Assembly: GCF_031127815.1 (NCBI RefSeq)
Contig: NZ_JARXHY010000003.1
Location: forward strand, 466,218 to 530,217
Direction of reading: 5' to 3'
DNA: 64,000 bases
Source: Pelagicoccus sp. SDUM812003
GTDB lineage: Bacteria > Verrucomicrobiota > Verrucomicrobiia > Opitutales > Opitutaceae
The first letter of the stretch is position 1; every line of letters begins with the position of its first letter. A program made the position numbers and the translations under genes. Under the pieces are notes generated by a model. The model was given only the letters and a program-made list of their open reading frames with translations, searched no databases and was not told the origin of the DNA. Positions 1 to 64,000 of the stretch are shown here, piece after piece.

Positions 1-1
1 G

Positions 2-634
2 GCGGAGCATTTTCTCGATCGCCGCGAGCTCGGTTTGATCAACGTGGGCGGAGACGCCACCGTGGTAGCGGACGGCACCACCTACACCCTCAAGTTCAAG
101 GAGGCTCTCTATCTCGGGGCTGGCACCAAGGAAGTGACCTTCGCTTCGGTCGATGCGGCCAAGCCGGCGTTGCTTTATCTCAACTCCGCTCCCGCTCACC
201 AGGCTTTCCCATCGCGTCATGTCACGCTGGAGGATGCCAAGATTCTCAAGCTCGGCGCCTTGGAGTCTTCCAACGAGCGTCAGATCAATCAGCTGCTGGT
301 GAAGGAAGTGGTGCAGACCTGCCAGTTGCAGATGGGAATGACCGAACTGAAGCCCGGCAGCGTCTGGAACACCATGCCAGCCCACACCCACCTGCGGCGC
401 ATGGAAGCGTATTTCTACTTCCAGGTGCCGGAAGGCCAGTCGGTTTGTCACTTCATGGGCGAGCCAGACGAGACGCGTCACATCTGGATGCAGAACCACG
501 AAGCGGTGCTCTCTCCCTCCTGGAGCATTCACAGCGGCGCAGGCACCTCCAACTACATCTTCATCTGGGGCATGGCCGGTGAAAACCTCGACTACACCGA
601 TATGGATGTGCGCCAGCCCAACGAGCTGAAGTAG
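2..634 (+). CDS. kduI: 5-dehydro-4-deoxy-D-glucuronate isomerase KduI (5' end cut by window)
   Basis: KduI interconverts 5-keto-4-deoxyuronate and 3-deoxy-D-glycero-2,5-hexodiulosonate in cytoplasmic breakdown of pectin- or glycosaminoglycan-derived unsaturated uronates. The frame is open from base 2, so the start lies upstream; about 210 of the usual ~280 residues are visible. The text ERREL-like, [13 protein letters not shown] and [10 protein letters not shown] is typical of the family's bicupin fold. The metal site is visible as HTHLRRME (two His and a Glu), followed by the later His in [10 protein letters not shown]. It lies 32 bp upstream of kduD on the same strand, a standard kduI-kduD pair. 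Identification is firm; only the N-terminus is missing. Confidence 0.93.
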
Positions 635-666
635 CTTTTTCGAATCACTCCTTAGTCCCTCATCTT

Positions 667-1497
667 ATGAATAACGAACTATTCGATCTATCGGGCAAGG
701 TTGCCCTCATCACTGGCGGCACGCATGGCATCGGCATGGCTATCGGCAAGAAGCTCGGTCAAGCCGGCGCCAAGATATGCGTGAACGACATCTCCGAGGA
801 GAAGCTCGAGAGCTGCAAGGCGGAGTACGCCGAAGCGGGCATCGAGGTCTACACCTTGGTCTTCAACGTGACCGACGAAGCGGACGTGGACCGCGGCATC
901 TCTCAGATCGAAAAGGAGGTCGGCGCCATCGACATCCTGGTCAACAACGCCGGCATCATCAAGCGTATCCCCATTTTGGAACAGTCCGTTGAGGACTACC
1001 GCACGGTGATCGACGTGGACCTCATCGCTCCCTACATCGTGGGAAAGCGCGTGGCTCCTGGCATGATCAAGAAGCGCGCTGGCAAGATCATCAACATGTG
1101 CTCCATGATGAGCGTTTACGGCCGCAACTCGGTTTCGGCCTACGCCTCCGCCAAGGGTGGCCTCAAACTGCTCACGGCCAACATGTGCTGCGAGTGGGCC
1201 AAGCACAACATTCAGGTCAACGGTATCGGCCCGGGCTACATCGCCACGGCGCAAACCGCTCCCATCCGCGAGGGCAACCATCCCTTCAACGATCTGGTCA
1301 TGACCCGTACGCCAGCGGCTCGCTGGGGCGAGCCGGAGGACGTCGGAAACGCGGCGCTATTCCTGTCGTCGCAGGCCTCGAGCTTCGTCAACGGCCACGT
1401 GCTGTATGTCGATGGCGGCATCCTGGCTAACTTCGGCTATGTCAAGGGCGAGAACGATCTCCCGGACGCCGAGCTTATCGATAAAGCGACGCTTTAG
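667..1497 (+). CDS. kduD: 2-deoxy-D-gluconate 3-dehydrogenase / gluconate 5-dehydrogenase-type SDR (KduD)
   Basis: This is a classical short-chain dehydrogenase of 276 aa. It has the Rossmann motif TGGTHGIG (residues 16-23), NNAG (93-96) and the catalytic Ser146, Tyr159 and Lys163 (YASAK). Its position right after kduI supports the KduD role: NAD-dependent reduction of 3-deoxy-D-glycero-2,5-hexodiulosonate to 2-keto-3-deoxygluconate, which then enters the KdgK/KdgA route. Sequence alone cannot separate KduD from a gluconate 5-dehydrogenase, so the specificity rests on context. The C-terminal tail after the usual YVDGG motif is about 25 residues longer than in short SDRs. A hairpin terminator follows at 1558. 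Confidence 0.85.
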   Translation: MNNELFDLSGKVALITGGTHGIGMAIGKKLGQAGAKICVNDISEEKLESCKAEYAEAGIEVYTLVFNVTDEADVDRGISQIEKEVGAIDILVNNAGIIKRIPILEQSVEDYRTVIDVDLIAPYIVGKRVAPGMIKKRAGKIINMCSMMSVYGRNSVSAYASAKGGLKLLTANMCCEWAKHNIQVNGIGPGYIATAQTAPIREGNHPFNDLVMTRTPAARWGEPEDVGNAALFLSSQASSFVNGHVLYVDGGILANFGYVKGENDLPDAELIDKATL

Positions 1498-1557
1498 TTT
1501 CACTCGCGTCGATGCGGCTACGGTTTTAAAACGGTGCCGCTGACACGACGGGATTTC

Positions 1558-1596
1558 AAAGCTCCAGCGGCCTTTCGGCTTCTGGGGCTTTTTTTG
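1558..1596 (+). terminator. Rho-independent terminator after kduD
   Basis: A 10-bp stem (1558-1567 with 1582-1591, one G-U pair) closes a 14-nt loop and runs into a T tract, 60 bp after the kduD stop. It would end the kduI-kduD transcript. Confidence 0.75.
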
Positions 1597-1644
1597 TGTT
1601 AGATATATGAATACGAATAGGGACCTGGGGCTTTCTGGACGCGA

Positions 1645-1670
1645 AAGAGCCACCGCGATGGGTGGCTCTT
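1645..1670 (-). terminator. Hairpin after groEL
   Basis: A perfect 10-bp inverted repeat (1645-1654 with 1661-1670, 6-nt loop) lies 35 bp beyond the groEL stop. Read on the minus strand it ends in only three Ts, so it is a moderate terminator candidate and may also act on the plus strand. Confidence 0.5.
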
Positions 1671-1704
1671 GTGTTGCGTATCGAAAATTCGGCTACGGAG
1701 TGTC

Positions 1705-3339
1705 CTAGTAGTCGTAGTCGTCTGCGCCCGCGGGGGCGGCTGCCGACTTCTTCTTTTCGGGCAGGTCGGTGATCATGCAGTCGGTAGTCAGCAGCAAGCC
1801 GGCGATGCTGGCTGCGTTCTGCAGGGCTTGACGAGTGACCTTTGTTGGATCGACCACGCCCGCCTTCACCAGGTCTTCATAGGCGCCAGTGGCCACGTTG
1901 TAGCCCAGGTTGCCTTTGAGCTTGAGCACTTCGTTGACCACGGACGCGCCTTCCACGCCAGCGTTTTCGCAGAGCTGACGGAGCGGGGCTTCGATGGCGC
2001 GGCGCACGATGCGAGCGCCTTGCTTCTGGTCGCCTTCCTCCATCTTGGACAGTGCGGCATCGAGATCGGCTGCGGCTCGTAGCAGGGCTACGCCACCGCC
2101 TGGCAGGATGCCTTCTTCCACCGCTGCTCGCGTGGCGTGCAGAGCGTCGTCCACGCGATCCTTCTTTTCCTTGAGTTCAGGCTCGGTGGCAGCGCCGACA
2201 TTGATGACGGCCACGCCGCCTGCGAGCTTAGCCAAGCGTTCCTGCAGCTTTTCGCGGTCGTAGTCGGAGGTGGTTTCCTCGATCTGACGACGGATCTGCT
2301 TCACGCGTCCTTCGATGTCGCTCTTGGAGCCAGCTCCTTCGATGATGGTGGTGTCTTCCTTGGTGATGGTGACGCGCTTGGCTCGTCCGAGGTCCTCCAT
2401 CTTCACGCTCTCCAGCTTGAGGCCCAAATCCTCGGTGATGAACTTGCCGCCGGTGAGGGTGGCGATGTCCTGCATCATCGCTTTGCGTCGATCGCCGAAG
2501 CCGGGGGCTTTCACGGCGGCGACGTCGAGCGTGCCGCGGATCTTGTTGACCACCAGGGTGGCCAGGGCTTCGCCTTCCACATCCTCGGCGATGATCAGGA
2601 GCGGTTTTCCGCTCTTGGACACTTCCTGCAAGAGGGGCAGCAGATCCTTGAGGTTGCTGACCTTCTTTTCGAAGCAGAGAATGTATGGATTTTCCAATAC
2701 GGCCTCCATGGTCTCCGCGTTGGTGGCGAAGTAGGGGCTGAGGAAGCCCTTGTCGAACTGCATGCCTTCCACCACTTCGAGAGTGGTTTCCATGGACTTG
2801 GCTTCTTCCACGGTGATGGTGCCGTCCTTGCCGACCTTGTCCATGGCGTCGGCGATGATGTTGCCGATGGCGGTGTCCCAGTTCGCGGATACGGTGGCGA
2901 CCTGACGGATCTCGTCGGTGCCGGACACTTTCTTCGAGAGCTTGTGCAGGCTTTGCACCAGAACGTCGGTGGCCTGGTCGACGCCGCGCTTCAAGTAGAT
3001 CGGGTTGGATCCTGCGGCGACGGATTTGATGCCTTCTTTATATATAGCGTGGGCCAGCACGGTGGCGGTAGTGGTGCCATCGCCCGCCGAGTCGGCGGTC
3101 TTGGAGGCCACTTCGCGAGCGAGCTGGGCGCCCATGTTTTCGTAGGGATCGGAGAGCTCGATCTCCTTGGCCACGGTCACCCCGTCCTTGGTGGATTTCG
3201 GGGCGCCGAATTTCTTGTCGATGAGGACGTTGCGGCCTTTCGGGCCCATGGTGACCTTGACTGCGTTGCACAAGGTCTCGACGCCGCGAAGGATTTTCTT
3301 GCGAGCGTTTTCGTCGAACACGAGTTGTTTTTTGCTCAT
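1705..3339 (-). CDS. groL: 60 kDa chaperonin GroEL
   Basis: GroEL forms the double-ring cytoplasmic folding chamber that works with GroES and ATP. The 544-aa protein carries the family hallmarks: [11 protein letters not shown] near the N-terminus, the ATP-site motif [12 protein letters not shown], the TVEEA segment, and the late nucleotide-binding stretch LPGGGVALL. Length is normal for the family. The C-terminus ends in an Ala-rich then acidic/tyrosine tail (ADDYDY) and lacks the Gly-Gly-Met repeats usual in primary GroELs. It is the second gene of a groES-groEL operon, 25 bp after groES. Where genomes hold several groEL genes, tail-less copies are often the secondary ones, so other copies may exist in this genome. 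Confidence 0.98.
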
Positions 3340-3364
3340 GAACTTTTGATCTCCTTAGGAAGGG

Positions 3365-3673
3365 TTAGTTTTCGATAAGCGCGAGAATGTCGTCCTCGCG
3401 AACCAGCAGGTAGTCTTCGCCGTCGTACTTGAGCTCGGTACCGCCGTACTTGCTGAGCAAGATCCGGTCGCCTGCTTTGACGGGGAGCGGAGTGAGCTGA
3501 CCATCGTCCGAGCGGGCGCCCGGACCGACGGCGATCACTTCGGCCTGCTGTGGCTTTTCCTTGGCTGCGTCTGGAATGTAGATGCCGCCGACTTGCTGGT
3601 TTTCCTCGTCGACTCGCTTCACCAAGGCGCGAGCTCCGAGAGGTTTGATCTTAGGTTTAGTGACAACGGACAT
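3365..3673 (-). CDS. groS: 10 kDa co-chaperonin GroES
   Basis: GroES is the heptameric lid of the GroEL chamber. The 102-aa protein shows the expected order: [13 protein letters not shown] at the start, the mobile-loop region with [19 protein letters not shown], and the central [16 protein letters not shown] followed by DILALIE near the end. Length fits the family. It precedes groEL on the minus strand with 25 bp between them. I looked for a CIRCE (HrcA) operator upstream and did not find one. Confidence 0.97.
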
Positions 3674-3980
3674 TTCGTTTTCTCCTGATGGTTTCAGATG
3701 ATTGATTGAGTAAAGGTAGGCGATAGGCGGTGGCTCACGGCCAGTTTCTTAGGAGCGTCGCCAGCCTGGCTATCGCATTCGTCGCTGACGATTAGCACCC
3801 GTAGCGCCAAGGATCGCGAAGGCGTTGAGATGCGTTTATAAGTTATTATCAGATAAAGGAATATAGTAGACTGATACGCTGCGTCGACGGTCCGGAATGT
3901 GAGTCATGGCTCGAGGTAGTCGGGGCGAACTGAGTCAAGTGAGACACGTTTCGCTCGCCGTGTCTCAGGGCGTCGCGTAG
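3674..3980. other. Divergent intergenic region groES / M48 peptidase
   Basis: This 307-bp stretch must hold the minus-strand groESL promoter and the plus-strand peptidase promoter. It has an AT-rich block at about 3835-3870, unlike its surroundings, that could supply a -10 element. No CIRCE inverted repeat was found. One strong hairpin is annotated separately; nothing else is recognisable. Confidence 0.5.
3940..3967. repeat. Perfect 9-bp inverted repeat before the M48 peptidase
   Basis: TGAGACACG (3940-3948) pairs exactly with CGTGTCTCA (3959-3967) across a 10-nt loop. It ends 13 bp before the peptidase start codon and has no T tract, so it is more likely an operator or a 5' leader hairpin than a terminator. 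The regulator is unknown. Confidence 0.4.
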
Positions 3981-5036
3981 ATGGGGGCGGGGCGTGACGA
4001 AACGGCCCACGATCAGACCGTCCGTTTAGCTTATGAATTCTACAAGATATTGGAGGATAATCGCTTGCAGGGTTTCGAATCGCGAGCCCCTGAGCTGGTC
4101 CGCTTTGTGCGTCGGCTGCTTTGGAGGTTGGGAATGTGGATGATCGACAAAAACGAAGTGGAGGAGCAGCGCTTCTCCAACCGGATGAAAAGCTTCGCAC
4201 AGGTGGGCGGGATCCTGCTCGTCTACCTAGGTGTGGCCTGTTTGTTCTTTGGTTTGGCGGAGTCTCTGCTGCTGGCGGCCCTCTCTCTGGCTTTGGTCGC
4301 GTTGGCTGGTACTCGGGGGATGGAGCTCGCCCTGAGGCTGCAAGGTGGGAGACCGCTGCCGCGTCGCGTGGCTCCGGACCTTTGGAGGAAAACGAGCGAT
4401 CTGGCGTGGAAGGCGGGACTGCCCTGTCCGCCGGATATCTATTTCTCGAACAGCGCCATGCCGAACGCCTTCGCGATCGGTACCCGGAGGCGCAGCGCCA
4501 TCTGCGTTTCCCGAGGCTTGCTTGAACTGCTGGACGATCGGGAGTTGCAGGCCGCGTTGGCCCATGAGGTGGCTCATATTCGAAACGGGGATTCCTTCTC
4601 CTTAGGGGCGTCCGGTCAGTTGGGGGATATGGCTCGGGTGTTCTCTTGGCTGGGCGTTGCGCTGCTGGCCCTGAGCTGGCCTAGCTACTTGGCCCAAGGT
4701 TTGGCGTTTCCTTGGGTGGGGCTGGTTGCCTTGCTGGCAGCCCCTTCTCTCATCACAATGCTGCAGCTGGCGTTTTCACGCTCGCGGGAGTTCGCGGCGG
4801 ATATCGGAGCGGTGGAGCTGGCGGCGGATCCGATCGCCCTCTGTTCGGCCCTCGCCAAGCTGGAAAGGGCGTCCGGCTTCTTCTTGCGGCGGTACTTTCT
4901 GCCGATGGGGCAGTCCAGCTGGCTGAGCACGCATCCTGCGACTAGCGAGCGCATCAGACGACTGGAGTCCATGCGGCGCCGGGATTGGGGTCTTCCAGCG
5001 TGGGTAGGCGAAGCCTTGCGGGGATTCATGCGCTAG
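3981..5036 (+). CDS. M48 family membrane metallopeptidase
   Basis: This is a 351-aa zinc peptidase of the HtpX/Ste24 superfamily. The catalytic HEVAH motif is at residues 195-199 and the third zinc ligand is Glu270 in REFAAD. The domain is framed by hydrophobic segments at about 75-110 and 215-260, so it is probably an inner-membrane protein with the active site on the cytoplasmic side, as in HtpX. The YFSNSAMPNAFAIG stretch before HExxH and the late STHPATSERIRRLES motif are typical of M48B. The first ~70 residues are charged and not part of the known domain. Natural substrates cannot be told from sequence; HtpX-like quality control of membrane proteins is the default inference. Confidence 0.88.
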   Translation: MGAGRDETAHDQTVRLAYEFYKILEDNRLQGFESRAPELVRFVRRLLWRLGMWMIDKNEVEEQRFSNRMKSFAQVGGILLVYLGVACLFFGLAESLLLAALSLALVALAGTRGMELALRLQGGRPLPRRVAPDLWRKTSDLAWKAGLPCPPDIYFSNSAMPNAFAIGTRRRSAICVSRGLLELLDDRELQAALAHEVAHIRNGDSFSLGASGQLGDMARVFSWLGVALLALSWPSYLAQGLAFPWVGLVALLAAPSLITMLQLAFSRSREFAADIGAVELAADPIALCSALAKLERASGFFLRRYFLPMGQSSWLSTHPATSERIRRLESMRRRDWGLPAWVGEALRGFMR

Positions 5037-5341
5037 AGGATTTCGAAGATGAAGGTCCCCCTTCGCGAGAATCGATTGGGTTTTTAGAAGTGGCTTCCGG
5101 GCAACCGCTCTGCGGGGATCCTCCAAAGGGATCAGGCGCGCGCCGGTTTCCGGTTTCATGAATCGAAACTCGCGTCGGCAGAAGCCGATATCGAAAGCGA
5201 CTGGCTTTTCGTCGATAGGCGCGAGCGATAGGCGTTAGGTTGAGCCGATTCAAAAAGGAATCCTAGGGTAATGGCCTAGATAACGCAAATTTGTTGCGAA
5301 AAGTGGTTGCGCTATTGCAAGGCGGTTGCGATACGAGATGC
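5037..5341. other. Intergenic region upstream of the ZnuD-like receptor
   Basis: This 305-bp region has no convincing gene. It carries a cluster of TTGC/GCAA half-sites just upstream of the receptor start (annotated separately). Nothing else was recognised. Confidence 0.45.
5284..5330 (+). promoter_or_regulatory. Clustered GTTGCG half-sites, candidate operator
   Basis: CGCAA-N5-TTGCG forms a dyad at 5284-5298. TTGC-N6-GCAA forms another at 5307-5320. The hexamer GTTGCG occurs three times in 38 bp (5293, 5306, 5325). The cluster ends 11 bp before the receptor ATG. It does not match Zur boxes that I know, so the binding protein is open. Confidence 0.35.
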
Positions 5342-7525
5342 ATGTGCAATTTCAAGTGGCGGTCTTTTTCGTTGTCTATCGGGCTTTCTCTCGGTGTTAG
5401 GCTATTCGCTCAGGAGGGTGTGAGCGACGCCATGAATACGGTGGAGCTCAAGCCGCATGTGGTGACGGCCAGTCCGTTCGTCACGGAGGTCGAGGAACTC
5501 GTGGTGCCGGTGAGCGAGCTCGCTGGGGGCGAACTGGACCGCAGAGCGGTGTCAAATCTGGGGGCGACGCTCGATGGCGAACCGGGCGTGCACTCCACTT
5601 ATTTCGGCCCCGGAGCGGGGCGACCGGTGATACGCGGGTTCGATGGGGATCGGGTGCGTATCCTAAATCAGGGTACGGATAGCCACGACGTTTCGCAGAC
5701 CAGTCCTGACCACGCGGTGAGCATCGAACCGATGTTCGCGTATGACATCGAGGTCGTGCGCGGACCTGCTTCGCTGCTTTATGGAAACGCGGCGATCGGC
5801 GGTGTGGTAAACGTCATCAGCAAGGAGTTGCCACGAGAGCGGGCCCTTCGTCCAATCAGCGGCGAGTTCGAGGCGAGCTATGGCTCGGTGGCGGATGAGA
5901 AGGTTGGGGGCATCGCTTTGCAGGGGGGACGAGGACGTTTCGCTTGGAGCCTCGGGTATATGGATCGCAGCTCTGGCGACATCGAAATCCCGGGCTTCGC
6001 AGAGTCAATCTACCAAATGGAGGCCGAGGAGCGCGACGAGCATGACGAACATGACGAGCATGAGGAAGAAGAGCATGAGGAGCATGAGGAGGAGGATGCG
6101 GCCTTTGGCGTGCTCGAAAACAGCTTTGTGGATACGCGTTCTGGCTACGTTGGAATGACCTGGTTCGGCGATGCTGGTTCGCTCGGTTTTTCGTATTCAA
6201 AATATGAAACAGATTACGGTGTTCCCGCGCATTCTCACGCTCATGAACACGAGAGTGAAGAGCATGATGACGGGGACGAATTCCACGAGGAAGATGAGGA
6301 GCATGAGCATGGCGAAGACGGCGTGACGGTCGACCTCGACCAGTCGCGCTTCGCCCTGCGCGGCGAGCTTATCAATCCGATCGATTTTATTGAGAGTGTG
6401 GAGCTGGATTTCAGCTACGGAGACTACCGCCATGCCGAAATCGAAGATGAGGTTGTGGGCACGGTTTTTGATCGTGATGGATACGAGTTGCGCCTGACCG
6501 CGGTGCATCGTCCGATCGGCGGCTTCACCGGAGCGTTCGGTCTGCAGGTGACGGACGAGTCGTTTTCCGCGGTAGGAGAGGAGGCGTTCATTCCAAGCAA
6601 CGACACGTCGCAGTACGGCCTGTTTGCGGTCGAGCGCCTGAATCGCCCCTGGGGCGCTTGGGAGTTCGGGGGCCGTGTCGAGACTGTGGACGTCGATCCG
6701 GTCGATGCCACGATTTACGGCAAAAGCTTCACGACAGGAAACGCCTCCGCGGGCTTCGTGCGTAGGGTGGGAGAGAGCGCAGCGTTCGCGTCGAATCTGA
6801 CCTATGCGGAGCGGGCTCCGAACGCGAGCGAGCTGTTCGCGTTCGGACCGCATATCGGTACGCAGAGCTTCGAGATAGGGGACTCCAGCTTGGGCGTGGA
6901 AAGCTCGGTCAATCTTGACCTGTCCTATCGCCTGACGGCTGGAAAGCTGACCGGAGAGTTTACCGTGTTTTACTCGGACTTTAGCGACTATATCTATATG
7001 CGTTTCCTCGATCACGAGCTTGTCGAGGGAATGTATGGAGAATTGGATACAGATGGGTTGAACGTCTTCCAGGCGACTCCTGCCGATGCCCGCTTCTACG
7101 GCTACGAAGTCGATTTGCGCTACCACATCATAGACGAAGCTGATCGCACGATGCACTTCGATCTGCTGATCGATCAGACGAGAGCGACGAACGAACGTTT
7201 TGAAACGAACATGCCCCGCATTCCGACTCGCCGAATCGGAGGACGCTACGAGTACGCCTTTGGGCCATGGGTGATGGGAGTGGAAGGTCGCTACAACGAA
7301 GCGGCGTCACATCTGGCCCCTAACGAGTTGCCAACCGACAGCTATTTTCTCTGGGGCGCGGACCTTCGGTACCGTATCCAGGCGACGGAAACGGTGACGG
7401 TTGATCTGTTCGCGGTGGGATCGAACCTTGGCGACGAAGAGGCTCGGCCCCATACCTCCTACCTCAAGGACTTGGCGCCGATGCCAGGCAGAAGCGTCAA
7501 GCTGGGCGTGCGGACACGTTTCTAG
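5342..7525 (+). CDS. TonB-dependent outer-membrane receptor, ZnuD-like, histidine-rich
   Basis: This is a TonB-dependent receptor of 727 aa from the ATG at 5342. I chose it because it begins a signal peptide ending at about LFAQ. A plug domain follows (GVHSTYFGPGAGRPVIRGF, then VEVVRGPASLLYGN-like text and GGVVNVI), then a beta-barrel ending in Arg-Phe. Two extracellular-loop-like segments (about residues 228-252 and 297-326) are extremely rich in His, Asp and Glu. Such loops occur in the zinc receptor ZnuD and suggest uptake of zinc or another divalent metal. Opening further upstream at a TTG is possible but would spoil the signal peptide. No metal ABC transporter lies in the window. Confidence 0.88.
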   Translation: MCNFKWRSFSLSIGLSLGVRLFAQEGVSDAMNTVELKPHVVTASPFVTEVEELVVPVSELAGGELDRRAVSNLGATLDGEPGVHSTYFGPGAGRPVIRGFDGDRVRILNQGTDSHDVSQTSPDHAVSIEPMFAYDIEVVRGPASLLYGNAAIGGVVNVISKELPRERALRPISGEFEASYGSVADEKVGGIALQGGRGRFAWSLGYMDRSSGDIEIPGFAESIYQMEAEERDEHDEHDEHEEEEHEEHEEEDAAFGVLENSFVDTRSGYVGMTWFGDAGSLGFSYSKYETDYGVPAHSHAHEHESEEHDDGDEFHEEDEEHEHGEDGVTVDLDQSRFALRGELINPIDFIESVELDFSYGDYRHAEIEDEVVGTVFDRDGYELRLTAVHRPIGGFTGAFGLQVTDESFSAVGEEAFIPSNDTSQYGLFAVERLNRPWGAWEFGGRVETVDVDPVDATIYGKSFTTGNASAGFVRRVGESAAFASNLTYAERAPNASELFAFGPHIGTQSFEIGDSSLGVESSVNLDLSYRLTAGKLTGEFTVFYSDFSDYIYMRFLDHELVEGMYGELDTDGLNVFQATPADARFYGYEVDLRYHIIDEADRTMHFDLLIDQTRATNERFETNMPRIPTRRIGGRYEYAFGPWVMGVEGRYNEAASHLAPNELPTDSYFLWGADLRYRIQATETVTVDLFAVGSNLGDEEARPHTSYLKDLAPMPGRSVKLGVRTRF

Positions 7526-7595
7526 TGGTCGTTGGAGACGCGCCCCACCGGGGGATAGAGGGCCTCCAGTTCGAGACAATGCGAAAGGTAGCGGC

Positions 7596-8306
7596 ATGAG
7601 CGAAAAGGATACGGTCAATCACTTCGACAAGCGGCAAGCCGAGTCCTATGACGCTCGTTGGCAAGCCTTGGCGCCGCTTAACGATAGCCTGCACTTGCAG
7701 CTCTCGCTGGTCCTGGAGGAAGCGCCGGAAGAGGCGCGTGTCCTTTGCGTGGGAGCGGGCACGGGAGCGGAGCTGATCGCTTTGGCGAGACGGTTCTCAA
7801 CGTGGCGTTTTCTGGCGGTGGATCCTTCGGCGCCGATGCTTGAGGTTTGCCGGAGGAAAGCTGAAGCGAACGGCGTTGCGGATCGCTGCGCCTTTCACGT
7901 CGGGCATGTGTCTGACGTTCCCGAAGCTGAGGGGGTGTTCGATGCGGCGACCTCGCTCCTCGTTTCCCACTTCATCGTGAACCTGGAGGAGCGGCTGCGG
8001 TATTTTCGGGACATTCGCGAGCGGTTGCGACCTGGAGGGGTGCTAGTGACTTCCGACCTCTGCGAAGCGCCGAGAGGCCAGCAAGCGGAGCTGATGCCGG
8101 TTTGGCTTCGCATGATGCGGTACGCGGGAGCGACCTCCGAGCAAGTCGAAGGCATGTTGACGTCCTATGAGCAAAACGTGTCGATGCTGCCCGAGCAAGC
8201 TATGGAAAACCTGCTGATCGAGGCGGGCTTTTCGCATCCCACGCTCTACGCCCAATCGCTTCTCATTCGATCTTGGTTCGCTCGAGCCAAGCAAACTCAC
8301 GCATAG
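7596..8306 (+). CDS. Class I SAM-dependent methyltransferase
   Basis: This is a predicted soluble methyltransferase of 236 aa. Motif I, LCVGAGTGAELIALA, is near residues 49-63, followed by an acidic residue at the end of strand beta 2 (FLAVDPSAPML). A later LLVSHFIVN and RLRPGGVLVTSDL match the usual post-I motifs. The ATG at 7596 has a Shine-Dalgarno-like GAAAGG just upstream; the frame stays open further 5' but without a good start. It lies 70 bp after the TonB receptor and may be cotranscribed with it. The substrate is not predictable. Confidence 0.8.
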   Translation: MSEKDTVNHFDKRQAESYDARWQALAPLNDSLHLQLSLVLEEAPEEARVLCVGAGTGAELIALARRFSTWRFLAVDPSAPMLEVCRRKAEANGVADRCAFHVGHVSDVPEAEGVFDAATSLLVSHFIVNLEERLRYFRDIRERLRPGGVLVTSDLCEAPRGQQAELMPVWLRMMRYAGATSEQVEGMLTSYEQNVSMLPEQAMENLLIEAGFSHPTLYAQSLLIRSWFARAKQTHA

Positions 8307-8562
8307 TTCTAGAAGCGAGAACGCCAGATGGCGCGTTGTTTTCCGGAATCTTGGGAGCAGGCGAAGCGACACTCGACCGACGGGAGGCAAGGGGGGGCCG
8401 ATCGTAGCGATTTTGCCTAAGGCAAAGTGGCGGAGAGAGAGGAATTGGTTGAGCGTTGCTCAAGTCCTGCGGACCCGTCTGCGGTCGCTGCGCTCCCTTC
8501 CGTCGAACCCTCTGCTCGGGTTCTTCATCCTGCTATCTCGCCATTCGACTCTACGCGTCGAA
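8307..8562. other. Intergenic region between methyltransferase and tRNA-Ser
   Basis: No protein gene is credible here. The stretch carries the palindrome TTTGCC-TAA-GGCAAA (8412-8426) and a degenerate copy of the tRNA-Ser 3' end (8428-8448). It also holds an inverted repeat that reaches into the real tRNA end. All three are annotated or discussed separately. Confidence 0.5.
8428..8448 (-). repeat. Degenerate copy of the tRNA-Ser 3' end
   Basis: These 21 bases match 19 of 21 with the last 21 bases (including CCA) of the tRNA-Ser gene at 8563-8583, in the same orientation and 135 bp away. No tRNA body accompanies the copy. This is the pattern left by an integrated or decayed element at a tRNA 3' end, or by a partial tRNA duplication. 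Confidence 0.5.
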
Positions 8563-8567
8563 TGGCG
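8539..8567. repeat. 11-bp inverted repeat overlapping the tRNA-Ser CCA end
   Basis: CGCCATTCGAC (8539-8549) pairs perfectly with GTCGAATGGCG (8557-8567) around a 7-nt loop. The right arm includes the encoded CCA of the tRNA, so in the precursor RNA the 3' end could be locked in a hairpin. There is no T tract. Confidence 0.55.
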
Positions 8568-8652
8568 GAGAGAGAGGGATTCGAACCCTCGGTACGGTTA
8601 CCCGTACACGCACTTTCCAGGCGCGCGCCTTCGACCACTCAGCCACCTCTCC
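8563..8652 (-). tRNA. tRNA-Ser (anticodon GGA)
   Basis: On the minus strand the 90-nt sequence starts GGAGAGG and ends TCTCTCC-G-CCA, giving a 7-bp acceptor stem with one G-U pair. It has the serine-type long variable arm, a T-loop GTTCGAATC, and the anticodon loop CTGGAAA with anticodon GGA, reading UCC/UCU. CCA is genome-encoded. Confidence 0.96.
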
Positions 8653-8791
8653 GTGACCTTCTTTTCGCCGTTCCCCTAGGGGGCTGGCGTGAAGAACGGC
8701 CTAATAAGAGGATTCGGGTATCGTCGGTCAATTTCTTTTCTCAAAAATTCCGAAACGGCGAAATGCTTCTCTTCAAATGCCAAAAACCCGC

Positions 8792-8819
8792 TTGCATGTT
8801 AGAGGGCGCTGCCTAGGTT
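8792..8819 (+). promoter_or_regulatory. Possible sigma70 promoter of the nuo operon
   Basis: TTGCAT (8792-8797) and TAGGTT (8814-8819) are 16 bp apart and lie 26 bp before the nuoB start codon. The match to consensus is moderate. Confidence 0.35.
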
Positions 8820-8845
8820 GCGTCGTTTGTAGTGTTCCGAGAAAA

Positions 8846-9364
8846 ATGGTCTCTTCAAACGCAGACATAGGTTACAACAGCAAGGTCGAAGGGGGCGTGA
8901 TCGTCTCCAAGGCGGATGCTGTGATTAACTGGATTCGCACCCATTCCCTTTGGCCGATGCCGATGGGGCTGGCGTGTTGCGCGATCGAGCTCATGGCCTC
9001 GGGCGCTTCAAAGTTCGACATTTCCCGCTTCGGGGCGGAGGTCATGCGGTTTTCGCCTCGACAATCTGACGTTATGATTGTGGCGGGCACGGTGACCTAC
9101 AAGATGGCTCCGGTGGTGCGTCGCATCTATGATCAGATGGCGGAGCCGAAGTGGGTGATCGCCATGGGGGCGTGCGCCTCCTCTGGCGGCATGTACCGCT
9201 CCTACGCCACGTTGCAGGGGGTGGATCGGATCGTCCCGGTCGACGTGTATGTCAGCGGCTGTCCGCCGCGCCCGGAGGCGTTGTTGGACGCTCTTATTAA
9301 GTTGCAGGACAAGGTGATGACCGAGACCTCGACTTCGAATCTACTGAAGGCTAAAGAGGCCTGA
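8846..9364 (+). CDS. nuoB: NADH-quinone oxidoreductase subunit B
   Basis: NuoB carries the N2 iron-sulfur cluster that hands electrons to quinone at the junction of the peripheral and membrane arms of complex I. The 172-aa protein shows the cluster ligands Cys44-Cys45 (LACCAIEL), Cys110 (GACASSGG) and Cys139 (SGCPPRPE). I chose the ATG at 8846; an in-frame ATG at 8777 would add 23 residues unlike the family. It is the first gene of the operon: no nuoA precedes it, only 193 bp and then tRNA-Ser. Confidence 0.96.
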
Positions 9365-9377
9365 TCCGCTTACGCCG

Positions 9378-9998
9378 ATGATTGCTCAAGATCTTTTAAC
9401 CGCCCTGCAAGGAGTCAGCTCCGACGTGTCAGAGCGGGGTTCCGCTGATTGTCCCGCTTTCAACTGCCCGATCGAGTCCTTGTTCGAGGTATTGAAAACG
9501 CTGCGCGACAACCATGGCTACGACATGCTGGTGGACGCCACGGGAATCGACAATGGGGTGGAGGAGCATCCCCGCTTCACGGTTGTCTATCACCTGCTAT
9601 CGACCAGCGCCCATCGCTACGTGCGGGTGGCCGCGGATTGCGCCGACAGCGAGAAGCCGGTCGCTCCCTCGGTGGTTTCGCTTTGGGAGGCCGCAAACTG
9701 GCACGAGCGCGAGTGCTTCGACCTTCTGGGAATTTCCTACTCCGACCATCCCGACCTTCGCCGCATCTTGATGTGGGACGACTATCCCTACCATCCGTTG
9801 CGCAAGGATTTCCCCTTGGCGGGTCACGAAGAGGACCTTTGGGACGAGGAAATCAGCGAACGCACGGGCACCAAGGTGATTTCCGCCCCGATGGCAGGCG
9901 GCCCGTTCGTCGCCAAGAGCTCGAGTTTCGAGGCCGAGAGGGAGCCTCGAGCCAAGGACGAGAGCTGGAACGAGAAGAAAGAGAAGCCGGGCGAATAG
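9378..9998 (+). CDS. nuoC: NADH-quinone oxidoreductase subunit C (30 kDa)
   Basis: This is the 30-kDa hydrophilic subunit of the complex I Q-module. The 206-aa protein has the signature ANWHERECFDLLGISYSDHPDLRRILMWDDYPYHPLRKDFPL, visible as WEAANWHERECFDLLG then HPDLRRILM. The remaining C-terminus is charged and lysine/glutamate-rich. It starts 13 bp after nuoB and is not fused to nuoD as it is in E. coli. Confidence 0.95.
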   Translation: MIAQDLLTALQGVSSDVSERGSADCPAFNCPIESLFEVLKTLRDNHGYDMLVDATGIDNGVEEHPRFTVVYHLLSTSAHRYVRVAADCADSEKPVAPSVVSLWEAANWHERECFDLLGISYSDHPDLRRILMWDDYPYHPLRKDFPLAGHEEDLWDEEISERTGTKVISAPMAGGPFVAKSSSFEAEREPRAKDESWNEKKEKPGE

Positions 9999-10042
9999 CT
10001 TGTCTCTCTCGCATTCGAAACCACACAGCTGACTTTTGCCCA

Positions 10043-11284
10043 ATGGCTACCGAATCTAAAGAGTACACAATGCCGGATGCGGCCGCCCGCGCTTCGCAGG
10101 CGTCGGAGGAGTTCGAGACGGAAAAGCTCGACCTGAGCGTGGGCCCTTCCCACCCGTCCACCCACGGGGTGCTTCGCCTCAACATCCAGCTCGATGGCGA
10201 GATCATCCAGAATTGCGACCCGGTGGTCGGCTACCTGCATCGCGGGGATGAGAAGATCGCGGAGAACATGACCTACAATCAGTTCGTGCCCTACACGGAC
10301 CGCTTGGACTACTTGGCCCCGCTGGCAAACAACGCCATCTACGCCATCGCGGTGGAGAAGCTGGCAGGCATCGAAGTGCCGGAGCGCTGCCAGGCGATCC
10401 GGGTGCTCACCAGCGAAATGGCCCGAGTCTCTTCGCATCTGCTCGGCCTGGGGGCCTACACCATGGACGTGGGGGCCTTGACGGTGTTCATGATCACCTT
10501 CACCGAGCGCGAGAAGCTTTACGATCTTTTCGAGGAGCTTACCGGAGCGCGTTTTACCACCAGCTACACCCGCGTCGGCGGTCTGCTCAAGGACATGCCG
10601 GATGGTTGGATGGACCGGGTGCTGAAGTTCTGCGACGAGTTTCTGCCGCTCCTGGACGACGTGGAGGAGCTGCTGACGCGCAATCGCATCTTCATCGATC
10701 GCACGGCGGACGTCGGGATCATCTCGAAGGAGGATGCCATCTCCTATGGATTGACCGGACCAAACGCCCGAGCGTCGGGACTGGATCTGGACCTTCGCCG
10801 CGACGCCCCTTACTCCGGCTACGAGAAGTATGATTTCGAAGTGGCGATCGGCGAAAACGGAGACTGCTACGACCGCTACCTCGTTCGCATGGTGGAGATG
10901 CGTCAGAGCATCCGAATCATCCGTCAAGTCATCGAGAAGATGCCCGACGGACCCTACCGCTCGGAAGACCAGAAGAAGATCATCCTGCCGCACAAGGATA
11001 AGACGCTGACCTCCATGGAGGAGCTCATCCAGAACTTCATGATCACCACCGAGGGGCCGCAGATCCCGCCCGGCGAAGTCTATTTCGAAGGCGAGGCCCC
11101 GAAGGGAGCGCTCGGTTTCTTCATCAACAGCCGGGGTGGAGGCGTGCCGTATCGCATGAAGATTCGCGGACCTTCGTTCTGCAACCTCAGCATCCTGCCC
11201 AAGCTCATGAAGGGCTGCATGGTTTCCGACATCGCCTCGATCCTTGGAAGCTTGGACTTCGTGATGGGGGAGTGCGATCGATAG
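10043..11284 (+). CDS. nuoD: NADH-quinone oxidoreductase subunit D (49 kDa)
   Basis: NuoD forms most of the quinone-binding cavity together with NuoB. The 413-aa protein has GPSHPSTHGVLR (quinone-site His), the segment GYLHRGDEKIAE, PYTDRLDYL, and the C-terminal SILGSLDFVMGECDR typical of the family. The ATG at 10043 fits; the open frame runs ~200 codons further 5', but that part overlaps nuoC and does not resemble NuoD. A 99-bp gap follows before nuoE. Confidence 0.96.
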   Translation: MATESKEYTMPDAAARASQASEEFETEKLDLSVGPSHPSTHGVLRLNIQLDGEIIQNCDPVVGYLHRGDEKIAENMTYNQFVPYTDRLDYLAPLANNAIYAIAVEKLAGIEVPERCQAIRVLTSEMARVSSHLLGLGAYTMDVGALTVFMITFTEREKLYDLFEELTGARFTTSYTRVGGLLKDMPDGWMDRVLKFCDEFLPLLDDVEELLTRNRIFIDRTADVGIISKEDAISYGLTGPNARASGLDLDLRRDAPYSGYEKYDFEVAIGENGDCYDRYLVRMVEMRQSIRIIRQVIEKMPDGPYRSEDQKKIILPHKDKTLTSMEELIQNFMITTEGPQIPPGEVYFEGEAPKGALGFFINSRGGGVPYRMKIRGPSFCNLSILPKLMKGCMVSDIASILGSLDFVMGECDR

Positions 11285-11383
11285 AATTTTGTCGCCTAAG
11301 AACGACACGGATATTCACGAATTGGATACAGGTTATTCGAGTCAGTTTGTGAAAGACCGTGGTTCGAAACGACTCTTAAGAAA

Positions 11384-11866
11384 ATGAACTTAAAGCCAGA
11401 GACACTAGCTGAAATCGAAGCGGCGATTCCGAAGTATCCGGATCCGCGCAGCGCGGTCATGCCTTTGTTGCATGCGATTCAGAAGGACCAGGGACTGCTG
11501 ACGAACGAAGCGGCGGAGTGGGTCGCCAAGAAGCTGGGCATCGAGCCGATCAATGTGCTTTCGGTGATCACGTTCTATCCCTTCTTTCGTCAGCATAAGA
11601 TAGGCAAGCGCCACATCCGCGTTTGCCGCACGCTATCCTGCGCCATGGCGGGCGGAGCCAAGGTCTGCGATACCATGCTGAAGGAGTTCGAGACGGAATT
11701 GAACGAAGTCTCCCCGGATGGAGAAGTGACCGTCGAATTCGCCGAGTGTCTGGCCAGTTGCGGCAGCGCCCCGGTGATGCTGGTGGACGAGGAATTGCAC
11801 GAGAATCTCGACGTGGCGAAGGCCAAGGCTCTCTGCGAGAAGATCAAAGCGGAGGCGAAAGCGTAG
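11384..11866 (+). CDS. nuoE: NADH-quinone oxidoreductase subunit E (24 kDa)
   Basis: NuoE is the 2Fe-2S (N1a) subunit of the NADH-oxidising module. The 160-aa thioredoxin-like protein carries the four ligands Cys81, Cys86, Cys122 and Cys126 in the expected C-x4-C and C-x3-C spacing (CRTLSC and CLASC). It lies 5 bp before nuoF, with which it forms a subcomplex. Confidence 0.96.
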   Translation: MNLKPETLAEIEAAIPKYPDPRSAVMPLLHAIQKDQGLLTNEAAEWVAKKLGIEPINVLSVITFYPFFRQHKIGKRHIRVCRTLSCAMAGGAKVCDTMLKEFETELNEVSPDGEVTVEFAECLASCGSAPVMLVDEELHENLDVAKAKALCEKIKAEAKA

Positions 11867-11871
11867 TTAAA

Positions 11872-13236
11872 ATGGCGATACATCCCAAGGAACAGCGCCT
11901 GATTCTCAAGTATGCTGACGAGGAAGGCTATACGCCGAAGATCGACAGCTACATGGCTCACGGCGGCTACGACATGCTCAAAAAGGCGGTCACTATGGAG
12001 CCGCAGAGCATCATCGACGAAGTCAAGAAGTCCGGCTTGCGCGGCCGCGGCGGAGCCGGATTCCCGTGCGGGGTGAAGTGGAGCTTCGTCGATCGCAAGT
12101 CCGGCAAGCCCATCTATCTGATCTGCAATTGCGACGAGTCGGAGCCGGGCACCTTCAAGGATCGCCAGATCGTGCACAAGGATCCGCACCAGCTGATTGA
12201 GGGCATGATGATTTCCTGCTTCGCCAACAATGTGGCGAAGGCCTTCATCTACATTCGCGAGGAGATGCCGCACGGCGCCCGCATTTTGGACGAAGCGATT
12301 TTGGAAGCGAAGGAAAAGGGCTTCGTCGGCGACAATGTATGCGGATCCGGATACAGCTGCGACATCGTCGTGCACCGCGGAGCCGCGGCCTACATTTGCG
12401 GCGAGGAGACGGGGCTCATCGAATCTCTGGAAGGCAAGCGCGCCAATCCGCGCATCAAGCCGCCTTATTTCCCTGCGGTTCTCGGTCTCTACAATTGCCC
12501 GACCATCGTCAACAATGTGGAAACGCTCTGCAACGCGGTACACATTCTGCAGATGGGGGCGGAAGGCTTCGCCAAAATCGGCCGTCCCAACAATACGGGT
12601 ACGCGCATCTGGTGCGTTTCCGGCGGGGTGCAGCGTCCTGGCTACTACGAAGTGGCGGACGTCACGCTCGGCGAACTGGTCAACGACATCTGCGGCGGGC
12701 CGCTTCCCGGCCGAAAGATCAAGGCCATCATCCCTGGCGGCTCTTCGATGAAGATCTTGAAAAACGGCGAGCGCTACAAGGGCAAGAATCCGGACGGTAG
12801 CGAATACGACTGGGGTCTAGAGGACATTCCGCTCGACTACGATGGAATCGCGGCGGCGGGGTCCATGTCCGGTTCCGGCGGCATGATGGTGCTCGACGAC
12901 AGCGTTTCCATCCCGGCGGCGTTAGCCAACCTGATGGCTTTCTATTCTCACGAGAGTTGCGGCCAGTGCACGCCGTGTCGCGAAGGCTCGCTTTGGCTCA
13001 AGAAGATTACCTCCCGCATGGTTCATGGCCAAGCCCGCAAGGAAGACGTGGATTTGATGCTTAGCGTGGCCGACCAGATCGCTGGCCGCACCATCTGCGC
13101 CTTCGGTTTCGCGGTGGCGTGGCCGGTGCAGAGCTACATCGCAAAGTTTGAAGAAGAATTTAGAGAATACGCCGAGCAGCTCAGCGATCCGAACGCTGAC
13201 CGTGAACGCATAAAGGAACTCGCGTGCAATGGCTGA
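11872..13236 (+). CDS. nuoF: NADH-quinone oxidoreductase subunit F (51 kDa)
   Basis: NuoF binds NADH and FMN and holds cluster N3. The 454-aa protein shows the FMN/NADH-site text GLRGRGGAGFPCGVKW, CNCDESEPGTFKDR and the GEETGLIESLEG loop. The 4Fe-4S ligands are Cys363, Cys366 and Cys369 (CGQCTPC) and Cys409 (TICAFG). The ATG at 11872 follows nuoE by 5 bp. The last 8 bp overlap the nuoG start, indicating translational coupling. Confidence 0.96.
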   Translation: MAIHPKEQRLILKYADEEGYTPKIDSYMAHGGYDMLKKAVTMEPQSIIDEVKKSGLRGRGGAGFPCGVKWSFVDRKSGKPIYLICNCDESEPGTFKDRQIVHKDPHQLIEGMMISCFANNVAKAFIYIREEMPHGARILDEAILEAKEKGFVGDNVCGSGYSCDIVVHRGAAAYICGEETGLIESLEGKRANPRIKPPYFPAVLGLYNCPTIVNNVETLCNAVHILQMGAEGFAKIGRPNNTGTRIWCVSGGVQRPGYYEVADVTLGELVNDICGGPLPGRKIKAIIPGGSSMKILKNGERYKGKNPDGSEYDWGLEDIPLDYDGIAAAGSMSGSGGMMVLDDSVSIPAALANLMAFYSHESCGQCTPCREGSLWLKKITSRMVHGQARKEDVDLMLSVADQIAGRTICAFGFAVAWPVQSYIAKFEEEFREYAEQLSDPNADRERIKELACNG

Positions 13237-14929
13237 GGAAAAGAAAGACAATCTGATCACCGTCAACATCGACGGCATCGACCTGCAGGTGCCCCCGGGT
13301 ACGAACATGGTCGATGCGGTCAAGATGCTCGGCAAGGAAGTCCCGCACTATTGCTACCACCCGAAACTCTCGGTGGCGGGCAACTGCCGCATGTGCCTGG
13401 TGGAAATGGGCATGCCTGGAAAGGATCGCGCCACTGGAGAGCCCATGCTCAACGAGGACGGCTCCCCGAAGATCATGTGGATGCCGGGTCCTGCCATCGC
13501 TTGCGGGACCAAGGCGGCCCCGGGGATGCACATCAAGACCAATTCGCCCAAGGCCGTCGAGTCGCGGGAGGCGGTCACCGAGTTTCTCTTGATCAATCAC
13601 CCGCTGGATTGCCCCATTTGCGATCAGGCTGGAGAATGCAAGCTGCAGGAGTTTTCGGCGTCACACGGGCGTGGATACAGCCGTTTCATCGAAGCGAAAA
13701 ACGTGAAGCCGAAACGCACGCGTCTCGGGCCTAGGGTAACGCTCGACGACGAGCGCTGCATCCTTTGTTCGCGCTGCGTTCGCTTTTCGCAGGAGATCGC
13801 CAAGGACGACGTGCTCGGTTTTATCGATCGTGGCAGCTATTCGACGCTGACCTGTTTCCCAGGCAAGGAGCTCGCGAATAATTACTCTTTGAATACGGTG
13901 GACATCTGCCCGGTGGGAGCGCTCACCAGTACCGACTTCCGATTCAAGATGCGCGTTTGGTTTCTTAAGGAGACCAAGAGCATCGACTTGGAAACTTCGG
14001 TCGGATGCAATACGGTGGTTTCTTCTCGCGAAGGAAAGATCTACCGCATCACCCCGCGTCAGAATGACGAGGTCAACGACACATGGATGCCGGATTCCGG
14101 CCGCGAGCTTTACAAGCAAGTGGAAGCGGAGGACCGCTTGACTGGTTGCGTCGCGGATTCCGTGGCCATCGAGCCTTCCAGGGCGATTGCCGCCGCCGCC
14201 GATGCGCTCAAAGGCGAGGGGATCGCCATCGTCGGCTCCGGTCGATGCACGGTCGAGGAGCAATTCGCTCTGAAAGCTATCGCCGATCAAGTCGGCGCTA
14301 AGGATGTGTATCTGGTTGCTCGATACGGCGAGGATGACGGCATCCTCGTCTCCAAGGATCGCAACCCGAACGTGCGCGGAGCCTTGGCGACCGGTTTGAT
14401 TTCCGATCTGCCGACCGAGACGCTGAGCGATCTGGCGGCCAAGATCGACGCAGGCGAGGTCAAGACCGTGTTCGCAGTACGTGAGGATCTGGTGGCAGCT
14501 GGCTTGAGTGAGGACCAGCTCGCGAAAGTGACGGTGATCGCTCTCGACACGCGCGAGACTCCAACCACCAAAGCGGCGAAAGTGACCATCGCAGGCCTGA
14601 CTCAATTCGAGAAGTCGGGGTCGGTGATCAATCAGCAGTTTCGTATCCAGAAATTTCATAAAGCTGTCCCGGGGCCATCCGGAGCGATCGACGATCTGGC
14701 GGCTCTGGCGGGAATCCAAAGCGCCTTGTCGAGCGACGCCTTCCCGAACTCGGTGGGAACCATCTGGGAAAGAATCGCCGCGTCGGGTAGCCTTTTCGAA
14801 GGCCTCAGCTTCAAGGGAATCTCCGACACCGGTGTCCTGCTCGATGGCAGCTCGTTCGAAGGGCTACCGTTCGTAGAAGGAAAGTCACTACACTTTGAAC
14901 CCAAGAGCGAAGCCGTAGCAGCGGAATAG
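13229..14929 (+). CDS. nuoG: NADH-quinone oxidoreductase subunit G (75 kDa), short form
   Basis: NuoG extends the iron-sulfur wire of complex I. The 566-aa protein has an N-terminal 2Fe-2S ferredoxin domain (CYHPKLSVAGNCRMC), the His/Cys cluster N5 region (HPLDCPICDQAGEC), and the CILCSRC...ICPVGAL cluster N4. The domain that follows is a shortened molybdopterin-oxidoreductase-like region. At 566 aa it is well below the ~690 aa of mitochondrial and ~900 aa of E. coli homologues. The Cys set for the extra cluster N7 is absent (only SVGCNTVV). It overlaps nuoF by 8 bp and precedes nuoH by 5 bp. Confidence 0.94.
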   Translation: MAEEKKDNLITVNIDGIDLQVPPGTNMVDAVKMLGKEVPHYCYHPKLSVAGNCRMCLVEMGMPGKDRATGEPMLNEDGSPKIMWMPGPAIACGTKAAPGMHIKTNSPKAVESREAVTEFLLINHPLDCPICDQAGECKLQEFSASHGRGYSRFIEAKNVKPKRTRLGPRVTLDDERCILCSRCVRFSQEIAKDDVLGFIDRGSYSTLTCFPGKELANNYSLNTVDICPVGALTSTDFRFKMRVWFLKETKSIDLETSVGCNTVVSSREGKIYRITPRQNDEVNDTWMPDSGRELYKQVEAEDRLTGCVADSVAIEPSRAIAAAADALKGEGIAIVGSGRCTVEEQFALKAIADQVGAKDVYLVARYGEDDGILVSKDRNPNVRGALATGLISDLPTETLSDLAAKIDAGEVKTVFAVREDLVAAGLSEDQLAKVTVIALDTRETPTTKAAKVTIAGLTQFEKSGSVINQQFRIQKFHKAVPGPSGAIDDLAALAGIQSALSSDAFPNSVGTIWERIAASGSLFEGLSFKGISDTGVLLDGSSFEGLPFVEGKSLHFEPKSEAVAAE

Positions 14930-14934
14930 ACGCC

Positions 14935-16038
14935 ATGGAACTGACTGATATCATCATCAAATCGATCTACGCGATTGTCGTCGTGAGCGTGCTCATGGGC
15001 TTTTGCTCCTACGCGGTTCTCGCGGAGCGAAAGATCTCCAGTTGGATTCAAGGTCGTGTGGGTCCGAACCGCACCACGCTGCCGTTCATCGGATCGATCC
15101 CGGTGGTGGGCCGTTTTCTGACACGTCTCGGCGTGTTTCAGCCGGTGGCGGACGGATTGAAGTTCCTCTTCAAGGAGGACGTGCTTCCCGGGCACGTGAA
15201 CAAGCTCTACTTCACGCTTGCCCCGGTCATCGCCTTGATTCCCGCCTTGACGACTGTGGTGGTAGTGCCCTTCGGCTACTACGAAAACGCGGCAGGGGAG
15301 GTGGTGAACCTGGTGCTGGCGGACTTGAACGTCGGCATCCTCTTCCTCTTCGCGGTCTCCTCGCTCGGCGTCTACGGAGTCGTGCTGGGCGGATGGGCGT
15401 CCAACTCGAAGTATCCATTTCTTGGAGGCATTCGCGCTTCCGCTCAAATGATCTCCTACGAGCTGGCCATGGGCATCTCGGTGCTGCCGATCTTCATGTG
15501 GGTCAACGCGCCGGGGACGGATGGCAGCTTGAGTCTGGTCGACGTGGTGAACGCCCAAGCGGGCGGGCTATGGTTTGCCATGTGGATGCCGTTTTCCTTC
15601 ATCATTTTCGTGGTTTGCGTTTTTGCGGAAACCAATCGTCTGCCCTTTGACATGGCGGAGTCCGAGACGGAGCTCGTTTCCGGATTCCATACCGAGTACA
15701 GCTCCTTCAAGTTCGGCCTGTTCTTCGTGGGCGAGTACGCTCACATGCTGGTCGGCTCCGCGGTTGTGGCGGTGCTTTTTCTGGGGGGATGGCAGCCGCT
15801 GCCCTTCATGACTTGGGCCGACCTCGGCGTGACGGGCATTTGGGCGGGCATCTTCTCGGTGAGCACGCTGCTCGGGAAGTTGATCGGGTTCATGTTCTTT
15901 TTCATGTGGATCCGCTGGACGCTGCCTCGTTTCCGCTACGACCAAATCATGAAGCTTGGCTGGCAGATGTTGCTTCCCGCATCGATCGCCAATCTGGTGC
16001 TCTACACCTTCATCATCTATTTCATCGAGCGTCCCTAA
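14935..16038 (+). CDS. nuoH: NADH-quinone oxidoreductase subunit H
   Basis: NuoH is the membrane subunit that joins the quinone cavity to the proton-pumping arm. The 367-aa protein is largely hydrophobic with about eight to nine transmembrane helices. It shows the conserved ERKISSWIQGRVGPNR near residue 30, the glutamate-rich loop FAETNRLPFDMAESETELV, and WIRWTLPRFRYDQ near the end. Confidence 0.96.
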   Translation: MELTDIIIKSIYAIVVVSVLMGFCSYAVLAERKISSWIQGRVGPNRTTLPFIGSIPVVGRFLTRLGVFQPVADGLKFLFKEDVLPGHVNKLYFTLAPVIALIPALTTVVVVPFGYYENAAGEVVNLVLADLNVGILFLFAVSSLGVYGVVLGGWASNSKYPFLGGIRASAQMISYELAMGISVLPIFMWVNAPGTDGSLSLVDVVNAQAGGLWFAMWMPFSFIIFVVCVFAETNRLPFDMAESETELVSGFHTEYSSFKFGLFFVGEYAHMLVGSAVVAVLFLGGWQPLPFMTWADLGVTGIWAGIFSVSTLLGKLIGFMFFFMWIRWTLPRFRYDQIMKLGWQMLLPASIANLVLYTFIIYFIERP

Positions 16039-16048
16039 TCCGAATGCA

Positions 16049-16100
16049 GAATGAAGAACGGAGACTCAAACTCGCGCCGAACTCGGAAGACTCTTCATTC
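16049..16100. repeat. 9-bp inverted repeat inside the nuo operon (nuoH-nuoI spacer)
   Basis: GAATGAAGA (16049-16057) is the exact reverse complement of TCTTCATTC (16092-16100). The 34-nt spacer is low-complexity (short CTC/GAAC words). The hairpin lies in the 87-bp nuoH-nuoI gap and ends 25 bp before nuoI. It could serve transcript processing or stability. Confidence 0.4.
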
Positions 16101-16125
16101 GTAACTTTCAACCTTTCGCTCAAAA

Positions 16126-16668
16126 ATGGCTATCGTCGTTAAGAGAAAACCACTCAATCTACTAGAAAAGCTCTACATTCCCGAGATCATCAGAGGTCTT
16201 GGGGTCACCTTCCGCCGCATGTTTTTCGGGGAGACGGTGACCATGGAGTACCCGGAGCAGCGCCCGCCCATACCTGCGGGCTACCGCGGCGTGCCGACCT
16301 TGGTGCGCGATCCGGAAGGCCGCGAGAAATGCGTATCCTGCCAGCTTTGCGAGTTCGTTTGTCCGCCGAAGGCCATCCGCATCACTCCGGGCGAGATCAC
16401 CGAGGATAGCCAGTACGCCCATGTGGAGAAGGCTCCCAAGGAGTTCGAGATCGACATGCTGCGCTGCATCTACTGCGGCATGTGTCAGGAGGTCTGTCCG
16501 GAAGAGGCGATCTGGCTGCAGAACCAGTATTCGACCTCTGGCTACACGAGAGCGGAGATGGTCAACGACAAGCAGAAGCTCTACGAGTTGGGCGGCACGC
16601 TGCCGGACGAGCATTTCAAGTGGAAGAAAAAGAAGGAAGCAGCCGAGCACGGCGGCGGGCATCACTAG
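16126..16668 (+). CDS. nuoI: NADH-quinone oxidoreductase subunit I
   Basis: NuoI is the ferredoxin-like subunit carrying clusters N6a and N6b. The 180-aa protein has two 4Fe-4S motifs, CVSCQLCEFVCPPKAI and CIYCGMCQEVCPEEAI, plus the usual N-terminal amphipathic part. The C-terminal tail is Lys/Glu/His-rich, ending in HGGGHH. It is separated from nuoH by 87 bp that hold an inverted repeat. Confidence 0.96.
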   Translation: MAIVVKRKPLNLLEKLYIPEIIRGLGVTFRRMFFGETVTMEYPEQRPPIPAGYRGVPTLVRDPEGREKCVSCQLCEFVCPPKAIRITPGEITEDSQYAHVEKAPKEFEIDMLRCIYCGMCQEVCPEEAIWLQNQYSTSGYTRAEMVNDKQKLYELGGTLPDEHFKWKKKKEAAEHGGGHH

Positions 16669-16720
16669 GCCGGTCGCCGATGGTTAATTCATCATAGATC
16701 CTCCTCCATCCCATTTCCTC

Positions 16721-17224
16721 ATGACTGAATTGTTTTTCTATCTCTTTTCCGCGATTACCCTTGGGTGTGGGATCGCGGTCGTGTTCAGCCGCAATCCGGT
16801 GAACGCGGCGATGTTTCTTATCCTGGCCTTCACGGGCATGGCGTCGCTGTTTGTGATGTTGGAAGCCTACTTTCTCGCGGTGATCCAGGTGCTTGTCTAC
16901 GCGGGCGCCGTGGTGGTGCTCTTTCTTTTCATCATCATGCTTCTCGATGTTAAGGAGGAGTCGCGGCATCGCGTGAAACTGCTGACCATCGTGGCCAGCG
17001 TAGTGGGATTCGCCATCCTGATCCTCGGCGTGGCGACGGTGGTTTCCACGGACGCGGTCGCGGAATCGGCCCAGACGCTGCCAGCTGTCACCAACAACAC
17101 GCTCAAGAGCTTTGGCTACGAACTATTCACCACCTACCTGCTGCCCATGCAGGTAACCGGCTTCCTCTTGCTGGTGGCCATGATCGGGGTGATCGTTCTC
17201 AGCAAGAAAGTGAAAACCGACTAA
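16721..17224 (+). CDS. nuoJ: NADH-quinone oxidoreductase subunit J
   Basis: This is a small antiporter-module membrane subunit of complex I. The 167-aa protein has five hydrophobic helices. The conserved third helix shows VIQVLVYAGAVVVLFLFIIMLLD, seen here as IQVLVYAGAVVVLF. It sits in the canonical J-K-L-M-N order, 21 bp before nuoK. Confidence 0.94.
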   Translation: MTELFFYLFSAITLGCGIAVVFSRNPVNAAMFLILAFTGMASLFVMLEAYFLAVIQVLVYAGAVVVLFLFIIMLLDVKEESRHRVKLLTIVASVVGFAILILGVATVVSTDAVAESAQTLPAVTNNTLKSFGYELFTTYLLPMQVTGFLLLVAMIGVIVLSKKVKTD

Positions 17225-17245
17225 TCCTCAAATTGAAGATTTCTG

Positions 17246-17551
17246 ATGACTATCGGACTTGAACATTACATCGGCGTGAGCGCCTTGCTCTTCGCCATCG
17301 GATTTTTCGGAGTGCTCTATCGGCGAAACACGCTGGTGATCTACATGTGCCTCGAGCTGATGCTCAACGCGTGCAACCTGGGACTGATCGCCTTTTCCCG
17401 ATATCACGGTGGCATGAGCGGCAACGTGTTCGTCTTTTTCACCATCACGGTAGCGGCGGCGGAAGTCGCGGTCGGCCTCGCCATCATCGTGGCCCTTTTT
17501 CGCAAACGACAAACGGTGCAGGTCAGCGAACTGAACGCGCTCAAGAACTAG
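17246..17551 (+). CDS. nuoK: NADH-quinone oxidoreductase subunit K
   Basis: NuoK is a three-helix membrane subunit with conserved buried glutamates used in proton translocation. The 101-aa protein shows the expected glutamate in [12 protein letters not shown] (second helix) and [17 protein letters not shown] (third helix). Length is exactly that of the family. Confidence 0.95.
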
Positions 17552-17590
17552 TCTTTCGGCAGCAACCGGTACTACAGCAATTTCCCTCCC

Positions 17591-19459
17591 ATGAGTTTAG
17601 ACCCACAGCTTTACGCTTACGCTCTTCTGGCGTTTCCTCTGATATCGGCCGTGGCCATCGCTTTCTCCATGCGACGCAATGGGGCGCTCGCTGCAGGCGT
17701 CTCCGTCGGCGCCGCGACCCTCATTCTCGCCACGGCGCTGCATATCATTTTTCGAATCGATTCGATCGAGTACAATGCCAGCTGGATCGAGATCGGCCCG
17801 CTCTCCCTGGATTTCGGATTTCTGGTCGACGACCTGGCGAAGCTGATGCTCTTCGTGGTCGCCTTCGTGGGCTTCCTCGTTCATGTATTCAGTCTTGGAT
17901 ACATGAAGGACGATCCGAACAAGGCCCGTTTCTTCGGCGGCCTGTCCATCTTCATGTTTTCCATGCTCGGCCTGGTGATGGCCAGCAATCTGGTCACCCT
18001 TTTCATCTTCTGGGAGCTGGTCGGTTTCAGCTCCTACATGCTGATCGGTTTCTATCTGGACAAGCCAAGCGCCGCGGCGGCTGCCAAGAAGGCGTTCATC
18101 GCCAACCGGGTGGGGGACTTCGGTTTCCTCATCGGCATCATCATGGCCTTCTGGGCTTTCGGCACGGTCGATCTGGCGGAAATGCGCCAAGCGATCGTAA
18201 GTGGTACCATTGATTTGAATACTATCGGAGCTGCGACTGGCATCGGCCTGCTACTCTTTTGCGGCACCGTGGGCAAGTCCGGCCAGCTGCCGCTGCACGT
18301 CTGGCTGCCGGATGCGATGGAGGGCCCGACACCGGTCTCCGCGCTGATCCACGCCGCGACCATGGTGGCGGCGGGCGTCTTCCTGCTTTGCCGTACTGGT
18401 TTTCTCATGACGGTCGACGCCTTGCAGATCATCATGTGGATCGGAGTGGCCACCGCCTTGTTCGCGGGTTTCACCGCCATCGCTCAGCGCGACATCAAGA
18501 AGATCCTAGCCTACTCCACGGTTTCTCAGCTCGGGTACATGGTCGCGGCTTTTGGCTTGGGCACCATGATTTCCTGGGAGGCTGGTGTTGCGGCCGCCAT
18601 GTTTCATTTGACCACGCACGCCTTCTTCAAGGCCCTGCTCTTCCTCGGGTCCGGTTCGATCATCCACGCCTGCCATCACGAGCAGGACATTTTCAAGATG
18701 GGTGGCTTGGCGAAGAAGATGCCCATCACCTTTCTCTGCTTCACGGCAGGTCTACTTCCTCTGATCGGCACCATCTTCACTTCAGGCTTCTACTCCAAGG
18801 ATGCGATCCTCGCGATCGCCTACGAGCAGAACCAGGCGGTTTTCTATCTCTTGGTTCTTGGAGCGTTTCTAACGGCCTTTTACATGATTCGCCTTTGGAA
18901 GATCGTTTTCCTCGGCGAAACCAATTCGGACAATGCCAGCCATGCTCATGAAAACGGTCCGGTGTTCACGGTGCCGCTCATCCTGCTCGCGGTCTGCGCC
19001 ATTCTCGGTGGCTTCACTGGCCTCTACCCGCACGCCTTGAGCCCGATCGTGGAGGCAGGTCACCATCTGGTAAGCGACGAGCTTCACACCACCATCATGA
19101 TTTTCGGCATGGGCGCTTGGGCCGTCGGTATCGCGCTCGCTTTCGTACTCTACGGGGCCGGCGCCAAGGAGGATCGCTTCCAGAAGATGACCGGACCGGT
19201 CTACGCGGTGCTGGAAAGGAAGTTCTACTTCGACGAGCTCTACGCGTTTTACATCGAGAAGATCCAGCAACGGGTGGCTCTGACGCTCCACTTTCTCGAA
19301 CAGATCGCTTTGGCAGGCTTGATCATTCGCGGGGCGGCAGGCGTGGCCGGACTGGTCGGCATGGGTCTGAAGGCCCTGCACGTGGGCAACATTCATCAAT
19401 ACGTCTACTGGTTCATCGCTGGGTTGGCTCTCTTCTGGGCCTTGGCTGGCGGCTTCTAG
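17591..19459 (+). CDS. nuoL: NADH-quinone oxidoreductase subunit L
   Basis: NuoL is the distal Mrp-antiporter-like proton pump with the long lateral helix. The 622-aa protein has many transmembrane segments. Family text includes FFIFWELVGFSSYMLIGFY-like sequence, GKSGQLPLHVWLPDAMEGPTPVSALIHAATMV, and AYSTVSQLGYM. Length is normal. It precedes nuoM by 39 bp. Confidence 0.96.
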   Translation: MSLDPQLYAYALLAFPLISAVAIAFSMRRNGALAAGVSVGAATLILATALHIIFRIDSIEYNASWIEIGPLSLDFGFLVDDLAKLMLFVVAFVGFLVHVFSLGYMKDDPNKARFFGGLSIFMFSMLGLVMASNLVTLFIFWELVGFSSYMLIGFYLDKPSAAAAAKKAFIANRVGDFGFLIGIIMAFWAFGTVDLAEMRQAIVSGTIDLNTIGAATGIGLLLFCGTVGKSGQLPLHVWLPDAMEGPTPVSALIHAATMVAAGVFLLCRTGFLMTVDALQIIMWIGVATALFAGFTAIAQRDIKKILAYSTVSQLGYMVAAFGLGTMISWEAGVAAAMFHLTTHAFFKALLFLGSGSIIHACHHEQDIFKMGGLAKKMPITFLCFTAGLLPLIGTIFTSGFYSKDAILAIAYEQNQAVFYLLVLGAFLTAFYMIRLWKIVFLGETNSDNASHAHENGPVFTVPLILLAVCAILGGFTGLYPHALSPIVEAGHHLVSDELHTTIMIFGMGAWAVGIALAFVLYGAGAKEDRFQKMTGPVYAVLERKFYFDELYAFYIEKIQQRVALTLHFLEQIALAGLIIRGAAGVAGLVGMGLKALHVGNIHQYVYWFIAGLALFWALAGGF

Positions 19460-19498
19460 ATGGGAAACTTGAAACAATAGACCGACCGATTTTCTAAA

Positions 19499-21025
19499 AT
19501 GAACGATTCCGTTTCACTTCTGCATTTCACCATCGCGGTTCCGATCGTAGCGGCGTTTCTGACGCTGTACATGGGGCGTTTCGGCAGGCCCGGAGCTCAG
19601 ACCGTGGCCATTGCTGGCTTCGCCATCCCTGCAATCCTGGCTTTGATCGCTTGGGCCATTTACCAGCCGTCCGTTCCGGGCGGATACGATTTCGTGACGC
19701 GTCACGACACCGGACTGGAAGTTGTCGGAATCAGTCTTCACCTCGGCCTAAATGGCGTTTCGCTTCCGCTTTTCGTCATGGCTGGCATCGTCGGTCTGGC
19801 AGCAGGCATCTACGCGGCCCAGTCCAAGGCGGAGAACCTACCGCGCTACTTGTTTTGCCTTCTCATAATGCAAGGCGGTTTGATGGGCGTTTTCGCTTCG
19901 ATCGACATCTTCTTTTTCTACTTCTTCCACGAGCTCGCGTTGATCCCGACCTTCGTAATGATCGGAGTGTGGGGTGGACGTGATCGTGGCTACGCCGCCA
20001 TGAAGATGACGATTTATCTGACCTTGGGAGCCATGCTTTCCTTGGCGGGATTGATCGCCCTCTATGTGAAGAGCGGAGCTGGATCGTTCGATCTCATCAC
20101 CCTGAAGGCTCACCTCGCGGAAGCCCCGCTGGCGGAAACGGTGCAGCGCTACGCCTTCGGCCTGCTGTTGTTCGGCTTCGGCATTCTGGTATCGCTTTGG
20201 CCACTACACACCTGGGCGCCGCTCGGCTATGGCGCGGCTCCGAGCTCCGCCGCCATGCTGCACGCTGGCGTATTGAAAAAATTTGGACTCTACGGCTTGA
20301 TTCAAGTCGCTGTTCCGCTGATCCCGGGAGGCGTCAGCCACTGGGAAAACTGGATCATCTGGCTCGCCCTAGGAAACGTGGTCATCATCGGATTGGTGAC
20401 GATGGCCCAGCGCGATCTTAAGCAGATGCTCGGATACAGCTCGGTGATGCACATGGGCTACGCCTTCCTTGGCATCGCGGCTATGTCGGTGCTCGGCGCG
20501 GGAGCGGCAGTCATCATGATGGTTGCTCATGGGTTGACCGTGGCCTTGCTCTTCATGCTCGCCACGATGGTGCACCACCGCACCCAGACCTTCGAGATGG
20601 AGGAGATGGGCGGTCTTGCCAAGAAGGCTCCAGTGCTCTCGGCGTTTTTCGTATGCGGTATGATGGCCAGCATCGGCCTTCCCGGACCAGGCCTGGCGAA
20701 CTTCTGGGGCGAGTTCGGAATCTTCCTCAGCCTTTGGCAGTTCAAGAGCTGGCTGGTTTTCGTAGCGGCGACCGGCATCGTGATTTCGGCGATCTACGGG
20801 CTGCGCGCCGTGGCCCGAGTGTTCTTTGGCCAGGAGAGCGACGAATTTCTCGAGTCGCAGAAGGAAGTCGCGGTCACCGATATGACCTGGGCGGAGCGCG
20901 TGCCAGCGATCATACTGATCATCATGCTTTTCTTCATCGGGTTCTTCCCGAAAACCGTCACCACGCCGCTCAACCAGGCTCTGGAGAGCGAAGCGGTCTA
21001 CGCCTCCTCGGAGGTCGACGAATAG
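19499..21025 (+). CDS. nuoM: NADH-quinone oxidoreductase subunit M
   Basis: This is the second Mrp-like proton-pumping subunit, 508 aa. It shows FFFYFFHELALIPTFVMIGVWGG with the key glutamate, LHTWAPLGYGAAPSSAAMLHAGVLKKFGLYG, and QRDLKQMLGYSSVMHMGY. The WAPLGYG loop replaces the more common WLPDAHVEAP of many homologues, a lineage feature rather than damage. Confidence 0.95.
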   Translation: MNDSVSLLHFTIAVPIVAAFLTLYMGRFGRPGAQTVAIAGFAIPAILALIAWAIYQPSVPGGYDFVTRHDTGLEVVGISLHLGLNGVSLPLFVMAGIVGLAAGIYAAQSKAENLPRYLFCLLIMQGGLMGVFASIDIFFFYFFHELALIPTFVMIGVWGGRDRGYAAMKMTIYLTLGAMLSLAGLIALYVKSGAGSFDLITLKAHLAEAPLAETVQRYAFGLLLFGFGILVSLWPLHTWAPLGYGAAPSSAAMLHAGVLKKFGLYGLIQVAVPLIPGGVSHWENWIIWLALGNVVIIGLVTMAQRDLKQMLGYSSVMHMGYAFLGIAAMSVLGAGAAVIMMVAHGLTVALLFMLATMVHHRTQTFEMEEMGGLAKKAPVLSAFFVCGMMASIGLPGPGLANFWGEFGIFLSLWQFKSWLVFVAATGIVISAIYGLRAVARVFFGQESDEFLESQKEVAVTDMTWAERVPAIILIIMLFFIGFFPKTVTTPLNQALESEAVYASSEVDE

Positions 21026-21043
21026 TCAATTTTTGGATACGCC

Positions 21044-22573
21044 ATGGGAACTGAAACGATACAATCACTCGGCGAGATCGCTGGAACCAATACATGGGGG
21101 CTTATATTACCCGAGTTGACGCTGGGTATACTGGCGCTTGGGCTGCTCATGCTCGAAGTGTTCTTGCCCAAGTTCGCTCATGGAGCGATCCCTCGCCTCT
21201 CTATCGCCGGCCAATTGGTCGTGCTGGCCTATATCCTGTTTTGCCCGGCTGCAGTCGACGAGGGCAGCGTGGCGTTCGGCGGCATGATCGCCATCAATGG
21301 CGCGACCAACGCCCTGCGAATCTTCTTCCTGATCGCTTCGGTCTTCGTGACCTATCTCGCGATGGTCAGCTTCGAAAACAAGACGCTGGCTCGTATCGAG
21401 TATTTCGCGACGACTTTGGTCATCACCGGGGCCCTTTCGTTGATGTCGATGAGCAACCATTTCGTGATGCTCTTCGTCGCCCTGGAAACCGCCACCGTTG
21501 GATTCTACATCCTGGTTAGCTACTTCCGCACCAGCGCGCTTTCCCTCGAGGCGGGTCTGAAGTACTTGATCATGGGAGCGTTGAGCTCCGCCATACTGCT
21601 TTTCGGTATCGTGCTGCTCTACGGAGCTGCGGGAAATCCGATGCTGGAGGCCAGCACCACCGACGGCATGAACTTTCAGGAGTTGAAGGCGTTCCTCGCG
21701 GCGAACCCGACTGACACTCTAGCGGTGATCGGCATGTTGCTGGTGATTTCCGGAATCGCTTTCAAGATCGGAGCTTTCCCCTTTCAGATCTGGGTGCCGG
21801 ACGTGTATCAAGGCGCCCCGCTGCCCACTACGGCGTTTCTCGCTATTTCCTCCAAGGCTGCGGGCTTCGCGGTGCTGCTAACTTTGACTGGCGTGTTCGC
21901 TCCGCTTTCCGACTGGTTGGTTCCGCTGCTGTCAGGCATCGCCGCTCTGACGATCCTCTTCGGCAACTTCGCCGCCTTGACCCAGCGCAAGCTCAAGCGA
22001 GTGATCGGACTCTCCGGTGTCTCGCACGCTGGCTTCTTGCTCATCGGCGTGGTCGCGGCCATGTCGATTCCTGAAGCCACGAATTGGGTGATCTTTTATC
22101 TCTTCGCCTACTTGCTTGGTTCGGTAGCGGTTTTCGGAGTCCTTGCTCACCTGCCTAAGGAGGTGGATGCGGAGCTCGATCTCGACGATTTGGGAGACCT
22201 CGCCAAGAAGAACGGCTTCCTTGGCATCGCCTTGGCGATCGGAATCGGTTCGCTGGCCGGCATTCCCCCGTTGGCTGGCTTTATCGGCAAGTTCCTGATT
22301 TTCGTGGCCGCTTTCAAGGCAGAGCTCTACACGCTGCTCGCGGTCGGTATCATCGGTGTGGTGATTTCGATCTACTACTACTTTGGCGTCATCAAAGCAG
22401 CCTTCTTCGACGTCTGGAATTTCGCCGACGAGGAGGAAGAGAAGGAGCCACAGGCTCAGCCGGGTGACTTCCTGACCACGCTCGGCAAGCTGGCCATCGG
22501 ATTGGCGCTGCTCGGCTCGGTCGTTCTCGGTTTCTTCCAAGGCCCGCTTGGCGCCTGGCTCTCAGGACAATAA
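21044..22573 (+). CDS. nuoN: NADH-quinone oxidoreductase subunit N
   Basis: This is the third Mrp-like proton-pumping subunit, 509 aa, highly hydrophobic. It shows LFVALETATVGFYILVSYFR, KIGAFPFQIWVPDVYQGAPLPTTAFLAISSKAAGF, and AQRKLKRVIGLSGVSHAGF-like text (TQRKLKRVIGLSGVSHAGF). It is the last gene of the operon, 18 bp after nuoM, and is followed by a strong hairpin. Confidence 0.96.
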   Translation: MGTETIQSLGEIAGTNTWGLILPELTLGILALGLLMLEVFLPKFAHGAIPRLSIAGQLVVLAYILFCPAAVDEGSVAFGGMIAINGATNALRIFFLIASVFVTYLAMVSFENKTLARIEYFATTLVITGALSLMSMSNHFVMLFVALETATVGFYILVSYFRTSALSLEAGLKYLIMGALSSAILLFGIVLLYGAAGNPMLEASTTDGMNFQELKAFLAANPTDTLAVIGMLLVISGIAFKIGAFPFQIWVPDVYQGAPLPTTAFLAISSKAAGFAVLLTLTGVFAPLSDWLVPLLSGIAALTILFGNFAALTQRKLKRVIGLSGVSHAGFLLIGVVAAMSIPEATNWVIFYLFAYLLGSVAVFGVLAHLPKEVDAELDLDDLGDLAKKNGFLGIALAIGIGSLAGIPPLAGFIGKFLIFVAAFKAELYTLLAVGIIGVVISIYYYFGVIKAAFFDVWNFADEEEEKEPQAQPGDFLTTLGKLAIGLALLGSVVLGFFQGPLGAWLSGQ

Positions 22574-22601
22574 GTTGGTGCGGCTCAGTTTGTTTTAACG
22601 G

Positions 22602-22633
22602 GAAAGCCCGCCGAGAAAGGGCGGGCTTTCTTG
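22602..22633 (+). terminator. Hairpin terminator of the nuo operon
   Basis: An 11-bp perfect GC-rich stem (22602-22612 with 22620-22630) with a 7-nt loop lies 29 bp after the nuoN stop. The T tract after the stem is short. Confidence 0.75.
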
Positions 22634-22712
22634 CGAATTGAGTTGTCGTAGGCTTAGTTTCCGGTTCGTTTCCAGTTTACTGATTTTTGACAAACCCCGC
22701 CCTCGTTTATTC

Positions 22713-24059
22713 ATGAAAGTTACAGGCATTGCTATCGTTCCCCCTAAGGAGGCCGAAGACGGCTTCAAAGTCACTCCGGAGCTTCTTGCCTCGGTGCTGG
22801 CTCGCTACTCGCGGAGCAACGAAGGCATCACCAACATCATGAAGAAGGTCGATTTGGACAACGCGGAGAAGTCGATCGATCGCATTCTCAAATTCGTCGA
22901 CTATGGCCACGCCTCGATCGGAGGGTTGACGGGGGGAATAGCCATCGCGGTGGACGATGTTTCCATGTGGTTGGCCTTCAAGCTGTTCGAAGTTTCGCAG
23001 ATGTGCGATGGCCAGGAGTCCAGCACCCGCTACATCGCTATGGATCCGCAGAACATTCCTACCCCCGACGAGGTGGGAATGCCTGTCGACATGGCGGAGG
23101 AATGGCTCGCTCTGGTGAGCGAGGCGTTCGAGTGCTACAATAGTGAATACGCGCGATTGGATCGAGTCGCGAAGGACGATCCCTCGATCGTGCGCGCTCC
23201 GGAGGGCACGCCGGAAAAGGTGCTCGCCCGCATGCGCAAGAACTACGCCCTCGACCGCGCCCGGTATTTCATCCCATTCGCGACCAAGACCAATCTCGCT
23301 CTGGTGATGTCGGCCCGCATGTGGGCCCAAACCATCAAGCACGTCGCGTCGCTTCCTCAGAAGGAAGCCCAAGTCGTCGCGGAAGCGCTGCGCAAGGAAG
23401 TGGCGAAATTCGCTCCACGTCTGGTCAAGCACAGCAAAGCGGAAAAGTCGTTTCTCGAGCAAGCCAATGCGGAACACAACCGCAGCATGGATCTGATGAA
23501 GTCGCGCCTGTCCATCGAGCATCTCGAAGACGAGGTTTGGGTGAAAGTGGACGACAGCGTGCCGCCGTTTCTCAAGGAGCGTCAGTCGATCGCCAATTCA
23601 TTGAAGTATCGATCAAATCGATACGGCTACTGCGGCACCGCGATCCGTCGTATGCGCGTATCCTTCGCATGGAACAACATGGCCATCGCTGAATTGCGCG
23701 ACCTGAACCGCCACCGCACCGGGCACCGCTATACGCCGTGTATCCAAGCGGGATACTACCTCGCTCCAGAGACGGACCGAGAAGCCTTTCGTCCCTTCCT
23801 CGAGCGTCAGAAAGCCTTTCTTGAAAAGCTGACCGAACGTGGCGAACCCGCCTACATCTACGGTTTGATGCTAGGAAGCCAGACCCCGTTCGAGCATTCC
23901 ACCCATGCCGACAAGTTCATCTACGAAGCCGAACTGCGCACTGGGCTGGGGGCTCACTACCGCTACGCCGACCACCTAAGCAAGGCTTTGAAGCAATTCT
24001 ACACCCAGGTGCCGGAAGCCCGCGATTGGGTGGTTGAAGGAACCGCGGAACCGGAATGA
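22713..24059 (+). CDS. ThyX-like protein (FAD-dependent thymidylate synthase family), long form
   Basis: ThyX enzymes make dTMP from dUMP using FAD/NADPH and methylene-THF. This 448-aa protein from the ATG at 22713 is about twice the classical ~230 aa and looks like two ThyX-like halves. The first holds YGHASIGG (64-71) and GQESSTRY (100-107). The second holds DLNRHRTGHRYT (RHR at 333-335). The classical RHRxxSxNxxSxRY signature is therefore not intact in either half: half one keeps the S-x-RY end and half two keeps RHR. Long ThyX-like proteins are known in chlamydiae and relatives. No thyA is in the window. Activity as a thymidylate synthase is likely but not shown. Confidence 0.75.
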   Translation: MKVTGIAIVPPKEAEDGFKVTPELLASVLARYSRSNEGITNIMKKVDLDNAEKSIDRILKFVDYGHASIGGLTGGIAIAVDDVSMWLAFKLFEVSQMCDGQESSTRYIAMDPQNIPTPDEVGMPVDMAEEWLALVSEAFECYNSEYARLDRVAKDDPSIVRAPEGTPEKVLARMRKNYALDRARYFIPFATKTNLALVMSARMWAQTIKHVASLPQKEAQVVAEALRKEVAKFAPRLVKHSKAEKSFLEQANAEHNRSMDLMKSRLSIEHLEDEVWVKVDDSVPPFLKERQSIANSLKYRSNRYGYCGTAIRRMRVSFAWNNMAIAELRDLNRHRTGHRYTPCIQAGYYLAPETDREAFRPFLERQKAFLEKLTERGEPAYIYGLMLGSQTPFEHSTHADKFIYEAELRTGLGAHYRYADHLSKALKQFYTQVPEARDWVVEGTAEPE

Positions 24060-24481
24060 TGAAGGGCCTGGTCCTAGGCTGCTTTATGGGAGTCTTGCTC
24101 TGTTTGGCTGGCTGCCGGTCAAGCGAGCCTCACATGGCCTACTCGGATAAGAAGGTATCCACCAGCGTGATACGGCCGAGCGAAGCGAAGTACGAATCCG
24201 CAACGGTGATTTCGGCGGACCGGATTCGGACCAAGAAGATCGAAGCGGACCTCCGGGAAAAGGCCGTGTTGCCGAGCCAAGAAGCGATCCAGCCGGACGC
24301 GGTAGCCATTTCGCCGAGGCAGCTTGACCAGAGGGCGATCATCGAACCATCGGAGCACGAACGAGAACCCGATCTGCTGCAAGGGGATGCGCCGGTGATC
24401 GAGGGAGCGAAAGCGATGGAAGCGCACCAGCCGGCGAGCGGCGACCGGCCGCTCGAAGCTGACGAGCCGCAGGCCGACTAG
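24056..24481 (+). CDS. Small predicted lipoprotein, unknown function
   Basis: The 141-aa protein begins with a lipoprotein signal (hydrophobic stretch ending in LCLAGC, lipid-modified Cys at about 20). The rest is charged, Glu/Ala/Pro-rich and probably disordered. Its start overlaps the thyX-like stop by 4 bp (ATGA), so it is translationally coupled. I recognise no family. Its stop codon overlaps the stop of the convergent gene in a shared CTAG. Confidence 0.65.
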   Translation: MMKGLVLGCFMGVLLCLAGCRSSEPHMAYSDKKVSTSVIRPSEAKYESATVISADRIRTKKIEADLREKAVLPSQEAIQPDAVAISPRQLDQRAIIEPSEHEREPDLLQGDAPVIEGAKAMEAHQPASGDRPLEADEPQAD

Positions 24482-24753
24482 CCGCGGACCTTGTTCTTTT
24501 CCGCTTCTCGCTCCTCTTCCAGCCGAGCTTTCTCGAGGGAAAGCTGCTTGCTGATATCACTGGCGGCGGAGCGGTCGCCAGTGCGATGGGCCTCGGCAAG
24601 CTTTTGGTTGAGAAAGACTTCCCGTTCCGCGATCTTCGCTCGATATTTGTCGTCGATCGCGGCGAGCTTTCCCTTTTGCTCATCGGTGAGCGGTTTGCTC
24701 TCCCCTTCGCTGGCGGCGAGGCGTTCCATAGCGAGTTCGTAAGCGGATTTCAT
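24478..24753 (-). CDS. Small charged coiled-coil protein, unknown function
   Basis: This is a 91-aa soluble protein from the ATG at 24753 (an upstream GTG/ATG would add an atypical leader). It starts MKSAYELAMERL, then has LTDEQKGKLAAIDDKYRAKIAEREVFLNQKL and ends in a Lys/Glu/Arg-rich helix. It is almost entirely helical and charged, with a likely coiled coil in the last 50 residues. I associate this small protein with Verrucomicrobiota genomes but know no function. It lies 69 bp downstream of the comEC-like gene on the same strand. Confidence 0.7.
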   Translation of the reverse strand: MKSAYELAMERLAASEGESKPLTDEQKGKLAAIDDKYRAKIAEREVFLNQKLAEAHRTGDRSAASDISKQLSLEKARLEEEREAEKNKVRG

Positions 24754-24822
24754 GGCTACCTTTAGTAGGAAGCCCAGTCCACAGGTCAACGCGATAGCTT
24801 GGGGAGGCCGGATTTCGCGAAG

Positions 24823-26460
24823 CTAGAAGAAGCAGAAATAGATCGCCGCAGCGGTCGCGAGCAGAGGGGTGGTTTGCCATCGAAGCGCTGACTTGGATCC
24901 GCCGGTGCGGGAGTAGGCGAAAGCCATTAGCAGAAAGATGGTCAGGAATGCGGGCAGGATCAATAGGTCGCGCAAGTGGCTTGGGGCGAGCGTAGCGAAG
25001 GGGAGCTTTTCGGTGAGCGAAAGGCAACCGTGAATGATCTTTATGATCAGCAAGGCTGCGTTATTGAAAAGCTCCGACAGAGGCAGAATAGGAGTAAGTG
25101 GAGAAAGGATCAGTGAGAGAAAACCGGATACGATCGCGAGCGATGCCAAAGGCAAGGCTATCAGGTTTGTGAATACGCCGTATACGGGCAGGATTTCGAA
25201 ATAGAGCAGTCCGAGGATCGACGAGGCGATGTAGGCGGAGAGACTGATCGCGAAGCTGTTGAGAAGCCAGGTTTTGGATACAACCGCGGCTTTCTGGAAC
25301 ATGGACTGGGCGCTGCGTGGGATTTGCGAGAAGAGCGGGCTTATGCGATTGAGCGTTTTGGCCATGGGCAAACCGAAAAGCAGAATCGATGCGACGGTGA
25401 GGTAGGACATTTGGAAGCCTGCCTGGAAGAGTTGGTTGGGCAGAATGAAGAGGTAGATGATCGCGGAAAGGGCTAGGGCGCTGACCGGCGAACTTTGGCG
25501 CTGGCTGCCATGGCTAAGGTAGAGGCAAGCGATCATGAGCAGCGCTCGCCAGGACGAAGCTGAGCCGCCGGTCACCAGAACAAAGCAAAGAATCAAGACT
25601 AAGGAAAAAACCGGAAGAGCGGCGCCTTTGATTCGAAACACCAGCAGAAAATGGTGGATGCAGATGGCGATGACTCCGATATGCAGACCGCTGATGGCGA
25701 AGAGGTGCATCGCTCCGTTGGCGAGAAAGAGGTTTTTCTGCTCCTCGCTCAGCTCGCCTTTCTTGCCAAGCATGAGGGCCTTGTAGGCTCCACTGTAGGG
25801 ACTGTCCGGGCGTCTATTGTTTTCGAGGACGCTGGAGAGTTTGTTCTGGGCGAGAAGCAGATATCGCCGAAAGGGGGAAGCGGCGCGAAGACGGGATTTG
25901 ATGAACCCTTGCTTGATGGTCGCGGTGACGCCTTGGTGCTTCAAGTAGTCGATGAAGCGGGATTTGTCGTCTCGCTCGACCAACGGTCGCGCCACGCCGA
26001 AGGTCCGCACCGTTTCGCCTTCCAACGGAGGTGGACCATCGGGCGAGCTTTCGAGCGCGAAGTAGATCCGATGCCCGGCGAGTTGAGAGAGGTAGGCCGG
26101 CGCGTGGAGGGTTTCGGCCAGCCCGAGGTGGATGTCTGGATTGCTGGAATCGAAGAGACGGGTGATGCGCAGATCGAGCGTCGCTTCCCTCGGCGGAAAG
26201 GAGTCCACCTGGGCCTGAGCTGCTGGCAGGGAGTGGTAGCGAAGCATGCCGGCGCAAAGGACGGCTGCGACCAAGGCCAGGTGCCACAGTGCGGCGTTGC
26301 GTTTCGAAGCGAGGTAGGCGGTGAGGCTCGCGGAGGCAGCGATCCCAAGCAGGAGCGGCGTTAGGGCGGGGCTCACGGATCCCGCCAAAGCGATGCCGGT
26401 GGCGAAAGGGACCAGTATCCACAACAGGGGTACATGTCGTGGACGGGTCGAAAGGCTCAT
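24823..26460 (-). CDS. ComEC/Rec2-family membrane protein without beta-lactamase domain
   Basis: ComEC forms the inner-membrane channel for single-stranded DNA during natural transformation. The 545-aa protein has the ComEC N-terminal OB-like segment (about 80-200), then the competence core with LFLANGAMHLFAISGLHIGVIAI, followed by about ten transmembrane helices. It ends soon after the last helix and lacks the C-terminal metallo-beta-lactamase domain with its HxHxDH motif. Its start overlaps the thiD stop by 4 bp. Whether the short form supports DNA uptake is unknown. Confidence 0.85.
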   Translation of the reverse strand: MSLSTRPRHVPLLWILVPFATGIALAGSVSPALTPLLLGIAASASLTAYLASKRNAALWHLALVAAVLCAGMLRYHSLPAAQAQVDSFPPREATLDLRITRLFDSSNPDIHLGLAETLHAPAYLSQLAGHRIYFALESSPDGPPPLEGETVRTFGVARPLVERDDKSRFIDYLKHQGVTATIKQGFIKSRLRAASPFRRYLLLAQNKLSSVLENNRRPDSPYSGAYKALMLGKKGELSEEQKNLFLANGAMHLFAISGLHIGVIAICIHHFLLVFRIKGAALPVFSLVLILCFVLVTGGSASSWRALLMIACLYLSHGSQRQSSPVSALALSAIIYLFILPNQLFQAGFQMSYLTVASILLFGLPMAKTLNRISPLFSQIPRSAQSMFQKAAVVSKTWLLNSFAISLSAYIASSILGLLYFEILPVYGVFTNLIALPLASLAIVSGFLSLILSPLTPILPLSELFNNAALLIIKIIHGCLSLTEKLPFATLAPSHLRDLLILPAFLTIFLLMAFAYSRTGGSKSALRWQTTPLLATAAAIYFCFF

Positions 26461-27248
26461 GCCGGATAGTGGTTGATGAAATTGGCTTCGGGGAGCTTGA
26501 GGGCGTTCTCCATGCCGCGCCGCAGGTAGAATCGCGCCTCTTCGATGGCAAGCAAGGCGGGCAGGCCTCTCGCGAGATTGGCGGCGGTGGCTGAGCTGAG
26601 AGTGCAGCCGCTGCCGTGCGTATCGATGTTGTCGATACGCGTTTGAGTGTAGCGATGGATCTTTCCGGTCGGCTCGGCGACGATGTCGATCAGCTGATCG
26701 CCTGCGAGGTGTCCGCCTTTCACCAGGACATGCGCTTGGTAGGCGGCAGCCAGCTCGCGCGCAGCCTGCTCCATGGCTTGCGGCGTCTCTATATCCCGGT
26801 CCAGCAGCAGCTTCGCTTCGTCGAGGTTGGGGGTGATGACCGAAGCAAGGGGAAGAAGCTCCTTTTTCAAGGTCGCGAGAGCGTCGGGCTCGAGCAACGG
26901 ATGGCCGCTCGTGGCGACGGATACGGGATCGACCACCAGTTTCAGCTCGGGCCGCTTGGCCACTGTTTCCGCGACAGCGGCGATGATCTCCCGATTGAAG
27001 AGCATGCCCGTCTTCGCGGCCGCCACTGGGTAGTAGGCGAGCACTTGCTCGATTTGGGAAACCACTATTTCGGTCGGGGCGGCGTGAACCGCGGTGATGC
27101 CGGTCGGATTCTGAGCGGTGAGGCAGGTGATGGCAGTCGTGCCGTAGACCCCATGAGCGGCGAAGGTCATCAGGTCGACCTGGATCCCTGCGTTGGCACC
27201 CGAGTCGGATCCTGCGATGGAAAGGGCGGTAGGTATGGCGCGCGACAT
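26457..27248 (-). CDS. thiD: Hydroxymethylpyrimidine/phosphomethylpyrimidine kinase ThiD
   Basis: ThiD phosphorylates HMP and HMP-P in thiamine synthesis. The 263-aa ribokinase-fold protein shows ALSIAGSDSGANAGIQVDL at the N-terminus, KTGML, the VVDPVSVATSGHPLL stretch, TPNLDEA and the C-terminal anion-hole motif THGSGCTLSSA. The N-terminal GSDSGANAG differs slightly from the common GSDPSGGAG. It is cotranscribed with the comEC-like gene (4-bp overlap) and divergent from rarA. No THI-box riboswitch is visible upstream. Confidence 0.92.
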   Translation of the reverse strand: MSRAIPTALSIAGSDSGANAGIQVDLMTFAAHGVYGTTAITCLTAQNPTGITAVHAAPTEIVVSQIEQVLAYYPVAAAKTGMLFNREIIAAVAETVAKRPELKLVVDPVSVATSGHPLLEPDALATLKKELLPLASVITPNLDEAKLLLDRDIETPQAMEQAARELAAAYQAHVLVKGGHLAGDQLIDIVAEPTGKIHRYTQTRIDNIDTHGSGCTLSSATAANLARGLPALLAIEEARFYLRRGMENALKLPEANFINHYPA

Positions 27249-27344
27249 TTAGGACGAGGCTGGCGGAGCGGGGGCAAAGTGTGAAGCGGGAAATGCTGAC
27301 GATGGTTTTGACGGAAAGCGGGCGAGGACTGTAGGCTGCTCAAG

Positions 27345-28691
27345 ATGGACTCGCAGGGCAGTTTGTTTTCAGAGGATGCGGCATATCCCAGAGCGCCGGA
27401 AGAGGTCGATTTGAAGCGCCAGCCCTTGGCGGCTCGCATGCGGCCGCGGTCCTTGGCGGAGGTGGTCGGGCAGGATCATATTCTCGCTTCGGGGAATCTT
27501 CTGCCGCGCTTGGTGCAAGCCAACACCTTTGGCAGTTTGCTGTTCTACGGTCCGCCAGGCTGTGGGAAAACCAGCATGGCCGAAGCGATCGCGGCCGAGA
27601 CGAAGAGCCGTTTCGTGCGGGTGAACGCGGTGATGTCGAACGTGGCGGAGCTGCGAGGGATTTTGGCCATGGCCCGCAGCCGCGACGACGACACGGTGCT
27701 TTTTATCGATGAGATCCATCGCTTCAACAAGTCCCAGCAGGACCTGCTGCTGCCGGATGTGGAAGCGGGCAATATCCGATTGATCGGAGCGACCACCCAC
27801 AATCCGGGATTTTACGTGAACGCTCCTCTGCTGAGCCGTAGCCATTTGTTTCGTCTGAACGCGCATACCGTGGAGACGGCGACGCAGGCCTTGGAGGCGG
27901 CGTTGAGGGACGAGGAACGCGGCCTGGGCAGTCGCCACCACACCGCGGAGGAGAAGGCCTTGGAAGGGCTGGCCAAGCTTTGCGATGGCGATCTGCGACG
28001 CGCATTGAACGCCTTGGAGGTGATCGCTCTGGGACTGGAGCCCGGACAGCCAATCACGCCGGAGGCGATCAGCGTATTCGCCACGGAACGACAGATCCGC
28101 TACGATGCCAACGAGGACGACCACTACGATACCATTTCAGCGTTTATCAAAAGCATGCGAGGAGGGGATCCGGATGCTGCCTTGTATTGGCTGGCCAAGA
28201 TGCTGGCGGGAGGGGAGGATCCGCGTTTCATCGCCCGGCGCTTGATCGTTTTCGCCTCGGAGGACATCGGCCTGGCCGATTCCCGAGCCTTGCCGTTGGC
28301 GGTGGCGACCCAGCAGGCCTGCGAATTTGTGGGACTGCCCGAATGTCGCATCAACCTCGCTCATTGCGTGGCCTACTGCGCCGCGGCGCCCAAGAGCAAT
28401 ACTTCCTACGCGGCCTTTGGGAAAGCTGCCGCCGCCATCGCCGAAGGGCCGGTGCAGGAGGTGCCGCTGTGGTTGAGGGACAAAGGCGGCAAAGCTTCCA
28501 AGCGACTGGGCAACTCCAAGGACTACGAATACAGCCATGGCTTCTCGGAGAACATTTCCGGGCAGGACTACATGGAAACGCCAATGAGCTTTATCGAGCC
28601 CAAGCGGGTGGGAGAGGAATCGGGAATCGCGGAACGGCTGGAGCGCTGGCGCAAACTGAAGAAGGAGCGTCGCGAAAAGGGAAATAGATAG
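27345..28691 (+). CDS. rarA: Replication-associated recombination protein A (RarA/MgsA) AAA+ ATPase
   Basis: RarA acts at stalled replication forks as a clamp-loader-like AAA+ ATPase. The 448-aa protein has the N-terminal PLAARMRPRSLAEVVGQDHIL, Walker A GPPGCGKTS (69-77), Walker B VLFIDEIH (118-125), sensor region IGATTHNPGF and the tetramerisation domain ending GQDYMETP. Length matches the family. It is divergent from thiD with a 96-bp gap. Confidence 0.95.
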   Translation: MDSQGSLFSEDAAYPRAPEEVDLKRQPLAARMRPRSLAEVVGQDHILASGNLLPRLVQANTFGSLLFYGPPGCGKTSMAEAIAAETKSRFVRVNAVMSNVAELRGILAMARSRDDDTVLFIDEIHRFNKSQQDLLLPDVEAGNIRLIGATTHNPGFYVNAPLLSRSHLFRLNAHTVETATQALEAALRDEERGLGSRHHTAEEKALEGLAKLCDGDLRRALNALEVIALGLEPGQPITPEAISVFATERQIRYDANEDDHYDTISAFIKSMRGGDPDAALYWLAKMLAGGEDPRFIARRLIVFASEDIGLADSRALPLAVATQQACEFVGLPECRINLAHCVAYCAAAPKSNTSYAAFGKAAAAIAEGPVQEVPLWLRDKGGKASKRLGNSKDYEYSHGFSENISGQDYMETPMSFIEPKRVGEESGIAERLERWRKLKKERREKGNR

Positions 28692-28746
28692 TGGAATTAC
28701 GTATATTTTCTTGAAATAAGAGTAATAGTTTACGTGATTTGTGGTT

Positions 28747-29238
28747 ATGAAATTCCCCGTAGTCCCTATTGTTGTTTCCCTCCTTTCCATTGCTGTCTTT
28801 TCCGGTTGCGCCACGGTCACTCGCGGCACCAAGGACGTTCTCGTTATCGAATCCGATCCATCGGGAGCCTTGGTTACCCTGTCCAATGGCCTGACCGGCA
28901 CGACGCCCACTTCCTTCAAGGTCAGCCGCAAGAAGCCGATTTCCGTGACCATTGAGAAGAAGGGTTATGAAACCGTTTTCGTTCAGGTTAATCCGGCGAT
29001 CGAAGGCGCTGGAGCTGCGGGCATGGCGGGCAACGTTCTGGTGGGAGGAATCATCGGGGTTGGTGTCGATGCGATGTCGGGAGCGACCAAGAATCTTCGC
29101 CCGAATCCAGTGACGGTTAAGCTGGTGCCGGTCGCGGTTGGCGACAACAATGCGGAGGGAGAGGATCTCACCTTTCAGTTGTATTTGGAATCTGTAGACG
29201 GGGAGCTCTTTCTATCGATCAAGCCCGAGCTTTCATAG
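28747..29238 (+). CDS. PEGA-domain-like lipoprotein
   Basis: The 163-aa protein has a lipoprotein signal with Cys at about 21 (VFSGCAT). A PEGA-like segment follows: VIESDPSGALVTLSNGLTGTTPTSFKV, then ISVTIEKKGYET. A glycine-rich hydrophobic patch (GAGAAGMAGNVLVGGIIGVG) may dip into a membrane. PEGA modules occur in envelope proteins. The ATG at 28747 begins the signal. A strong terminator follows. Confidence 0.75.
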   Translation: MKFPVVPIVVSLLSIAVFSGCATVTRGTKDVLVIESDPSGALVTLSNGLTGTTPTSFKVSRKKPISVTIEKKGYETVFVQVNPAIEGAGAAGMAGNVLVGGIIGVGVDAMSGATKNLRPNPVTVKLVPVAVGDNNAEGEDLTFQLYLESVDGELFLSIKPELS

Positions 29239-29267
29239 CCGCGCGCTCATTTGTCTTTCCTCGTCAA

Positions 29268-29302
29268 AAAGGCGTCCCATTTCGGGACGCCTTTGGTTTT
29301 TT
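29268..29302. terminator. Bidirectional terminator between convergent genes
   Basis: AAAGGCGTCCC (29268-29278) pairs perfectly with GGGACGCCTTT (29284-29294) around a 5-nt loop. A T6 tract follows on plus and a T5 run on minus, so it serves both the lipoprotein gene and the beta-propeller gene. Confidence 0.9.
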
Positions 29303-29324
29303 CAGATCAGAGACTGAATCCAGT

Positions 29325-30440
29325 CTAGAAAACAGCGAGGCCGTTGGCGCCGTCTGGCAGACCATCAATTTCCTCGATGAGTTCGAGTTCGCCGCGGGGG
29401 CCTACGCTGAATACTGAAATGTTGTCGTCTCCCGCGTTGAGCGAGTAGAGAAAGTTGCCCGATCGGTCGAAGGCGAGGTCGATGGGGCCGGCTCCGGTGG
29501 TGGCGGATTCTCCGCCTTCGTCCAGCAAAGCGAGCTTTCCGTATCCACGAACGCTATACCCGCTGATAGAGTTGCTGGCGGTGTTCGTGGTGTAGGCGAA
29601 ACGTTGATTCGGATGGAGCGCGATCCAGCAGGTAGCCGACTCGGTCGCGGCCACGGCGGGATCGACCTCGTAGAGCTCGTCGTCTCGCTTGATCCGGTAG
29701 CTGCTGACCGCTCCCGCATCTTGAGCTCCACCGGCAGCCTCCGTTACCAGAAGCAGCCCGTCGCGGCGAAAGGTGAAGCCGAAGGGAGTCGGGTGGGCTG
29801 ATTCGGTGGATATGGGGGCCGGGTCGGCGTATCCATTATGGCATACGCTGAAAACGGAGATCAGGTTCGTCGCCTTTTCCGTGACTACGAGCTCTCGCCC
29901 GTTCGGGGAAAAGCCGATCTGAGCGGCGCCGACGCCTGAGCCGCTCAAGGGGCGCTTCGAGTAGTCGATGGGCAGGAGGTCTCCATCGTCGCCCAGAATA
30001 AAGCCAGCGATGCTGTCGTCGCCTGCGTTGAGCACGTAAACGAGGTCGTCATCGATGCTCAAGCTCACAGGCATGGATCCTTGGGAACTCTCTGTATCGG
30101 TCAGTTCGATACCATTGTAGGTGACTTCGAAGACCGAGATGGTGTCGCTGCCGGCGTTCACCGCGAGCAGCCAGTTTCGGTTTTTCGAGAGGATGACGCC
30201 GCCTTGGTTGCCGAGCCCGCCGCCATTCCCCACGCCTCCTGTCGACACGGCGGTAGGCGAGCCTAGCGTTCCGTTGGGGTTTCGTGGATACACGAGGATC
30301 TCGTTATCGTCGGTGGCGTTCGTCATAGTGAATGCCATGCCGGGCCCCGAGTGGTGGTGACGCGAGCCGCGAGCGGACGCGTTGGATACGAAGGTAGTGG
30401 TGATCGCCGCCAGGGCGATCGTTAGAATGAGTCGCTTCAT
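29325..30440 (-). CDS. Secreted lactonase-type beta-propeller protein
   Basis: The 371-aa protein has a Sec signal peptide (cleavage after ASA, about residue 23). Repeated blade text follows, such as LAVNAGSDTISVFEV, VYVLNAGDDSIAGF, and FLYSLNAGDDNISVFSV, spaced about 45 residues apart. This is the seven-bladed propeller of the 6-phosphogluconolactonase-like/YVTN superfamily. Export makes a cytoplasmic lactonase role unlikely; binding or extracellular hydrolysis is possible. Catalytic residues cannot be assigned by eye. Confidence 0.8.
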   Translation of the reverse strand: MKRLILTIALAAITTTFVSNASARGSRHHHSGPGMAFTMTNATDDNEILVYPRNPNGTLGSPTAVSTGGVGNGGGLGNQGGVILSKNRNWLLAVNAGSDTISVFEVTYNGIELTDTESSQGSMPVSLSIDDDLVYVLNAGDDSIAGFILGDDGDLLPIDYSKRPLSGSGVGAAQIGFSPNGRELVVTEKATNLISVFSVCHNGYADPAPISTESAHPTPFGFTFRRDGLLLVTEAAGGAQDAGAVSSYRIKRDDELYEVDPAVAATESATCWIALHPNQRFAYTTNTASNSISGYSVRGYGKLALLDEGGESATTGAGPIDLAFDRSGNFLYSLNAGDDNISVFSVGPRGELELIEEIDGLPDGANGLAVF

Positions 30441-30612
30441 GCTAGATGATATGTTAGGGTTTGGATCTTCTTAAGGTTAGAAGTCTGCAGCGCTGTAGAC
30501 GAAACGATCGTGTAGGGGATGAGATGTCTGGGGTGGTCGTTTTATTCCGGCGAATCGAGAAAACTGTCGATTTTCTTGCGCCGGGATGCGGGAGCGGTAG
30601 TTGTTTCTTCGC

Positions 30613-31089
30613 ATGATCGTTGACCACATCGAAAACTGGAAGGCATACGCGTTCGGGGAGGCTTGGCAGCAGGCGTTCTCGTTTTTAGAGAAGCTTGATG
30701 CGGAAGCGGAGGAAAAGGAGTATCCGATCGATGGAGACGAGATTTTCGCCCGCGTGATGAGCTACCCGACGAAGGAGGAAAGCGATCCGACTGCGGTATT
30801 GGAGGCGCACCGCAAGTATGTGGATATACAGATGGCTCTGATCGGTTCGGAGCGGATCGCGGTTTATCCGACGCATCTGCAGTCGACGAAAGACCCTTAC
30901 GACGCGGAGCGGGACGTCACGTTTTTCCACTACCGGAAGCCGGCTGCCCTGCAGCTCTCTATCTATCCCGGCACCTTCACATGCTTGCTGCCGCAGGACG
31001 CCCATATGCCGCAGCTCTTCACCAGCGAGCCTGGGGTGGGGGTGAAGAAGGTGGTGGTGAAGATTCTTTTGGATCGACTGAGCATCTAG
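30613..31089 (+). CDS. YhcH/YjgK/YiaL family protein (DUF386)
   Basis: This is a 158-aa cupin-like protein from the ATG at 30613. It shows the family's VLEAHRKYVDIQ motif (metal-binding His and Glu), followed by FFHYR and the LLPQDAHMPQL stretch with further His. Members such as YhcH and YiaL are linked to handling of sialic acid or other sugars; the substrate here is unknown. It precedes the sulfotransferase gene by 9 bp and may share its transcript. Confidence 0.85.
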   Translation: MIVDHIENWKAYAFGEAWQQAFSFLEKLDAEAEEKEYPIDGDEIFARVMSYPTKEESDPTAVLEAHRKYVDIQMALIGSERIAVYPTHLQSTKDPYDAERDVTFFHYRKPAALQLSIYPGTFTCLLPQDAHMPQLFTSEPGVGVKKVVVKILLDRLSI

Positions 31090-31098
31090 AGGATTCGT

Positions 31099-31911
31099 AT
31101 GCGGATCCTCATTTTCACCTCAGGCAAGACCGGCTCCACCGCTTTGGCTGGCACGCTGCAGAGGACCTTGCCGGGGCATAAGCTGGAATTTGAGCCTAAG
31201 CGGCTTGACCAGCTCAGCGACGACGAGCCGAACCTCATCGTCAAGTCGATCGCGGTCCTGCACTGGGGCACCGAGGTGAAGAAATTCCCCACCTACGATC
31301 GACGCATCTTTTTGGCGCGACACCCCTTCGATCGCCTGGTCAGCGCGTTGCTCTACGCGCCCTTCAACGGGCAAGGCTTCGAAACCGACGAGGGCGCGGG
31401 GCGCTACGTGTCGCTGTTGCGGCGCAAGGTCGAGCGACCCGAATCGGTAAGCGTGATGGAGATCTGCGATCTTTTCGGAGAGCTATCCGGGATGGATCTG
31501 CGATTTCTGGTAGGGGAGGAAGTGCGGTGCCATGGCGAGTTCAAGTCCGCTCACGGAAGCGAGTTTCACACCTTGCTCTACGAGGACCTGGTGGCGAATC
31601 GGTGGCAGGGACTGGAGACCTATCTGGGCTTCCCCTTGCGCAAGCAGCTGGTGGTGCCGCCCGGTTTCGAGCGCGTGGCCCGCGGCAAGCGGAGCGGGGA
31701 TTGGAAGCGCTGGTTTTTGCCCAGCGATCAGAAGGTTTTGGGCGAAAAGTGGAGCCGCTACTTCGAGCTCTTTTCGGATCACGATCGGCATGAGGCCTTG
31801 GAACGGCATCCTGTCATCTCGCATGAGGAATCGGTCGCCTACACCGTCCGCATGATCAATCAGTATCGCCGCGGCACCGGGTTGCCTGACTATCGGGACG
31901 AAACCGCTTAG
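31099..31911 (+). CDS. Sulfotransferase family 2-type protein
   Basis: The 270-aa protein begins ILIFTSGKTGSTALAGTL, a 5'-PAPS-binding P-loop-like motif, and later has LARHPFDRLVSALLYAPF, matching the 3'-phosphate-binding R-x-P-x-R/S-x-x-S motif of carbohydrate sulfotransferases. These enzymes move sulfate from PAPS to sugars or other acceptors. It has no signal peptide or transmembrane helix and is presumably cytoplasmic. It converges with an FkbM methyltransferase gene, with a 12-bp gap; both could modify a surface glycan, which is inference. Confidence 0.78.
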   Translation: MRILIFTSGKTGSTALAGTLQRTLPGHKLEFEPKRLDQLSDDEPNLIVKSIAVLHWGTEVKKFPTYDRRIFLARHPFDRLVSALLYAPFNGQGFETDEGAGRYVSLLRRKVERPESVSVMEICDLFGELSGMDLRFLVGEEVRCHGEFKSAHGSEFHTLLYEDLVANRWQGLETYLGFPLRKQLVVPPGFERVARGKRSGDWKRWFLPSDQKVLGEKWSRYFELFSDHDRHEALERHPVISHEESVAYTVRMINQYRRGTGLPDYRDETA

Positions 31912-31923
31912 CTGCCGAGGCCC

Positions 31924-32643
31924 TTAGTTCTCTCCGAAGTCGGAGTATCGGAAGAGGTGAAAAGCGGACTGCTGGTCGTGCTTGCTCTCGGTGATGCGCT
32001 GGTAGTAGGGCGGGAGGTGAGGCAGCTTGACGTCGGCGCCCACAGTGCGAATCAGCAGGAAGGTCGGTTTGTAGGCGTCAAAATCCATGCCTTCCAAGGC
32101 GTGGGCCTCGTAGCCAGGGAGATTGAAGACCATCAGGTCGAAATGCTCCTCGAAGTTGGCCCGCCCAAGGATTCCGGCCAAGCTGTTGGTGCTGACGTAG
32201 CTGACCCGCTTGGGCGGCTTGGCGCCCGGCTTTAGCGGCTGTATCGGCTTTCCTTCCGCTCGATCGCGAGCTTCCTGCATCAGCTTCCTGCGCACCGAGG
32301 CGGCAGGCGGCAGGCCTACCAGTTCGATGTAGGAGTCGCGTAGCTGGGGCTCAGTGGCGGCCACGTTGAGGCAGAGGCTGGATTTGCGGCGTTTGCGGCA
32401 GCGATGAAACAGGTGCGGCCAGGGCTCGATGAGGATTCCCTTCCAGCCGAGGGCCTTTTCCAAAAACGGGGTGAGGCTTTCTTTGACGCCGTCGCGAGCC
32501 CCGATCTCCACGAAGCGACCGCCAGGGCGGTTCAGGTAGGGAAGCAGCGACTTGGCATGCGGGCGCAGGGCCCCCATGGTGAAGGCTCTGTGGTAAGCTC
32601 GCGTGAAAAAGCTTTTCTGCGGAATGTTTCTTTGGTCTGCCAC
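31924..32643 (-). CDS. FkbM-family SAM-dependent methyltransferase
   Basis: This is a 239-aa methyltransferase from the GTG at 32643. An ATG at 32577 (217 aa) is also possible, and the frame stays open to 32916. I reject the longest form because a good plus-strand promoter and terminator lie there. Motif I is RFVEIGARDGVKES, followed by GILIEPWPHLF and a late FDLMVFNLPGYEAHALEGM, typical of FkbM. These O-methyltransferases often act on sugars of glycans or natural products. Confidence 0.75.
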   Translation of the reverse strand: MADQRNIPQKSFFTRAYHRAFTMGALRPHAKSLLPYLNRPGGRFVEIGARDGVKESLTPFLEKALGWKGILIEPWPHLFHRCRKRRKSSLCLNVAATEPQLRDSYIELVGLPPAASVRRKLMQEARDRAEGKPIQPLKPGAKPPKRVSYVSTNSLAGILGRANFEEHFDLMVFNLPGYEAHALEGMDFDAYKPTFLLIRTVGADVKLPHLPPYYQRITESKHDQQSAFHLFRYSDFGEN

Positions 32644-32820
32644 GTTTGAGGTTGGTCCTCTACTACTCCTTTTAGGAGTTTCGACCGGCCGTGTTGCAGG
32701 TTTAGCGCCTTGTGGGATATTTTCCTCCAGCCTGCTAAGTAGGGCTGCTCGGGAGCGTGGAGCATGGTAGACGCTGGCGCCTAGGGCCAAGGCTGAACAA
32801 CCGCTCGCGTTTACACCCGA

Positions 32821-32850
32821 TTTACAAATCCCGTCGCCTTGTGGTAGGAT
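32821..32850 (+). promoter_or_regulatory. Sigma70-type promoter of a putative leader or small RNA
   Basis: TTTACA (32821-32826) and TAGGAT (32845-32850) are separated by 18 bp. The predicted start is near 32857, about 145 bp before the gcvR-like ATG. Confidence 0.5.
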
Positions 32851-32856
32851 GTCGCC

Positions 32857-32959
32857 GGTTTCGGTTAGGGAAGCTTCCCTCTTCCGGGACGAAGAAGATT
32901 TTTCTCCAAGCAACACAGGGGACTCGTGGCGAATCAGCGGCGAGTCCTTTGCTTTTTTT
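32857..32959 (+). ncRNA. Putative ~100-nt leader or small RNA ending in a terminator
   Basis: Downstream of the promoter at 32821 the sequence includes a 12-bp palindrome (32868-32879). It ends with a GGACTCG/CGAGTCC stem (32920-32926 with 32941-32947) followed by T3-GC-T7. No ORF is convincing. It may be a stand-alone small RNA or a terminator-controlled leader of the gcvR-like gene. It matches no RNA family I can name. Confidence 0.4.
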
Positions 32960-33002
32960 GGAGGCTTGCTCGCCGGCGATGCGACGCTAGTTTCTGGTGC
33001 CT

Positions 33003-33524
33003 ATGCAGAGCCCCATCGTAATGTCGGTCATCGGCCCGGATCGCCCTGGACTGGTGGAATTGATCGCCTCAACCGTGAAAGCCGCGGGAGGAAACTGGCT
33101 GGAAAGCCGCATGTGTCACCTCGGGGGACAGTTCGCTGGCATCCTGCGCATCGGAGTGACCTCGGAGGCCCATGACGAGTTGCTGAGGGCCGTCAACGCT
33201 CTGGAAGCCAAGGGCTTGAGCGTGGTGGTCAAGGATGCGGGCGACAGCGCCGAGACGGCGTGCAGCGAGGTGGCGGTAGTCGAGATCGTCGGCGCGGATC
33301 GTCCTGGCATCGTGAGTCAGATCTCCAACGCCTTTGCCAAACGCGGCGTGAATGTGGAGGAGTTGAGCACCGAATGCCGCAGCGCGCCGATGTCGGGAGA
33401 GCCGCTTTTCGAGGCACGGGCCCGGGTCTGCATCCCCGCCGACTGCGACAGCGATGACTTGAGAAGGGATTTAGAGCTTATAGCGGCCGACCTTATGGTC
33501 GATGTAAGCTTTGAATCCGCGTAA
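33003..33524 (+). CDS. Tandem ACT-domain protein, GcvR-like
   Basis: The 173-aa protein has two ACT domains: VMSVIGPDRPGLVELIASTV (residues ~6-25) and VVEIVGADRPGIVSQISNAF (~92-111). This is the layout of GcvR, the accessory repressor of the glycine cleavage operon in enterobacteria, and of related regulatory proteins. No gcv genes are nearby, so the partner is unknown. The ATG at 33003 is 2 codons inside a GTG alternative. A terminator-like hairpin lies 43 bp upstream. Confidence 0.82.
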   Translation: MQSPIVMSVIGPDRPGLVELIASTVKAAGGNWLESRMCHLGGQFAGILRIGVTSEAHDELLRAVNALEAKGLSVVVKDAGDSAETACSEVAVVEIVGADRPGIVSQISNAFAKRGVNVEELSTECRSAPMSGEPLFEARARVCIPADCDSDDLRRDLELIAADLMVDVSFESA

Positions 33525-33536
33525 CCCGAATCTGCT

Positions 33537-33995
33537 ATGAGTTTTTCTTCCGCTTCCGTCTGCCGCTGCTGCGCGGCGTTGCTTGTCCTGGTCACGATTT
33601 CCGTCTTCCCCGCTTCGGCCCAAGAGAAGCCGGAGTGGAACTTCGAGGTGATCGAGAGCGAGGTGATGACCTTCGAAGTGCCCAGCTGGCACGCCAAGGA
33701 CTACGGCTGGCTCATGACCGCTCGCATGCGAGTGGTTTCGCAGCGCTTGCTGCATCGTCTAGGCCGGGTCCGTTTGGAAGCGTGGACCTACGAGAGCGTC
33801 AAGGAAATGGAGAAGGCGCAAGAGCAGGGCAAGACGCCCCAGGCGATCTGGTCGAAGACGCAGCTGATCTACCGCAAGGATTTCGATGGATCGCTGAGCG
33901 GCGGCAGCACCCAGTTTCTGCGCATGACGCTCAAGGACGTTCCGGAGGAGGCCAAGCTGATCACGCTGAGCTTCGAAAACGGAAACGAGGGGTAG
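33537..33995 (+). CDS. Exported protein of unknown function
   Basis: The 152-aa protein starts with a signal peptide (hydrophobic LLVLVTISVFPASAQ, cleavage after ASA near residue 28). The remainder is a small mixed beta domain with WNFEVIESEVMTFEVPS and a Trp/Tyr-rich segment (RVRLEAWTYE). It follows the gcvR-like gene by 12 bp, so is likely cotranscribed. No family recognised. Confidence 0.6.
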   Translation: MSFSSASVCRCCAALLVLVTISVFPASAQEKPEWNFEVIESEVMTFEVPSWHAKDYGWLMTARMRVVSQRLLHRLGRVRLEAWTYESVKEMEKAQEQGKTPQAIWSKTQLIYRKDFDGSLSGGSTQFLRMTLKDVPEEAKLITLSFENGNEG

Positions 33996-34190
33996 TCCGG
34001 CGATGTGAAGGAGTCGGCTGGCCGAGCATGGGCTGGCGCCGCGCCGCTCGCTTGCAAGTAAGTGAGCAGGAATTAATTGTAGGCGATCGGCATTTGTCGG
34101 TGTTACACTGATCGAGCCTTGCCATCGGGGCCGTCTGTTTCGTTTTCTGATCCCTCCTTTGTTGTCGATCGTTCCGTTTCCCTCTGACTG

Positions 34191-35984
34191 ATGGAGCTGC
34201 AAGCCCTAGACTTTACCCTCATCGTTCTCTATCTGCTGGTCGTGCTGGTTTTCGGGCTCTACATGCGCCGGGAAGCGGGAGTGGATTTGGAATCTTACTT
34301 TTTGGGCAGCCGAAAGGTGCCGTGGTACTTTCTGGGGATTTCCAACGCCTCCTCCATGTTCGACATTGCGGGAACCATGTGGCTGGTGTCGGTGGTATTC
34401 ATCTATGGCGCCAAGGGGGCGTGGCTGCCTTGGCTTTGGCCGACCTTCAATCAGGTGTTTCTCATGGTCTATCTCTCCCAGTGGGTGCGGCGATCGGGGG
34501 CCTTGACGGGGGGAGACTGGATGAGCACCCGCTTCAAGAGTCCGGTCGGACTGGAGCTTTCTCGTTTGATCGTGGTGGTCTTCGCTTTGCTGAGCGTGGT
34601 GAGCTTCACCGCCTACGCCTTCAAGGGACTGGCGGGATTCGCGTCGGTCTTTTTGCCCACAGAGGACATCTCTCCCACGGTGTATGCGGGCATCTTCATC
34701 GGGGTGACGCTGCTCTACGTGACCTTTGGCGGGATTCGAAGCGCCATCTTCACTGACTTCATCCAGTTCATGCTGCTGATCGCCTTGTCGGTGGTGATCG
34801 GCTACTACGCCATGACCTTGACGGACGCAGAGTCGATCGCCGCGGTGACGCCGGACAGCTGGGACAGCATCTGGTTCGGGCGAACGCTCGATCTGGACTG
34901 GTCGGGGCTCATTCCTCAACTCAACGACATCATCGCCCTGCAGGGCTACGAGCTGTTTTTCCCCTTCTTCATGATGATGATGCTCAAGGGCATCCTGGTC
35001 AGCCTAGCGGGTCCGGCTCCCAACTTCGACATGCAGCGGCTGCTGGCGGCTCGCTCGCCCAAGGAAGCGGCTTTGATGAGCAGCGTGGTTTCGCTGGCTC
35101 TGTTCCCGCGTTGGATTCTGGTGACCGCCATCGTGGCGCTGGCCTTGGTCTTCTATTCCACGGACCTTCGCTTGCAGGATCCGGCGTTCGACTACGAATT
35201 GGTGCTGCCGCACGTGGTAGCGGAGTTCGTCCCGGTCGGTTTGAAGGGGCTGATCGTGGTCGGCTTTCTCGCCGCCTTCATGTCGACCTTCGACTCCACC
35301 ATCAACGCCGGGGCGGCGTACCTGGTGAACGACGTGTACAATCGCTACATCCGTCCGGAGGGCAAATCCGGCGACGACGTGAGGCTTTGCTACCTGGCGT
35401 CGTTTCTAGTGGTGGCGATAGGGGTGACCCTCAGCTGGTTCATGGACAGCATCAACGACGTGATGGGCTGGATCGTGGGCGGGCTCTGGGGCGGATACGC
35501 GGCTCCCAACATTCTGAAGTGGCATTGGTGGCGCCTCAATGGCATGGGCTACTTTTGCGGCATGATCGGCGGCATCATCAGCGCCTTCGCCCTTCCGGAG
35601 GTATTCGTCAGCTATTCCTTCATCCAGCTCTTTCCGGCGATCTTCGCAGTCTCTCTTCTGGCGTCGATCGTGGGAAGCCTGCTCTCGGCACCCGAGGACA
35701 TGGAAACCTTGAAGACGTTTTACCAAACCGTTCGGCCATGGGGATATTGGAAGCCGGTGCTGGACGCCATTCGCCTGGACCATCCCCACCTGGAGCCCAA
35801 TCGTGATTGGCCGCGCCATGTGTTCAACATCGTGGTCGGCATTGTTTGGCATTTCATGCTCGTGGTGGTTCCGCTCTTTTTGGTGATCAAGGCCTTCAAG
35901 CCGATGTGGATCTGCGTCGGCATCCTGCTGGCCACCTCGCTGGTGCTGCGCTCGACCTGGTTGAAGCGCTTGGAGGAGCAATGA
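34191..35984 (+). CDS. Sodium:solute symporter (SSS family)
   Basis: The 597-aa membrane protein has about 13-14 transmembrane helices in the LeuT-like fold. Typical text includes YFLGSRKVPWYFLGISNASSMFDIAGTMW early, GGIRSAIFTDFIQ in the middle, and the helix-8 region FLAAFMSTFDSTINAGAAYLVNDVY with Na+-site serines/threonines. It belongs to the sugar/carboxylate-like branch of SSS; the substrate is not predictable. A long C-terminal extension with two further helices follows. Confidence 0.9.
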   Translation: MELQALDFTLIVLYLLVVLVFGLYMRREAGVDLESYFLGSRKVPWYFLGISNASSMFDIAGTMWLVSVVFIYGAKGAWLPWLWPTFNQVFLMVYLSQWVRRSGALTGGDWMSTRFKSPVGLELSRLIVVVFALLSVVSFTAYAFKGLAGFASVFLPTEDISPTVYAGIFIGVTLLYVTFGGIRSAIFTDFIQFMLLIALSVVIGYYAMTLTDAESIAAVTPDSWDSIWFGRTLDLDWSGLIPQLNDIIALQGYELFFPFFMMMMLKGILVSLAGPAPNFDMQRLLAARSPKEAALMSSVVSLALFPRWILVTAIVALALVFYSTDLRLQDPAFDYELVLPHVVAEFVPVGLKGLIVVGFLAAFMSTFDSTINAGAAYLVNDVYNRYIRPEGKSGDDVRLCYLASFLVVAIGVTLSWFMDSINDVMGWIVGGLWGGYAAPNILKWHWWRLNGMGYFCGMIGGIISAFALPEVFVSYSFIQLFPAIFAVSLLASIVGSLLSAPEDMETLKTFYQTVRPWGYWKPVLDAIRLDHPHLEPNRDWPRHVFNIVVGIVWHFMLVVVPLFLVIKAFKPMWICVGILLATSLVLRSTWLKRLEEQ

Positions 35985-36283
35985 GGGAAGAGTGTTCGTT
36001 TGGCCTCGTGGCGGATACGTTCGATTTCGTGAGGTAAAATGCGAAAAACTCTGAAGGGGTCGGAACTGGCGTGGGGTTTCGCTCGGCAGCTCGGTCAACC
36101 GAGCGTACCCAGCCGGCTGCCGTGAGGCGTCGGGCCGATGCCAGTTTCTTCAGAAATCCAAACCCAATCCCCAGAGTCCCTTTATCAAGGCGGACTGTTT
36201 CCGCCTCGACGTTTGTTCATGCCATGCGCTCGCTAGGACAGTCGCAGCGCTCGGAAAGAATCTTTTACAGGGGTGATGACACG

Positions 36284-36324
36284 CGGCCAAGCGAGCGGAA
36301 ACGCAAGCTTGGCCGTTCTGTTTT
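36284..36324 (+). terminator. Strong hairpin with GAAA tetraloop and T-rich tail
   Basis: CGGCCAAGC (36284-36292) pairs with GCTTGGCCG (36307-36315). Inside, GCG-GAAA-CGC forms a second helix with a GNRA loop, joined by a symmetric 2x2 internal loop (GA/AA). It is followed by TTCTGTTTT. It may terminate the symporter transcript or an RNA encoded in the gap. Confidence 0.5.
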
Positions 36325-36325
36325 C

Positions 36326-36350
36326 CGGGGCGTGCTGCCGTTTCGCCCCG
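36326..36350 (+). repeat. 7-bp GC hairpin
   Basis: CGGGGCG (36326-36332) pairs with CGCCCCG (36344-36350) across an 11-nt loop, directly after the preceding hairpin. Confidence 0.4.
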
Positions 36351-36384
36351 TTGGCTCGTTCGAGGCGAAACCCCTAGGCTCAAG

Positions 36385-36411
36385 CTAATCCTGTTCGCAG
36401 GGAGGTATTAG
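36385..36411 (+). repeat. Hairpin with TTCG tetraloop
   Basis: CCTG-TTCG-CAGG (36390-36401) is extended by CTAAT/ATTAG arms with a 5-nt bulge. UUCG loops are unusually stable in RNA, which supports a structured leader. Confidence 0.35.
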
Positions 36412-36420
36412 AAGTCGACG

Positions 36421-36443
36421 CTTATCTGCTGTTTCAAGATAAG
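36421..36443 (+). promoter_or_regulatory. 7-bp inverted repeat before pntAA, candidate operator
   Basis: CTTATCT (36421-36427) and AGATAAG (36437-36443) form a perfect dyad with a 9-nt centre, ending 41 bp before the pntAA start codon. The binding factor is unknown. Confidence 0.35.
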
Positions 36444-36484
36444 ATTTAGTTGCCAAGCCTATTGGGAGATCTAACGTCCGGAGT

Positions 36485-37618
36485 ATGCGTGTATTCGTAC
36501 CTCGAGAACGTTCCGAAACCGAGAAGCGCGTTTCATTGATCCCTGAGTCGGTGAAGCGTCTGGTCGGCCTAGGCTTTGAAGTAGTGATAGAATCTGGCGC
36601 GGGCTCGCGAAGCAGCTTTTCGGACTCGGATTTCGAGGCGGCGGGCGCATCGGTGAGCGCGGATCGGGCTGCGGAGCTCGCGGCGGCTGACATCGTTTTT
36701 CGCGTCGGCAAGCCGAGTTTGCAGGAGGCCAGCTCCCAGAAGAGCGGCTCCTGGTCCATCGGCTTCCTGGATCCGTTCAACGAGACGGCCTTGATCGAGG
36801 CTTTCGCCAAGGCGGGTGTGACCGCGGTGAGCATGGAAATGATCCCGCGCACGACCTTGGCTCAGAAGATGGATGGGCTCAGCTCCCAAGCCAATCTCGC
36901 CGGCTATTTCGCGGTGATCAAGGCGGCGGAGCGGCTGGGCAAGATTCTTCCAATGATGATGACACCAGCGGGCACCCTTTCGCCAGCCCGCGTTTTCGTG
37001 ATCGGCGTCGGGGTGGCAGGCTTGCAGGCCATCGCGACCGCGAAACGCCTCGGCGCCCGAGTGGAGGCCTTCGATACGCGCCCGGTGGTGGAGGAGCAGG
37101 TCAAGTCGCTCGGAGCGAAGTTCGTGAAGATCGACCTCGGCGAGATGGGACAGACCGATCAGGGCTACGCCAAGGAGCTCACGGACGAGCAGAAGGAGAA
37201 GCAGAAGGCTGGCATGGCGAAGGTCTGCGGCCAATCGAACATCGTGATCACCACCGCCAAGCTCTTCGGCCGCCCGGCCCCGCGCATCGTCGACGGCAGG
37301 ATGCTTTCCGGAATGAAGAACGGCAGCGTGGTGGTCGACCTCGCCGTGGAATCCGGCGGAAATGTGGAAGGCTCCAAACTGGACGAGGAGGTGGTGACGG
37401 AAAACGGAGTCAAAATCATCGGCATTGGCAAGCTGGAGTGCGGCGTCGCCTCTGACGCCAGCCAGATGTATTCGGCGAATCTGCACAACTTTATCGAGCA
37501 TTTCTGGGACAAGGAGTCCAAGACGCTGAAGGAAGACCTGGAGGACGAGATCCTCAAGGGCTGCATCATCACCAAAGGCGGGGCCATCGTGCACGAGCGC
37601 TTCCGCAAGGACTCCTAA
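36485..37618 (+). CDS. pntAA: NAD(P) transhydrogenase subunit alpha part 1 (NAD-binding)
   Basis: This is domain I of the proton-translocating transhydrogenase, which binds NAD(H) and passes hydride to NADP in PntB. The 377-aa protein has the N-terminal RVFVPRERSETEKRVSLIPESV, PMMMTPAGTLSPARVFVIGVGVAGLQA (NAD-binding Rossmann fold near 160-185), and the mobile-loop region around GMKNGSVVVDLAVESGGN. Membrane helices are on a separate gene, as in Rhodospirillum-type three-subunit enzymes. Confidence 0.95.
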   Translation: MRVFVPRERSETEKRVSLIPESVKRLVGLGFEVVIESGAGSRSSFSDSDFEAAGASVSADRAAELAAADIVFRVGKPSLQEASSQKSGSWSIGFLDPFNETALIEAFAKAGVTAVSMEMIPRTTLAQKMDGLSSQANLAGYFAVIKAAERLGKILPMMMTPAGTLSPARVFVIGVGVAGLQAIATAKRLGARVEAFDTRPVVEEQVKSLGAKFVKIDLGEMGQTDQGYAKELTDEQKEKQKAGMAKVCGQSNIVITTAKLFGRPAPRIVDGRMLSGMKNGSVVVDLAVESGGNVEGSKLDEEVVTENGVKIIGIGKLECGVASDASQMYSANLHNFIEHFWDKESKTLKEDLEDEILKGCIITKGGAIVHERFRKDS

Positions 37619-37644
37619 TCGCAACCTTTCAAACCTGCATAGAC

Positions 37645-37929
37645 ATGGATCTTGTACTCCTATTTTTCATATTCGTGCTTTCGGCCTTTTTGGGGCTGGA
37701 GCTCATCAGCAAGGTGCCCTCGCAGCTGCACACGCCCCTGATGTCCGGTTCGAACGCGATCTCCGGCATCACCATCGTGGGAGCGCTGCTGGCCACCGGG
37801 TCGGAAAGCGAAGGCTCGCTCGGCATGATCCTCGGCTTCGCGGCCTTGGTCATGGCGACCATCAACGTGGTAGGCGGCTACGCAGTGACGGACCGCATGC
37901 TGCAAATGTTCAAGAAGAAAGGGAAGTAG
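37645..37929 (+). CDS. pntAB: NAD(P) transhydrogenase subunit alpha part 2 (membrane)
   Basis: This small 94-aa subunit has three transmembrane helices that form part of the proton channel with PntB. It shows AFLGLELISKVPSQLHTPLMSGSNAISGI, highly conserved in the family, followed by GYAVTDRMLQMF near the end. It lies between pntAA and pntB with gaps of 26 and 6 bp. Confidence 0.95.
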   Translation: MDLVLLFFIFVLSAFLGLELISKVPSQLHTPLMSGSNAISGITIVGALLATGSESEGSLGMILGFAALVMATINVVGGYAVTDRMLQMFKKKGK

Positions 37930-37935
37930 TCCGCC

Positions 37936-39351
37936 ATGGAAGCGCTCATCAATCTCGCTTACGTGGCAGCGGCCACGCTTTTCGTATTTGGCATCAAGAT
38001 GCTAGGTTCCGCCAACACGGCGCGCCGAGGAAACTTGATTTCAGGCGTCGGCATGTTGCTGGCGGTGGTGGTCACGCTGGTGGACCGCAGCATCCTGAGC
38101 TACACTTGGATTTTGGTCGGTCTGGCGATCGGCGGCGTGGTCGGCATCCTGGCCGCCCGTCTGGTCAAGATGACCTCCATGCCGGAGCTGGTAGCCTTGT
38201 TCAACGGTTTCGGTGGCTTGGCCAGTCTGCTGGTCGCCTGGGCGGAACTGGAGAAGATCCGGGCCATGGGCTGGGGGCCGTACGAGCAACTGATGCAATC
38301 CCATCCGATGTTCAGCAGCTTCGTCATCTACGCCGCGATGCTCATTGGCGGCGTCACCTTCACCGGCTCGCTGTTCGCCTACGGGAAGCTTTCCGGCAAG
38401 GTCAGCGGCCGAGCGATGGTGTTCGGGGGCCAGAAGGCCATAAACATCCTCATCCTGCTGGCGATTGTCGGCCTCGGGGTGTTTTTCACCATCACTTCCG
38501 ACCTGGCGGTGGCGGAAAAGGTCTTTCTGGTGGCGGTCGCTCTCTCTCTGCTCTTCGGAGTGATGGGCGTCATGCCGATTGGAGGCGGCGACATGCCGGT
38601 GGTGATTTCCCTGCTCAACAGTCTGTCTGGCCTCGCGGCCTCGGCGGCCGGGTTCGTCATCTACAACAACGTGCTCATCGTGGCCGGCTGCTTGGTCGGA
38701 GCGAGCGGTCTGATCCTCACTGTCATCATGTGCAAAGCCATGAATCGCTCCCTGGCCAACGTGCTGTTTAGCGGCTTCGGAGCGAGCAGTCAGTCTGTGG
38801 GCGACGACGATGACCGGGAGCCCAAGGCCCTGTCGGTGGAGGACGCCTACTACGTGCTGGAGGCGGCCCGATCGGTGGTGGTCATTCCCGGCTACGGCAT
38901 GGCGGTAGCCCAGGCTCAGCATGCGGTTAAGGAAATGGCTGGCTTGCTGGAGGAGAACGGCGCCGAAGTGAACTTCGCCATCCACCCGGTCGCGGGGCGC
39001 ATGCCCGGCCACATGAACGTGCTGCTGGCGGAGGCGGATGTGGAGTACGAGAAGCTGTTGGAGATGGACACCGTCAATCCCATGATGCCGACGGTCGACG
39101 TGGCGATCGTCATCGGCGCCAACGACGTGGTGAATCCAGCTGCTGCGGACGATCCCTCGAGTCCGATCTATGGCATGCCGATCATCGAGGCTCACAAGGC
39201 CAAGACGGTCTTCGTGCTCAAGCGCGGCCAAGGCAAGGGATTCTCCGGCCTCGTGAACAAGCTCTTCGTGCTGGAAAACACCAACATGATCTACGGCGAC
39301 GCCAAGGCCACCATCTCCTCGATCGTCAACGAGTTGAAAGGAGCCCAATAG
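37936..39351 (+). CDS. pntB: NAD(P) transhydrogenase subunit beta
   Basis: PntB holds most of the transmembrane proton channel and the NADP(H)-binding domain III. The 471-aa protein has about nine helices (1-270). Domain III follows with VVVIPGYGMAVAQAQHAVKEM (NADP Rossmann), FAIHPVAGRMPGHMNVLLAEA and GANDVVNPAA, ending in IYGDAKATISSIVNEL. Complete and normal in length. A terminator follows 12 bp later. Confidence 0.96.
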   Translation: MEALINLAYVAAATLFVFGIKMLGSANTARRGNLISGVGMLLAVVVTLVDRSILSYTWILVGLAIGGVVGILAARLVKMTSMPELVALFNGFGGLASLLVAWAELEKIRAMGWGPYEQLMQSHPMFSSFVIYAAMLIGGVTFTGSLFAYGKLSGKVSGRAMVFGGQKAINILILLAIVGLGVFFTITSDLAVAEKVFLVAVALSLLFGVMGVMPIGGGDMPVVISLLNSLSGLAASAAGFVIYNNVLIVAGCLVGASGLILTVIMCKAMNRSLANVLFSGFGASSQSVGDDDDREPKALSVEDAYYVLEAARSVVVIPGYGMAVAQAQHAVKEMAGLLEENGAEVNFAIHPVAGRMPGHMNVLLAEADVEYEKLLEMDTVNPMMPTVDVAIVIGANDVVNPAAADDPSSPIYGMPIIEAHKAKTVFVLKRGQGKGFSGLVNKLFVLENTNMIYGDAKATISSIVNELKGAQ

Positions 39352-39362
39352 AGGCCTTTGAT

Positions 39363-39397
39363 AAGGCGGCGTTTTCCACCGAGGAAGCGCCGCTTTT
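39363..39397 (+). terminator. Terminator after pntB
   Basis: A GCGGCG/CGCCGC stem extended by a TTCC/GGAA inner helix (one bulge) is followed by CTTTTA. It lies 12-46 bp after the pntB stop. Confidence 0.7.
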
Positions 39398-39444
39398 ATC
39401 GGGATGTAAAAGAGACGCTGCATGGGGGTGAGGTCTTGACTCTT

Positions 39445-39460
39445 TACTACAGGCGTAGTC
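39445..39460 (+). promoter_or_regulatory. BlaI/MecI-type operator overlapping a promoter
   Basis: The dyad ACTAC-AGGC-GTAGT (39446-39459) closely resembles the staphylococcal bla/mec operator TACTACA-N2-TGTAGTA. A TTGACT -35 element lies just upstream (39436-39441), so the dyad sits between the -35 and the gene, where bound BlaI would block transcription. The blaI start is 29 bp downstream, implying autoregulation. Confidence 0.65.
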
Positions 39461-39488
39461 TCCTTCGAAGGTCTCGAAATCTCTAATC

Positions 39489-39860
39489 ATGGAAGAAGGC
39501 CCCAAAATTTCCGATGCCGAGTGGGAGGTCATGAAAGTCGTCTGGGATCATGCTCCCATGACGGCGACCGAAGTACTCGAACGTCTCCCTCACGACCAAT
39601 GGAAGCAGAAGACGGTGAACACCTTTCTGGCTCGATTGGAAGCGAAGGGGGTAATTTCCTCCCAGCGGGAGGGTAGAGCCAACGTCTACTCGGTCGTCCT
39701 GAGCGAAAGCGAATGCTGCAGGACCGAGGGTAGCCATTTTCTCAGCAAAGTCTTCCGAGGCAAAGTCGCGCCGATGATGCTCCACTTCATCGAAAACGAG
39801 GAATTGACCGACAAGGAGCTGGACGAACTGAGAATGATCCTCGAGCAGAAGGCGAGGTAG
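39489..39860 (+). CDS. BlaI/MecI/CopY-family transcriptional repressor
   Basis: The 123-aa winged-helix repressor begins with PKISDAEWEVMKVVWDHAPMTATEVLERL and has the recognition-helix text WKQKTVNTFLARLEAKGVI. The C-terminal half (about 80-123) is the helical dimerisation domain, where BlaI is cut by its partner protease. It is followed after 1 bp by the M56 sensor gene and preceded by a matching operator. Confidence 0.92.
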   Translation: MEEGPKISDAEWEVMKVVWDHAPMTATEVLERLPHDQWKQKTVNTFLARLEAKGVISSQREGRANVYSVVLSESECCRTEGSHFLSKVFRGKVAPMMLHFIENEELTDKELDELRMILEQKAR

Positions 39861-39861
39861 C

Positions 39862-41331
39862 ATGGCTGACTTATTCTGGTCTTTCTGGGACGCCTCGGTG
39901 CGTTTCGCTTTGCTCAGCGTTCTTTTGCTGGTCGCGGTGCCGCTCCTTCGTCGCTGGGTTTCGCCCAAGCTGCTCTGCCTCGCGTGGGCCTTGCTGGTGC
40001 TGCGCCTCTCGTTTCCCTTGGCTCTGCCGTTTAGCGGAAGCATCTTCAACCTGAACGAAAGCCTTCAGCCCTCCACTTGGGTGAACGCGCTGCGAAGCGG
40101 CGTGGTGGACGCCGGTTTAGGCGAGACGGTGCTGCCGGCCTTCCGCACCCAGGACGAGCTGGTGAAGAGCAGCCTGGTCGGGTTCTCTTGGGAAAACGCT
40201 TTGGTCACGCTTTGGGTGCTCGGCTTTGTTTTCTTTCTAGGCGGTCTTTTGAAAAACGCCGTGCAGCTGCATCGATTCTTCGCTCGGGCGGAGCGGCACA
40301 ACTCCGGTCGTTTGTATGAGATCTTCAAGGACACGCGGCGTCGCTTCGGCATCCATGCCAACGTGCCGCTGCTGGTATCGGACGATGTGAAGACGCCAGG
40401 AATCGCAGGGATCTTCAACCCGCGAGTCGTCATCCCGCGTTTCTGCGCCGAGGATCTCAGCGACGAGGAGATCCGCTGCGTATTGCTGCACGAGCTCACG
40501 CACTACCGCCGGGGCGACCTTTTTCTTCACCACCTGCTTCTACTGATCTGTTTCGTGCACTGGTACAACCCGCTCGTTTGGCTGGTTTTCCGTCAGTTTA
40601 AGATCTCCATGGAGCAGGCCTGCGATGCGGACGTGGTGAACACCGAAAGCATCACTACGGTCAAGCAATATGGTTTGACCCTGCTGCAGGTGATGAAGCG
40701 CTCGCGCGGCGTTTCCGTTTCTCCAGCAGGCGCCCTTTGTCTGTTGGGAAACCGTCGCTCCAGCGCCTTGAAGGACCGCATTCACCTCATCGCTGCCCCG
40801 CGCCGACCGACCGCGCTTTGTCTCGCGTTGGGCTTGAGCCTTTTCGGGGTGTCGTTCGTGTATTCGATCACGGGCGAAGCCGAGTCCGAGAGAGAAGGCG
40901 AGCGCCTCCTGGGACTGACGCGCTTCGCGGGGCCTCTGCTTTTCGTTCAAGACAGGGAGAACCGCTATGGCGACCTCGACCTCGGACTGAACTCCGCTCA
41001 TCTGCGCACGCCGCAAAGCTGGATTCAACAAGTAGATGTATCGGAGTTTCAAGGACAGGAAGTCCTGGTCCGTGTCTCCTACAGCGTGAACGCCTCGAGC
41101 GAGAGTCAGAACTTCTGGGTCAACATCAAGAACCAGAACGGGTTCGTGATCGCGAACGAGCGGCGGATCGGTTCGTCGACGGATGAAACGCGGTTGCAGC
41201 GCGTGGAGGTGCCGATTCGCTTGGCCTATACCGCGGTGGAGTTGGAATACGGACTCACGGCATCGGGAGGCGCCGGCGTTTGGATAGAGTCGTTCGAGGT
41301 GCTGACCCCAAGCGGTAGACCGAAGCTTTAG
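39862..41331 (+). CDS. M56-family (BlaR1/MecR1-like) membrane sensor protease with atypical outer domain
   Basis: The 489-aa protein has several transmembrane helices and the gluzincin motif HELTH (residues 210-214), followed by LVWLVFRQFKISMEQACDADV with the third zinc ligand. In BlaR1 this zinc protease leads to repressor cleavage. After the last helix (about 310-330) comes a ~150-residue domain with no Ser-x-x-Lys, SxN or KTG penicillin-binding motifs. It instead looks like a beta-sandwich (QGQEVLVRVSYSVNASSESQNFWVNI). The ligand is therefore probably not a beta-lactam. Forms an operon with blaI. Confidence 0.85.
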   Translation: MADLFWSFWDASVRFALLSVLLLVAVPLLRRWVSPKLLCLAWALLVLRLSFPLALPFSGSIFNLNESLQPSTWVNALRSGVVDAGLGETVLPAFRTQDELVKSSLVGFSWENALVTLWVLGFVFFLGGLLKNAVQLHRFFARAERHNSGRLYEIFKDTRRRFGIHANVPLLVSDDVKTPGIAGIFNPRVVIPRFCAEDLSDEEIRCVLLHELTHYRRGDLFLHHLLLLICFVHWYNPLVWLVFRQFKISMEQACDADVVNTESITTVKQYGLTLLQVMKRSRGVSVSPAGALCLLGNRRSSALKDRIHLIAAPRRPTALCLALGLSLFGVSFVYSITGEAESEREGERLLGLTRFAGPLLFVQDRENRYGDLDLGLNSAHLRTPQSWIQQVDVSEFQGQEVLVRVSYSVNASSESQNFWVNIKNQNGFVIANERRIGSSTDETRLQRVEVPIRLAYTAVELEYGLTASGGAGVWIESFEVLTPSGRPKL

Positions 41332-41345
41332 CCCCCATCGCGCCT

Positions 41346-42074
41346 ATGGATCAACGGGCAATCGTTGTCACCGGCGGCGAGAGAGGAATCGGACGCGGCA
41401 TCGTGGAACGTTTCGTTCGCGATGGTTGCGCCGTTTTCGTTTTAGGCCTCGATGACGAGAAGGGTGCTTTGCTGGAGCAAGCGCTTGCGAACGTTCGATG
41501 GCGCCATTGCGATGTGAGTGTCGAACGAAACGTCGAGGAGTCGATGGCTTGGGTTTTGGAGTCGGCGGGTGGAATCGACGCCTTGGTATGCAATGCCGGG
41601 ATCGCCTCGCCACGGCGCGCTCCTTTGCAGGAGCTTTCGCTCGACGACTGGACTCGGGTGCTTTCGGTCAACCTGACGGGACCGTTCCTTTGCGCGAAGC
41701 ACGCATGCGTCGGGTTGCAACGCCGACGGGGCAGCGTGGTGATGATCGCCTCGACGCGGGCCAGAATGTCGGAACCGAACACCTTCGCCTATTCCGCCTC
41801 CAAAGGCGGCCTGGTCGCCTTGACTCATGCTCTGGCCACGAGCTTAGGTCCGGAAGTGAGGGTGAACTCTGTATCTCCAGGATGGATACACGTAGGAGAG
41901 GGGGAGGAGCTCTCGGCCAGCGATCACAGCCAGCATCTCGTCGGCCGGGTGGGGACTCCTAAAGACGTCGCCGATCTGGTGGCGTATTTAGCGGGAGAGG
42001 TAAGCGGCTTCGTCACGGGTCAGGATTTCGTGGTGGACGGTGGAATGACGCGCAAGATGATTTACGAAGACTAG
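41346..42074 (+). CDS. Short-chain dehydrogenase/reductase
   Basis: This is a 242-aa classical SDR with TGGERGIG (9-16), NAG (83-85), and catalytic Ser136, Tyr149 and Lys153 (YSASK). The substrate is unknown; the FVVDGGMT ending fits FabG-like and sugar dehydrogenases. It starts 14 bp after the M56 gene, so it is probably the third gene of the BlaI-controlled operon. Confidence 0.88.
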   Translation: MDQRAIVVTGGERGIGRGIVERFVRDGCAVFVLGLDDEKGALLEQALANVRWRHCDVSVERNVEESMAWVLESAGGIDALVCNAGIASPRRAPLQELSLDDWTRVLSVNLTGPFLCAKHACVGLQRRRGSVVMIASTRARMSEPNTFAYSASKGGLVALTHALATSLGPEVRVNSVSPGWIHVGEGEELSASDHSQHLVGRVGTPKDVADLVAYLAGEVSGFVTGQDFVVDGGMTRKMIYED

Positions 42075-42105
42075 TCCTGCTCACGTTTTCGATACTGGAG
42101 CGCCG

Positions 42106-42873
42106 CTACCTTGCGTCGGCCGAGCGATAGGCTGAACCGCTTTTGCTTCTGATCAGAAGGCTGTGTCCGGGGAACTCCCAGCGAAGCTGGTTTATCATTT
42201 CGCGTAGCAGGTCATCGGAAACTGGATACAGCTGTTTCCAGTAGCCGCTTTTTGCGTTTTTGGGATTCAGGATCTCGAAACAGTGCGGCAGGTCGTTGGG
42301 GAGGGATCGCACGATGCGGCGAAGCAGGCCGATCTTGTGGAAGCTAGGAGCGAGTGTGGTGCGAAACTCTCCGCACGGGGCGGCCTGACAGAGCAAGTCC
42401 ACCGAATCGCGGAGCCGGGAGATGTCGATCAGTCCGCCACCGGCGAAACTGTAGGCGCCCGCGTCGTCAATGGGCGCTTTTATCTCTAGAGCGACATAGT
42501 CGAGCAGCTTGCGATCCAGCAGATGCTTGAGTCGATGGGGGAGGGTGCCGTTGGTATCGATTTTAACAAGAAGCCCGAGGTCCTTGATCTTGGCGATAAA
42601 CTCCGGCAATCGCGGTTGAAGCAGCGGTTCGCAACCGCTTAGCGAGACCCCGCGCAGTCTGTCCTTGCGCTGAGCCAGGGAACGAAGGCAGGCTTCTCCA
42701 TCGAAATCCGTGGAGCGGCACGGCAAGACCTCGCCATCGACGCCTTTGTGGTAGCACCAAGGGCAGCGCAAGTTGCAGCCTTGGGTGAAGGTCACTGTAG
42801 CGATGCCATTCGGAAAACCGATGACGGATGATCGTGCTGACTCGGATAGCTCCCTGTCGTATGCCCTTTCCAT
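42106..42873 (-). CDS. Radical SAM protein, anaerobic NrdG-like activase type
   Basis: The 255-aa protein has the radical SAM cluster motif C33-x3-C37-x2-C40 (FTQGCNLRCPWC). A glycine-rich SAM segment (LRGVSLSGCEPLLQ) follows. It is close to the longer NrdG2-type activating enzymes for class III ribonucleotide reductase, but no nrdD is nearby. An activase for another glycyl-radical enzyme remains possible. Confidence 0.75.
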   Translation of the reverse strand: MERAYDRELSESARSSVIGFPNGIATVTFTQGCNLRCPWCYHKGVDGEVLPCRSTDFDGEACLRSLAQRKDRLRGVSLSGCEPLLQPRLPEFIAKIKDLGLLVKIDTNGTLPHRLKHLLDRKLLDYVALEIKAPIDDAGAYSFAGGGLIDISRLRDSVDLLCQAAPCGEFRTTLAPSFHKIGLLRRIVRSLPNDLPHCFEILNPKNAKSGYWKQLYPVSDDLLREMINQLRWEFPGHSLLIRSKSGSAYRSADAR

Positions 42874-42943
42874 CGTCTCGTAAAAACAGTTCGGCTGTCG
42901 CAGATGCGCCAGTGGAGTGTCGACTATAGCGTTCGGGCCATGG

Positions 42944-42958
42944 ATAGCAAATTTCTAT
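42944..42958. promoter_or_regulatory. Single OxyR-like dyad (weak)
   Basis: ATAG-N7-CTAT occurs between the two divergent radical SAM genes. It matches half of the OxyR tetrameric site; the upstream half is absent. It may be chance or a redox-responsive site. Confidence 0.2.
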
Positions 42959-43105
42959 CGAGATCGTGCCGAGGGAATTTTGTCGCGTTATGCCTTCAAG
43001 TAGGGAGGCTAACGCGAGAAGTTTTTCGTGTATTTATAAATGGGATACACATTTAGTTGTCGAAATGGGTTGAGTCTAGCGAGGGGTTGAGTAGGGTATT
43101 CGTCT

Positions 43106-44167
43106 ATGGATGCCCCCGCTCGCAGCTTGAGAGGCCGAGGTGCCTCGACGAACCCTGCCAACCGATTCGAGCCGTTTCTGGTCGAGCGGGTCGAAACGGG
43201 TTTGCAGGATGACGAGCCAGCGCTGACCACCACGTTTTACGAGGACGCCTCGGAGAGCATCATCAGCTACAACAGCAGTCCCGACATACCATTCGACGCC
43301 AGCGTAAATCCCTATCGCGGCTGCGAGCATGGCTGCTCGTACTGTTACGCTCGACCCTTTCACGAGTACCTGGGATTTTCCGCGGGGTTGGATTTCGAGA
43401 CCAAAATCATGGTGAAGCGTCGGGCGGCCGCTTTGTTGAAGGAGGAGCTGAGCTCTAGCATGTGGCGACCGCAGCTTGTCGCCATGAGTGGCGTGACCGA
43501 TCCCTATCAACCCATCGAAAAGCGCTTTGGCCTGACGAGGGCCTGCCTTCAGGTGCTGCTGGACTTTCGCAATCCGGTGGGCGTGGTGACAAAGAATCGC
43601 CTAGCTGCGCGTGACTTGGAAATCTACGGGGAACTTGCCCGAAGGGATCTTTGCCACGTGACGGTTTCCTTAAACAGCTTGGATGCTGAACTCGCCCGCA
43701 AGATGGAGCCGCGCACCAGTTCGCCAAAAGGTCGACTTGAAATGATTTCGGCTTTCGCGTCCATGGAGGTGCCGGTGGGAATCCTGATCGCTCCAGTGAT
43801 ACCTGGTCTAAACGACCATGAAATTCCGGCCATCCTGAAGGCGGCCAAGCAGGCGGGGGCTAGCTATGCGAGCTACATCCTGCTGCGTCTGCCGCTTGGG
43901 GTTAAGGACATCTTTTTCGATTGGGTGGAGCGCCTGTATCCGAGCAAGCGTCAGCGGATCGAAGATCGACTTCGCGATTTGAGAGACGGCCAGTTGAACC
44001 GCTCGACGTTTGGCGAGCGCTTTCGTGGAAGCGGCATTTTCGCTGATCAGATAAGGCAGCTCTTTGAGGTTAGCCGTCGCAAGGCGGGGCTGGCCGCTGG
44101 TCCGCCGGACTTAAGCGTTGCGGATTTCAGAAGGCCGCTATCGCCCCAACTCGAGCTGGGTCTATAG
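43106..44167 (+). CDS. PA0069-family radical SAM protein
   Basis: The 353-aa protein has the cluster motif C73-x3-C77-x2-C80 within VNPYRGCEHGCSYCYARPFHEYLG, the signature of the PA0069 / Rv2578c group related to spore photoproduct lyase. SISP-like text near ALVMSGVTDPYQPIE (seen as AMSGVTDPYQPIE) follows. The function of this widespread group is not established; it may act on DNA or another nucleic acid. It starts 232 bp from the divergent NrdG-like gene. Confidence 0.85.
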   Translation: MDAPARSLRGRGASTNPANRFEPFLVERVETGLQDDEPALTTTFYEDASESIISYNSSPDIPFDASVNPYRGCEHGCSYCYARPFHEYLGFSAGLDFETKIMVKRRAAALLKEELSSSMWRPQLVAMSGVTDPYQPIEKRFGLTRACLQVLLDFRNPVGVVTKNRLAARDLEIYGELARRDLCHVTVSLNSLDAELARKMEPRTSSPKGRLEMISAFASMEVPVGILIAPVIPGLNDHEIPAILKAAKQAGASYASYILLRLPLGVKDIFFDWVERLYPSKRQRIEDRLRDLRDGQLNRSTFGERFRGSGIFADQIRQLFEVSRRKAGLAAGPPDLSVADFRRPLSPQLELGL

Positions 44168-44172
44168 CGACG

Positions 44173-44667
44173 TTACTCCGGAAAATCCGGCACGACGAAG
44201 CGCCGCACCTTGTCTTTGTAGATGCGCACTTCGCCTTCGACCTGCTCCCCGCTTCCGTCCAGATCACCTCGGTAGTAGAAGATCTCGTCCGTATCCTTGC
44301 GCACGGAAAATTTTCGGTCGGTCGGTTCGCCGAGAGCGGCGATCACGTCCGCTGCGTCCATGCCCTTTTTTATCAGTTTCCAGGTTGACGCTTTGGTCCA
44401 CGGGCCGCTGGCCCGGATCTCCGCCTTTTTCAGTTCCACGTTCATGTAGTCGAACCACTTGCGTTGGTTGCCTTCGCGCTCCGCGTTTTCGGGAGCCAGA
44501 GGAGCCGGTTGGTTCTCCAGCTCGGCGACGCGGGCTTCCAAGGCTTCGATCTGGACGCGCAAAGCTCTGAGCTCCGCGAGGATTTCCTCCTCAGCGCTTT
44601 TGGCGTTGATCGCGGTAGCAGAGAGGGAGGCGGCGACTAGGATTAGGGCAAAGGGTTTGGTGCGCAT
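44173..44667 (-). CDS. Exported protein with coiled coil and SmpA/OmlA-like domain
   Basis: This is a 164-aa protein from the ATG at 44667, chosen because MRTKPFALILVAASLSATAINA is a clear signal peptide. Residues ~25-50 form a heptad coiled coil (EILAELRALRVQIEALEARVAELE). The C-terminal ~75 residues (TWKLIKKGMDAADVIAALGEPTDRKF) resemble the BamE/SmpA fold that binds envelope partners. It is convergent with the PA0069 gene with a 5-bp gap. Confidence 0.7.
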   Translation of the reverse strand: MRTKPFALILVAASLSATAINAKSAEEEILAELRALRVQIEALEARVAELENQPAPLAPENAEREGNQRKWFDYMNVELKKAEIRASGPWTKASTWKLIKKGMDAADVIAALGEPTDRKFSVRKDTDEIFYYRGDLDGSGEQVEGEVRIYKDKVRRFVVPDFPE

Positions 44668-44808
44668 GCGTTCATTAGCTATGGCTTGCCGTGCGACCGC
44701 AAGCATCGATTTTTCCACGCTTGGGCTATTGGGATCTGGTTCAGGGGGGAGCGACGATACGTGTCTTCGCTGGAGAAGCGGACTTCGGGAGATGTAGTTA
44801 AAAACCTG

Positions 44809-45267
44809 TTACGATGACCGATTCCAAAGTCTCGCTCCGGCGCTCTTCAGGAGCTTTCTCGCTTTCAAGCGGCCAAACAAGGTGGCGAAGAAAAGGGGCG
44901 TTTTTCCGCCTCCGTTGTCAGCGTTGACGTCGGCTCCCGCGTCGATCAAGACCTGCATGATTTCCAGGTAGCCCTTAAAGGCGGCGCCGCCTAGCGGTGT
45001 TTGCCCTCGGTCGTTTCGCAAGTTGGGGTCCGCGCCCCGCTGCAGGATCGTTCTCGTCGTATCCACGTTCCCATTGTAGCTCGCCAGCATGAGCAACGAG
45101 TTTCCCTTTGGGTCCTGCAAGTTCACTGGCATGCCAGCGGCGAGCATGCTGTCGAGTGTATCCGATTCTCCGGTACGGGCAAGTTGGATCGCGAGGTCTT
45201 GCAGCTCGCGGTAGCGTTCGAGCTCGTCCTGGCTAAGGGATTCTGTTTGAGCAGTAGTCATGGTCAT
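44809..45267 (-). CDS. Ankyrin-repeat protein, catalase-associated (AnkB-like)
   Basis: The 152-aa soluble protein has about three to four ankyrin repeats: GNSLLMLASYNGNVDTTRTILQRGADPN, GQTPLGGAAFKGYLEIMQVLIDAGADVN, and GKTPLFFATLFGRL. It is downstream of katA on the same strand. In Pseudomonas aeruginosa an ankyrin protein next to katB is needed for full catalase activity, so a similar helper role is likely here. Confidence 0.85.
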   Translation of the reverse strand: MTMTTAQTESLSQDELERYRELQDLAIQLARTGESDTLDSMLAAGMPVNLQDPKGNSLLMLASYNGNVDTTRTILQRGADPNLRNDRGQTPLGGAAFKGYLEIMQVLIDAGADVNADNGGGKTPLFFATLFGRLKARKLLKSAGARLWNRSS

Positions 45268-45292
45268 GGAATCGTTTTGCGCAGTGGATTAT

Positions 45293-45322
45293 GAGCCCCG
45301 CCGATCCTCAGCGGCGGGACTC
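45293..45322. repeat. GC-rich hairpin between katA and ankyrin gene
   Basis: CCCGCCG (45297-45303) pairs with CGGCGGG (45312-45318), extended by GAG/CTC arms across one C-A mismatch. It lacks a T tract on either strand. It may attenuate read-through from katA or protect the transcript end. Confidence 0.45.
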
Positions 45323-45417
45323 AACGTGGCGCACCCATCCGGCGCGATGAAAGGAGGCCAGCGAGAGAGCCTTCGCCCCCGCTCGCTCATTCAAGGCTTT
45401 TTTTCCGGAAGGCCGTG

Positions 45418-46899
45418 CTATGCCCCGAGGGACGCGAGCTCGTCATCCGGTTCGAACTCTATTCCTAGAGCGCGTGCCACGCCTTGAGCGTAGGCAGGGT
45501 CGGCTCGGTGGAAATGGTTGAGCTGGCGACGAACGATGTTTTCCGGGACGCCTTGCATGGCCGAGGCGATATTGCGGTGCAAGCGATCGCGTTGGCTGTC
45601 GTTGAAGAGTCGATACAGGTTTCCGGGCTGAGTGTAGTCGTCGTTGCCTTCGCGATGATCGTAGCGGTCCGCGTCGCCGGAGATGCCCAGCGGCGGTTCG
45701 GCGTAGGAAGGATCCTCGGCCGGGCCTCCGAAGGAGTTTGGCTCGTAGTAGAGGTCTGGATTTCCGGCGTCGTTTTGGAAGAAGCGCATGGCTCCGTCTT
45801 TGTGGTAGTGGTTGACCTCGTTCTTGGGCCGGTTCACTGGCAAGGCTTCGTAGTGAGTGCCTAGCCGGTAGCGGTGGGCGTCTGCGTAGGAAAAGACGCG
45901 AGCCTGCAGCATTTTGTCAGGCGAGTGGCCAATGCCGGGCACGATGTTCGAGGGCGAGTACGCCGCCATTTCGATTTCGGTGAAGTAGTTTCCCGCGTTG
46001 CGGTTGAGCTCCATGACGCCGACTTCGATGAGCGGGTAGTCCCCGTGGGGCCAGACCTTGGTCAGGTCGAAGGGATTGTAGGGCGTTTTCTCTGCGTCCT
46101 TTTCCGGCATGATCTGGACGCAGACGGTCCACTTCGGATAGTCCTTGTTCTCGATCGCTCCGAAGAGGGCTTCCTGATAGCTTTCTCGGGTCTTTCCCAC
46201 CACGGCTTCGGCTTCCTCGTTGGTCAGGTGCTTGTGGCCTTGCTGGGTCTTGAAATGAAACTTCACCCAGTGGCGTTCGCCCGCTTCGTTCCAGAAGCTG
46301 TAGGTGTGCGAGCCGTAGCCGTTCATGAACATCGGGGCGGTGGGAATGCCTCGATCGCTCATCAGTATGGTGACCTGGTGGAGGCTTTCCGGCGAGAGCG
46401 ACCAGAAGTCCCATGCGGCGGTGGCGGAACGAAGGTGCGTCTTGGGATGCCGCTTTTGGGTGTGGATGAAGTCGGGAAACTTGTAGGGATCGCGCACGAA
46501 GAAGACGGGTGTATTGTTGCCCACCAAGTCCCAGTTTCCCTCGTCGGTGTAGAATTTCAGAGCGAAGCCTCGCACGTCGCGCTCCGCGTCCGCTGCCCCA
46601 AGCTCGCCGGCCACTGTACTGAAGCGGGCCACCAGCTCTGTCCGCTTGCCCACCTCGGAAAAGATGCTGGCGCGAGTGTACTTCGTGATGTCGTTGGTGA
46701 CGGTGAAGGTCCCGAAGGCGCCCCAGCCTTTGGCGTGCACCACGCGCTCGGGGATGCGCTCCCGGTTTTGATGGGCGAGCTTCTCGATCAGCTGGTAGTC
46801 CTGCATCAGAAGCGGTCCGCGCGGTCCGGCGGAGAGGGAATTCTGGTTGTCGGCGATAGGATTGCCGGCGGTCGTCGTAAGTTTAGGTGTCTTGTTCAT
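45418..46899 (-). CDS. katA: Monofunctional heme catalase
   Basis: This small-subunit (clade 3-like) catalase of 493 aa splits hydrogen peroxide. The distal catalytic His55 lies in [18 protein letters not shown], the distal Asn is in [13 protein letters not shown], and the heme-ligand Tyr is in [14 protein letters not shown]. No signal peptide is seen, so it is cytoplasmic. It is divergent from oxyR with a good OxyR box between them, and is followed by an ankyrin-repeat gene. Confidence 0.97.
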
Positions 46900-46940
46900 G
46901 GGACTAGGCAGATCGTATCACGAGTTGACGATTTAGAAAA

Positions 46941-46977
46941 ATCGAATAACTAGATCTGCCTTATAGACAAAATCTAT
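46941..46977. promoter_or_regulatory. OxyR binding site between katA and oxyR
   Basis: The OxyR pattern ATAG-N7-CTAT-N7-ATAG-N7-CTAT is met with exact spacing as ATCG, AGAT, ATAG, CTAT (13 of 16 positions). The last quarter overlaps the oxyR start codon, so binding would both activate katA and repress oxyR, as in enterobacteria. Confidence 0.75.
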
Positions 46978-47872
46978 GGAGATGACGCAGCTGAGATGTT
47001 TTATCGCCGTGGCCCGCGAGCGAAACTTCACGCGAGCCGCCAAGGCTTGTCACATGACGCAGCCTTCGCTGAGCTATCAGATCGGGCGCTTGGAGGAGGA
47101 GCTGGGGGAGGCCTTGTTCATTCGCAAGCCGAAGGCGGTGGAGCTCAGCGATTCCGGAAAGCTGCTTCTGGAGAGCGCGTTGCGCATCGTGGAGGAGCAG
47201 GAGGCGGTTGTATCGAAATTTCGGATGCGCGAGCAGCTGCTCAGCGGCGAGGTCAGACTGGGCATCATTCCGACCATGGCGCCCTATCTGTTGCCGCCGC
47301 TGCTGCAGGCGTTTCGACAGAGCTATCCCAAGATCAGTCTCGTGGTGCGGGAGTCGCGCACTTCCCAGCTGGTGAAGGAGGTGGTCTCGGGAGAGATCGA
47401 GTTTGCCATCGTCAGCGACGTGGAGGCGAGCTCGCTGAAAAAGTACTCGCTGCATTTGGCCCGCTTGTTTGAAGAAGCCCTTTTGTTGGCGGTACCCAAC
47501 GCTCATCCTTTGTGTGGCGTGACGGATCTCAGCGTCAGGCATCTGCAGGACCAGGAGCTGATCTTGCTGAGCGAAGGAAACTGTCTGCGGGATCAAACCG
47601 AGCAGCTGTGCAGCCGACGGGGCGATGAGAACGCATTGGTTTGCGAGCAGTTGCCGACTCAGCTCTCGCTGGTGGCGGCCGGGCTCGGCGTGGCGGTGGT
47701 GCCGGAAATGGCGGTCCGTGAGAGCAGGGGGAGCGATTTGGAGTACCTGAGTTTTTCAGGGCAGCCTCCTAGGCGAATGATCGGTTTCCTGAAGAAGCGA
47801 GGGGGTAAGTTAAGCCTCGCTGCTCAGGAGTTTGTAATCCGCTTGCGCCGTCGCGTGGACGGCGTAGTCTGA
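46976..47872 (+). CDS. oxyR: LysR-family peroxide sensor OxyR
   Basis: The 298-aa regulator has an N-terminal LysR helix-turn-helix (CFIAVARERNFTRAAKACHMTQPSLSYQI). In the effector domain the redox pair Cys203 and Cys212 appears in GNCLRDQTEQLC, with the same 9-residue spacing as Cys199/Cys208 of E. coli OxyR. It is divergent from katA and its start codon overlaps the predicted operator. Confidence 0.93.
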   Translation: MEMTQLRCFIAVARERNFTRAAKACHMTQPSLSYQIGRLEEELGEALFIRKPKAVELSDSGKLLLESALRIVEEQEAVVSKFRMREQLLSGEVRLGIIPTMAPYLLPPLLQAFRQSYPKISLVVRESRTSQLVKEVVSGEIEFAIVSDVEASSLKKYSLHLARLFEEALLLAVPNAHPLCGVTDLSVRHLQDQELILLSEGNCLRDQTEQLCSRRGDENALVCEQLPTQLSLVAAGLGVAVVPEMAVRESRGSDLEYLSFSGQPPRRMIGFLKKRGGKLSLAAQEFVIRLRRRVDGVV

Positions 47873-47906
47873 GGGGCGATTCTCGGGTGAGCGAGCGATC
47901 ATCGTT

Positions 47907-49136
47907 GTGTCGGACTTGGGAAACGGTTTTTTGGCTGGGGTGAACCGACTCCCTTTTGCGACTTTGCCAGCCAACGTGTGGGTGCTCGCTGGCTGCCAAG
48001 CCTTGGCCATGTGCTCAGTGCCGATGATGGTGCTGGTTAGCGGGTTGCTCAGCGCCCGCATCGCTCCTGACGAGAAGCTGGCCACGCTGCCGGTGGCGCT
48101 CGTAGTGGTGGGCACGGCTTGCTCCGCCGTGCCCGCAGCCATGATAAACCGCCGCTTCGGGCGCAAGCGAGGCGGATACTTCGGATTCGCCGCCGGGCTG
48201 GTCGCTTGCGCCCTCGGCTATATCGCTGCCAAGGAAGCCGTTTTTCCGTTGTTGCTCGCGGCCTCTCTCTGCATGGGCGCCGCGGTGGCGTTCGGTCAGC
48301 AATTCCGATTTGCGGCCCTCGAGAGCGTGTCCGATCCGAGCAACTACGGTCCGGCGATTTCCGCATTCATGACTGGAGGATTGGTAGCCGCGGTCCTGGG
48401 GCCGGAGATCGGGGCGTTCGGGCGGGATCTGATCGAATCCCCCCATGGCTTCGCTGGATCCTTCGCAGTGCAGGGGGGAGTGATCCTAGCTGCGGTTCTG
48501 CTGTATTCACTTTATCATGAAACGCCGCAAAGCGCCTCGCTCTCGGAGCCGAGAGGGCGACCCATGAAGGAGATCGTTCGATCGCCTGCGTTTATGGTGG
48601 CGGCTGGAACGGCGGCGGTGAGCTATATCGTGATGAGTTTCATCATGACCGCTACGCCGATCAATATGTATGAACTTTGTGGATTCACGTTGACCGATAC
48701 CAAGCGCGTGATCCAGAGCCACATTCTCGCGATGTTTCTTCCCAGTTTGTTTAGCGGCTGGCTGATGAAGCGCTATGGAGCCCGCAAGCTGATGATCGCA
48801 GGTGTGGTGGCCTACGCGGTGGTGGTCGTAGTGGGAACGCAAGGACAGCGTCTCGTGCATTTCTGGGCGGCTCTGGTGGTGCTTGGGGTCGGCTGGAACT
48901 TCCTCTTCGCTAGCGGTACGGCGCTTCTACCTTTGAGCTATCAACCCAGCGAACGCTTTCGAGCTCAGGCGGCCAACGATCTGTGCGTCTTCGGCAGCCA
49001 AGCGGTCGCTTCGCTGTCGGCGGGCTGGTTCCTGTTCAGTTTCGGCTGGAGCGCCATGTTGTTCAGCTGCGCTCCTCTGCTGCTGGTGGCGGGCGTGCTG
49101 ATAGGACGCAGCAGGTCGCTGCGGACCGCGTCCTGA
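47907..49136 (+). CDS. Major facilitator superfamily transporter
   Basis: The 409-aa protein has twelve predicted transmembrane helices and the MFS loop text NRRFGRKRGGYFGFAAG after helix 2. It probably starts at the GTG at 47907; the first ATG would remove the first helix. It follows oxyR by 34 bp and may be cotranscribed. Substrate unknown; it resembles drug/metabolite exporters of the general YajR/YnfM kind. Confidence 0.75.
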   Translation: MSDLGNGFLAGVNRLPFATLPANVWVLAGCQALAMCSVPMMVLVSGLLSARIAPDEKLATLPVALVVVGTACSAVPAAMINRRFGRKRGGYFGFAAGLVACALGYIAAKEAVFPLLLAASLCMGAAVAFGQQFRFAALESVSDPSNYGPAISAFMTGGLVAAVLGPEIGAFGRDLIESPHGFAGSFAVQGGVILAAVLLYSLYHETPQSASLSEPRGRPMKEIVRSPAFMVAAGTAAVSYIVMSFIMTATPINMYELCGFTLTDTKRVIQSHILAMFLPSLFSGWLMKRYGARKLMIAGVVAYAVVVVVGTQGQRLVHFWAALVVLGVGWNFLFASGTALLPLSYQPSERFRAQAANDLCVFGSQAVASLSAGWFLFSFGWSAMLFSCAPLLLVAGVLIGRSRSLRTAS

Positions 49137-49198
49137 GGCTGCTTGACTGAGGGCGCATTTCGAGATTTCGAAACCGCTTGTTGGGAGCGGGCGCGCAA

Positions 49199-49231
49199 AA
49201 GGCCCGCCTCCTTGTGTTGGAGGCGGGCCTT
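49199..49231. terminator. Bidirectional terminator
   Basis: A 13-bp perfect stem (49199-49211 with 49219-49231, 7-nt loop) lies between the convergent MFS and small-protein genes. The minus-strand side has the better T run (TTTT). Confidence 0.85.
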
Positions 49232-49273
49232 CGTATCTTGGAAAAGCGTTAGTTTGCGTCCTTTGGTCTTCGC

Positions 49274-49462
49274 TTAGCGGCTCTTGCGGGCCTTGCGAAA
49301 GGAAAGGGTGAAGCCGACCACGGCTGCCAGAGCGAGCAGGCAGACCATTGCGGGCAACCAGTTGGTGTGCGATCCTTCGTGGGTGTGAGGCAGGGCGTTG
49401 CTGTGGGCGAACAGCGAGCTGGCCAGGAAAAAGGGAGCGAAGAGTTTGATGAGGTTTTTCAT
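49274..49462 (-). CDS. Small membrane protein with histidine-containing outer segment
   Basis: The 62-aa protein has a signal-like N-terminus ending at SSLFA, a short segment with four His (HSNALPHTHEGSHTNW), one transmembrane helix (MVCLLALAAVVGFTLSF) and a basic tail. It is the last gene of the lar operon, 25 bp after larC. The His residues and the nickel context suggest metal binding outside the membrane, which is inference. Too short for a family assignment. Confidence 0.6.
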   Translation of the reverse strand: MKNLIKLFAPFFLASSLFAHSNALPHTHEGSHTNWLPAMVCLLALAAVVGFTLSFRKARKSR

Positions 49463-49487
49463 GAAGATGTGGGTTTCGATCGTAGGA

Positions 49488-50693
49488 CTAGGACGAGCGC
49501 TCGTCGAGCAAGCGTCGCGTTTCCGCCAGGGAAAGCGAGTGCTTTTGAGCGAGGGCTTTGAGGGATTCGTATTCCGCTTTCACGGTTTTCCTCCCTGAGG
49601 GCCTGATTGTTTCTTTAGCTAGAAGCGTACCGAGCTCGGTATCAATTTCAATTTTTCTCCGCTGTAGAACGCGGCGCCGCGCCGAATAGTAGCGCAGACC
49701 GATGGAGCTGGTGTTTTCGAGGATGAAATCGATGACTCGTTCCCGCACTGGTTCCGGCGCCAAGGCGCTCAGGGAAACGGCCGGGCGCCCTTTTTTCATT
49801 TGCGCTGGGGTGAGGACAACGTCGACCGCCCCGGCCGCCAGCAGCGCGTCCTGGAAGTCGCAGCCGAGCTCTTCAGGCGACATGTCGTCGATGTTGGTTT
49901 CGATGACCCAGATGCGATCGTTTCCCGGCTCCGCCGCGTCTGATTCGCAAAGGGATAGCCTCAGCACGTTGGCGGCTCGAAAGGTCTTTTGGCCCGGCCC
50001 GTAGGCGATGCGCGTGGCGGGCAAAGGGCAGCTTTCGAATCGGGGCGCGAGGAACTTCAGTATGGCCGCTCCGGTAGGCGTGCAGCGCTCGCCCGTTTCG
50101 TCCCCTTTGAAGGTGGGCATGCCGCGCAGGATGTCGGCGGTGGCGGGAGCGGGTACTGGGAGCAGTCCGTGCTGGGTCTGGACCGAGCCTGACCCGACGC
50201 AGATAGGGTCGCAGTAGCTGCGCGTGATCTCCAGTTGGTCGATGAGCACGGCGCAGCCCACGATGTCGAGAATGGAGTCCACCCCGCTGACCTCATGAAA
50301 ATGGATCGTTTCGATTGGGATGCCATGTATCCGTGATTCGGATTCGCCGATGATAGTGAAGATCTCCTTGGCGATCCGCTTGGCGTTTTCCGATATGCGA
50401 CCGTTTTCGATCAGCGAGACGATGTCGCTCAGGTGCCGGTGGTTGCCATGATGATGCGCGTGGTCTTGATGTGAATGCGAGTGGTGGTTCGCTCCTGTAT
50501 CGACGATCTTGATATGCGTGCAGACGATCCCGTTTTTGTTGAGTTCTTGGAACTCGATTTTGCCGTCCGGCAGCCCGAGCTTTTCCGGGAGCGATTCGAT
50601 GAGTGGATACGCCTCCGTCAAGGCGCAGAGCGCGCTGAGAAACATGTCACCGGCCACGCCGGAAAACGGTTCGATGTAGAGCGTGCGTTCCAT
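49488..50693 (-). CDS. larC: Nickel-pincer cofactor nickel insertase LarC
   Basis: LarC inserts nickel into the pincer mononucleotide made by LarB and LarE, in a CTP-dependent reaction. The 401-aa protein shows YIEPFSGVAGDMFLSAL at the N-terminus, the FHEVSGVDSILDIVG motif, PTGAAIL and the C-terminal ETNIDDMSPEELG region. Residues 70-87 hold ten histidines, a likely nickel-storage loop. It is one continuous frame, unlike Lactobacillus larC, which needs a programmed frameshift. It follows larB by 67 bp. Confidence 0.93.
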   Translation of the reverse strand: MERTLYIEPFSGVAGDMFLSALCALTEAYPLIESLPEKLGLPDGKIEFQELNKNGIVCTHIKIVDTGANHHSHSHQDHAHHHGNHRHLSDIVSLIENGRISENAKRIAKEIFTIIGESESRIHGIPIETIHFHEVSGVDSILDIVGCAVLIDQLEITRSYCDPICVGSGSVQTQHGLLPVPAPATADILRGMPTFKGDETGERCTPTGAAILKFLAPRFESCPLPATRIAYGPGQKTFRAANVLRLSLCESDAAEPGNDRIWVIETNIDDMSPEELGCDFQDALLAAGAVDVVLTPAQMKKGRPAVSLSALAPEPVRERVIDFILENTSSIGLRYYSARRRVLQRRKIEIDTELGTLLAKETIRPSGRKTVKAEYESLKALAQKHSLSLAETRRLLDERSS

Positions 50694-50760
50694 TCGGAGT
50701 GATTGTCTAGGGCTTAGCTATGGTAGCGTCGGGCATGGGTCAAGCGATGCGTGTCAGGCG

Positions 50761-51426
50761 TCAGGACGCCCCGTCGACGAGCCTTAGGATGCGGTAGGCT
50801 GCCATGGCGGCTCCGTAGCCGTTGTCTATGTTGACCACCGTGATGCCGTTGGCGCAGCTGGCGAGCATGGTGTTGAGGGCGACGTGGCCGCCGGCGGCGA
50901 CTCCGTATCCGACCGAAGCTGGAACTGCGATGATGGGCTGCGGCAGAAGTCCGCCGACAGCGGTGGGTAGCGCTCCCTCGAAACCGGCGACGACGATCAG
51001 CGCCCTGAAGCGTTTCAGCGATTCGACCCTATCGAGCAAGCGATGAATGCCAGCGATGCCGATGTCGTTGATGCGTTCGCTGGCGACGTTGAGGAAGGAC
51101 AGGGTGTAGTAGGCCTCGTTGACGATAGGCACGTCCGATGTACCCGCGGAGAGGATACCGATCTGCGGTTCGCCGCTTGGCTTGGCTTGCGAGGCATCCA
51201 GCAGGAAGGCTCCGGAGGCCTCGTCGTAGAGACTGTCGGGAAAATGCCGTTTCAGCACCTTCGCCTTTTCCGGTTGCATCTTCGTGACCAAAGCTGGCAG
51301 CTGGCGTTGCCGATAAGCGTCCAGGATGCCAGCGAGAGCGTCCACCGGTTTGCTTGCTCCGTAGATCACCTCGGGAAAACCGAGTCGCCTCGTGCGGTCG
51401 AAGTCGAGATTGAAAGAGTCGCTCAT
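50761..51426 (-). CDS. larB: Pyridinium-3,5-biscarboxylic acid mononucleotide synthase LarB
   Basis: LarB carboxylates nicotinic acid adenine dinucleotide and hydrolyses it, the first step of nickel-pincer cofactor synthesis. The 221-aa protein has an N-terminal helical part with DFDRTRRLGFPEVIYG and the AIR carboxylase-like (PurE) domain. That domain has ILSAGTSDVPIVNEAYYT and the substrate-site text GFEGALPTAVGGLLPQPIIAVPASVGYG. Its start overlaps the larE stop by 4 bp. Confidence 0.93.
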   Translation of the reverse strand: MSDSFNLDFDRTRRLGFPEVIYGASKPVDALAGILDAYRQRQLPALVTKMQPEKAKVLKRHFPDSLYDEASGAFLLDASQAKPSGEPQIGILSAGTSDVPIVNEAYYTLSFLNVASERINDIGIAGIHRLLDRVESLKRFRALIVVAGFEGALPTAVGGLLPQPIIAVPASVGYGVAAGGHVALNTMLASCANGITVVNIDNGYGAAMAAYRILRLVDGAS

Positions 51427-52235
51427 GCGTTTGAGGAAAGGGCTCTGTTCAGTTTTCCGGATACGAATCCTTCTCGGTCCACGCTGATGGTTTCGAAGCC
51501 CAAAGCGCGCAGGGCGGCGGAAATCCTGTCCAGGCGCGAGGTCAGCGCCTCTATTTGCTCGAACGGCACTTCGATCTTCGCTTCCGTTCCAAAGTGGCGC
51601 ACGCGCCCATCGGTGAAGCCGTAGCGTTCCAGTACGCTTTCAGCGGTTTCGATCTGCTGTAGTTTGCCTCTGGTGACGGGAGAACCGTAGGGGATTCGGG
51701 AGCTGAGGCAGGGGCTCGCCGGCTTGTCCCAGTTGGGCAATTCGAGGTGACGAGCGAGTTGGCGAACGGTCTGCTTGTCGACGCCGCATTCCGAGAGGGG
51801 AGAGCGGATGGCGTGGTCGGCGGCGGCTTTGAGACCGGGACGATAGTCTCCCAGGTCGTCCGCGTTGGTGCCGTTCAGTATCGTGCGCGTGGGGAAGCGT
51901 CGCTGCAGTTCGCCGAGGTCCTGATAGAGGTGGGACTTGCAAGCGAAGCAGCGATTGGAGGGGTTGCTTGCGTAGTTGCGGTCGTCCAGCTCGCGGGTGT
52001 GGATGATCTCCAGCTGGATGTCGAAGCGTCGGCAGAACGTTTTCGCTTCCTCCAGGTCGCGACGTTTCAGGCTGGGAGAGTCCGAGATGCAGCCGATCGC
52101 TCGTTCGGGCCCGAGGAAGTCGCGTGACAGCTTCAGGACGAGCGTCGAATCGACCCCGCCGGAGAAGGCGGTTATGGATCCTTCGAGCTGGGAGAACCAG
52201 CGTTCGAGGCGAGTGAGCGTGTCTTGCGTGGTCAT
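51423..52235 (-). CDS. larE: ATP-dependent sacrificial sulfur transferase LarE
   Basis: LarE turns the carboxylates of the LarB product into thiocarboxylates using sulfur from its own cysteine or a cluster. The 270-aa protein has the PP-loop SGGVDS (25-30) and the later motif NRCFACKSHLY, plus CLSSRIPYG. It is first in the lar operon larE-larB-larC-small protein. LarA, the racemase that uses the cofactor, is not in the window. Confidence 0.92.
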   Translation of the reverse strand: MTTQDTLTRLERWFSQLEGSITAFSGGVDSTLVLKLSRDFLGPERAIGCISDSPSLKRRDLEEAKTFCRRFDIQLEIIHTRELDDRNYASNPSNRCFACKSHLYQDLGELQRRFPTRTILNGTNADDLGDYRPGLKAAADHAIRSPLSECGVDKQTVRQLARHLELPNWDKPASPCLSSRIPYGSPVTRGKLQQIETAESVLERYGFTDGRVRHFGTEAKIEVPFEQIEALTSRLDRISAALRALGFETISVDREGFVSGKLNRALSSNA

Positions 52236-52365
52236 CGCGTGGAGAAGTAGGCAGGTGAACGCTGGCCAACGGCGGAATTCAGCGCAAAGGCTTTCACGTA
52301 TGACGAGGCGGATTGATTGGCTATTGCTAAAGAATGGCAGCGACTCAGGCGGATGCTTAGGTAGC

Positions 52366-52394
52366 CCGTAGATCGCGTTTCAGGAAATCTACGG
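52366..52394. repeat. 8-bp inverted repeat between larE and histidine kinase
   Basis: CCGTAGAT (52366-52373) and ATCTACGG (52387-52394) form a perfect dyad with a 13-nt centre, in the divergent promoter region of larE and the kinase. It could be an operator. Confidence 0.35.
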
Positions 52395-52512
52395 ATCCGC
52401 TTTGCGAAATTCGAAATTCTGCGTTTCTACTGAATGGTGGCTCTGGCGATGGACGTTGGGAAAGCGCCAAGCCTCGTCTGGGAAAGGCAAGCTCGGGAGG
52501 AGCGAACGAGGG

Positions 52513-54126
52513 ATGTTGAAGACGAAAAGGACTGAAACAAGGGGGAAATGGGTGGTGAGCGAACGGTCGCCGGAATGTCGCGTCTTGCTGCTGACGGAGT
52601 CGAAGGGAAAGGGCTCCGAGCTGTTCGAGGCCTTGGCGACTCGCAAGGCTGGCTCGAAGTTCAGCCTGCGTCGCTGCGGGGACGTGAGCTCCGCCTTCGA
52701 GGCGCTGGAGAGCGGCGGCTACGACATATTGCTGCTCGATCTGGGCCAAGCCGATTCTCTTAACGTCTCCGCTCTGGTCGAGATGCGTGACCGCTGCCAT
52801 TGCCCGATCGTGGTGCTGAGCGACTCCAACGACGAGCAGGTCGCGGCCTTGGCCATGCAGAACGGAGCCCAGGACTTTCTGGGAAAGGACATTCTCAACA
52901 GCGATCTGCTGGAGCGAACGATGCATCATTCCATCGAGCGGCACCGCATGTTGGCCGAGTTGGAGGCGGCCAAGCGAAAGGCCGAAGCGGCCAGCAAAGC
53001 GAAGAGCGATTTTCTCGCGGTGATGAGCCACGAGTTTCGCACCCCCATGAACGGCATTCTGGGAGGCATCAATCTGCTGCGCAACTTCAACTCCGATCCG
53101 CAAGCGATCGAGTTGCTCAACATGATGCGCCAGTGCGCGGAGAGCCAGTTGGATCTGATCAGCGACGTGCTCGATATCAGTCGGATCGAGGCGGGCAGCG
53201 TGCAGTTGACTTTCGAGCGGTTCAGCCCGCGCGATCTGATCGCCTCGGTCCTCTCCGCGGTGGCCTTCGACGCGAGGGAGAAGGGGGTTCGGCTGGCGGT
53301 CGATATCGATCCCAAGCTGCCGCGCGAGCTCGTTTCCGACGCCAGGCGGGTGCGTCAGGTGATGATGAATCTGGTGGGAAACGCCATGAAGTTCACCGAG
53401 CAGGGGGAGGTGAGAATCTGCGCCCGCAAGCTCAACGACCGCCTGATCGAATTTCGGGTGATAGACACCGGGATCGGCATCGCTTCGCAGGCCCTAGACT
53501 CCATTTTCGAGACCTTCACTCAGGTCGACTCCTCCTACAGTCGCCGCTATCAGGGCACAGGGCTGGGTTTGGCCATCTGCAAGCGCCTGGTGAAGCTGCT
53601 CGGAGGCGCGATTCGGGTGGAAAGCAAGGTCGGCGTCGGCTCGGACTTCCGTTTCACCATCGCTTGCGGCGAGCGGGAGGAGCTGCTCGGAAGCGAGGCC
53701 TGGCCACAGGACCCTACGGATCCCGGTTTCGCAGAGCGCTTCCCCCTGTCCATCCTGGTGGTGGAGGACAACGAGCTGGTGCGCACCTTTCTCATGGCGA
53801 CTTTTGAAAAGCTCGGGTACGTGGCGCGACAGGCCGAGAGCGGAGCCCAAGCCCTGTCCCTGTCGGACGAGCAAGCCTTTGACGCGATCTTCATGGACGT
53901 GCGCATGCCGGACTTGGACGGATTCGAGACCGCTGAAATGATTCGGGACAAGCAGCTGGATTCGGGAAAGCCTCGGCCCTACGTCGCCGCTATCACCGCT
54001 TCGGTCACCGGCGATGTCGAGCGCCGTTGCGAGGAGGCCGGATTTTCCGCCCTTCTGGCCAAACCGATCGAAATAGAGGATCTTCGAGCCTTGCTCAGAG
54101 CCGCCTACCAGCAGACGCAGGGTTAA
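52513..54126 (+). CDS. Hybrid histidine kinase with receivers at both ends
   Basis: This is a cytoplasmic hybrid kinase of 537 aa from the ATG at 52513; the frame opens further 5' at a GTG. Its domains run in this order. First, an N-terminal receiver-like domain (about 22-140, phosphoacceptor Asp76, Lys125), which lacks the usual acidic pair at its start. Second, a short coiled linker and HisKA with phospho-His173 (SHEFRTPMNG). Third, an ATPase domain with N-box NLVGNAMKFTEQ, DTGIGI and GTGLGL. Last, a C-terminal receiver with VVEDNELV and FMDVRMPDLDGFE. No membrane helix or known input domain is present, so the input is probably phosphorylation or binding at the N-terminal receiver. Confidence 0.88.
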   Translation: MLKTKRTETRGKWVVSERSPECRVLLLTESKGKGSELFEALATRKAGSKFSLRRCGDVSSAFEALESGGYDILLLDLGQADSLNVSALVEMRDRCHCPIVVLSDSNDEQVAALAMQNGAQDFLGKDILNSDLLERTMHHSIERHRMLAELEAAKRKAEAASKAKSDFLAVMSHEFRTPMNGILGGINLLRNFNSDPQAIELLNMMRQCAESQLDLISDVLDISRIEAGSVQLTFERFSPRDLIASVLSAVAFDAREKGVRLAVDIDPKLPRELVSDARRVRQVMMNLVGNAMKFTEQGEVRICARKLNDRLIEFRVIDTGIGIASQALDSIFETFTQVDSSYSRRYQGTGLGLAICKRLVKLLGGAIRVESKVGVGSDFRFTIACGEREELLGSEAWPQDPTDPGFAERFPLSILVVEDNELVRTFLMATFEKLGYVARQAESGAQALSLSDEQAFDAIFMDVRMPDLDGFETAEMIRDKQLDSGKPRPYVAAITASVTGDVERRCEEAGFSALLAKPIEIEDLRALLRAAYQQTQG

Positions 54127-54226
54127 AGGCTTTGCGTTTCGAATGGGGTAAATTTCTGCCCGCCCGCGAAAGGCGTTTTTCGAGGGTGGCGTCTCGCAGC
54201 CCCTTTGCTCGCCGATCGTCCCGCCC

Positions 54227-54721
54227 TTATTCGTCGCTCTCGCCCTTGCTTCTTAGCCAATCCCATAGGTTGGCCAGATCGGGGTCGTCCACCGCTTCGG
54301 ATTCGAAGCCCTCGTCCAGAGCGATGGCTTTGTCCAAATGCGAGGAAGCGACTTCGAGCTCGCCGAGCAAGGAGCAATAGCATGCGAGGTTGAACCAGAG
54401 CACGGCGCATTTGGGATGCGAGCGGAGGCCGATCTGGGCGACGCGCTTCGCTTCCTGGTTTCGGTCCATCTCCCGCAGGGCGTAGGCCCAGTGAACCCAG
54501 CCCACCACTTGCTTGGGATCGAGCTCGCACAGCTTCTCGCTCACCGCCTCCAGCAACTCCCAGTTTGCCATCTCCAGATAAAGACGCGAGCGCATGGCGA
54601 GCACGCTGGGGGACAGGCGATCGGAATCGTCGATCGCGTCCAGCTCATGGCTAGCTTCCTCGATCATGCCAAGATCGAGGTATCCGTTTGCGTAGGACAG
54701 CCTGTTGTTGGTGGGAATCAT
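54227..54721 (-). CDS. TPR-repeat protein
   Basis: The 164-aa soluble protein is built of tetratricopeptide-like helical pairs (NRLSYANGYLDLGMIEEASHELDAI, PKQVVGWVHWAYALREMDRNQEA, and AVLWFNLACYCSLLGELEVA). TPR domains bind partner proteins; the partner is unknown. It is convergent with the histidine kinase gene (100-bp gap). Confidence 0.75.
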   Translation of the reverse strand: MIPTNNRLSYANGYLDLGMIEEASHELDAIDDSDRLSPSVLAMRSRLYLEMANWELLEAVSEKLCELDPKQVVGWVHWAYALREMDRNQEAKRVAQIGLRSHPKCAVLWFNLACYCSLLGELEVASSHLDKAIALDEGFESEAVDDPDLANLWDWLRSKGESDE

Positions 54722-54990
54722 CGCTCGATGAAGTCGCTCCCTGCACGCGAACCGGTGCTCGGTGGCTTGTCAACACTAGGGCTCGCTTGTGGCGATCCGT
54801 AGATCCCTTCGAGGCGTGGTGAGTAGAACACCTTATGTCGCGTGGCTCATGGTCGGAGGCGTCACGGGGAATAGCAGGGAAACGCCTGCTGAAACGCTAG
54901 GGGCTTCTGGTAAATTGCAGATTTCGATACGAGAAAGATGGCGCCAGTCGATGTTATGGTGGATATTAGAACCCCCACTCAACATAATCG

Positions 54991-56124
54991 ATGAAACGTG
55001 ACAATTTCTTCCGGAATCCTTGCGCTCGACTGCTCGGCAGCGTGTTCGCGGCCCTCAGCTTAATCGTTTTCCTCGGCGCCGCTCCGGCGAATCTCGTCGA
55101 GTTTCGCATCGATTCCAACCGCGACTTCAAGCGGGTGGAAAAGGCCATGAACGCTAGCGACGCCGCGGCGGTGCTGGTCACGATCGCCGCCGGAGAGTAC
55201 AAGCTAAAGGACAGCTTTCACATCAATCGCTCGAACGTGGCGCTGAAAGGCGAGGGGCAGGTCACCCTGCGCTTGGCCAATGGTGCGCAGCGTCCGGTCG
55301 TGGCGGTGGGGTCGCAGCGCGATTACCCGCTCGACGAGGAACGTATCCACGGCATTCGCATATCCGATTTGTCGATCGACGGGAATCGGGAAAAGCAGCG
55401 CAGCGAGTATGACCGTAAGCTTCCGTGGATACGCAACAACGGCATCGACGTGCGAGTGGTGACGGATCTGGTGGTCGAGCGCGTCACCAGCAACAGCAAC
55501 CGCTCGGGCGGTCTGGTCATCAGCTGGCGTTGCCGCGATATCCTGGTGCGCGACTGCGTATTCGAAGACAACTACTTTGACGGCGTGGCCTACTACGACA
55601 GCGCCAAGGTTTTCACGGTGGACTGCGTGATGCGAAACAATCTGGGCGCAGGCATCAGCTTGGACAACGCCTTCGTCGACTCGCTCTTCATGGGCTGCGA
55701 GCTGCTGGGCAATCACGACGTCGGCGTCTTCGCTCGTCACAGCGAGCGCCTGGTTTTCTTCCAGTGCCGCATCGAGGACTCGGGCAACTGGGCGTTTTTC
55801 CTCGCCCACGACGAAAATGAACGCGGCGTATTCGATACGGACATCGCTTCGTGCAGCCTCGCTCGCAACAACGGCGGCGTGCGCATTGGATCGGTCACCG
55901 AACAGCAGTCGTCGCGAAACCGCCTCCTCTTGGCGCGCTTCGAGGCGAACGATGCCTCTGGACGAAAAGATGTTTCCACCGCGGGTTCGACTTTGCGGTT
56001 GGTAAACGAGGCCTGGAGTTCCACTGGCGAAGCCGAGTTGGCGGTCGACGACGTGACGCGGGACCCGGTTTACGATCGCGTCTATCAAGCGATCTCGAGC
56101 TTTCATGAGCTCAGCGGCGGTTGA
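54991..56124 (+). CDS. Exported right-handed parallel beta-helix protein
   Basis: The 377-aa protein has a Sec signal (LLGSVFAALSLIVFLGAAPA). Short beta-helix coils follow, with repeated asparagine ladders (GIRISDLSIDGNRE, DILVRDCVFEDNYFDGVAY, LFMGCELLGNHDVGVFA). This fold is used by polysaccharide lyases, pectinases and mannuronan epimerases, but I see no definite catalytic site. The window's kduI-kduD genes make a uronate polymer a reasonable guess. Confidence 0.75.
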   Translation: MKRDNFFRNPCARLLGSVFAALSLIVFLGAAPANLVEFRIDSNRDFKRVEKAMNASDAAAVLVTIAAGEYKLKDSFHINRSNVALKGEGQVTLRLANGAQRPVVAVGSQRDYPLDEERIHGIRISDLSIDGNREKQRSEYDRKLPWIRNNGIDVRVVTDLVVERVTSNSNRSGGLVISWRCRDILVRDCVFEDNYFDGVAYYDSAKVFTVDCVMRNNLGAGISLDNAFVDSLFMGCELLGNHDVGVFARHSERLVFFQCRIEDSGNWAFFLAHDENERGVFDTDIASCSLARNNGGVRIGSVTEQQSSRNRLLLARFEANDASGRKDVSTAGSTLRLVNEAWSSTGEAELAVDDVTRDPVYDRVYQAISSFHELSGG

Positions 56125-56265
56125 GTTGCTCTAGGCCGCCGATGCGGGTAGCGTTTTTTTTCCCAACGCCGTTCTCGCTTGTTTTCTCGAGGAGTTGCCT
56201 GAAGCGGCGGACGTCGCGAAGGAAGCGTTCGCTTTTTGCCCAGCGTTTCGTTTCAGTCTTGGAAA

Positions 56266-56703
56266 ATGAGCGCACCGAATCCTAAACAGTCGCAGTCGTG
56301 CGAATACGCGGATAAATCCTGCCCCTGCGGAACTGAAACGCCGTACGCGTCGTGCTGCGGTCCTTATCACCAGGGTAGCGCCTCGCCGGAAACCGCGGAG
56401 CAGCTCATGCGCTCGCGCTACAGCGCCTTCGCCTTGCGAAAGGTGGACTACCTGTTCGAGACGACCTTCCCCTCATCGCGCGGGGCTCACCTGCGTCAGG
56501 AGCTTGCTGAAGGTATCGATGATCCCGTTTGGACTTCGCTGAGCGTGCTGTCCACTAGCCAGGGGCGAAAGGGCGACAAGCAAGGCAAAGTGGAATTCGT
56601 CGCCCACTACCTGCTCGATGGCAAGCCCTGCGCCATGCACGAACGTTCGCGCTTCAAGCGCTATCAAGGCGCATGGAAATATGTCGATGGTGAGGACCTC
56701 TGA
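56266..56703 (+). CDS. YchJ-family SEC-C motif protein
   Basis: The 145-aa protein has an N-terminal zinc-binding SEC-C motif (CPCGTETPYASCCGPYHQG), then AEQLMRSRYSAFALRKVDYLFETT, the YchJ signature, and a C-terminal NTF2-like domain. It is small and soluble, with unknown function. The ATG at 56266 follows a GGAAA box. It converges with the large PKD protein gene (50-bp gap). Confidence 0.88.
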   Translation: MSAPNPKQSQSCEYADKSCPCGTETPYASCCGPYHQGSASPETAEQLMRSRYSAFALRKVDYLFETTFPSSRGAHLRQELAEGIDDPVWTSLSVLSTSQGRKGDKQGKVEFVAHYLLDGKPCAMHERSRFKRYQGAWKYVDGEDL

Positions 56704-56753
56704 ACGGGCAGCCGGGGGGCAAGGGCAACGGCGCTTGATCCGAGTCGACCGGC

Positions 56754-59168
56754 TCAAAACTCGCTTCTGACCAGCCTGAAGAAGCGACGGTCGGAGCTAT
56801 CCAATCTGACTTCCCAGGCGTCTCCCACTCGGGTGGGCGTTTCCGGAACCGTTTCCCAGATCTCCGCCTTTGGCGTGGTCGCCTGTTGCAGCCATTGTTG
56901 TCGGGTGGCGCAGTCTGGCCAGGAGATCGAGAGCGCGCTTCCTCCGAAGGCGATTTCGGGAGCGGGTAGAAAGCTTCGCGAGTCGAGCGGGTTTGTATCC
57001 GAAAGATACTCCTGTCTTTCGTCGAATCCATCGCCATCCGTGTCGGAAAGGGTGGTGGTCAGGAAATGCTCTTGAAGCCACCAGTTCGGAGTGCCGTCCG
57101 ACGCTCTGCCTGGTTCGCGTGGAGTCAGGGTGACTGTCGTATCAGTGTATTCGATTTTGAATACATAGAAGAGGTCTGGAGACTCGAAGAGCATGTCGTG
57201 CGGGTTTGCGAATCTCCCCTCGATCCCAGACGCTTCGAGCACGGTTAAGGTGTCGTCAATCGCGAGACCCGCTCGAGGGCTGATGTGAAGCGTCAGTTGG
57301 CCGCTCAGAGTGGCGATGCCATCGATCTCGTCGGATTCGTAGTGGAAGGCCACGGGAGCGCTTCCCGCTTGCAGCGCCCCGGCGAGGACGGACTCATGGT
57401 CTACCGGCAGTTGATGGAAATCGTCTCGTATCCAAGGTATGGATTCGGTGAGAAGACTCTGCTCGATCGTTGGCTCCGGCGCGTGAAAGCCGTTCAGGTC
57501 CGCTAGTTCGAGGCTGTGGAAGGCGTCGTTTTCGACTTCCGGCCGCTCGAGCCAGGCTGAGGGCGAGAGGAATTCGCCAGCGATGCGGAATGGCATGCCG
57601 GACGCGGGGGTCTGCCATCGGTTTCCGTGAAATGAGACGTTCGCCAGCGGTTCGTCGGCGACGATGAAATTCGGATCCCAGCTTTGGATCGATTGTCCCG
57701 CGAAGTTCGGCGCTACGATGAGATTGTTGGCGATGGTGTAGCGTTCGGTTTCCGCCGGGTTGCCTGAGATGTTCAGGAATTCGCCCGCGGTTCCCTCGTA
57801 AATGACGGTGTTGTGGGTGATCCAGACGCTGCCGACGCGATTGTCGTAGCCGTCGACGCCTGCTCCGGGCTGCTCCATCCGGATCCCGTTTTGTTCGCCT
57901 AAAAAGAGGTTGGCGCGTATGTGTACGTCGTCCGAGTCGGGCATGATGCGAATGGTCGGAAAGTAGTGATACGCCGCCCGTGTGAAGCGGTTGCGAGCGA
58001 TCACCGCGTTTCTCCAGGCTGAAATGCCAAGGTGCGTCTCGTACCCGACGAACACGGCGTTGTTGAGATCGTTGTCGCCGAGGTAGGCGTAGCGCCCGTC
58101 CACTAGATCGACGGCGAAACCTGCCGCTTGTCCTTCCGATTCGCGCCGTTGCAGATGCGCGGAGTTGGTTTCGAATCGATTGAACAGGACGAATATTCTC
58201 TCCCCGAAAAGTCGTGCTGAATGTCCCGCGTAGGTGCCCTCGGTCTCGTTGTCCAAGAGCGTGATATTGTAGCCAGATCCATACAACAGGTAGCGACCTA
58301 CTAGTCCCGCGGTGTTTCCCTGCATGAGGTACCCGGAGGGGCGCACGCCAGTGACGTGGTCCGAGGTCAATTGAGTGGAGAATCCGACGTTTCCAAAATG
58401 GCACCTGCGCACCGTGATGTTTTGAGTCGTTTCGCCAGTGGTAGCCACGCCTTTGAAAAGATCGGCGTCTTCGGGCCATTGCGGGGTCGAGGGTGAGGAG
58501 AAGACTAGGTCCTGCACCGTGATCCCTTGGGATTCGTCGATGCTGATAGCGGTGGGAGCGCTCTCGCTGATGAGGTCCGGTCCGTAGAGGACGGGACGAT
58601 CGCCCTCGCCGTAGGCCCCAATAAGCACGTTTTGCAGTCCCACGAGCGAGAGCTGGGACAGGGAAAAGTCGTGTTGCTGACCTCTGTGAAATAGGATCGC
58701 TTGGTCGCTTGTGAGGAGTTCTTGGATACGGGCGGGACTTCTCACTGGAGCGCTGAAGCTCAAGCCATCGTTTCCATCGTCGCCCTCTGCGGAAACGTAA
58801 ATGCGCTGGCGGTTGTCTCCCATCACCGTGACTTGGCGTGTGGCGATCGCCGTCTGGCCATCGTCCTGAGTCACGTTCAGAGTGATGGTGTAAACGCCAG
58901 GTGTATCAAAGGTATGAGCGCCACCCCAGCTAAGCAAGGTGTTGAAGTCGGCGCCTGAATCTCCGAAGTCCCAAGAGAAGCGAGTCGTCTCTATGGTGCC
59001 GCTATCGAGGATCGAATCCAGTCCGTGAACATGGATGGTGAAAGGGGCGGTGCCGACGGCTGTTTGGTTTTCTTCAAATCCGACGAGGCTTGCGATCGGA
59101 GTAGGACGCGCTTCGAGCGCGGGTACGAAGAGGGCGAAACTCAGCAATAGAGAAACGGAGCGAAACAT
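56754..59168 (-). CDS. Large secreted PKD / beta-helix protein with C-terminal calcium-repeat segment
   Basis: The 804-aa protein has a signal peptide (VSLLLSFALFVPALEA). Next comes a PKD-like domain (about 30-115; FSWDFGDSG and HTFDTPGVYTITLNV) and a long right-handed beta-helix (about 120-600; repeats such as GNDGLSFSAPVRSPARI and NVLIGAYGEGD). Near residues 715-735 is a thrombospondin-3-like calcium segment (DTDGDGFDERQEYLSDTNPLD). The last ~60 residues form another beta domain ending FRLVRSEF, the kind of tail used for surface sorting. It is probably an extracellular polysaccharide-binding or -cleaving protein. Confidence 0.78.
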   Translation of the reverse strand: MFRSVSLLLSFALFVPALEARPTPIASLVGFEENQTAVGTAPFTIHVHGLDSILDSGTIETTRFSWDFGDSGADFNTLLSWGGAHTFDTPGVYTITLNVTQDDGQTAIATRQVTVMGDNRQRIYVSAEGDDGNDGLSFSAPVRSPARIQELLTSDQAILFHRGQQHDFSLSQLSLVGLQNVLIGAYGEGDRPVLYGPDLISESAPTAISIDESQGITVQDLVFSSPSTPQWPEDADLFKGVATTGETTQNITVRRCHFGNVGFSTQLTSDHVTGVRPSGYLMQGNTAGLVGRYLLYGSGYNITLLDNETEGTYAGHSARLFGERIFVLFNRFETNSAHLQRRESEGQAAGFAVDLVDGRYAYLGDNDLNNAVFVGYETHLGISAWRNAVIARNRFTRAAYHYFPTIRIMPDSDDVHIRANLFLGEQNGIRMEQPGAGVDGYDNRVGSVWITHNTVIYEGTAGEFLNISGNPAETERYTIANNLIVAPNFAGQSIQSWDPNFIVADEPLANVSFHGNRWQTPASGMPFRIAGEFLSPSAWLERPEVENDAFHSLELADLNGFHAPEPTIEQSLLTESIPWIRDDFHQLPVDHESVLAGALQAGSAPVAFHYESDEIDGIATLSGQLTLHISPRAGLAIDDTLTVLEASGIEGRFANPHDMLFESPDLFYVFKIEYTDTTVTLTPREPGRASDGTPNWWLQEHFLTTTLSDTDGDGFDERQEYLSDTNPLDSRSFLPAPEIAFGGSALSISWPDCATRQQWLQQATTPKAEIWETVPETPTRVGDAWEVRLDSSDRRFFRLVRSEF

Positions 59169-59323
59169 GCCTCATCTATCGGCCTTCTCTTTTTCCGAGT
59201 GAGGACGAGATTTGAGGAGAAATAGGCTTTCGCGTAAAAATGCCATCAAGTTTTTCAAGCGTTTCGTTCGCTTTCGTATCCTGTTCTTGGACGAGCGTTT
59301 TGCCTGTGTCGGGACGTGAACTC

Positions 59324-61444
59324 TCAGAGGGTGATAGGAAGTTCGCTGGCTTGCTTTCGTACATGCAGGAGGGCGAGAAACTGCTGAGCATGGCTGGGAT
59401 CGGTGAGCGGGATCGTTCCGGTTCGGATTCGATCGGGATGCGCTTGCGATTTGACGGTCGGATGTTCGGTTTCGAGGGATCTGGCGTAGTCGATCAAACC
59501 CTTCGCTCCGCTCTTTTTGAGCTGGGTCCGTGTGACGATTTGAAAAAGCCCGGCGGAGTTGGGTGCGATGTGCCGACCGGCTTCCAGAGCGATGCGTCCC
59601 ATGGTGACTCGCGGATTCACTTCCACTACGCTTTTAAGCCTCAACCGCCCGTCGTGTTCCCGATAGACGAAGGCGTCTATTCCGATAGGACCTTGGAAAT
59701 TCGCGGAAATCAGTTCATCGGAAAGGAGGGGATTGAGCGACGCCTCATACCATTGGTAGACCCTTGGTTTGCCACGCTCTCGCTGCATGAGGAAGCGAAC
59801 GATCTCCTTGTCGAGCCCATGGGTAAAGGCGTTCAGGACGATGCCTTGGAACTGTCCACGCGCATTGTTTATCAGTCGAGTGAAGCCCACCGTGTCGAGT
59901 CTGCTTCCTCGCATTTCGAGTTGTAACGAGAAATCGAATACGCGATCGAGCCACGGCTCGACCACGAGGGATCCTTGTTCGGCGAGCGTGTTCTCCAGCC
60001 AATTACCTGTCGACTGAGGGATAGGTTCGCCACAGGCGAGCCGTCGCATAGCATTGGCTGCGGTTCCGAACGGGGCTTTGCAGACCAGATCGCGATAGCC
60101 TTGGCATTGCAACTGTTCCCATCGGTCCTCGACTTCCTCAAGCGAGAATACCGTATGCCCGTAGACTTCGCAAGGGGCTAGCCAATCAAGCGCGGTTTCC
60201 CTCGAGGCGAGAGAGCGTCCCCACTCGCTGCTCCACGATTTCGAGTACAGTCTGCGAAGGGCCTCCGTCCAACACGAGTCAACTTCTACGGGGCGGGAGA
60301 GCGCGGGGAACGTTGGCGTCAAAAAGGAGATGCTATCCGGAGCCCAGGCCCATGGGCGGAGAACTCCGAGCTTGCGATCAAGCGCGGGAGCACGGAGCGG
60401 AGACTTGCTTGTATCGACTATTTGGATCTCTGGCAGTGTGAAACCCAAGTCTTGGAGCCTTTGCAGAAACGCGACGCTAGGCTGGGCGCTTGTGATCAGA
60501 AGATCGTCTTGGCGGGCCAAATAAGCCGGTAGAAATTCGAGGTCTCTCTGCACACTCGATAGCTCCACCTCTGACGGAGTTCCTTGGTCCGCTGCGGCGT
60601 AGCGTTCCGCGTCAGGGTTAAACCAATACACGTCCGGAGTGCGGCCACGCGATTGGTTAAAGACTTGCATCTCGCGAATGAAACACGGATCGAATCCGAC
60701 TTCGCGGCGCCCGTCCGCGTTGAAAGGGTTGCCCTTGGCTCGTGACGGAGACAGGGGAAAAACGAGACGTTCGCGGTAGGCCTCCCAATCGCTCTTGCCT
60801 GCCGCTTTCCATTTGCGAAACCATTTGAGGCCGAAGCCCACGTGATCGATCTCGTCGCGGTAGATGCGGTCGAGAATGTTGGCGGTGGCCTTGTCGCCCA
60901 CTTGGTCGAAGATCCGTCCGTACTCGCGCGAGTAGTCCAGATTCGCTTGCTCGAAGGTCAGCGAAAGGCGCGTCACGTAGTCGAGTGGATCCTCCATGCT
61001 GGAGACGCTCTTCCAGAAGTAGTCGCTAAGCGGCAGCTCCCCGAACTCCACGCCGCATTGCTTCATGCGGTGCATGTAGATGCGGGTGTGGATCTGCTCG
61101 TCCTTCAGCGTTTCCAAGAGTCCGCGGCGGAAGCTGGCAGGGGCGTCGGGAAACTTCAGGATAGCCAGAGCCATGAGCTCAGTGGCCAGCAGCTCATGGT
61201 TTCCAAAGAAGTGCAGCAGACGGCCTCGTTCGCGCTCGTCGACGAGTTTCGCCTGGCTGGGATGGTTCGCTTTCACCCCGTCTTCCCGCAACGCGAGGTG
61301 GGAAGGCCGGGTGAGCTCGCCCGGCGTCTTGATGGCAGCCCCCGGCTTGGTGTCGATGATCTCCTCCCGCGGAAAGCTGAGCTTTTCCTCGATGGTGGTG
61401 CCGAAGAGCACCTGTTTCGCGAACTCCTGTAGTTGAACTGGCAT
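59324..61444 (-). CDS. DUF455 ferritin-like domain fused to an ATP-grasp-like domain
   Basis: This is a 706-aa cytoplasmic protein from the ATG at 61444 (the frame opens 30 codons earlier, but that leader looks unrelated). Residues ~1-285 are a DUF455 ferritin-like domain with candidate diiron ligands Glu84 (or Glu89), Glu116, His119, Glu165, Glu198 and His201 (HELLATEL, DEQIH, YRDEIDH). Residues ~420-640 look like an ATP-grasp domain: Lys456 in CKAPFGTAA, the hinge-like VVEPWLD (496-498), and the metal/phosphate motif VVEVNPR (Glu608, Asn610, Arg612). DUF455 is usually a stand-alone ~270-aa protein. The pairing suggests ATP-dependent amide/peptide bond formation coupled to oxidation; the substrate is unknown. 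Confidence 0.75.
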   Translation of the reverse strand: MPVQLQEFAKQVLFGTTIEEKLSFPREEIIDTKPGAAIKTPGELTRPSHLALREDGVKANHPSQAKLVDERERGRLLHFFGNHELLATELMALAILKFPDAPASFRRGLLETLKDEQIHTRIYMHRMKQCGVEFGELPLSDYFWKSVSSMEDPLDYVTRLSLTFEQANLDYSREYGRIFDQVGDKATANILDRIYRDEIDHVGFGLKWFRKWKAAGKSDWEAYRERLVFPLSPSRAKGNPFNADGRREVGFDPCFIREMQVFNQSRGRTPDVYWFNPDAERYAAADQGTPSEVELSSVQRDLEFLPAYLARQDDLLITSAQPSVAFLQRLQDLGFTLPEIQIVDTSKSPLRAPALDRKLGVLRPWAWAPDSISFLTPTFPALSRPVEVDSCWTEALRRLYSKSWSSEWGRSLASRETALDWLAPCEVYGHTVFSLEEVEDRWEQLQCQGYRDLVCKAPFGTAANAMRRLACGEPIPQSTGNWLENTLAEQGSLVVEPWLDRVFDFSLQLEMRGSRLDTVGFTRLINNARGQFQGIVLNAFTHGLDKEIVRFLMQRERGKPRVYQWYEASLNPLLSDELISANFQGPIGIDAFVYREHDGRLRLKSVVEVNPRVTMGRIALEAGRHIAPNSAGLFQIVTRTQLKKSGAKGLIDYARSLETEHPTVKSQAHPDRIRTGTIPLTDPSHAQQFLALLHVRKQASELPITL

Positions 61445-61683
61445 CGAAAAGGGGGCCCGATACAAGACCCCGAAGCGATCATGCCGCAAGGTTCGATTTG
61501 AATGGCCCAAGGCTAGGAGAGCCCTGAGGAACAATCTTGATTTTTAGCGATCTAGTGTCAGGTTGCTCGATTCCTGTTCTTTGACTCTCAGTCAAGACGC
61601 CGCTCACGCGGCAAACCAAATTTCAAATCCGAATTCAAGATTCGCCATTTTGAATTCATCATTCGCGAGCCACGCTCGCTCAT
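61445..61683. other. Region upstream of ssrA
   Basis: This region carries no gene. It includes the small hairpin GCCGC-TCAC-GCGGC (61600-61613 region) and an inverted repeat described next. The ssrA promoter must lie here but I cannot assign its boxes with confidence. Confidence 0.4.
61631..61657. repeat. 8-bp inverted repeat upstream of ssrA
   Basis: GAATTCAA (61631-61638) and TTGAATTC (61650-61657) flank an 11-nt centre, ending 26 bp before the tmRNA 5' end. It is AT-rich compared with its surroundings. Confidence 0.35.
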
Positions 61684-62044
<361 letters not shown>

Positions 62045-62111
62045 CTGTTTATGCGGCTTAGAGCCGTTTTCGCTTAACTTCGCATTTAAAACGTGCAAAG
62101 TAAGCCTCCTC

Positions 62112-63347
62112 ATGGGCAGAAAAAGGAAGTTCCACGTCAAGGAGATCGTGCATCCTAACGGCGAGAAAAGCTACGAAGCCTATGGTCGAGTCGGCAACGC
62201 AAAAGAACCAACTCGCAAGCGCTTCGGGACATGGGGGAAGGCGAACGCCTTCAAGGACGTTCTCGAAGCTCGTCACCGTGATGCGATGGGAAGCCGCAAA
62301 GCGGTCTACACCACGCTCACCGACCCCGAGGTAGCCGACGCGGAGTCCGCTATCAAGGAGCTGCGATCTCACGTTTCCGACAAGTCGCTTTCCTGGGCTG
62401 TCCACAAACTCTTCGAGTCTTACAATCCTAACATCGTGGAGAAGGACCTGATCTCGGCGGTTCGCGAGTTCAAGGCGGCAAAGATGGGCTTGAGCAAAAG
62501 GCAATATCGAGACTACGCCAACTTGCTGGATGGCCTGTTGGATTCCTTTGAGGAAAAAAGGCGGACGAGCGTGAAAGTCCACCAAGTCACAACGAAGGAC
62601 ATTCAAGCGTTTCTCGCTACTCGAGAGCTCAAGGAGGCCAAGAGCAGAAACAACGTGATATCGAACTTGGGTGCCTTTTTTCGCTGGGCAGCGTATACAG
62701 AAAGGAAATACATTTCAAAGCACGCGATACCGACGGATGATGTTGAGCGTGCAAAAACGAAGAAACCACGCAGGGAAATCATCACGGCTGAACAGGCAGC
62801 CGAATTGATGGAGTACGCGGAAAACTTTCGCGGCGGTGTTTTAGTCAACTTCATCGCCACAGCTCTCTTCGGTGGAATCAGGCCAGATGTCGACGGTGAG
62901 CTTGCTGATGAGGGACTCGACCCGAAAGTTGAAGAATTGTTTTCGGTAGAGCGTGGCACCATTGAGGTGACCGAACAGAATTCGAAAACAGGTTCATTTC
63001 GAGATGTTGTCATCCAACCGGCTCTCCGCTCGTTTTTTGAAACGTACCCGATGAGCAAATACCCGATCGTGCCACGAGTTCCGCCGGCGTCGAACGCAAA
63101 GGATAGAAGATCATACCTTCGATACCTGCTAAAGAAATTTCGGGAGGGGTGCCCGGTCAAAGTGCCGCACGACGGTCTGCGTCACAGCTATTGCAGTTAT
63201 CACGTCAAAATCTCCGGATCGATTGCCGAGACCGCTTTGCAGGCAGGCGATAGCGAGGCTACCATCCGCAAACACTACATGCGCCGCGTATCAGATACTC
63301 AAGCCGATCTGTTTTGGGCGATCCGTCCCGTCAAGATGCCTGCCTAG
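62112..63347 (+). CDS. Tyrosine-type site-specific integrase
   Basis: The 411-aa recombinase has an N-terminal arm- and core-binding region (1-200) and a catalytic domain. Visible active-site residues are Arg257 (GGIRPD), Lys292 (SKTG), His353 and Arg357 (PHDGLRHSY), and the nucleophile Tyr389 in IRKHYMR; Asp380 stands where the second His is usual (AGDSEATIRKHY). It would insert and excise the element at ssrA. It ends 17 bp inside the convergent gene's 3' end. Confidence 0.9.
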   Translation: MGRKRKFHVKEIVHPNGEKSYEAYGRVGNAKEPTRKRFGTWGKANAFKDVLEARHRDAMGSRKAVYTTLTDPEVADAESAIKELRSHVSDKSLSWAVHKLFESYNPNIVEKDLISAVREFKAAKMGLSKRQYRDYANLLDGLLDSFEEKRRTSVKVHQVTTKDIQAFLATRELKEAKSRNNVISNLGAFFRWAAYTERKYISKHAIPTDDVERAKTKKPRREIITAEQAAELMEYAENFRGGVLVNFIATALFGGIRPDVDGELADEGLDPKVEELFSVERGTIEVTEQNSKTGSFRDVVIQPALRSFFETYPMSKYPIVPRVPPASNAKDRRSYLRYLLKKFREGCPVKVPHDGLRHSYCSYHVKISGSIAETALQAGDSEATIRKHYMRRVSDTQADLFWAIRPVKMPA

Positions 63348-63870
63348 CGTACAGCTCGGCCATCGACTCAACCCGTTGGACCTTGTTTTCATATTGTTCG
63401 ATTTCGAAAGGGTCGACTAAGATCATCCCTTTGAGCCTGTAGTGCGGTATCGATCTATTCCGGATCTCGCGATAGCGTGCTTGGTAGTGGGCATCCTCGG
63501 TTTTTGCGTCAGCATTGAGACCAACTTCTTTCCGGGCCAAATCTCTCAACCCGATGTACGGAAACTCTCCCACCTGACTGTCTCGCAATCTAAGTTGATC
63601 GAGTAGCCAGCTTGGCAGCTTACCGTCAGCTAGCTCTACCCGGTTGTGCTTCCGAATGTGCTGGACCATTTCAATCGGGTCGACGACCTTTCGGGGGCCG
63701 TCTAAGTAATATGGTATGTAACGCCCTGCGACGAGCGTATCCACTGTTTTGCGCGACCAGCCTGTCCATCGCTGTATTTCCGCGATGGATACCCTGCGGG
63801 AATTTTCTCCCGAACCGAACTGGACGCTAGCCTTGATTCCATCTATATGATGACTGCTAGGGTTTAGCAA
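63331..63870 (-). CDS. Helix-turn-helix DNA-binding protein, possible excisionase/regulator
   Basis: The 179-aa protein starts at a TTG (63870). Residues ~25-55 resemble a MerR/excisionase-type helix-turn-helix (VSIAEIQRWTGWSRKTVDTLVAGRYIPYYL), and a second similar helical part (GMILVDPFEIEQYENKVQ) lies at the C-terminus. It overlaps the integrase 3' end by 17 bp on the opposite strand. Its place makes a recombination directionality factor or element repressor plausible. Confidence 0.6.
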   Translation of the reverse strand: MLNPSSHHIDGIKASVQFGSGENSRRVSIAEIQRWTGWSRKTVDTLVAGRYIPYYLDGPRKVVDPIEMVQHIRKHNRVELADGKLPSWLLDQLRLRDSQVGEFPYIGLRDLARKEVGLNADAKTEDAHYQARYREIRNRSIPHYRLKGMILVDPFEIEQYENKVQRVESMAELYARQAS

Positions 63871-64000
63871 AACGGAAGTTGGATGCCGTCTCGATCAGGG
63901 TACGACGGTCCACGCTGCTATCCTTCGGATTCTCCAGAGGCTCGCTTCGGTCAGGGTTTCAGCGATCGGAACGGACGAAGAGGGCGGGTTGGCTGCCTCT

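Follow-up and report, generated by a model that had tools for sequence, protein, structure and literature searches.

The window, that is, the whole 64,000-nucleotide stretch of Pelagicoccus DNA analysed here, carries on its minus strand, at 59324..61444, a gene that joins a DUF455 domain to a predicted ATP-grasp ligase half. The reading frame starts with ATG at 61444 and encodes 706 aa with zero internal stops, so that the single frame described in the first-pass annotation is borne out by the ORF and its translation; the residues named there (E84, E89, E116, H119, E165, E198, H201 and K456) and the motifs VVEPW (494–498) and VVEVNPR (606–612) were likewise all found at these positions. Of 7998 candidates scored in a protein database search, 2175 were related at E ≤ 0.001; because relatives are this numerous, the fusion is not due to chance, and the gene is real, neither a chance ORF nor a decaying gene. 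All of the best 120 of these 2175 relatives carry PF04305 and have lengths of 550–750 aa; their given names are DUF455 family, ferritin-like or hypothetical protein, and ATP-grasp occurs in none of the names shown. An NCBIfam scan of the window's protein gave zero matches; a sequence-level search with the single fusion sequence found no significant homology to solved structures, and nothing significant was obtained when fusion alignments of 36 proteins and of 40 rows were used instead.

The N-terminal half is a ferritin-like DUF455 domain at residues 57–256 (60677..61276, minus strand), whose match to PF04305 (E 3.9e-46; 158.1 bits against a gathering cut-off of 34.3) confirms the domain proposed earlier; Pfam labels DUF455 a 'protein of unknown function'. 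The same match is present in 36/36 aligned members of the fusion family. The predicted diiron ligands are E84, E116xxH119, E165 and E198xxH201 (60842..61195, minus strand); all six residues are kept in 89/89 aligned sequences of the fusion set and in 3/3 stand-alone DUF455 proteins of a six-row alignment, and the DUF455 half is predicted to bind two iron ions. Glu84 and Glu89 had both been put forward as ligands. Both are where they were placed, but E89, although it never varies within the fusion family, is replaced by Asp in the three aligned stand-alone proteins, and E84 is therefore the better candidate. In a fold search with the predicted structure of the N-domain, most of the matches shown are ferritin-like, including Dps and bacterioferritin, and neither HO-like nor MiaE chains occur among the matches listed. 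The MiaE profile PF06175 gives no match in the Pfam table of the fusion protein; among three stand-alone DUF455 proteins scanned, the one from Sinorhizobium matched it at E 0.0036 and 17.6 bits, below the cut-off of 27. The aldehyde-deformylating oxygenase has a fold similar to that of the DUF455 half but is without a ligase half, and its profile PF11266 appears in 4/36 family members at E ≤ 1 (best 0.081), the cut-off not being reached.

Residues 268–705 (59330..60643, minus strand) form the predicted ATP-grasp ligase half, including a pre-ATP-grasp subdomain. The predicted structure of this region matches ATP-grasp ligases in a fold search (3wvr/3wvq, 8ynd, 7r8q and 8yi6), which supports the fold that had been suggested from the motifs. 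No Pfam profile matches this half of the window protein above threshold; PF18604 (PreAtp-grasp) aligns with residues 308–355 at 21.7 bits, under its cut-off of 27.5, and is seen in 23/36 family members at E ≤ 1, with a best value of 0.0003. The conserved ATP-grasp residue set consists of K402, K456, E496-P-W498, D504, D590, E608, N610 and R612 (59609..60241, minus strand). K402, K456, W498 and D504 are kept in 89/89 aligned sequences and E496 in 87/89; D590, E608, N610 and R612 are present in 88/89, the remaining row being a gap in an ORF that ends early. In 87 locus rows, the set is kept apart from one gap per column, with W498 in 85/87 and E496 in 86/87. No loss of the Lys/Glu/Asn/Arg set on which the first reading relied is thus seen in either alignment, and K402 adds a second invariant lysine that was absent from its residue list. 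By analogy with known ATP-grasp enzymes, K402 and K456 presumably act on the phosphates, E496–W498 are assumed to lie at the adenine hinge, and D590, E608 and N610 are taken to hold Mg. The second half is predicted to bind ATP and to belong with the PGM1/BesA/LdmS type of ATP-grasp ligases.

The two halves are joined by a connector at residues 230–267 (60644..60757, minus strand), in which RAKG (235–238) and the start of SxGRTP (265–270) are conserved. When the N-domain is modelled by itself, residues 230–239 have a pLDDT < 50, while the full-length model reaches a pTM of 0.85, suggesting a defined arrangement of the domains. The DUF455 half is the more conserved one, with a mean pairwise difference of 0.33 versus 0.56 for the ligase half, and 104 of the 144 positions conserved at ≥97% in the 89-sequence alignment lie before residue 281. 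This alignment comprises the window protein, 78 locus ORFs and 10 database relatives; for the 87-row count, database relatives were excluded and eight more loci were added, L092 and L095 being left out of the ten tried. The related loci were sampled as 80 of 479, and L033 and L044, where no core ORF was called, were excluded from the 79-locus set. The family alignments contained 36 of the best 120 proteins (A1), 39 rows (A2) and 40 rows (A3). A protein search with the ligase half gave 367 matches; among the best 120, 118 carry PF04305, and the other two are a 338-aa record marked partial and a 452-aa protein. Short DUF455 proteins on long contigs (397 found, 120 examined as listed) were considered as true single domains, a reading that was rejected, as 72 of the 120 listed align past residue 285; several of the 11 inspected continue into unrelated-looking sequence. 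Many of them are probably fragments or frameshifts.

Each half also occurs by itself in other phyla. In a translated search of plasmid-labelled records, 15 records matched. Eleven records from Alphaproteobacteria and two from Neisseria contain DUF455 alone, whereas those of Parabacteroides (24.5% identity over residues 272–693, E 3e-19) and Prevotella contain only the ligase half. The stand-alone DUF455 proteins resemble the fusion in their PF04305 match and six-residue ligand set; however, the three scanned are 274–284 aa long and score 319–348 bits, whereas the domain of the fusion scores 158 bits and is joined to a ligase half. In two of three alphaproteobacterial regions, the stand-alone gene directly follows a peroxiredoxin gene (L168 4387–5699; L169 4363–5639), and in the third it is preceded by cysQ.

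Within Verrucomicrobiota, the full fusion profile is found in 14/288 genomes, one copy each, belonging to 9/152 genera, and it is present in 8/8 genomes of the genus, the window's own included. DUF455 matches above 140 bits occur in the same 14 genomes. The ligase profile alone, scored at E ≤ 0.001 on up to five candidates per genome, also returns these 14, always in an open frame of 648–739 aa; among the 288 genomes there is neither a separate ligase half nor a separate DUF455 match above 53.9 bits. DUF455 exceeds the family cut-off in 25/288 genomes, the other 11 of which are without the fusion and score 42.8–53.9 bits; the weaker matches in the phylum as a whole (19.5–53.9 bits) fall on other proteins. 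Such weak matches were rejected as fusion relatives, since a limited look at six of them met different-looking proteins in four, the frame of the other two (L111 and L122) seeming wrong. L110, L113, L115 and L120 measure 457–552 aa from stop to stop, have weak DUF455 scores and appear by eye to contain tandem ferritin-like domains; matches of this type number three or four per genome in G060, G122 and G271.

Trees were built for both halves, with one of 97 fusion sequences excluded as too short. The window-like group, picked by similarity (24 sequences, most but not all titled Opitutales or its families), forms a clade in both half-trees, with 24 sequences at a support of 0.986 in one and 23 at 0.998 in the other, and the pairwise distances of the two halves correlate with r 0.88. 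Because the half-trees recover the same group and the distances correlate, the sequences fit one old fusion followed by patchy loss, and transfer is also possible.

There is no conserved gene cluster that could name the product of the fusion. Across 79 related loci, many of them short-flanked, no family of neighbours recurs widely; an ABC ATPase, the most frequent of them, occurs in 16/79 loci at varying positions. A gene for a small YchJ-like protein (PF17775; window 56236–56703) lies near the fusion in 5/8 genus loci, the window included, and a lactonase gene lies directly upstream in 5/8. In some loci of Pelagicoccus and Opitutales, the fusion is preceded upstream by a further conserved gene, whose 240-aa product matches DUF1826 weakly (E 0.0089, one homologue; L140 6880–7599); in the window's own genome this gene is located on another contig (C1:28586–29260). 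In the window, neither the lactonase nor the DUF1826-like gene adjoins the fusion. The DUF1826-like gene was rejected as an operon partner: it occurs in 27/288 genomes, compared with 14 for the fusion, and the two share 3 where about 1.3 are expected. A tmRNA gene and, after it, a gene for an integrase (Phage_int_SAM_1) occupy window 61684–63347 and are likely the start of an integrated element cut at the contig end, base 530217. A mobile origin of the fusion gene was nevertheless rejected, because 18 other stretches contain neither the tmRNA nor a homologue of the integrase ORF and the YchJ-like neighbour recurs within the genus. Among viral contigs, zero encode a fusion relative (60 pattern stretches, 0 confirmed). 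Elsewhere in the window, a PP-loop ATPase-type protein with an NAD_synthase profile match, possibly LarE-like, is encoded at 51423–52235, and a hybrid histidine kinase, in which HisKA and HATPase_c are combined with two response-regulator stretches, at 52402–54126.

The best fold matches across the whole second half are 3wvq and 3wvr, which we take to be the pheganomycin peptide ligase PGM1 (the entry titles give 'ATP grasp protein'), and the Streptomyces ligase 8ynd; in contrast to the fusion, these are stand-alone proteins, with 13–14% identity to its second half. Similarly, 8yi6 is presumably BesA, the ATP-grasp ligase of beta-ethynylserine biosynthesis. BesA and BesC are separate proteins, whereas the present protein is fused, and the fold of BesC is heme-oxygenase-like, not that of the ferritin-like DUF455. 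The SAOUHSC_02373 of the structure entries is taken here to be LdmS, the L-aspartate--L-methionine ligase, which is not known to have a diiron domain; the functions of these three fold neighbours are in part presumed. The LdmS model NF047900 has no match on the window protein and a weak match in 11/40 relatives (best E 0.0013), its equivalog cut-off not being reached.

PGM1 functions in antibiotic biosynthesis (PMC8939145), while the fusion gene has no conserved cluster. It has been reported that the diiron oxidase MboA and the ATP-grasp amino-acid ligases MboC/MboD belong to one small mangotoxin pathway, and that 1447 HO-like diiron oxidases lie near ATP-grasp ligases in at least 25 clusters (PMC13185094). 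The likeness is that a diiron oxidase and ATP-grasp amino-acid ligases belong to one pathway in mangotoxin (PMC13185094); in that system, however, the oxidase is HO-like and the genes are separate and clustered, whereas here it is ferritin-like, fused and without a conserved cluster. Operons of diiron oxygenases and cupins with ATP-grasp ligases are also described in PMC2922099, and PMC4520260 mentions DUF455. In a literature search mostly outside subscription journals, 15 papers contained DUF455 but none had it in the title or abstract, DUF455 and ATP-grasp were not found together, and no fusion of a ferritin-like or diiron domain with ATP-grasp was found. The precedents rely on separate genes, while here a ferritin-like domain of diiron type and a peptide-type ligase with an ATP-grasp fold are predicted to share one protein. 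A 2009 survey reportedly covered ATP-grasp amidoligase architectures and could mention such a fusion.

A single reading frame, two conserved residue sets, halves paired throughout the phylum sample and matching half-trees are established here, and the joined oxidase/ligase proposed in the first-pass annotation is supported. In the reading we prefer, at roughly even confidence, the DUF455 diiron half would use O2 to oxidise an amino-acid-like substrate, and the ATP-grasp half would join the product to an amine. Oxidation would take place at the DUF455 site, where two bound metal ions would activate O2; at the ATP-grasp site, a carboxylate would be phosphorylated to an acyl phosphate and then joined to an amine. 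The two sites may act in turn on one small molecule, which would first be oxidised and then ligated to yield an oxidised, dipeptide-like metabolite with an amide link. The protein presumably works without a dedicated cluster, and its substrate is therefore probably a common amino acid or central metabolite. More tentatively, the gene may represent a complete two-step natural-product pathway in one protein, in which DUF455, as an O2-activating diiron oxygenase, alters an amino acid that the ligase then incorporates into a new oxidised dipeptide-like metabolite, without a cluster and in some Verrucomicrobiota only.

The ligase might instead add an amino acid to protein or RNA, with the diiron half hydroxylating that target in the way that MiaE acts on tRNA; the weak MiaE match of the Sinorhizobium protein and the clusterless gene, which also suits a solitary modification enzyme, point this way, but a general modification would hardly be confined to 14/288 phylum genomes, and the nearest ligase folds are small peptide/amino-acid ligases (PGM1, BesA and SAOUHSC_02373), so that such a target seems rather unlikely. 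Also unlikely, though deserving somewhat more weight, is that DUF455 is a redox/peroxide module or a metal/O2 sensor gating the ligase, the product being a protective dipeptide or thiol-type metabolite. The peroxiredoxin genes beside stand-alone DUF455, the Dps and bacterioferritin fold neighbours and the LdmS link, which hints at a sulfur amino-acid ligase, agree with this; the concentration of near-invariant positions before residue 281, however, is what a substrate pocket would give, and ferritin-type storage makes a fused ligase unnecessary. That the halves serve unrelated substrates and were fused for stability or co-expression only is improbable: each exists alone in other phyla, but the phylum sample holds no separate ligase half and, apart from the 42.8–53.9-bit matches of 11 fusion-less genomes, no separate DUF455 candidate, the same group appears in both half-trees, and the pTM suggests a defined arrangement.

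If joint oxidation and ligation is true, the fusion hints at a function for DUF455, to which none has been assigned. Having long been fused to a peptide-type ligase, DUF455 is tied to amino-acid/peptide chemistry and to a testable substrate class. An unseen metabolite may be the product of at least 120 and up to all 2175 relatives. Because it has no conserved neighbours and its names, where given, go no further than DUF455, ferritin-like or hypothetical protein, the fusion would escape cluster-based mining.

The ligase half has relatives in a single-domain family of Bacteroidales, for which four of five regions were used, L172 being left out (L165 9992–11200; L166 9995–11104; L170 5986–7191; L171 5995–7110). 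K456, E496, D504, D590, E608, N610 and R612 are present in 4/4 of these proteins; position 402 is Arg, and the SxGRTP linker is mostly gapped. Plain BLASTP of a Bacteroidales protein against the fusion family gives 24% identity at E 4e-27; there is no significant sequence-level match to solved structures, and no Pfam profile exceeds its cut-off in the single member that was scanned. The Parabacteroides protein matches the NCBIfam LdmS model at 8.4e-8, far under the equivalog cut-off. In three of the four regions, the gene adjoins an AAA ATPase gene and nifJ, as annotated in two and judged by eye in L166.
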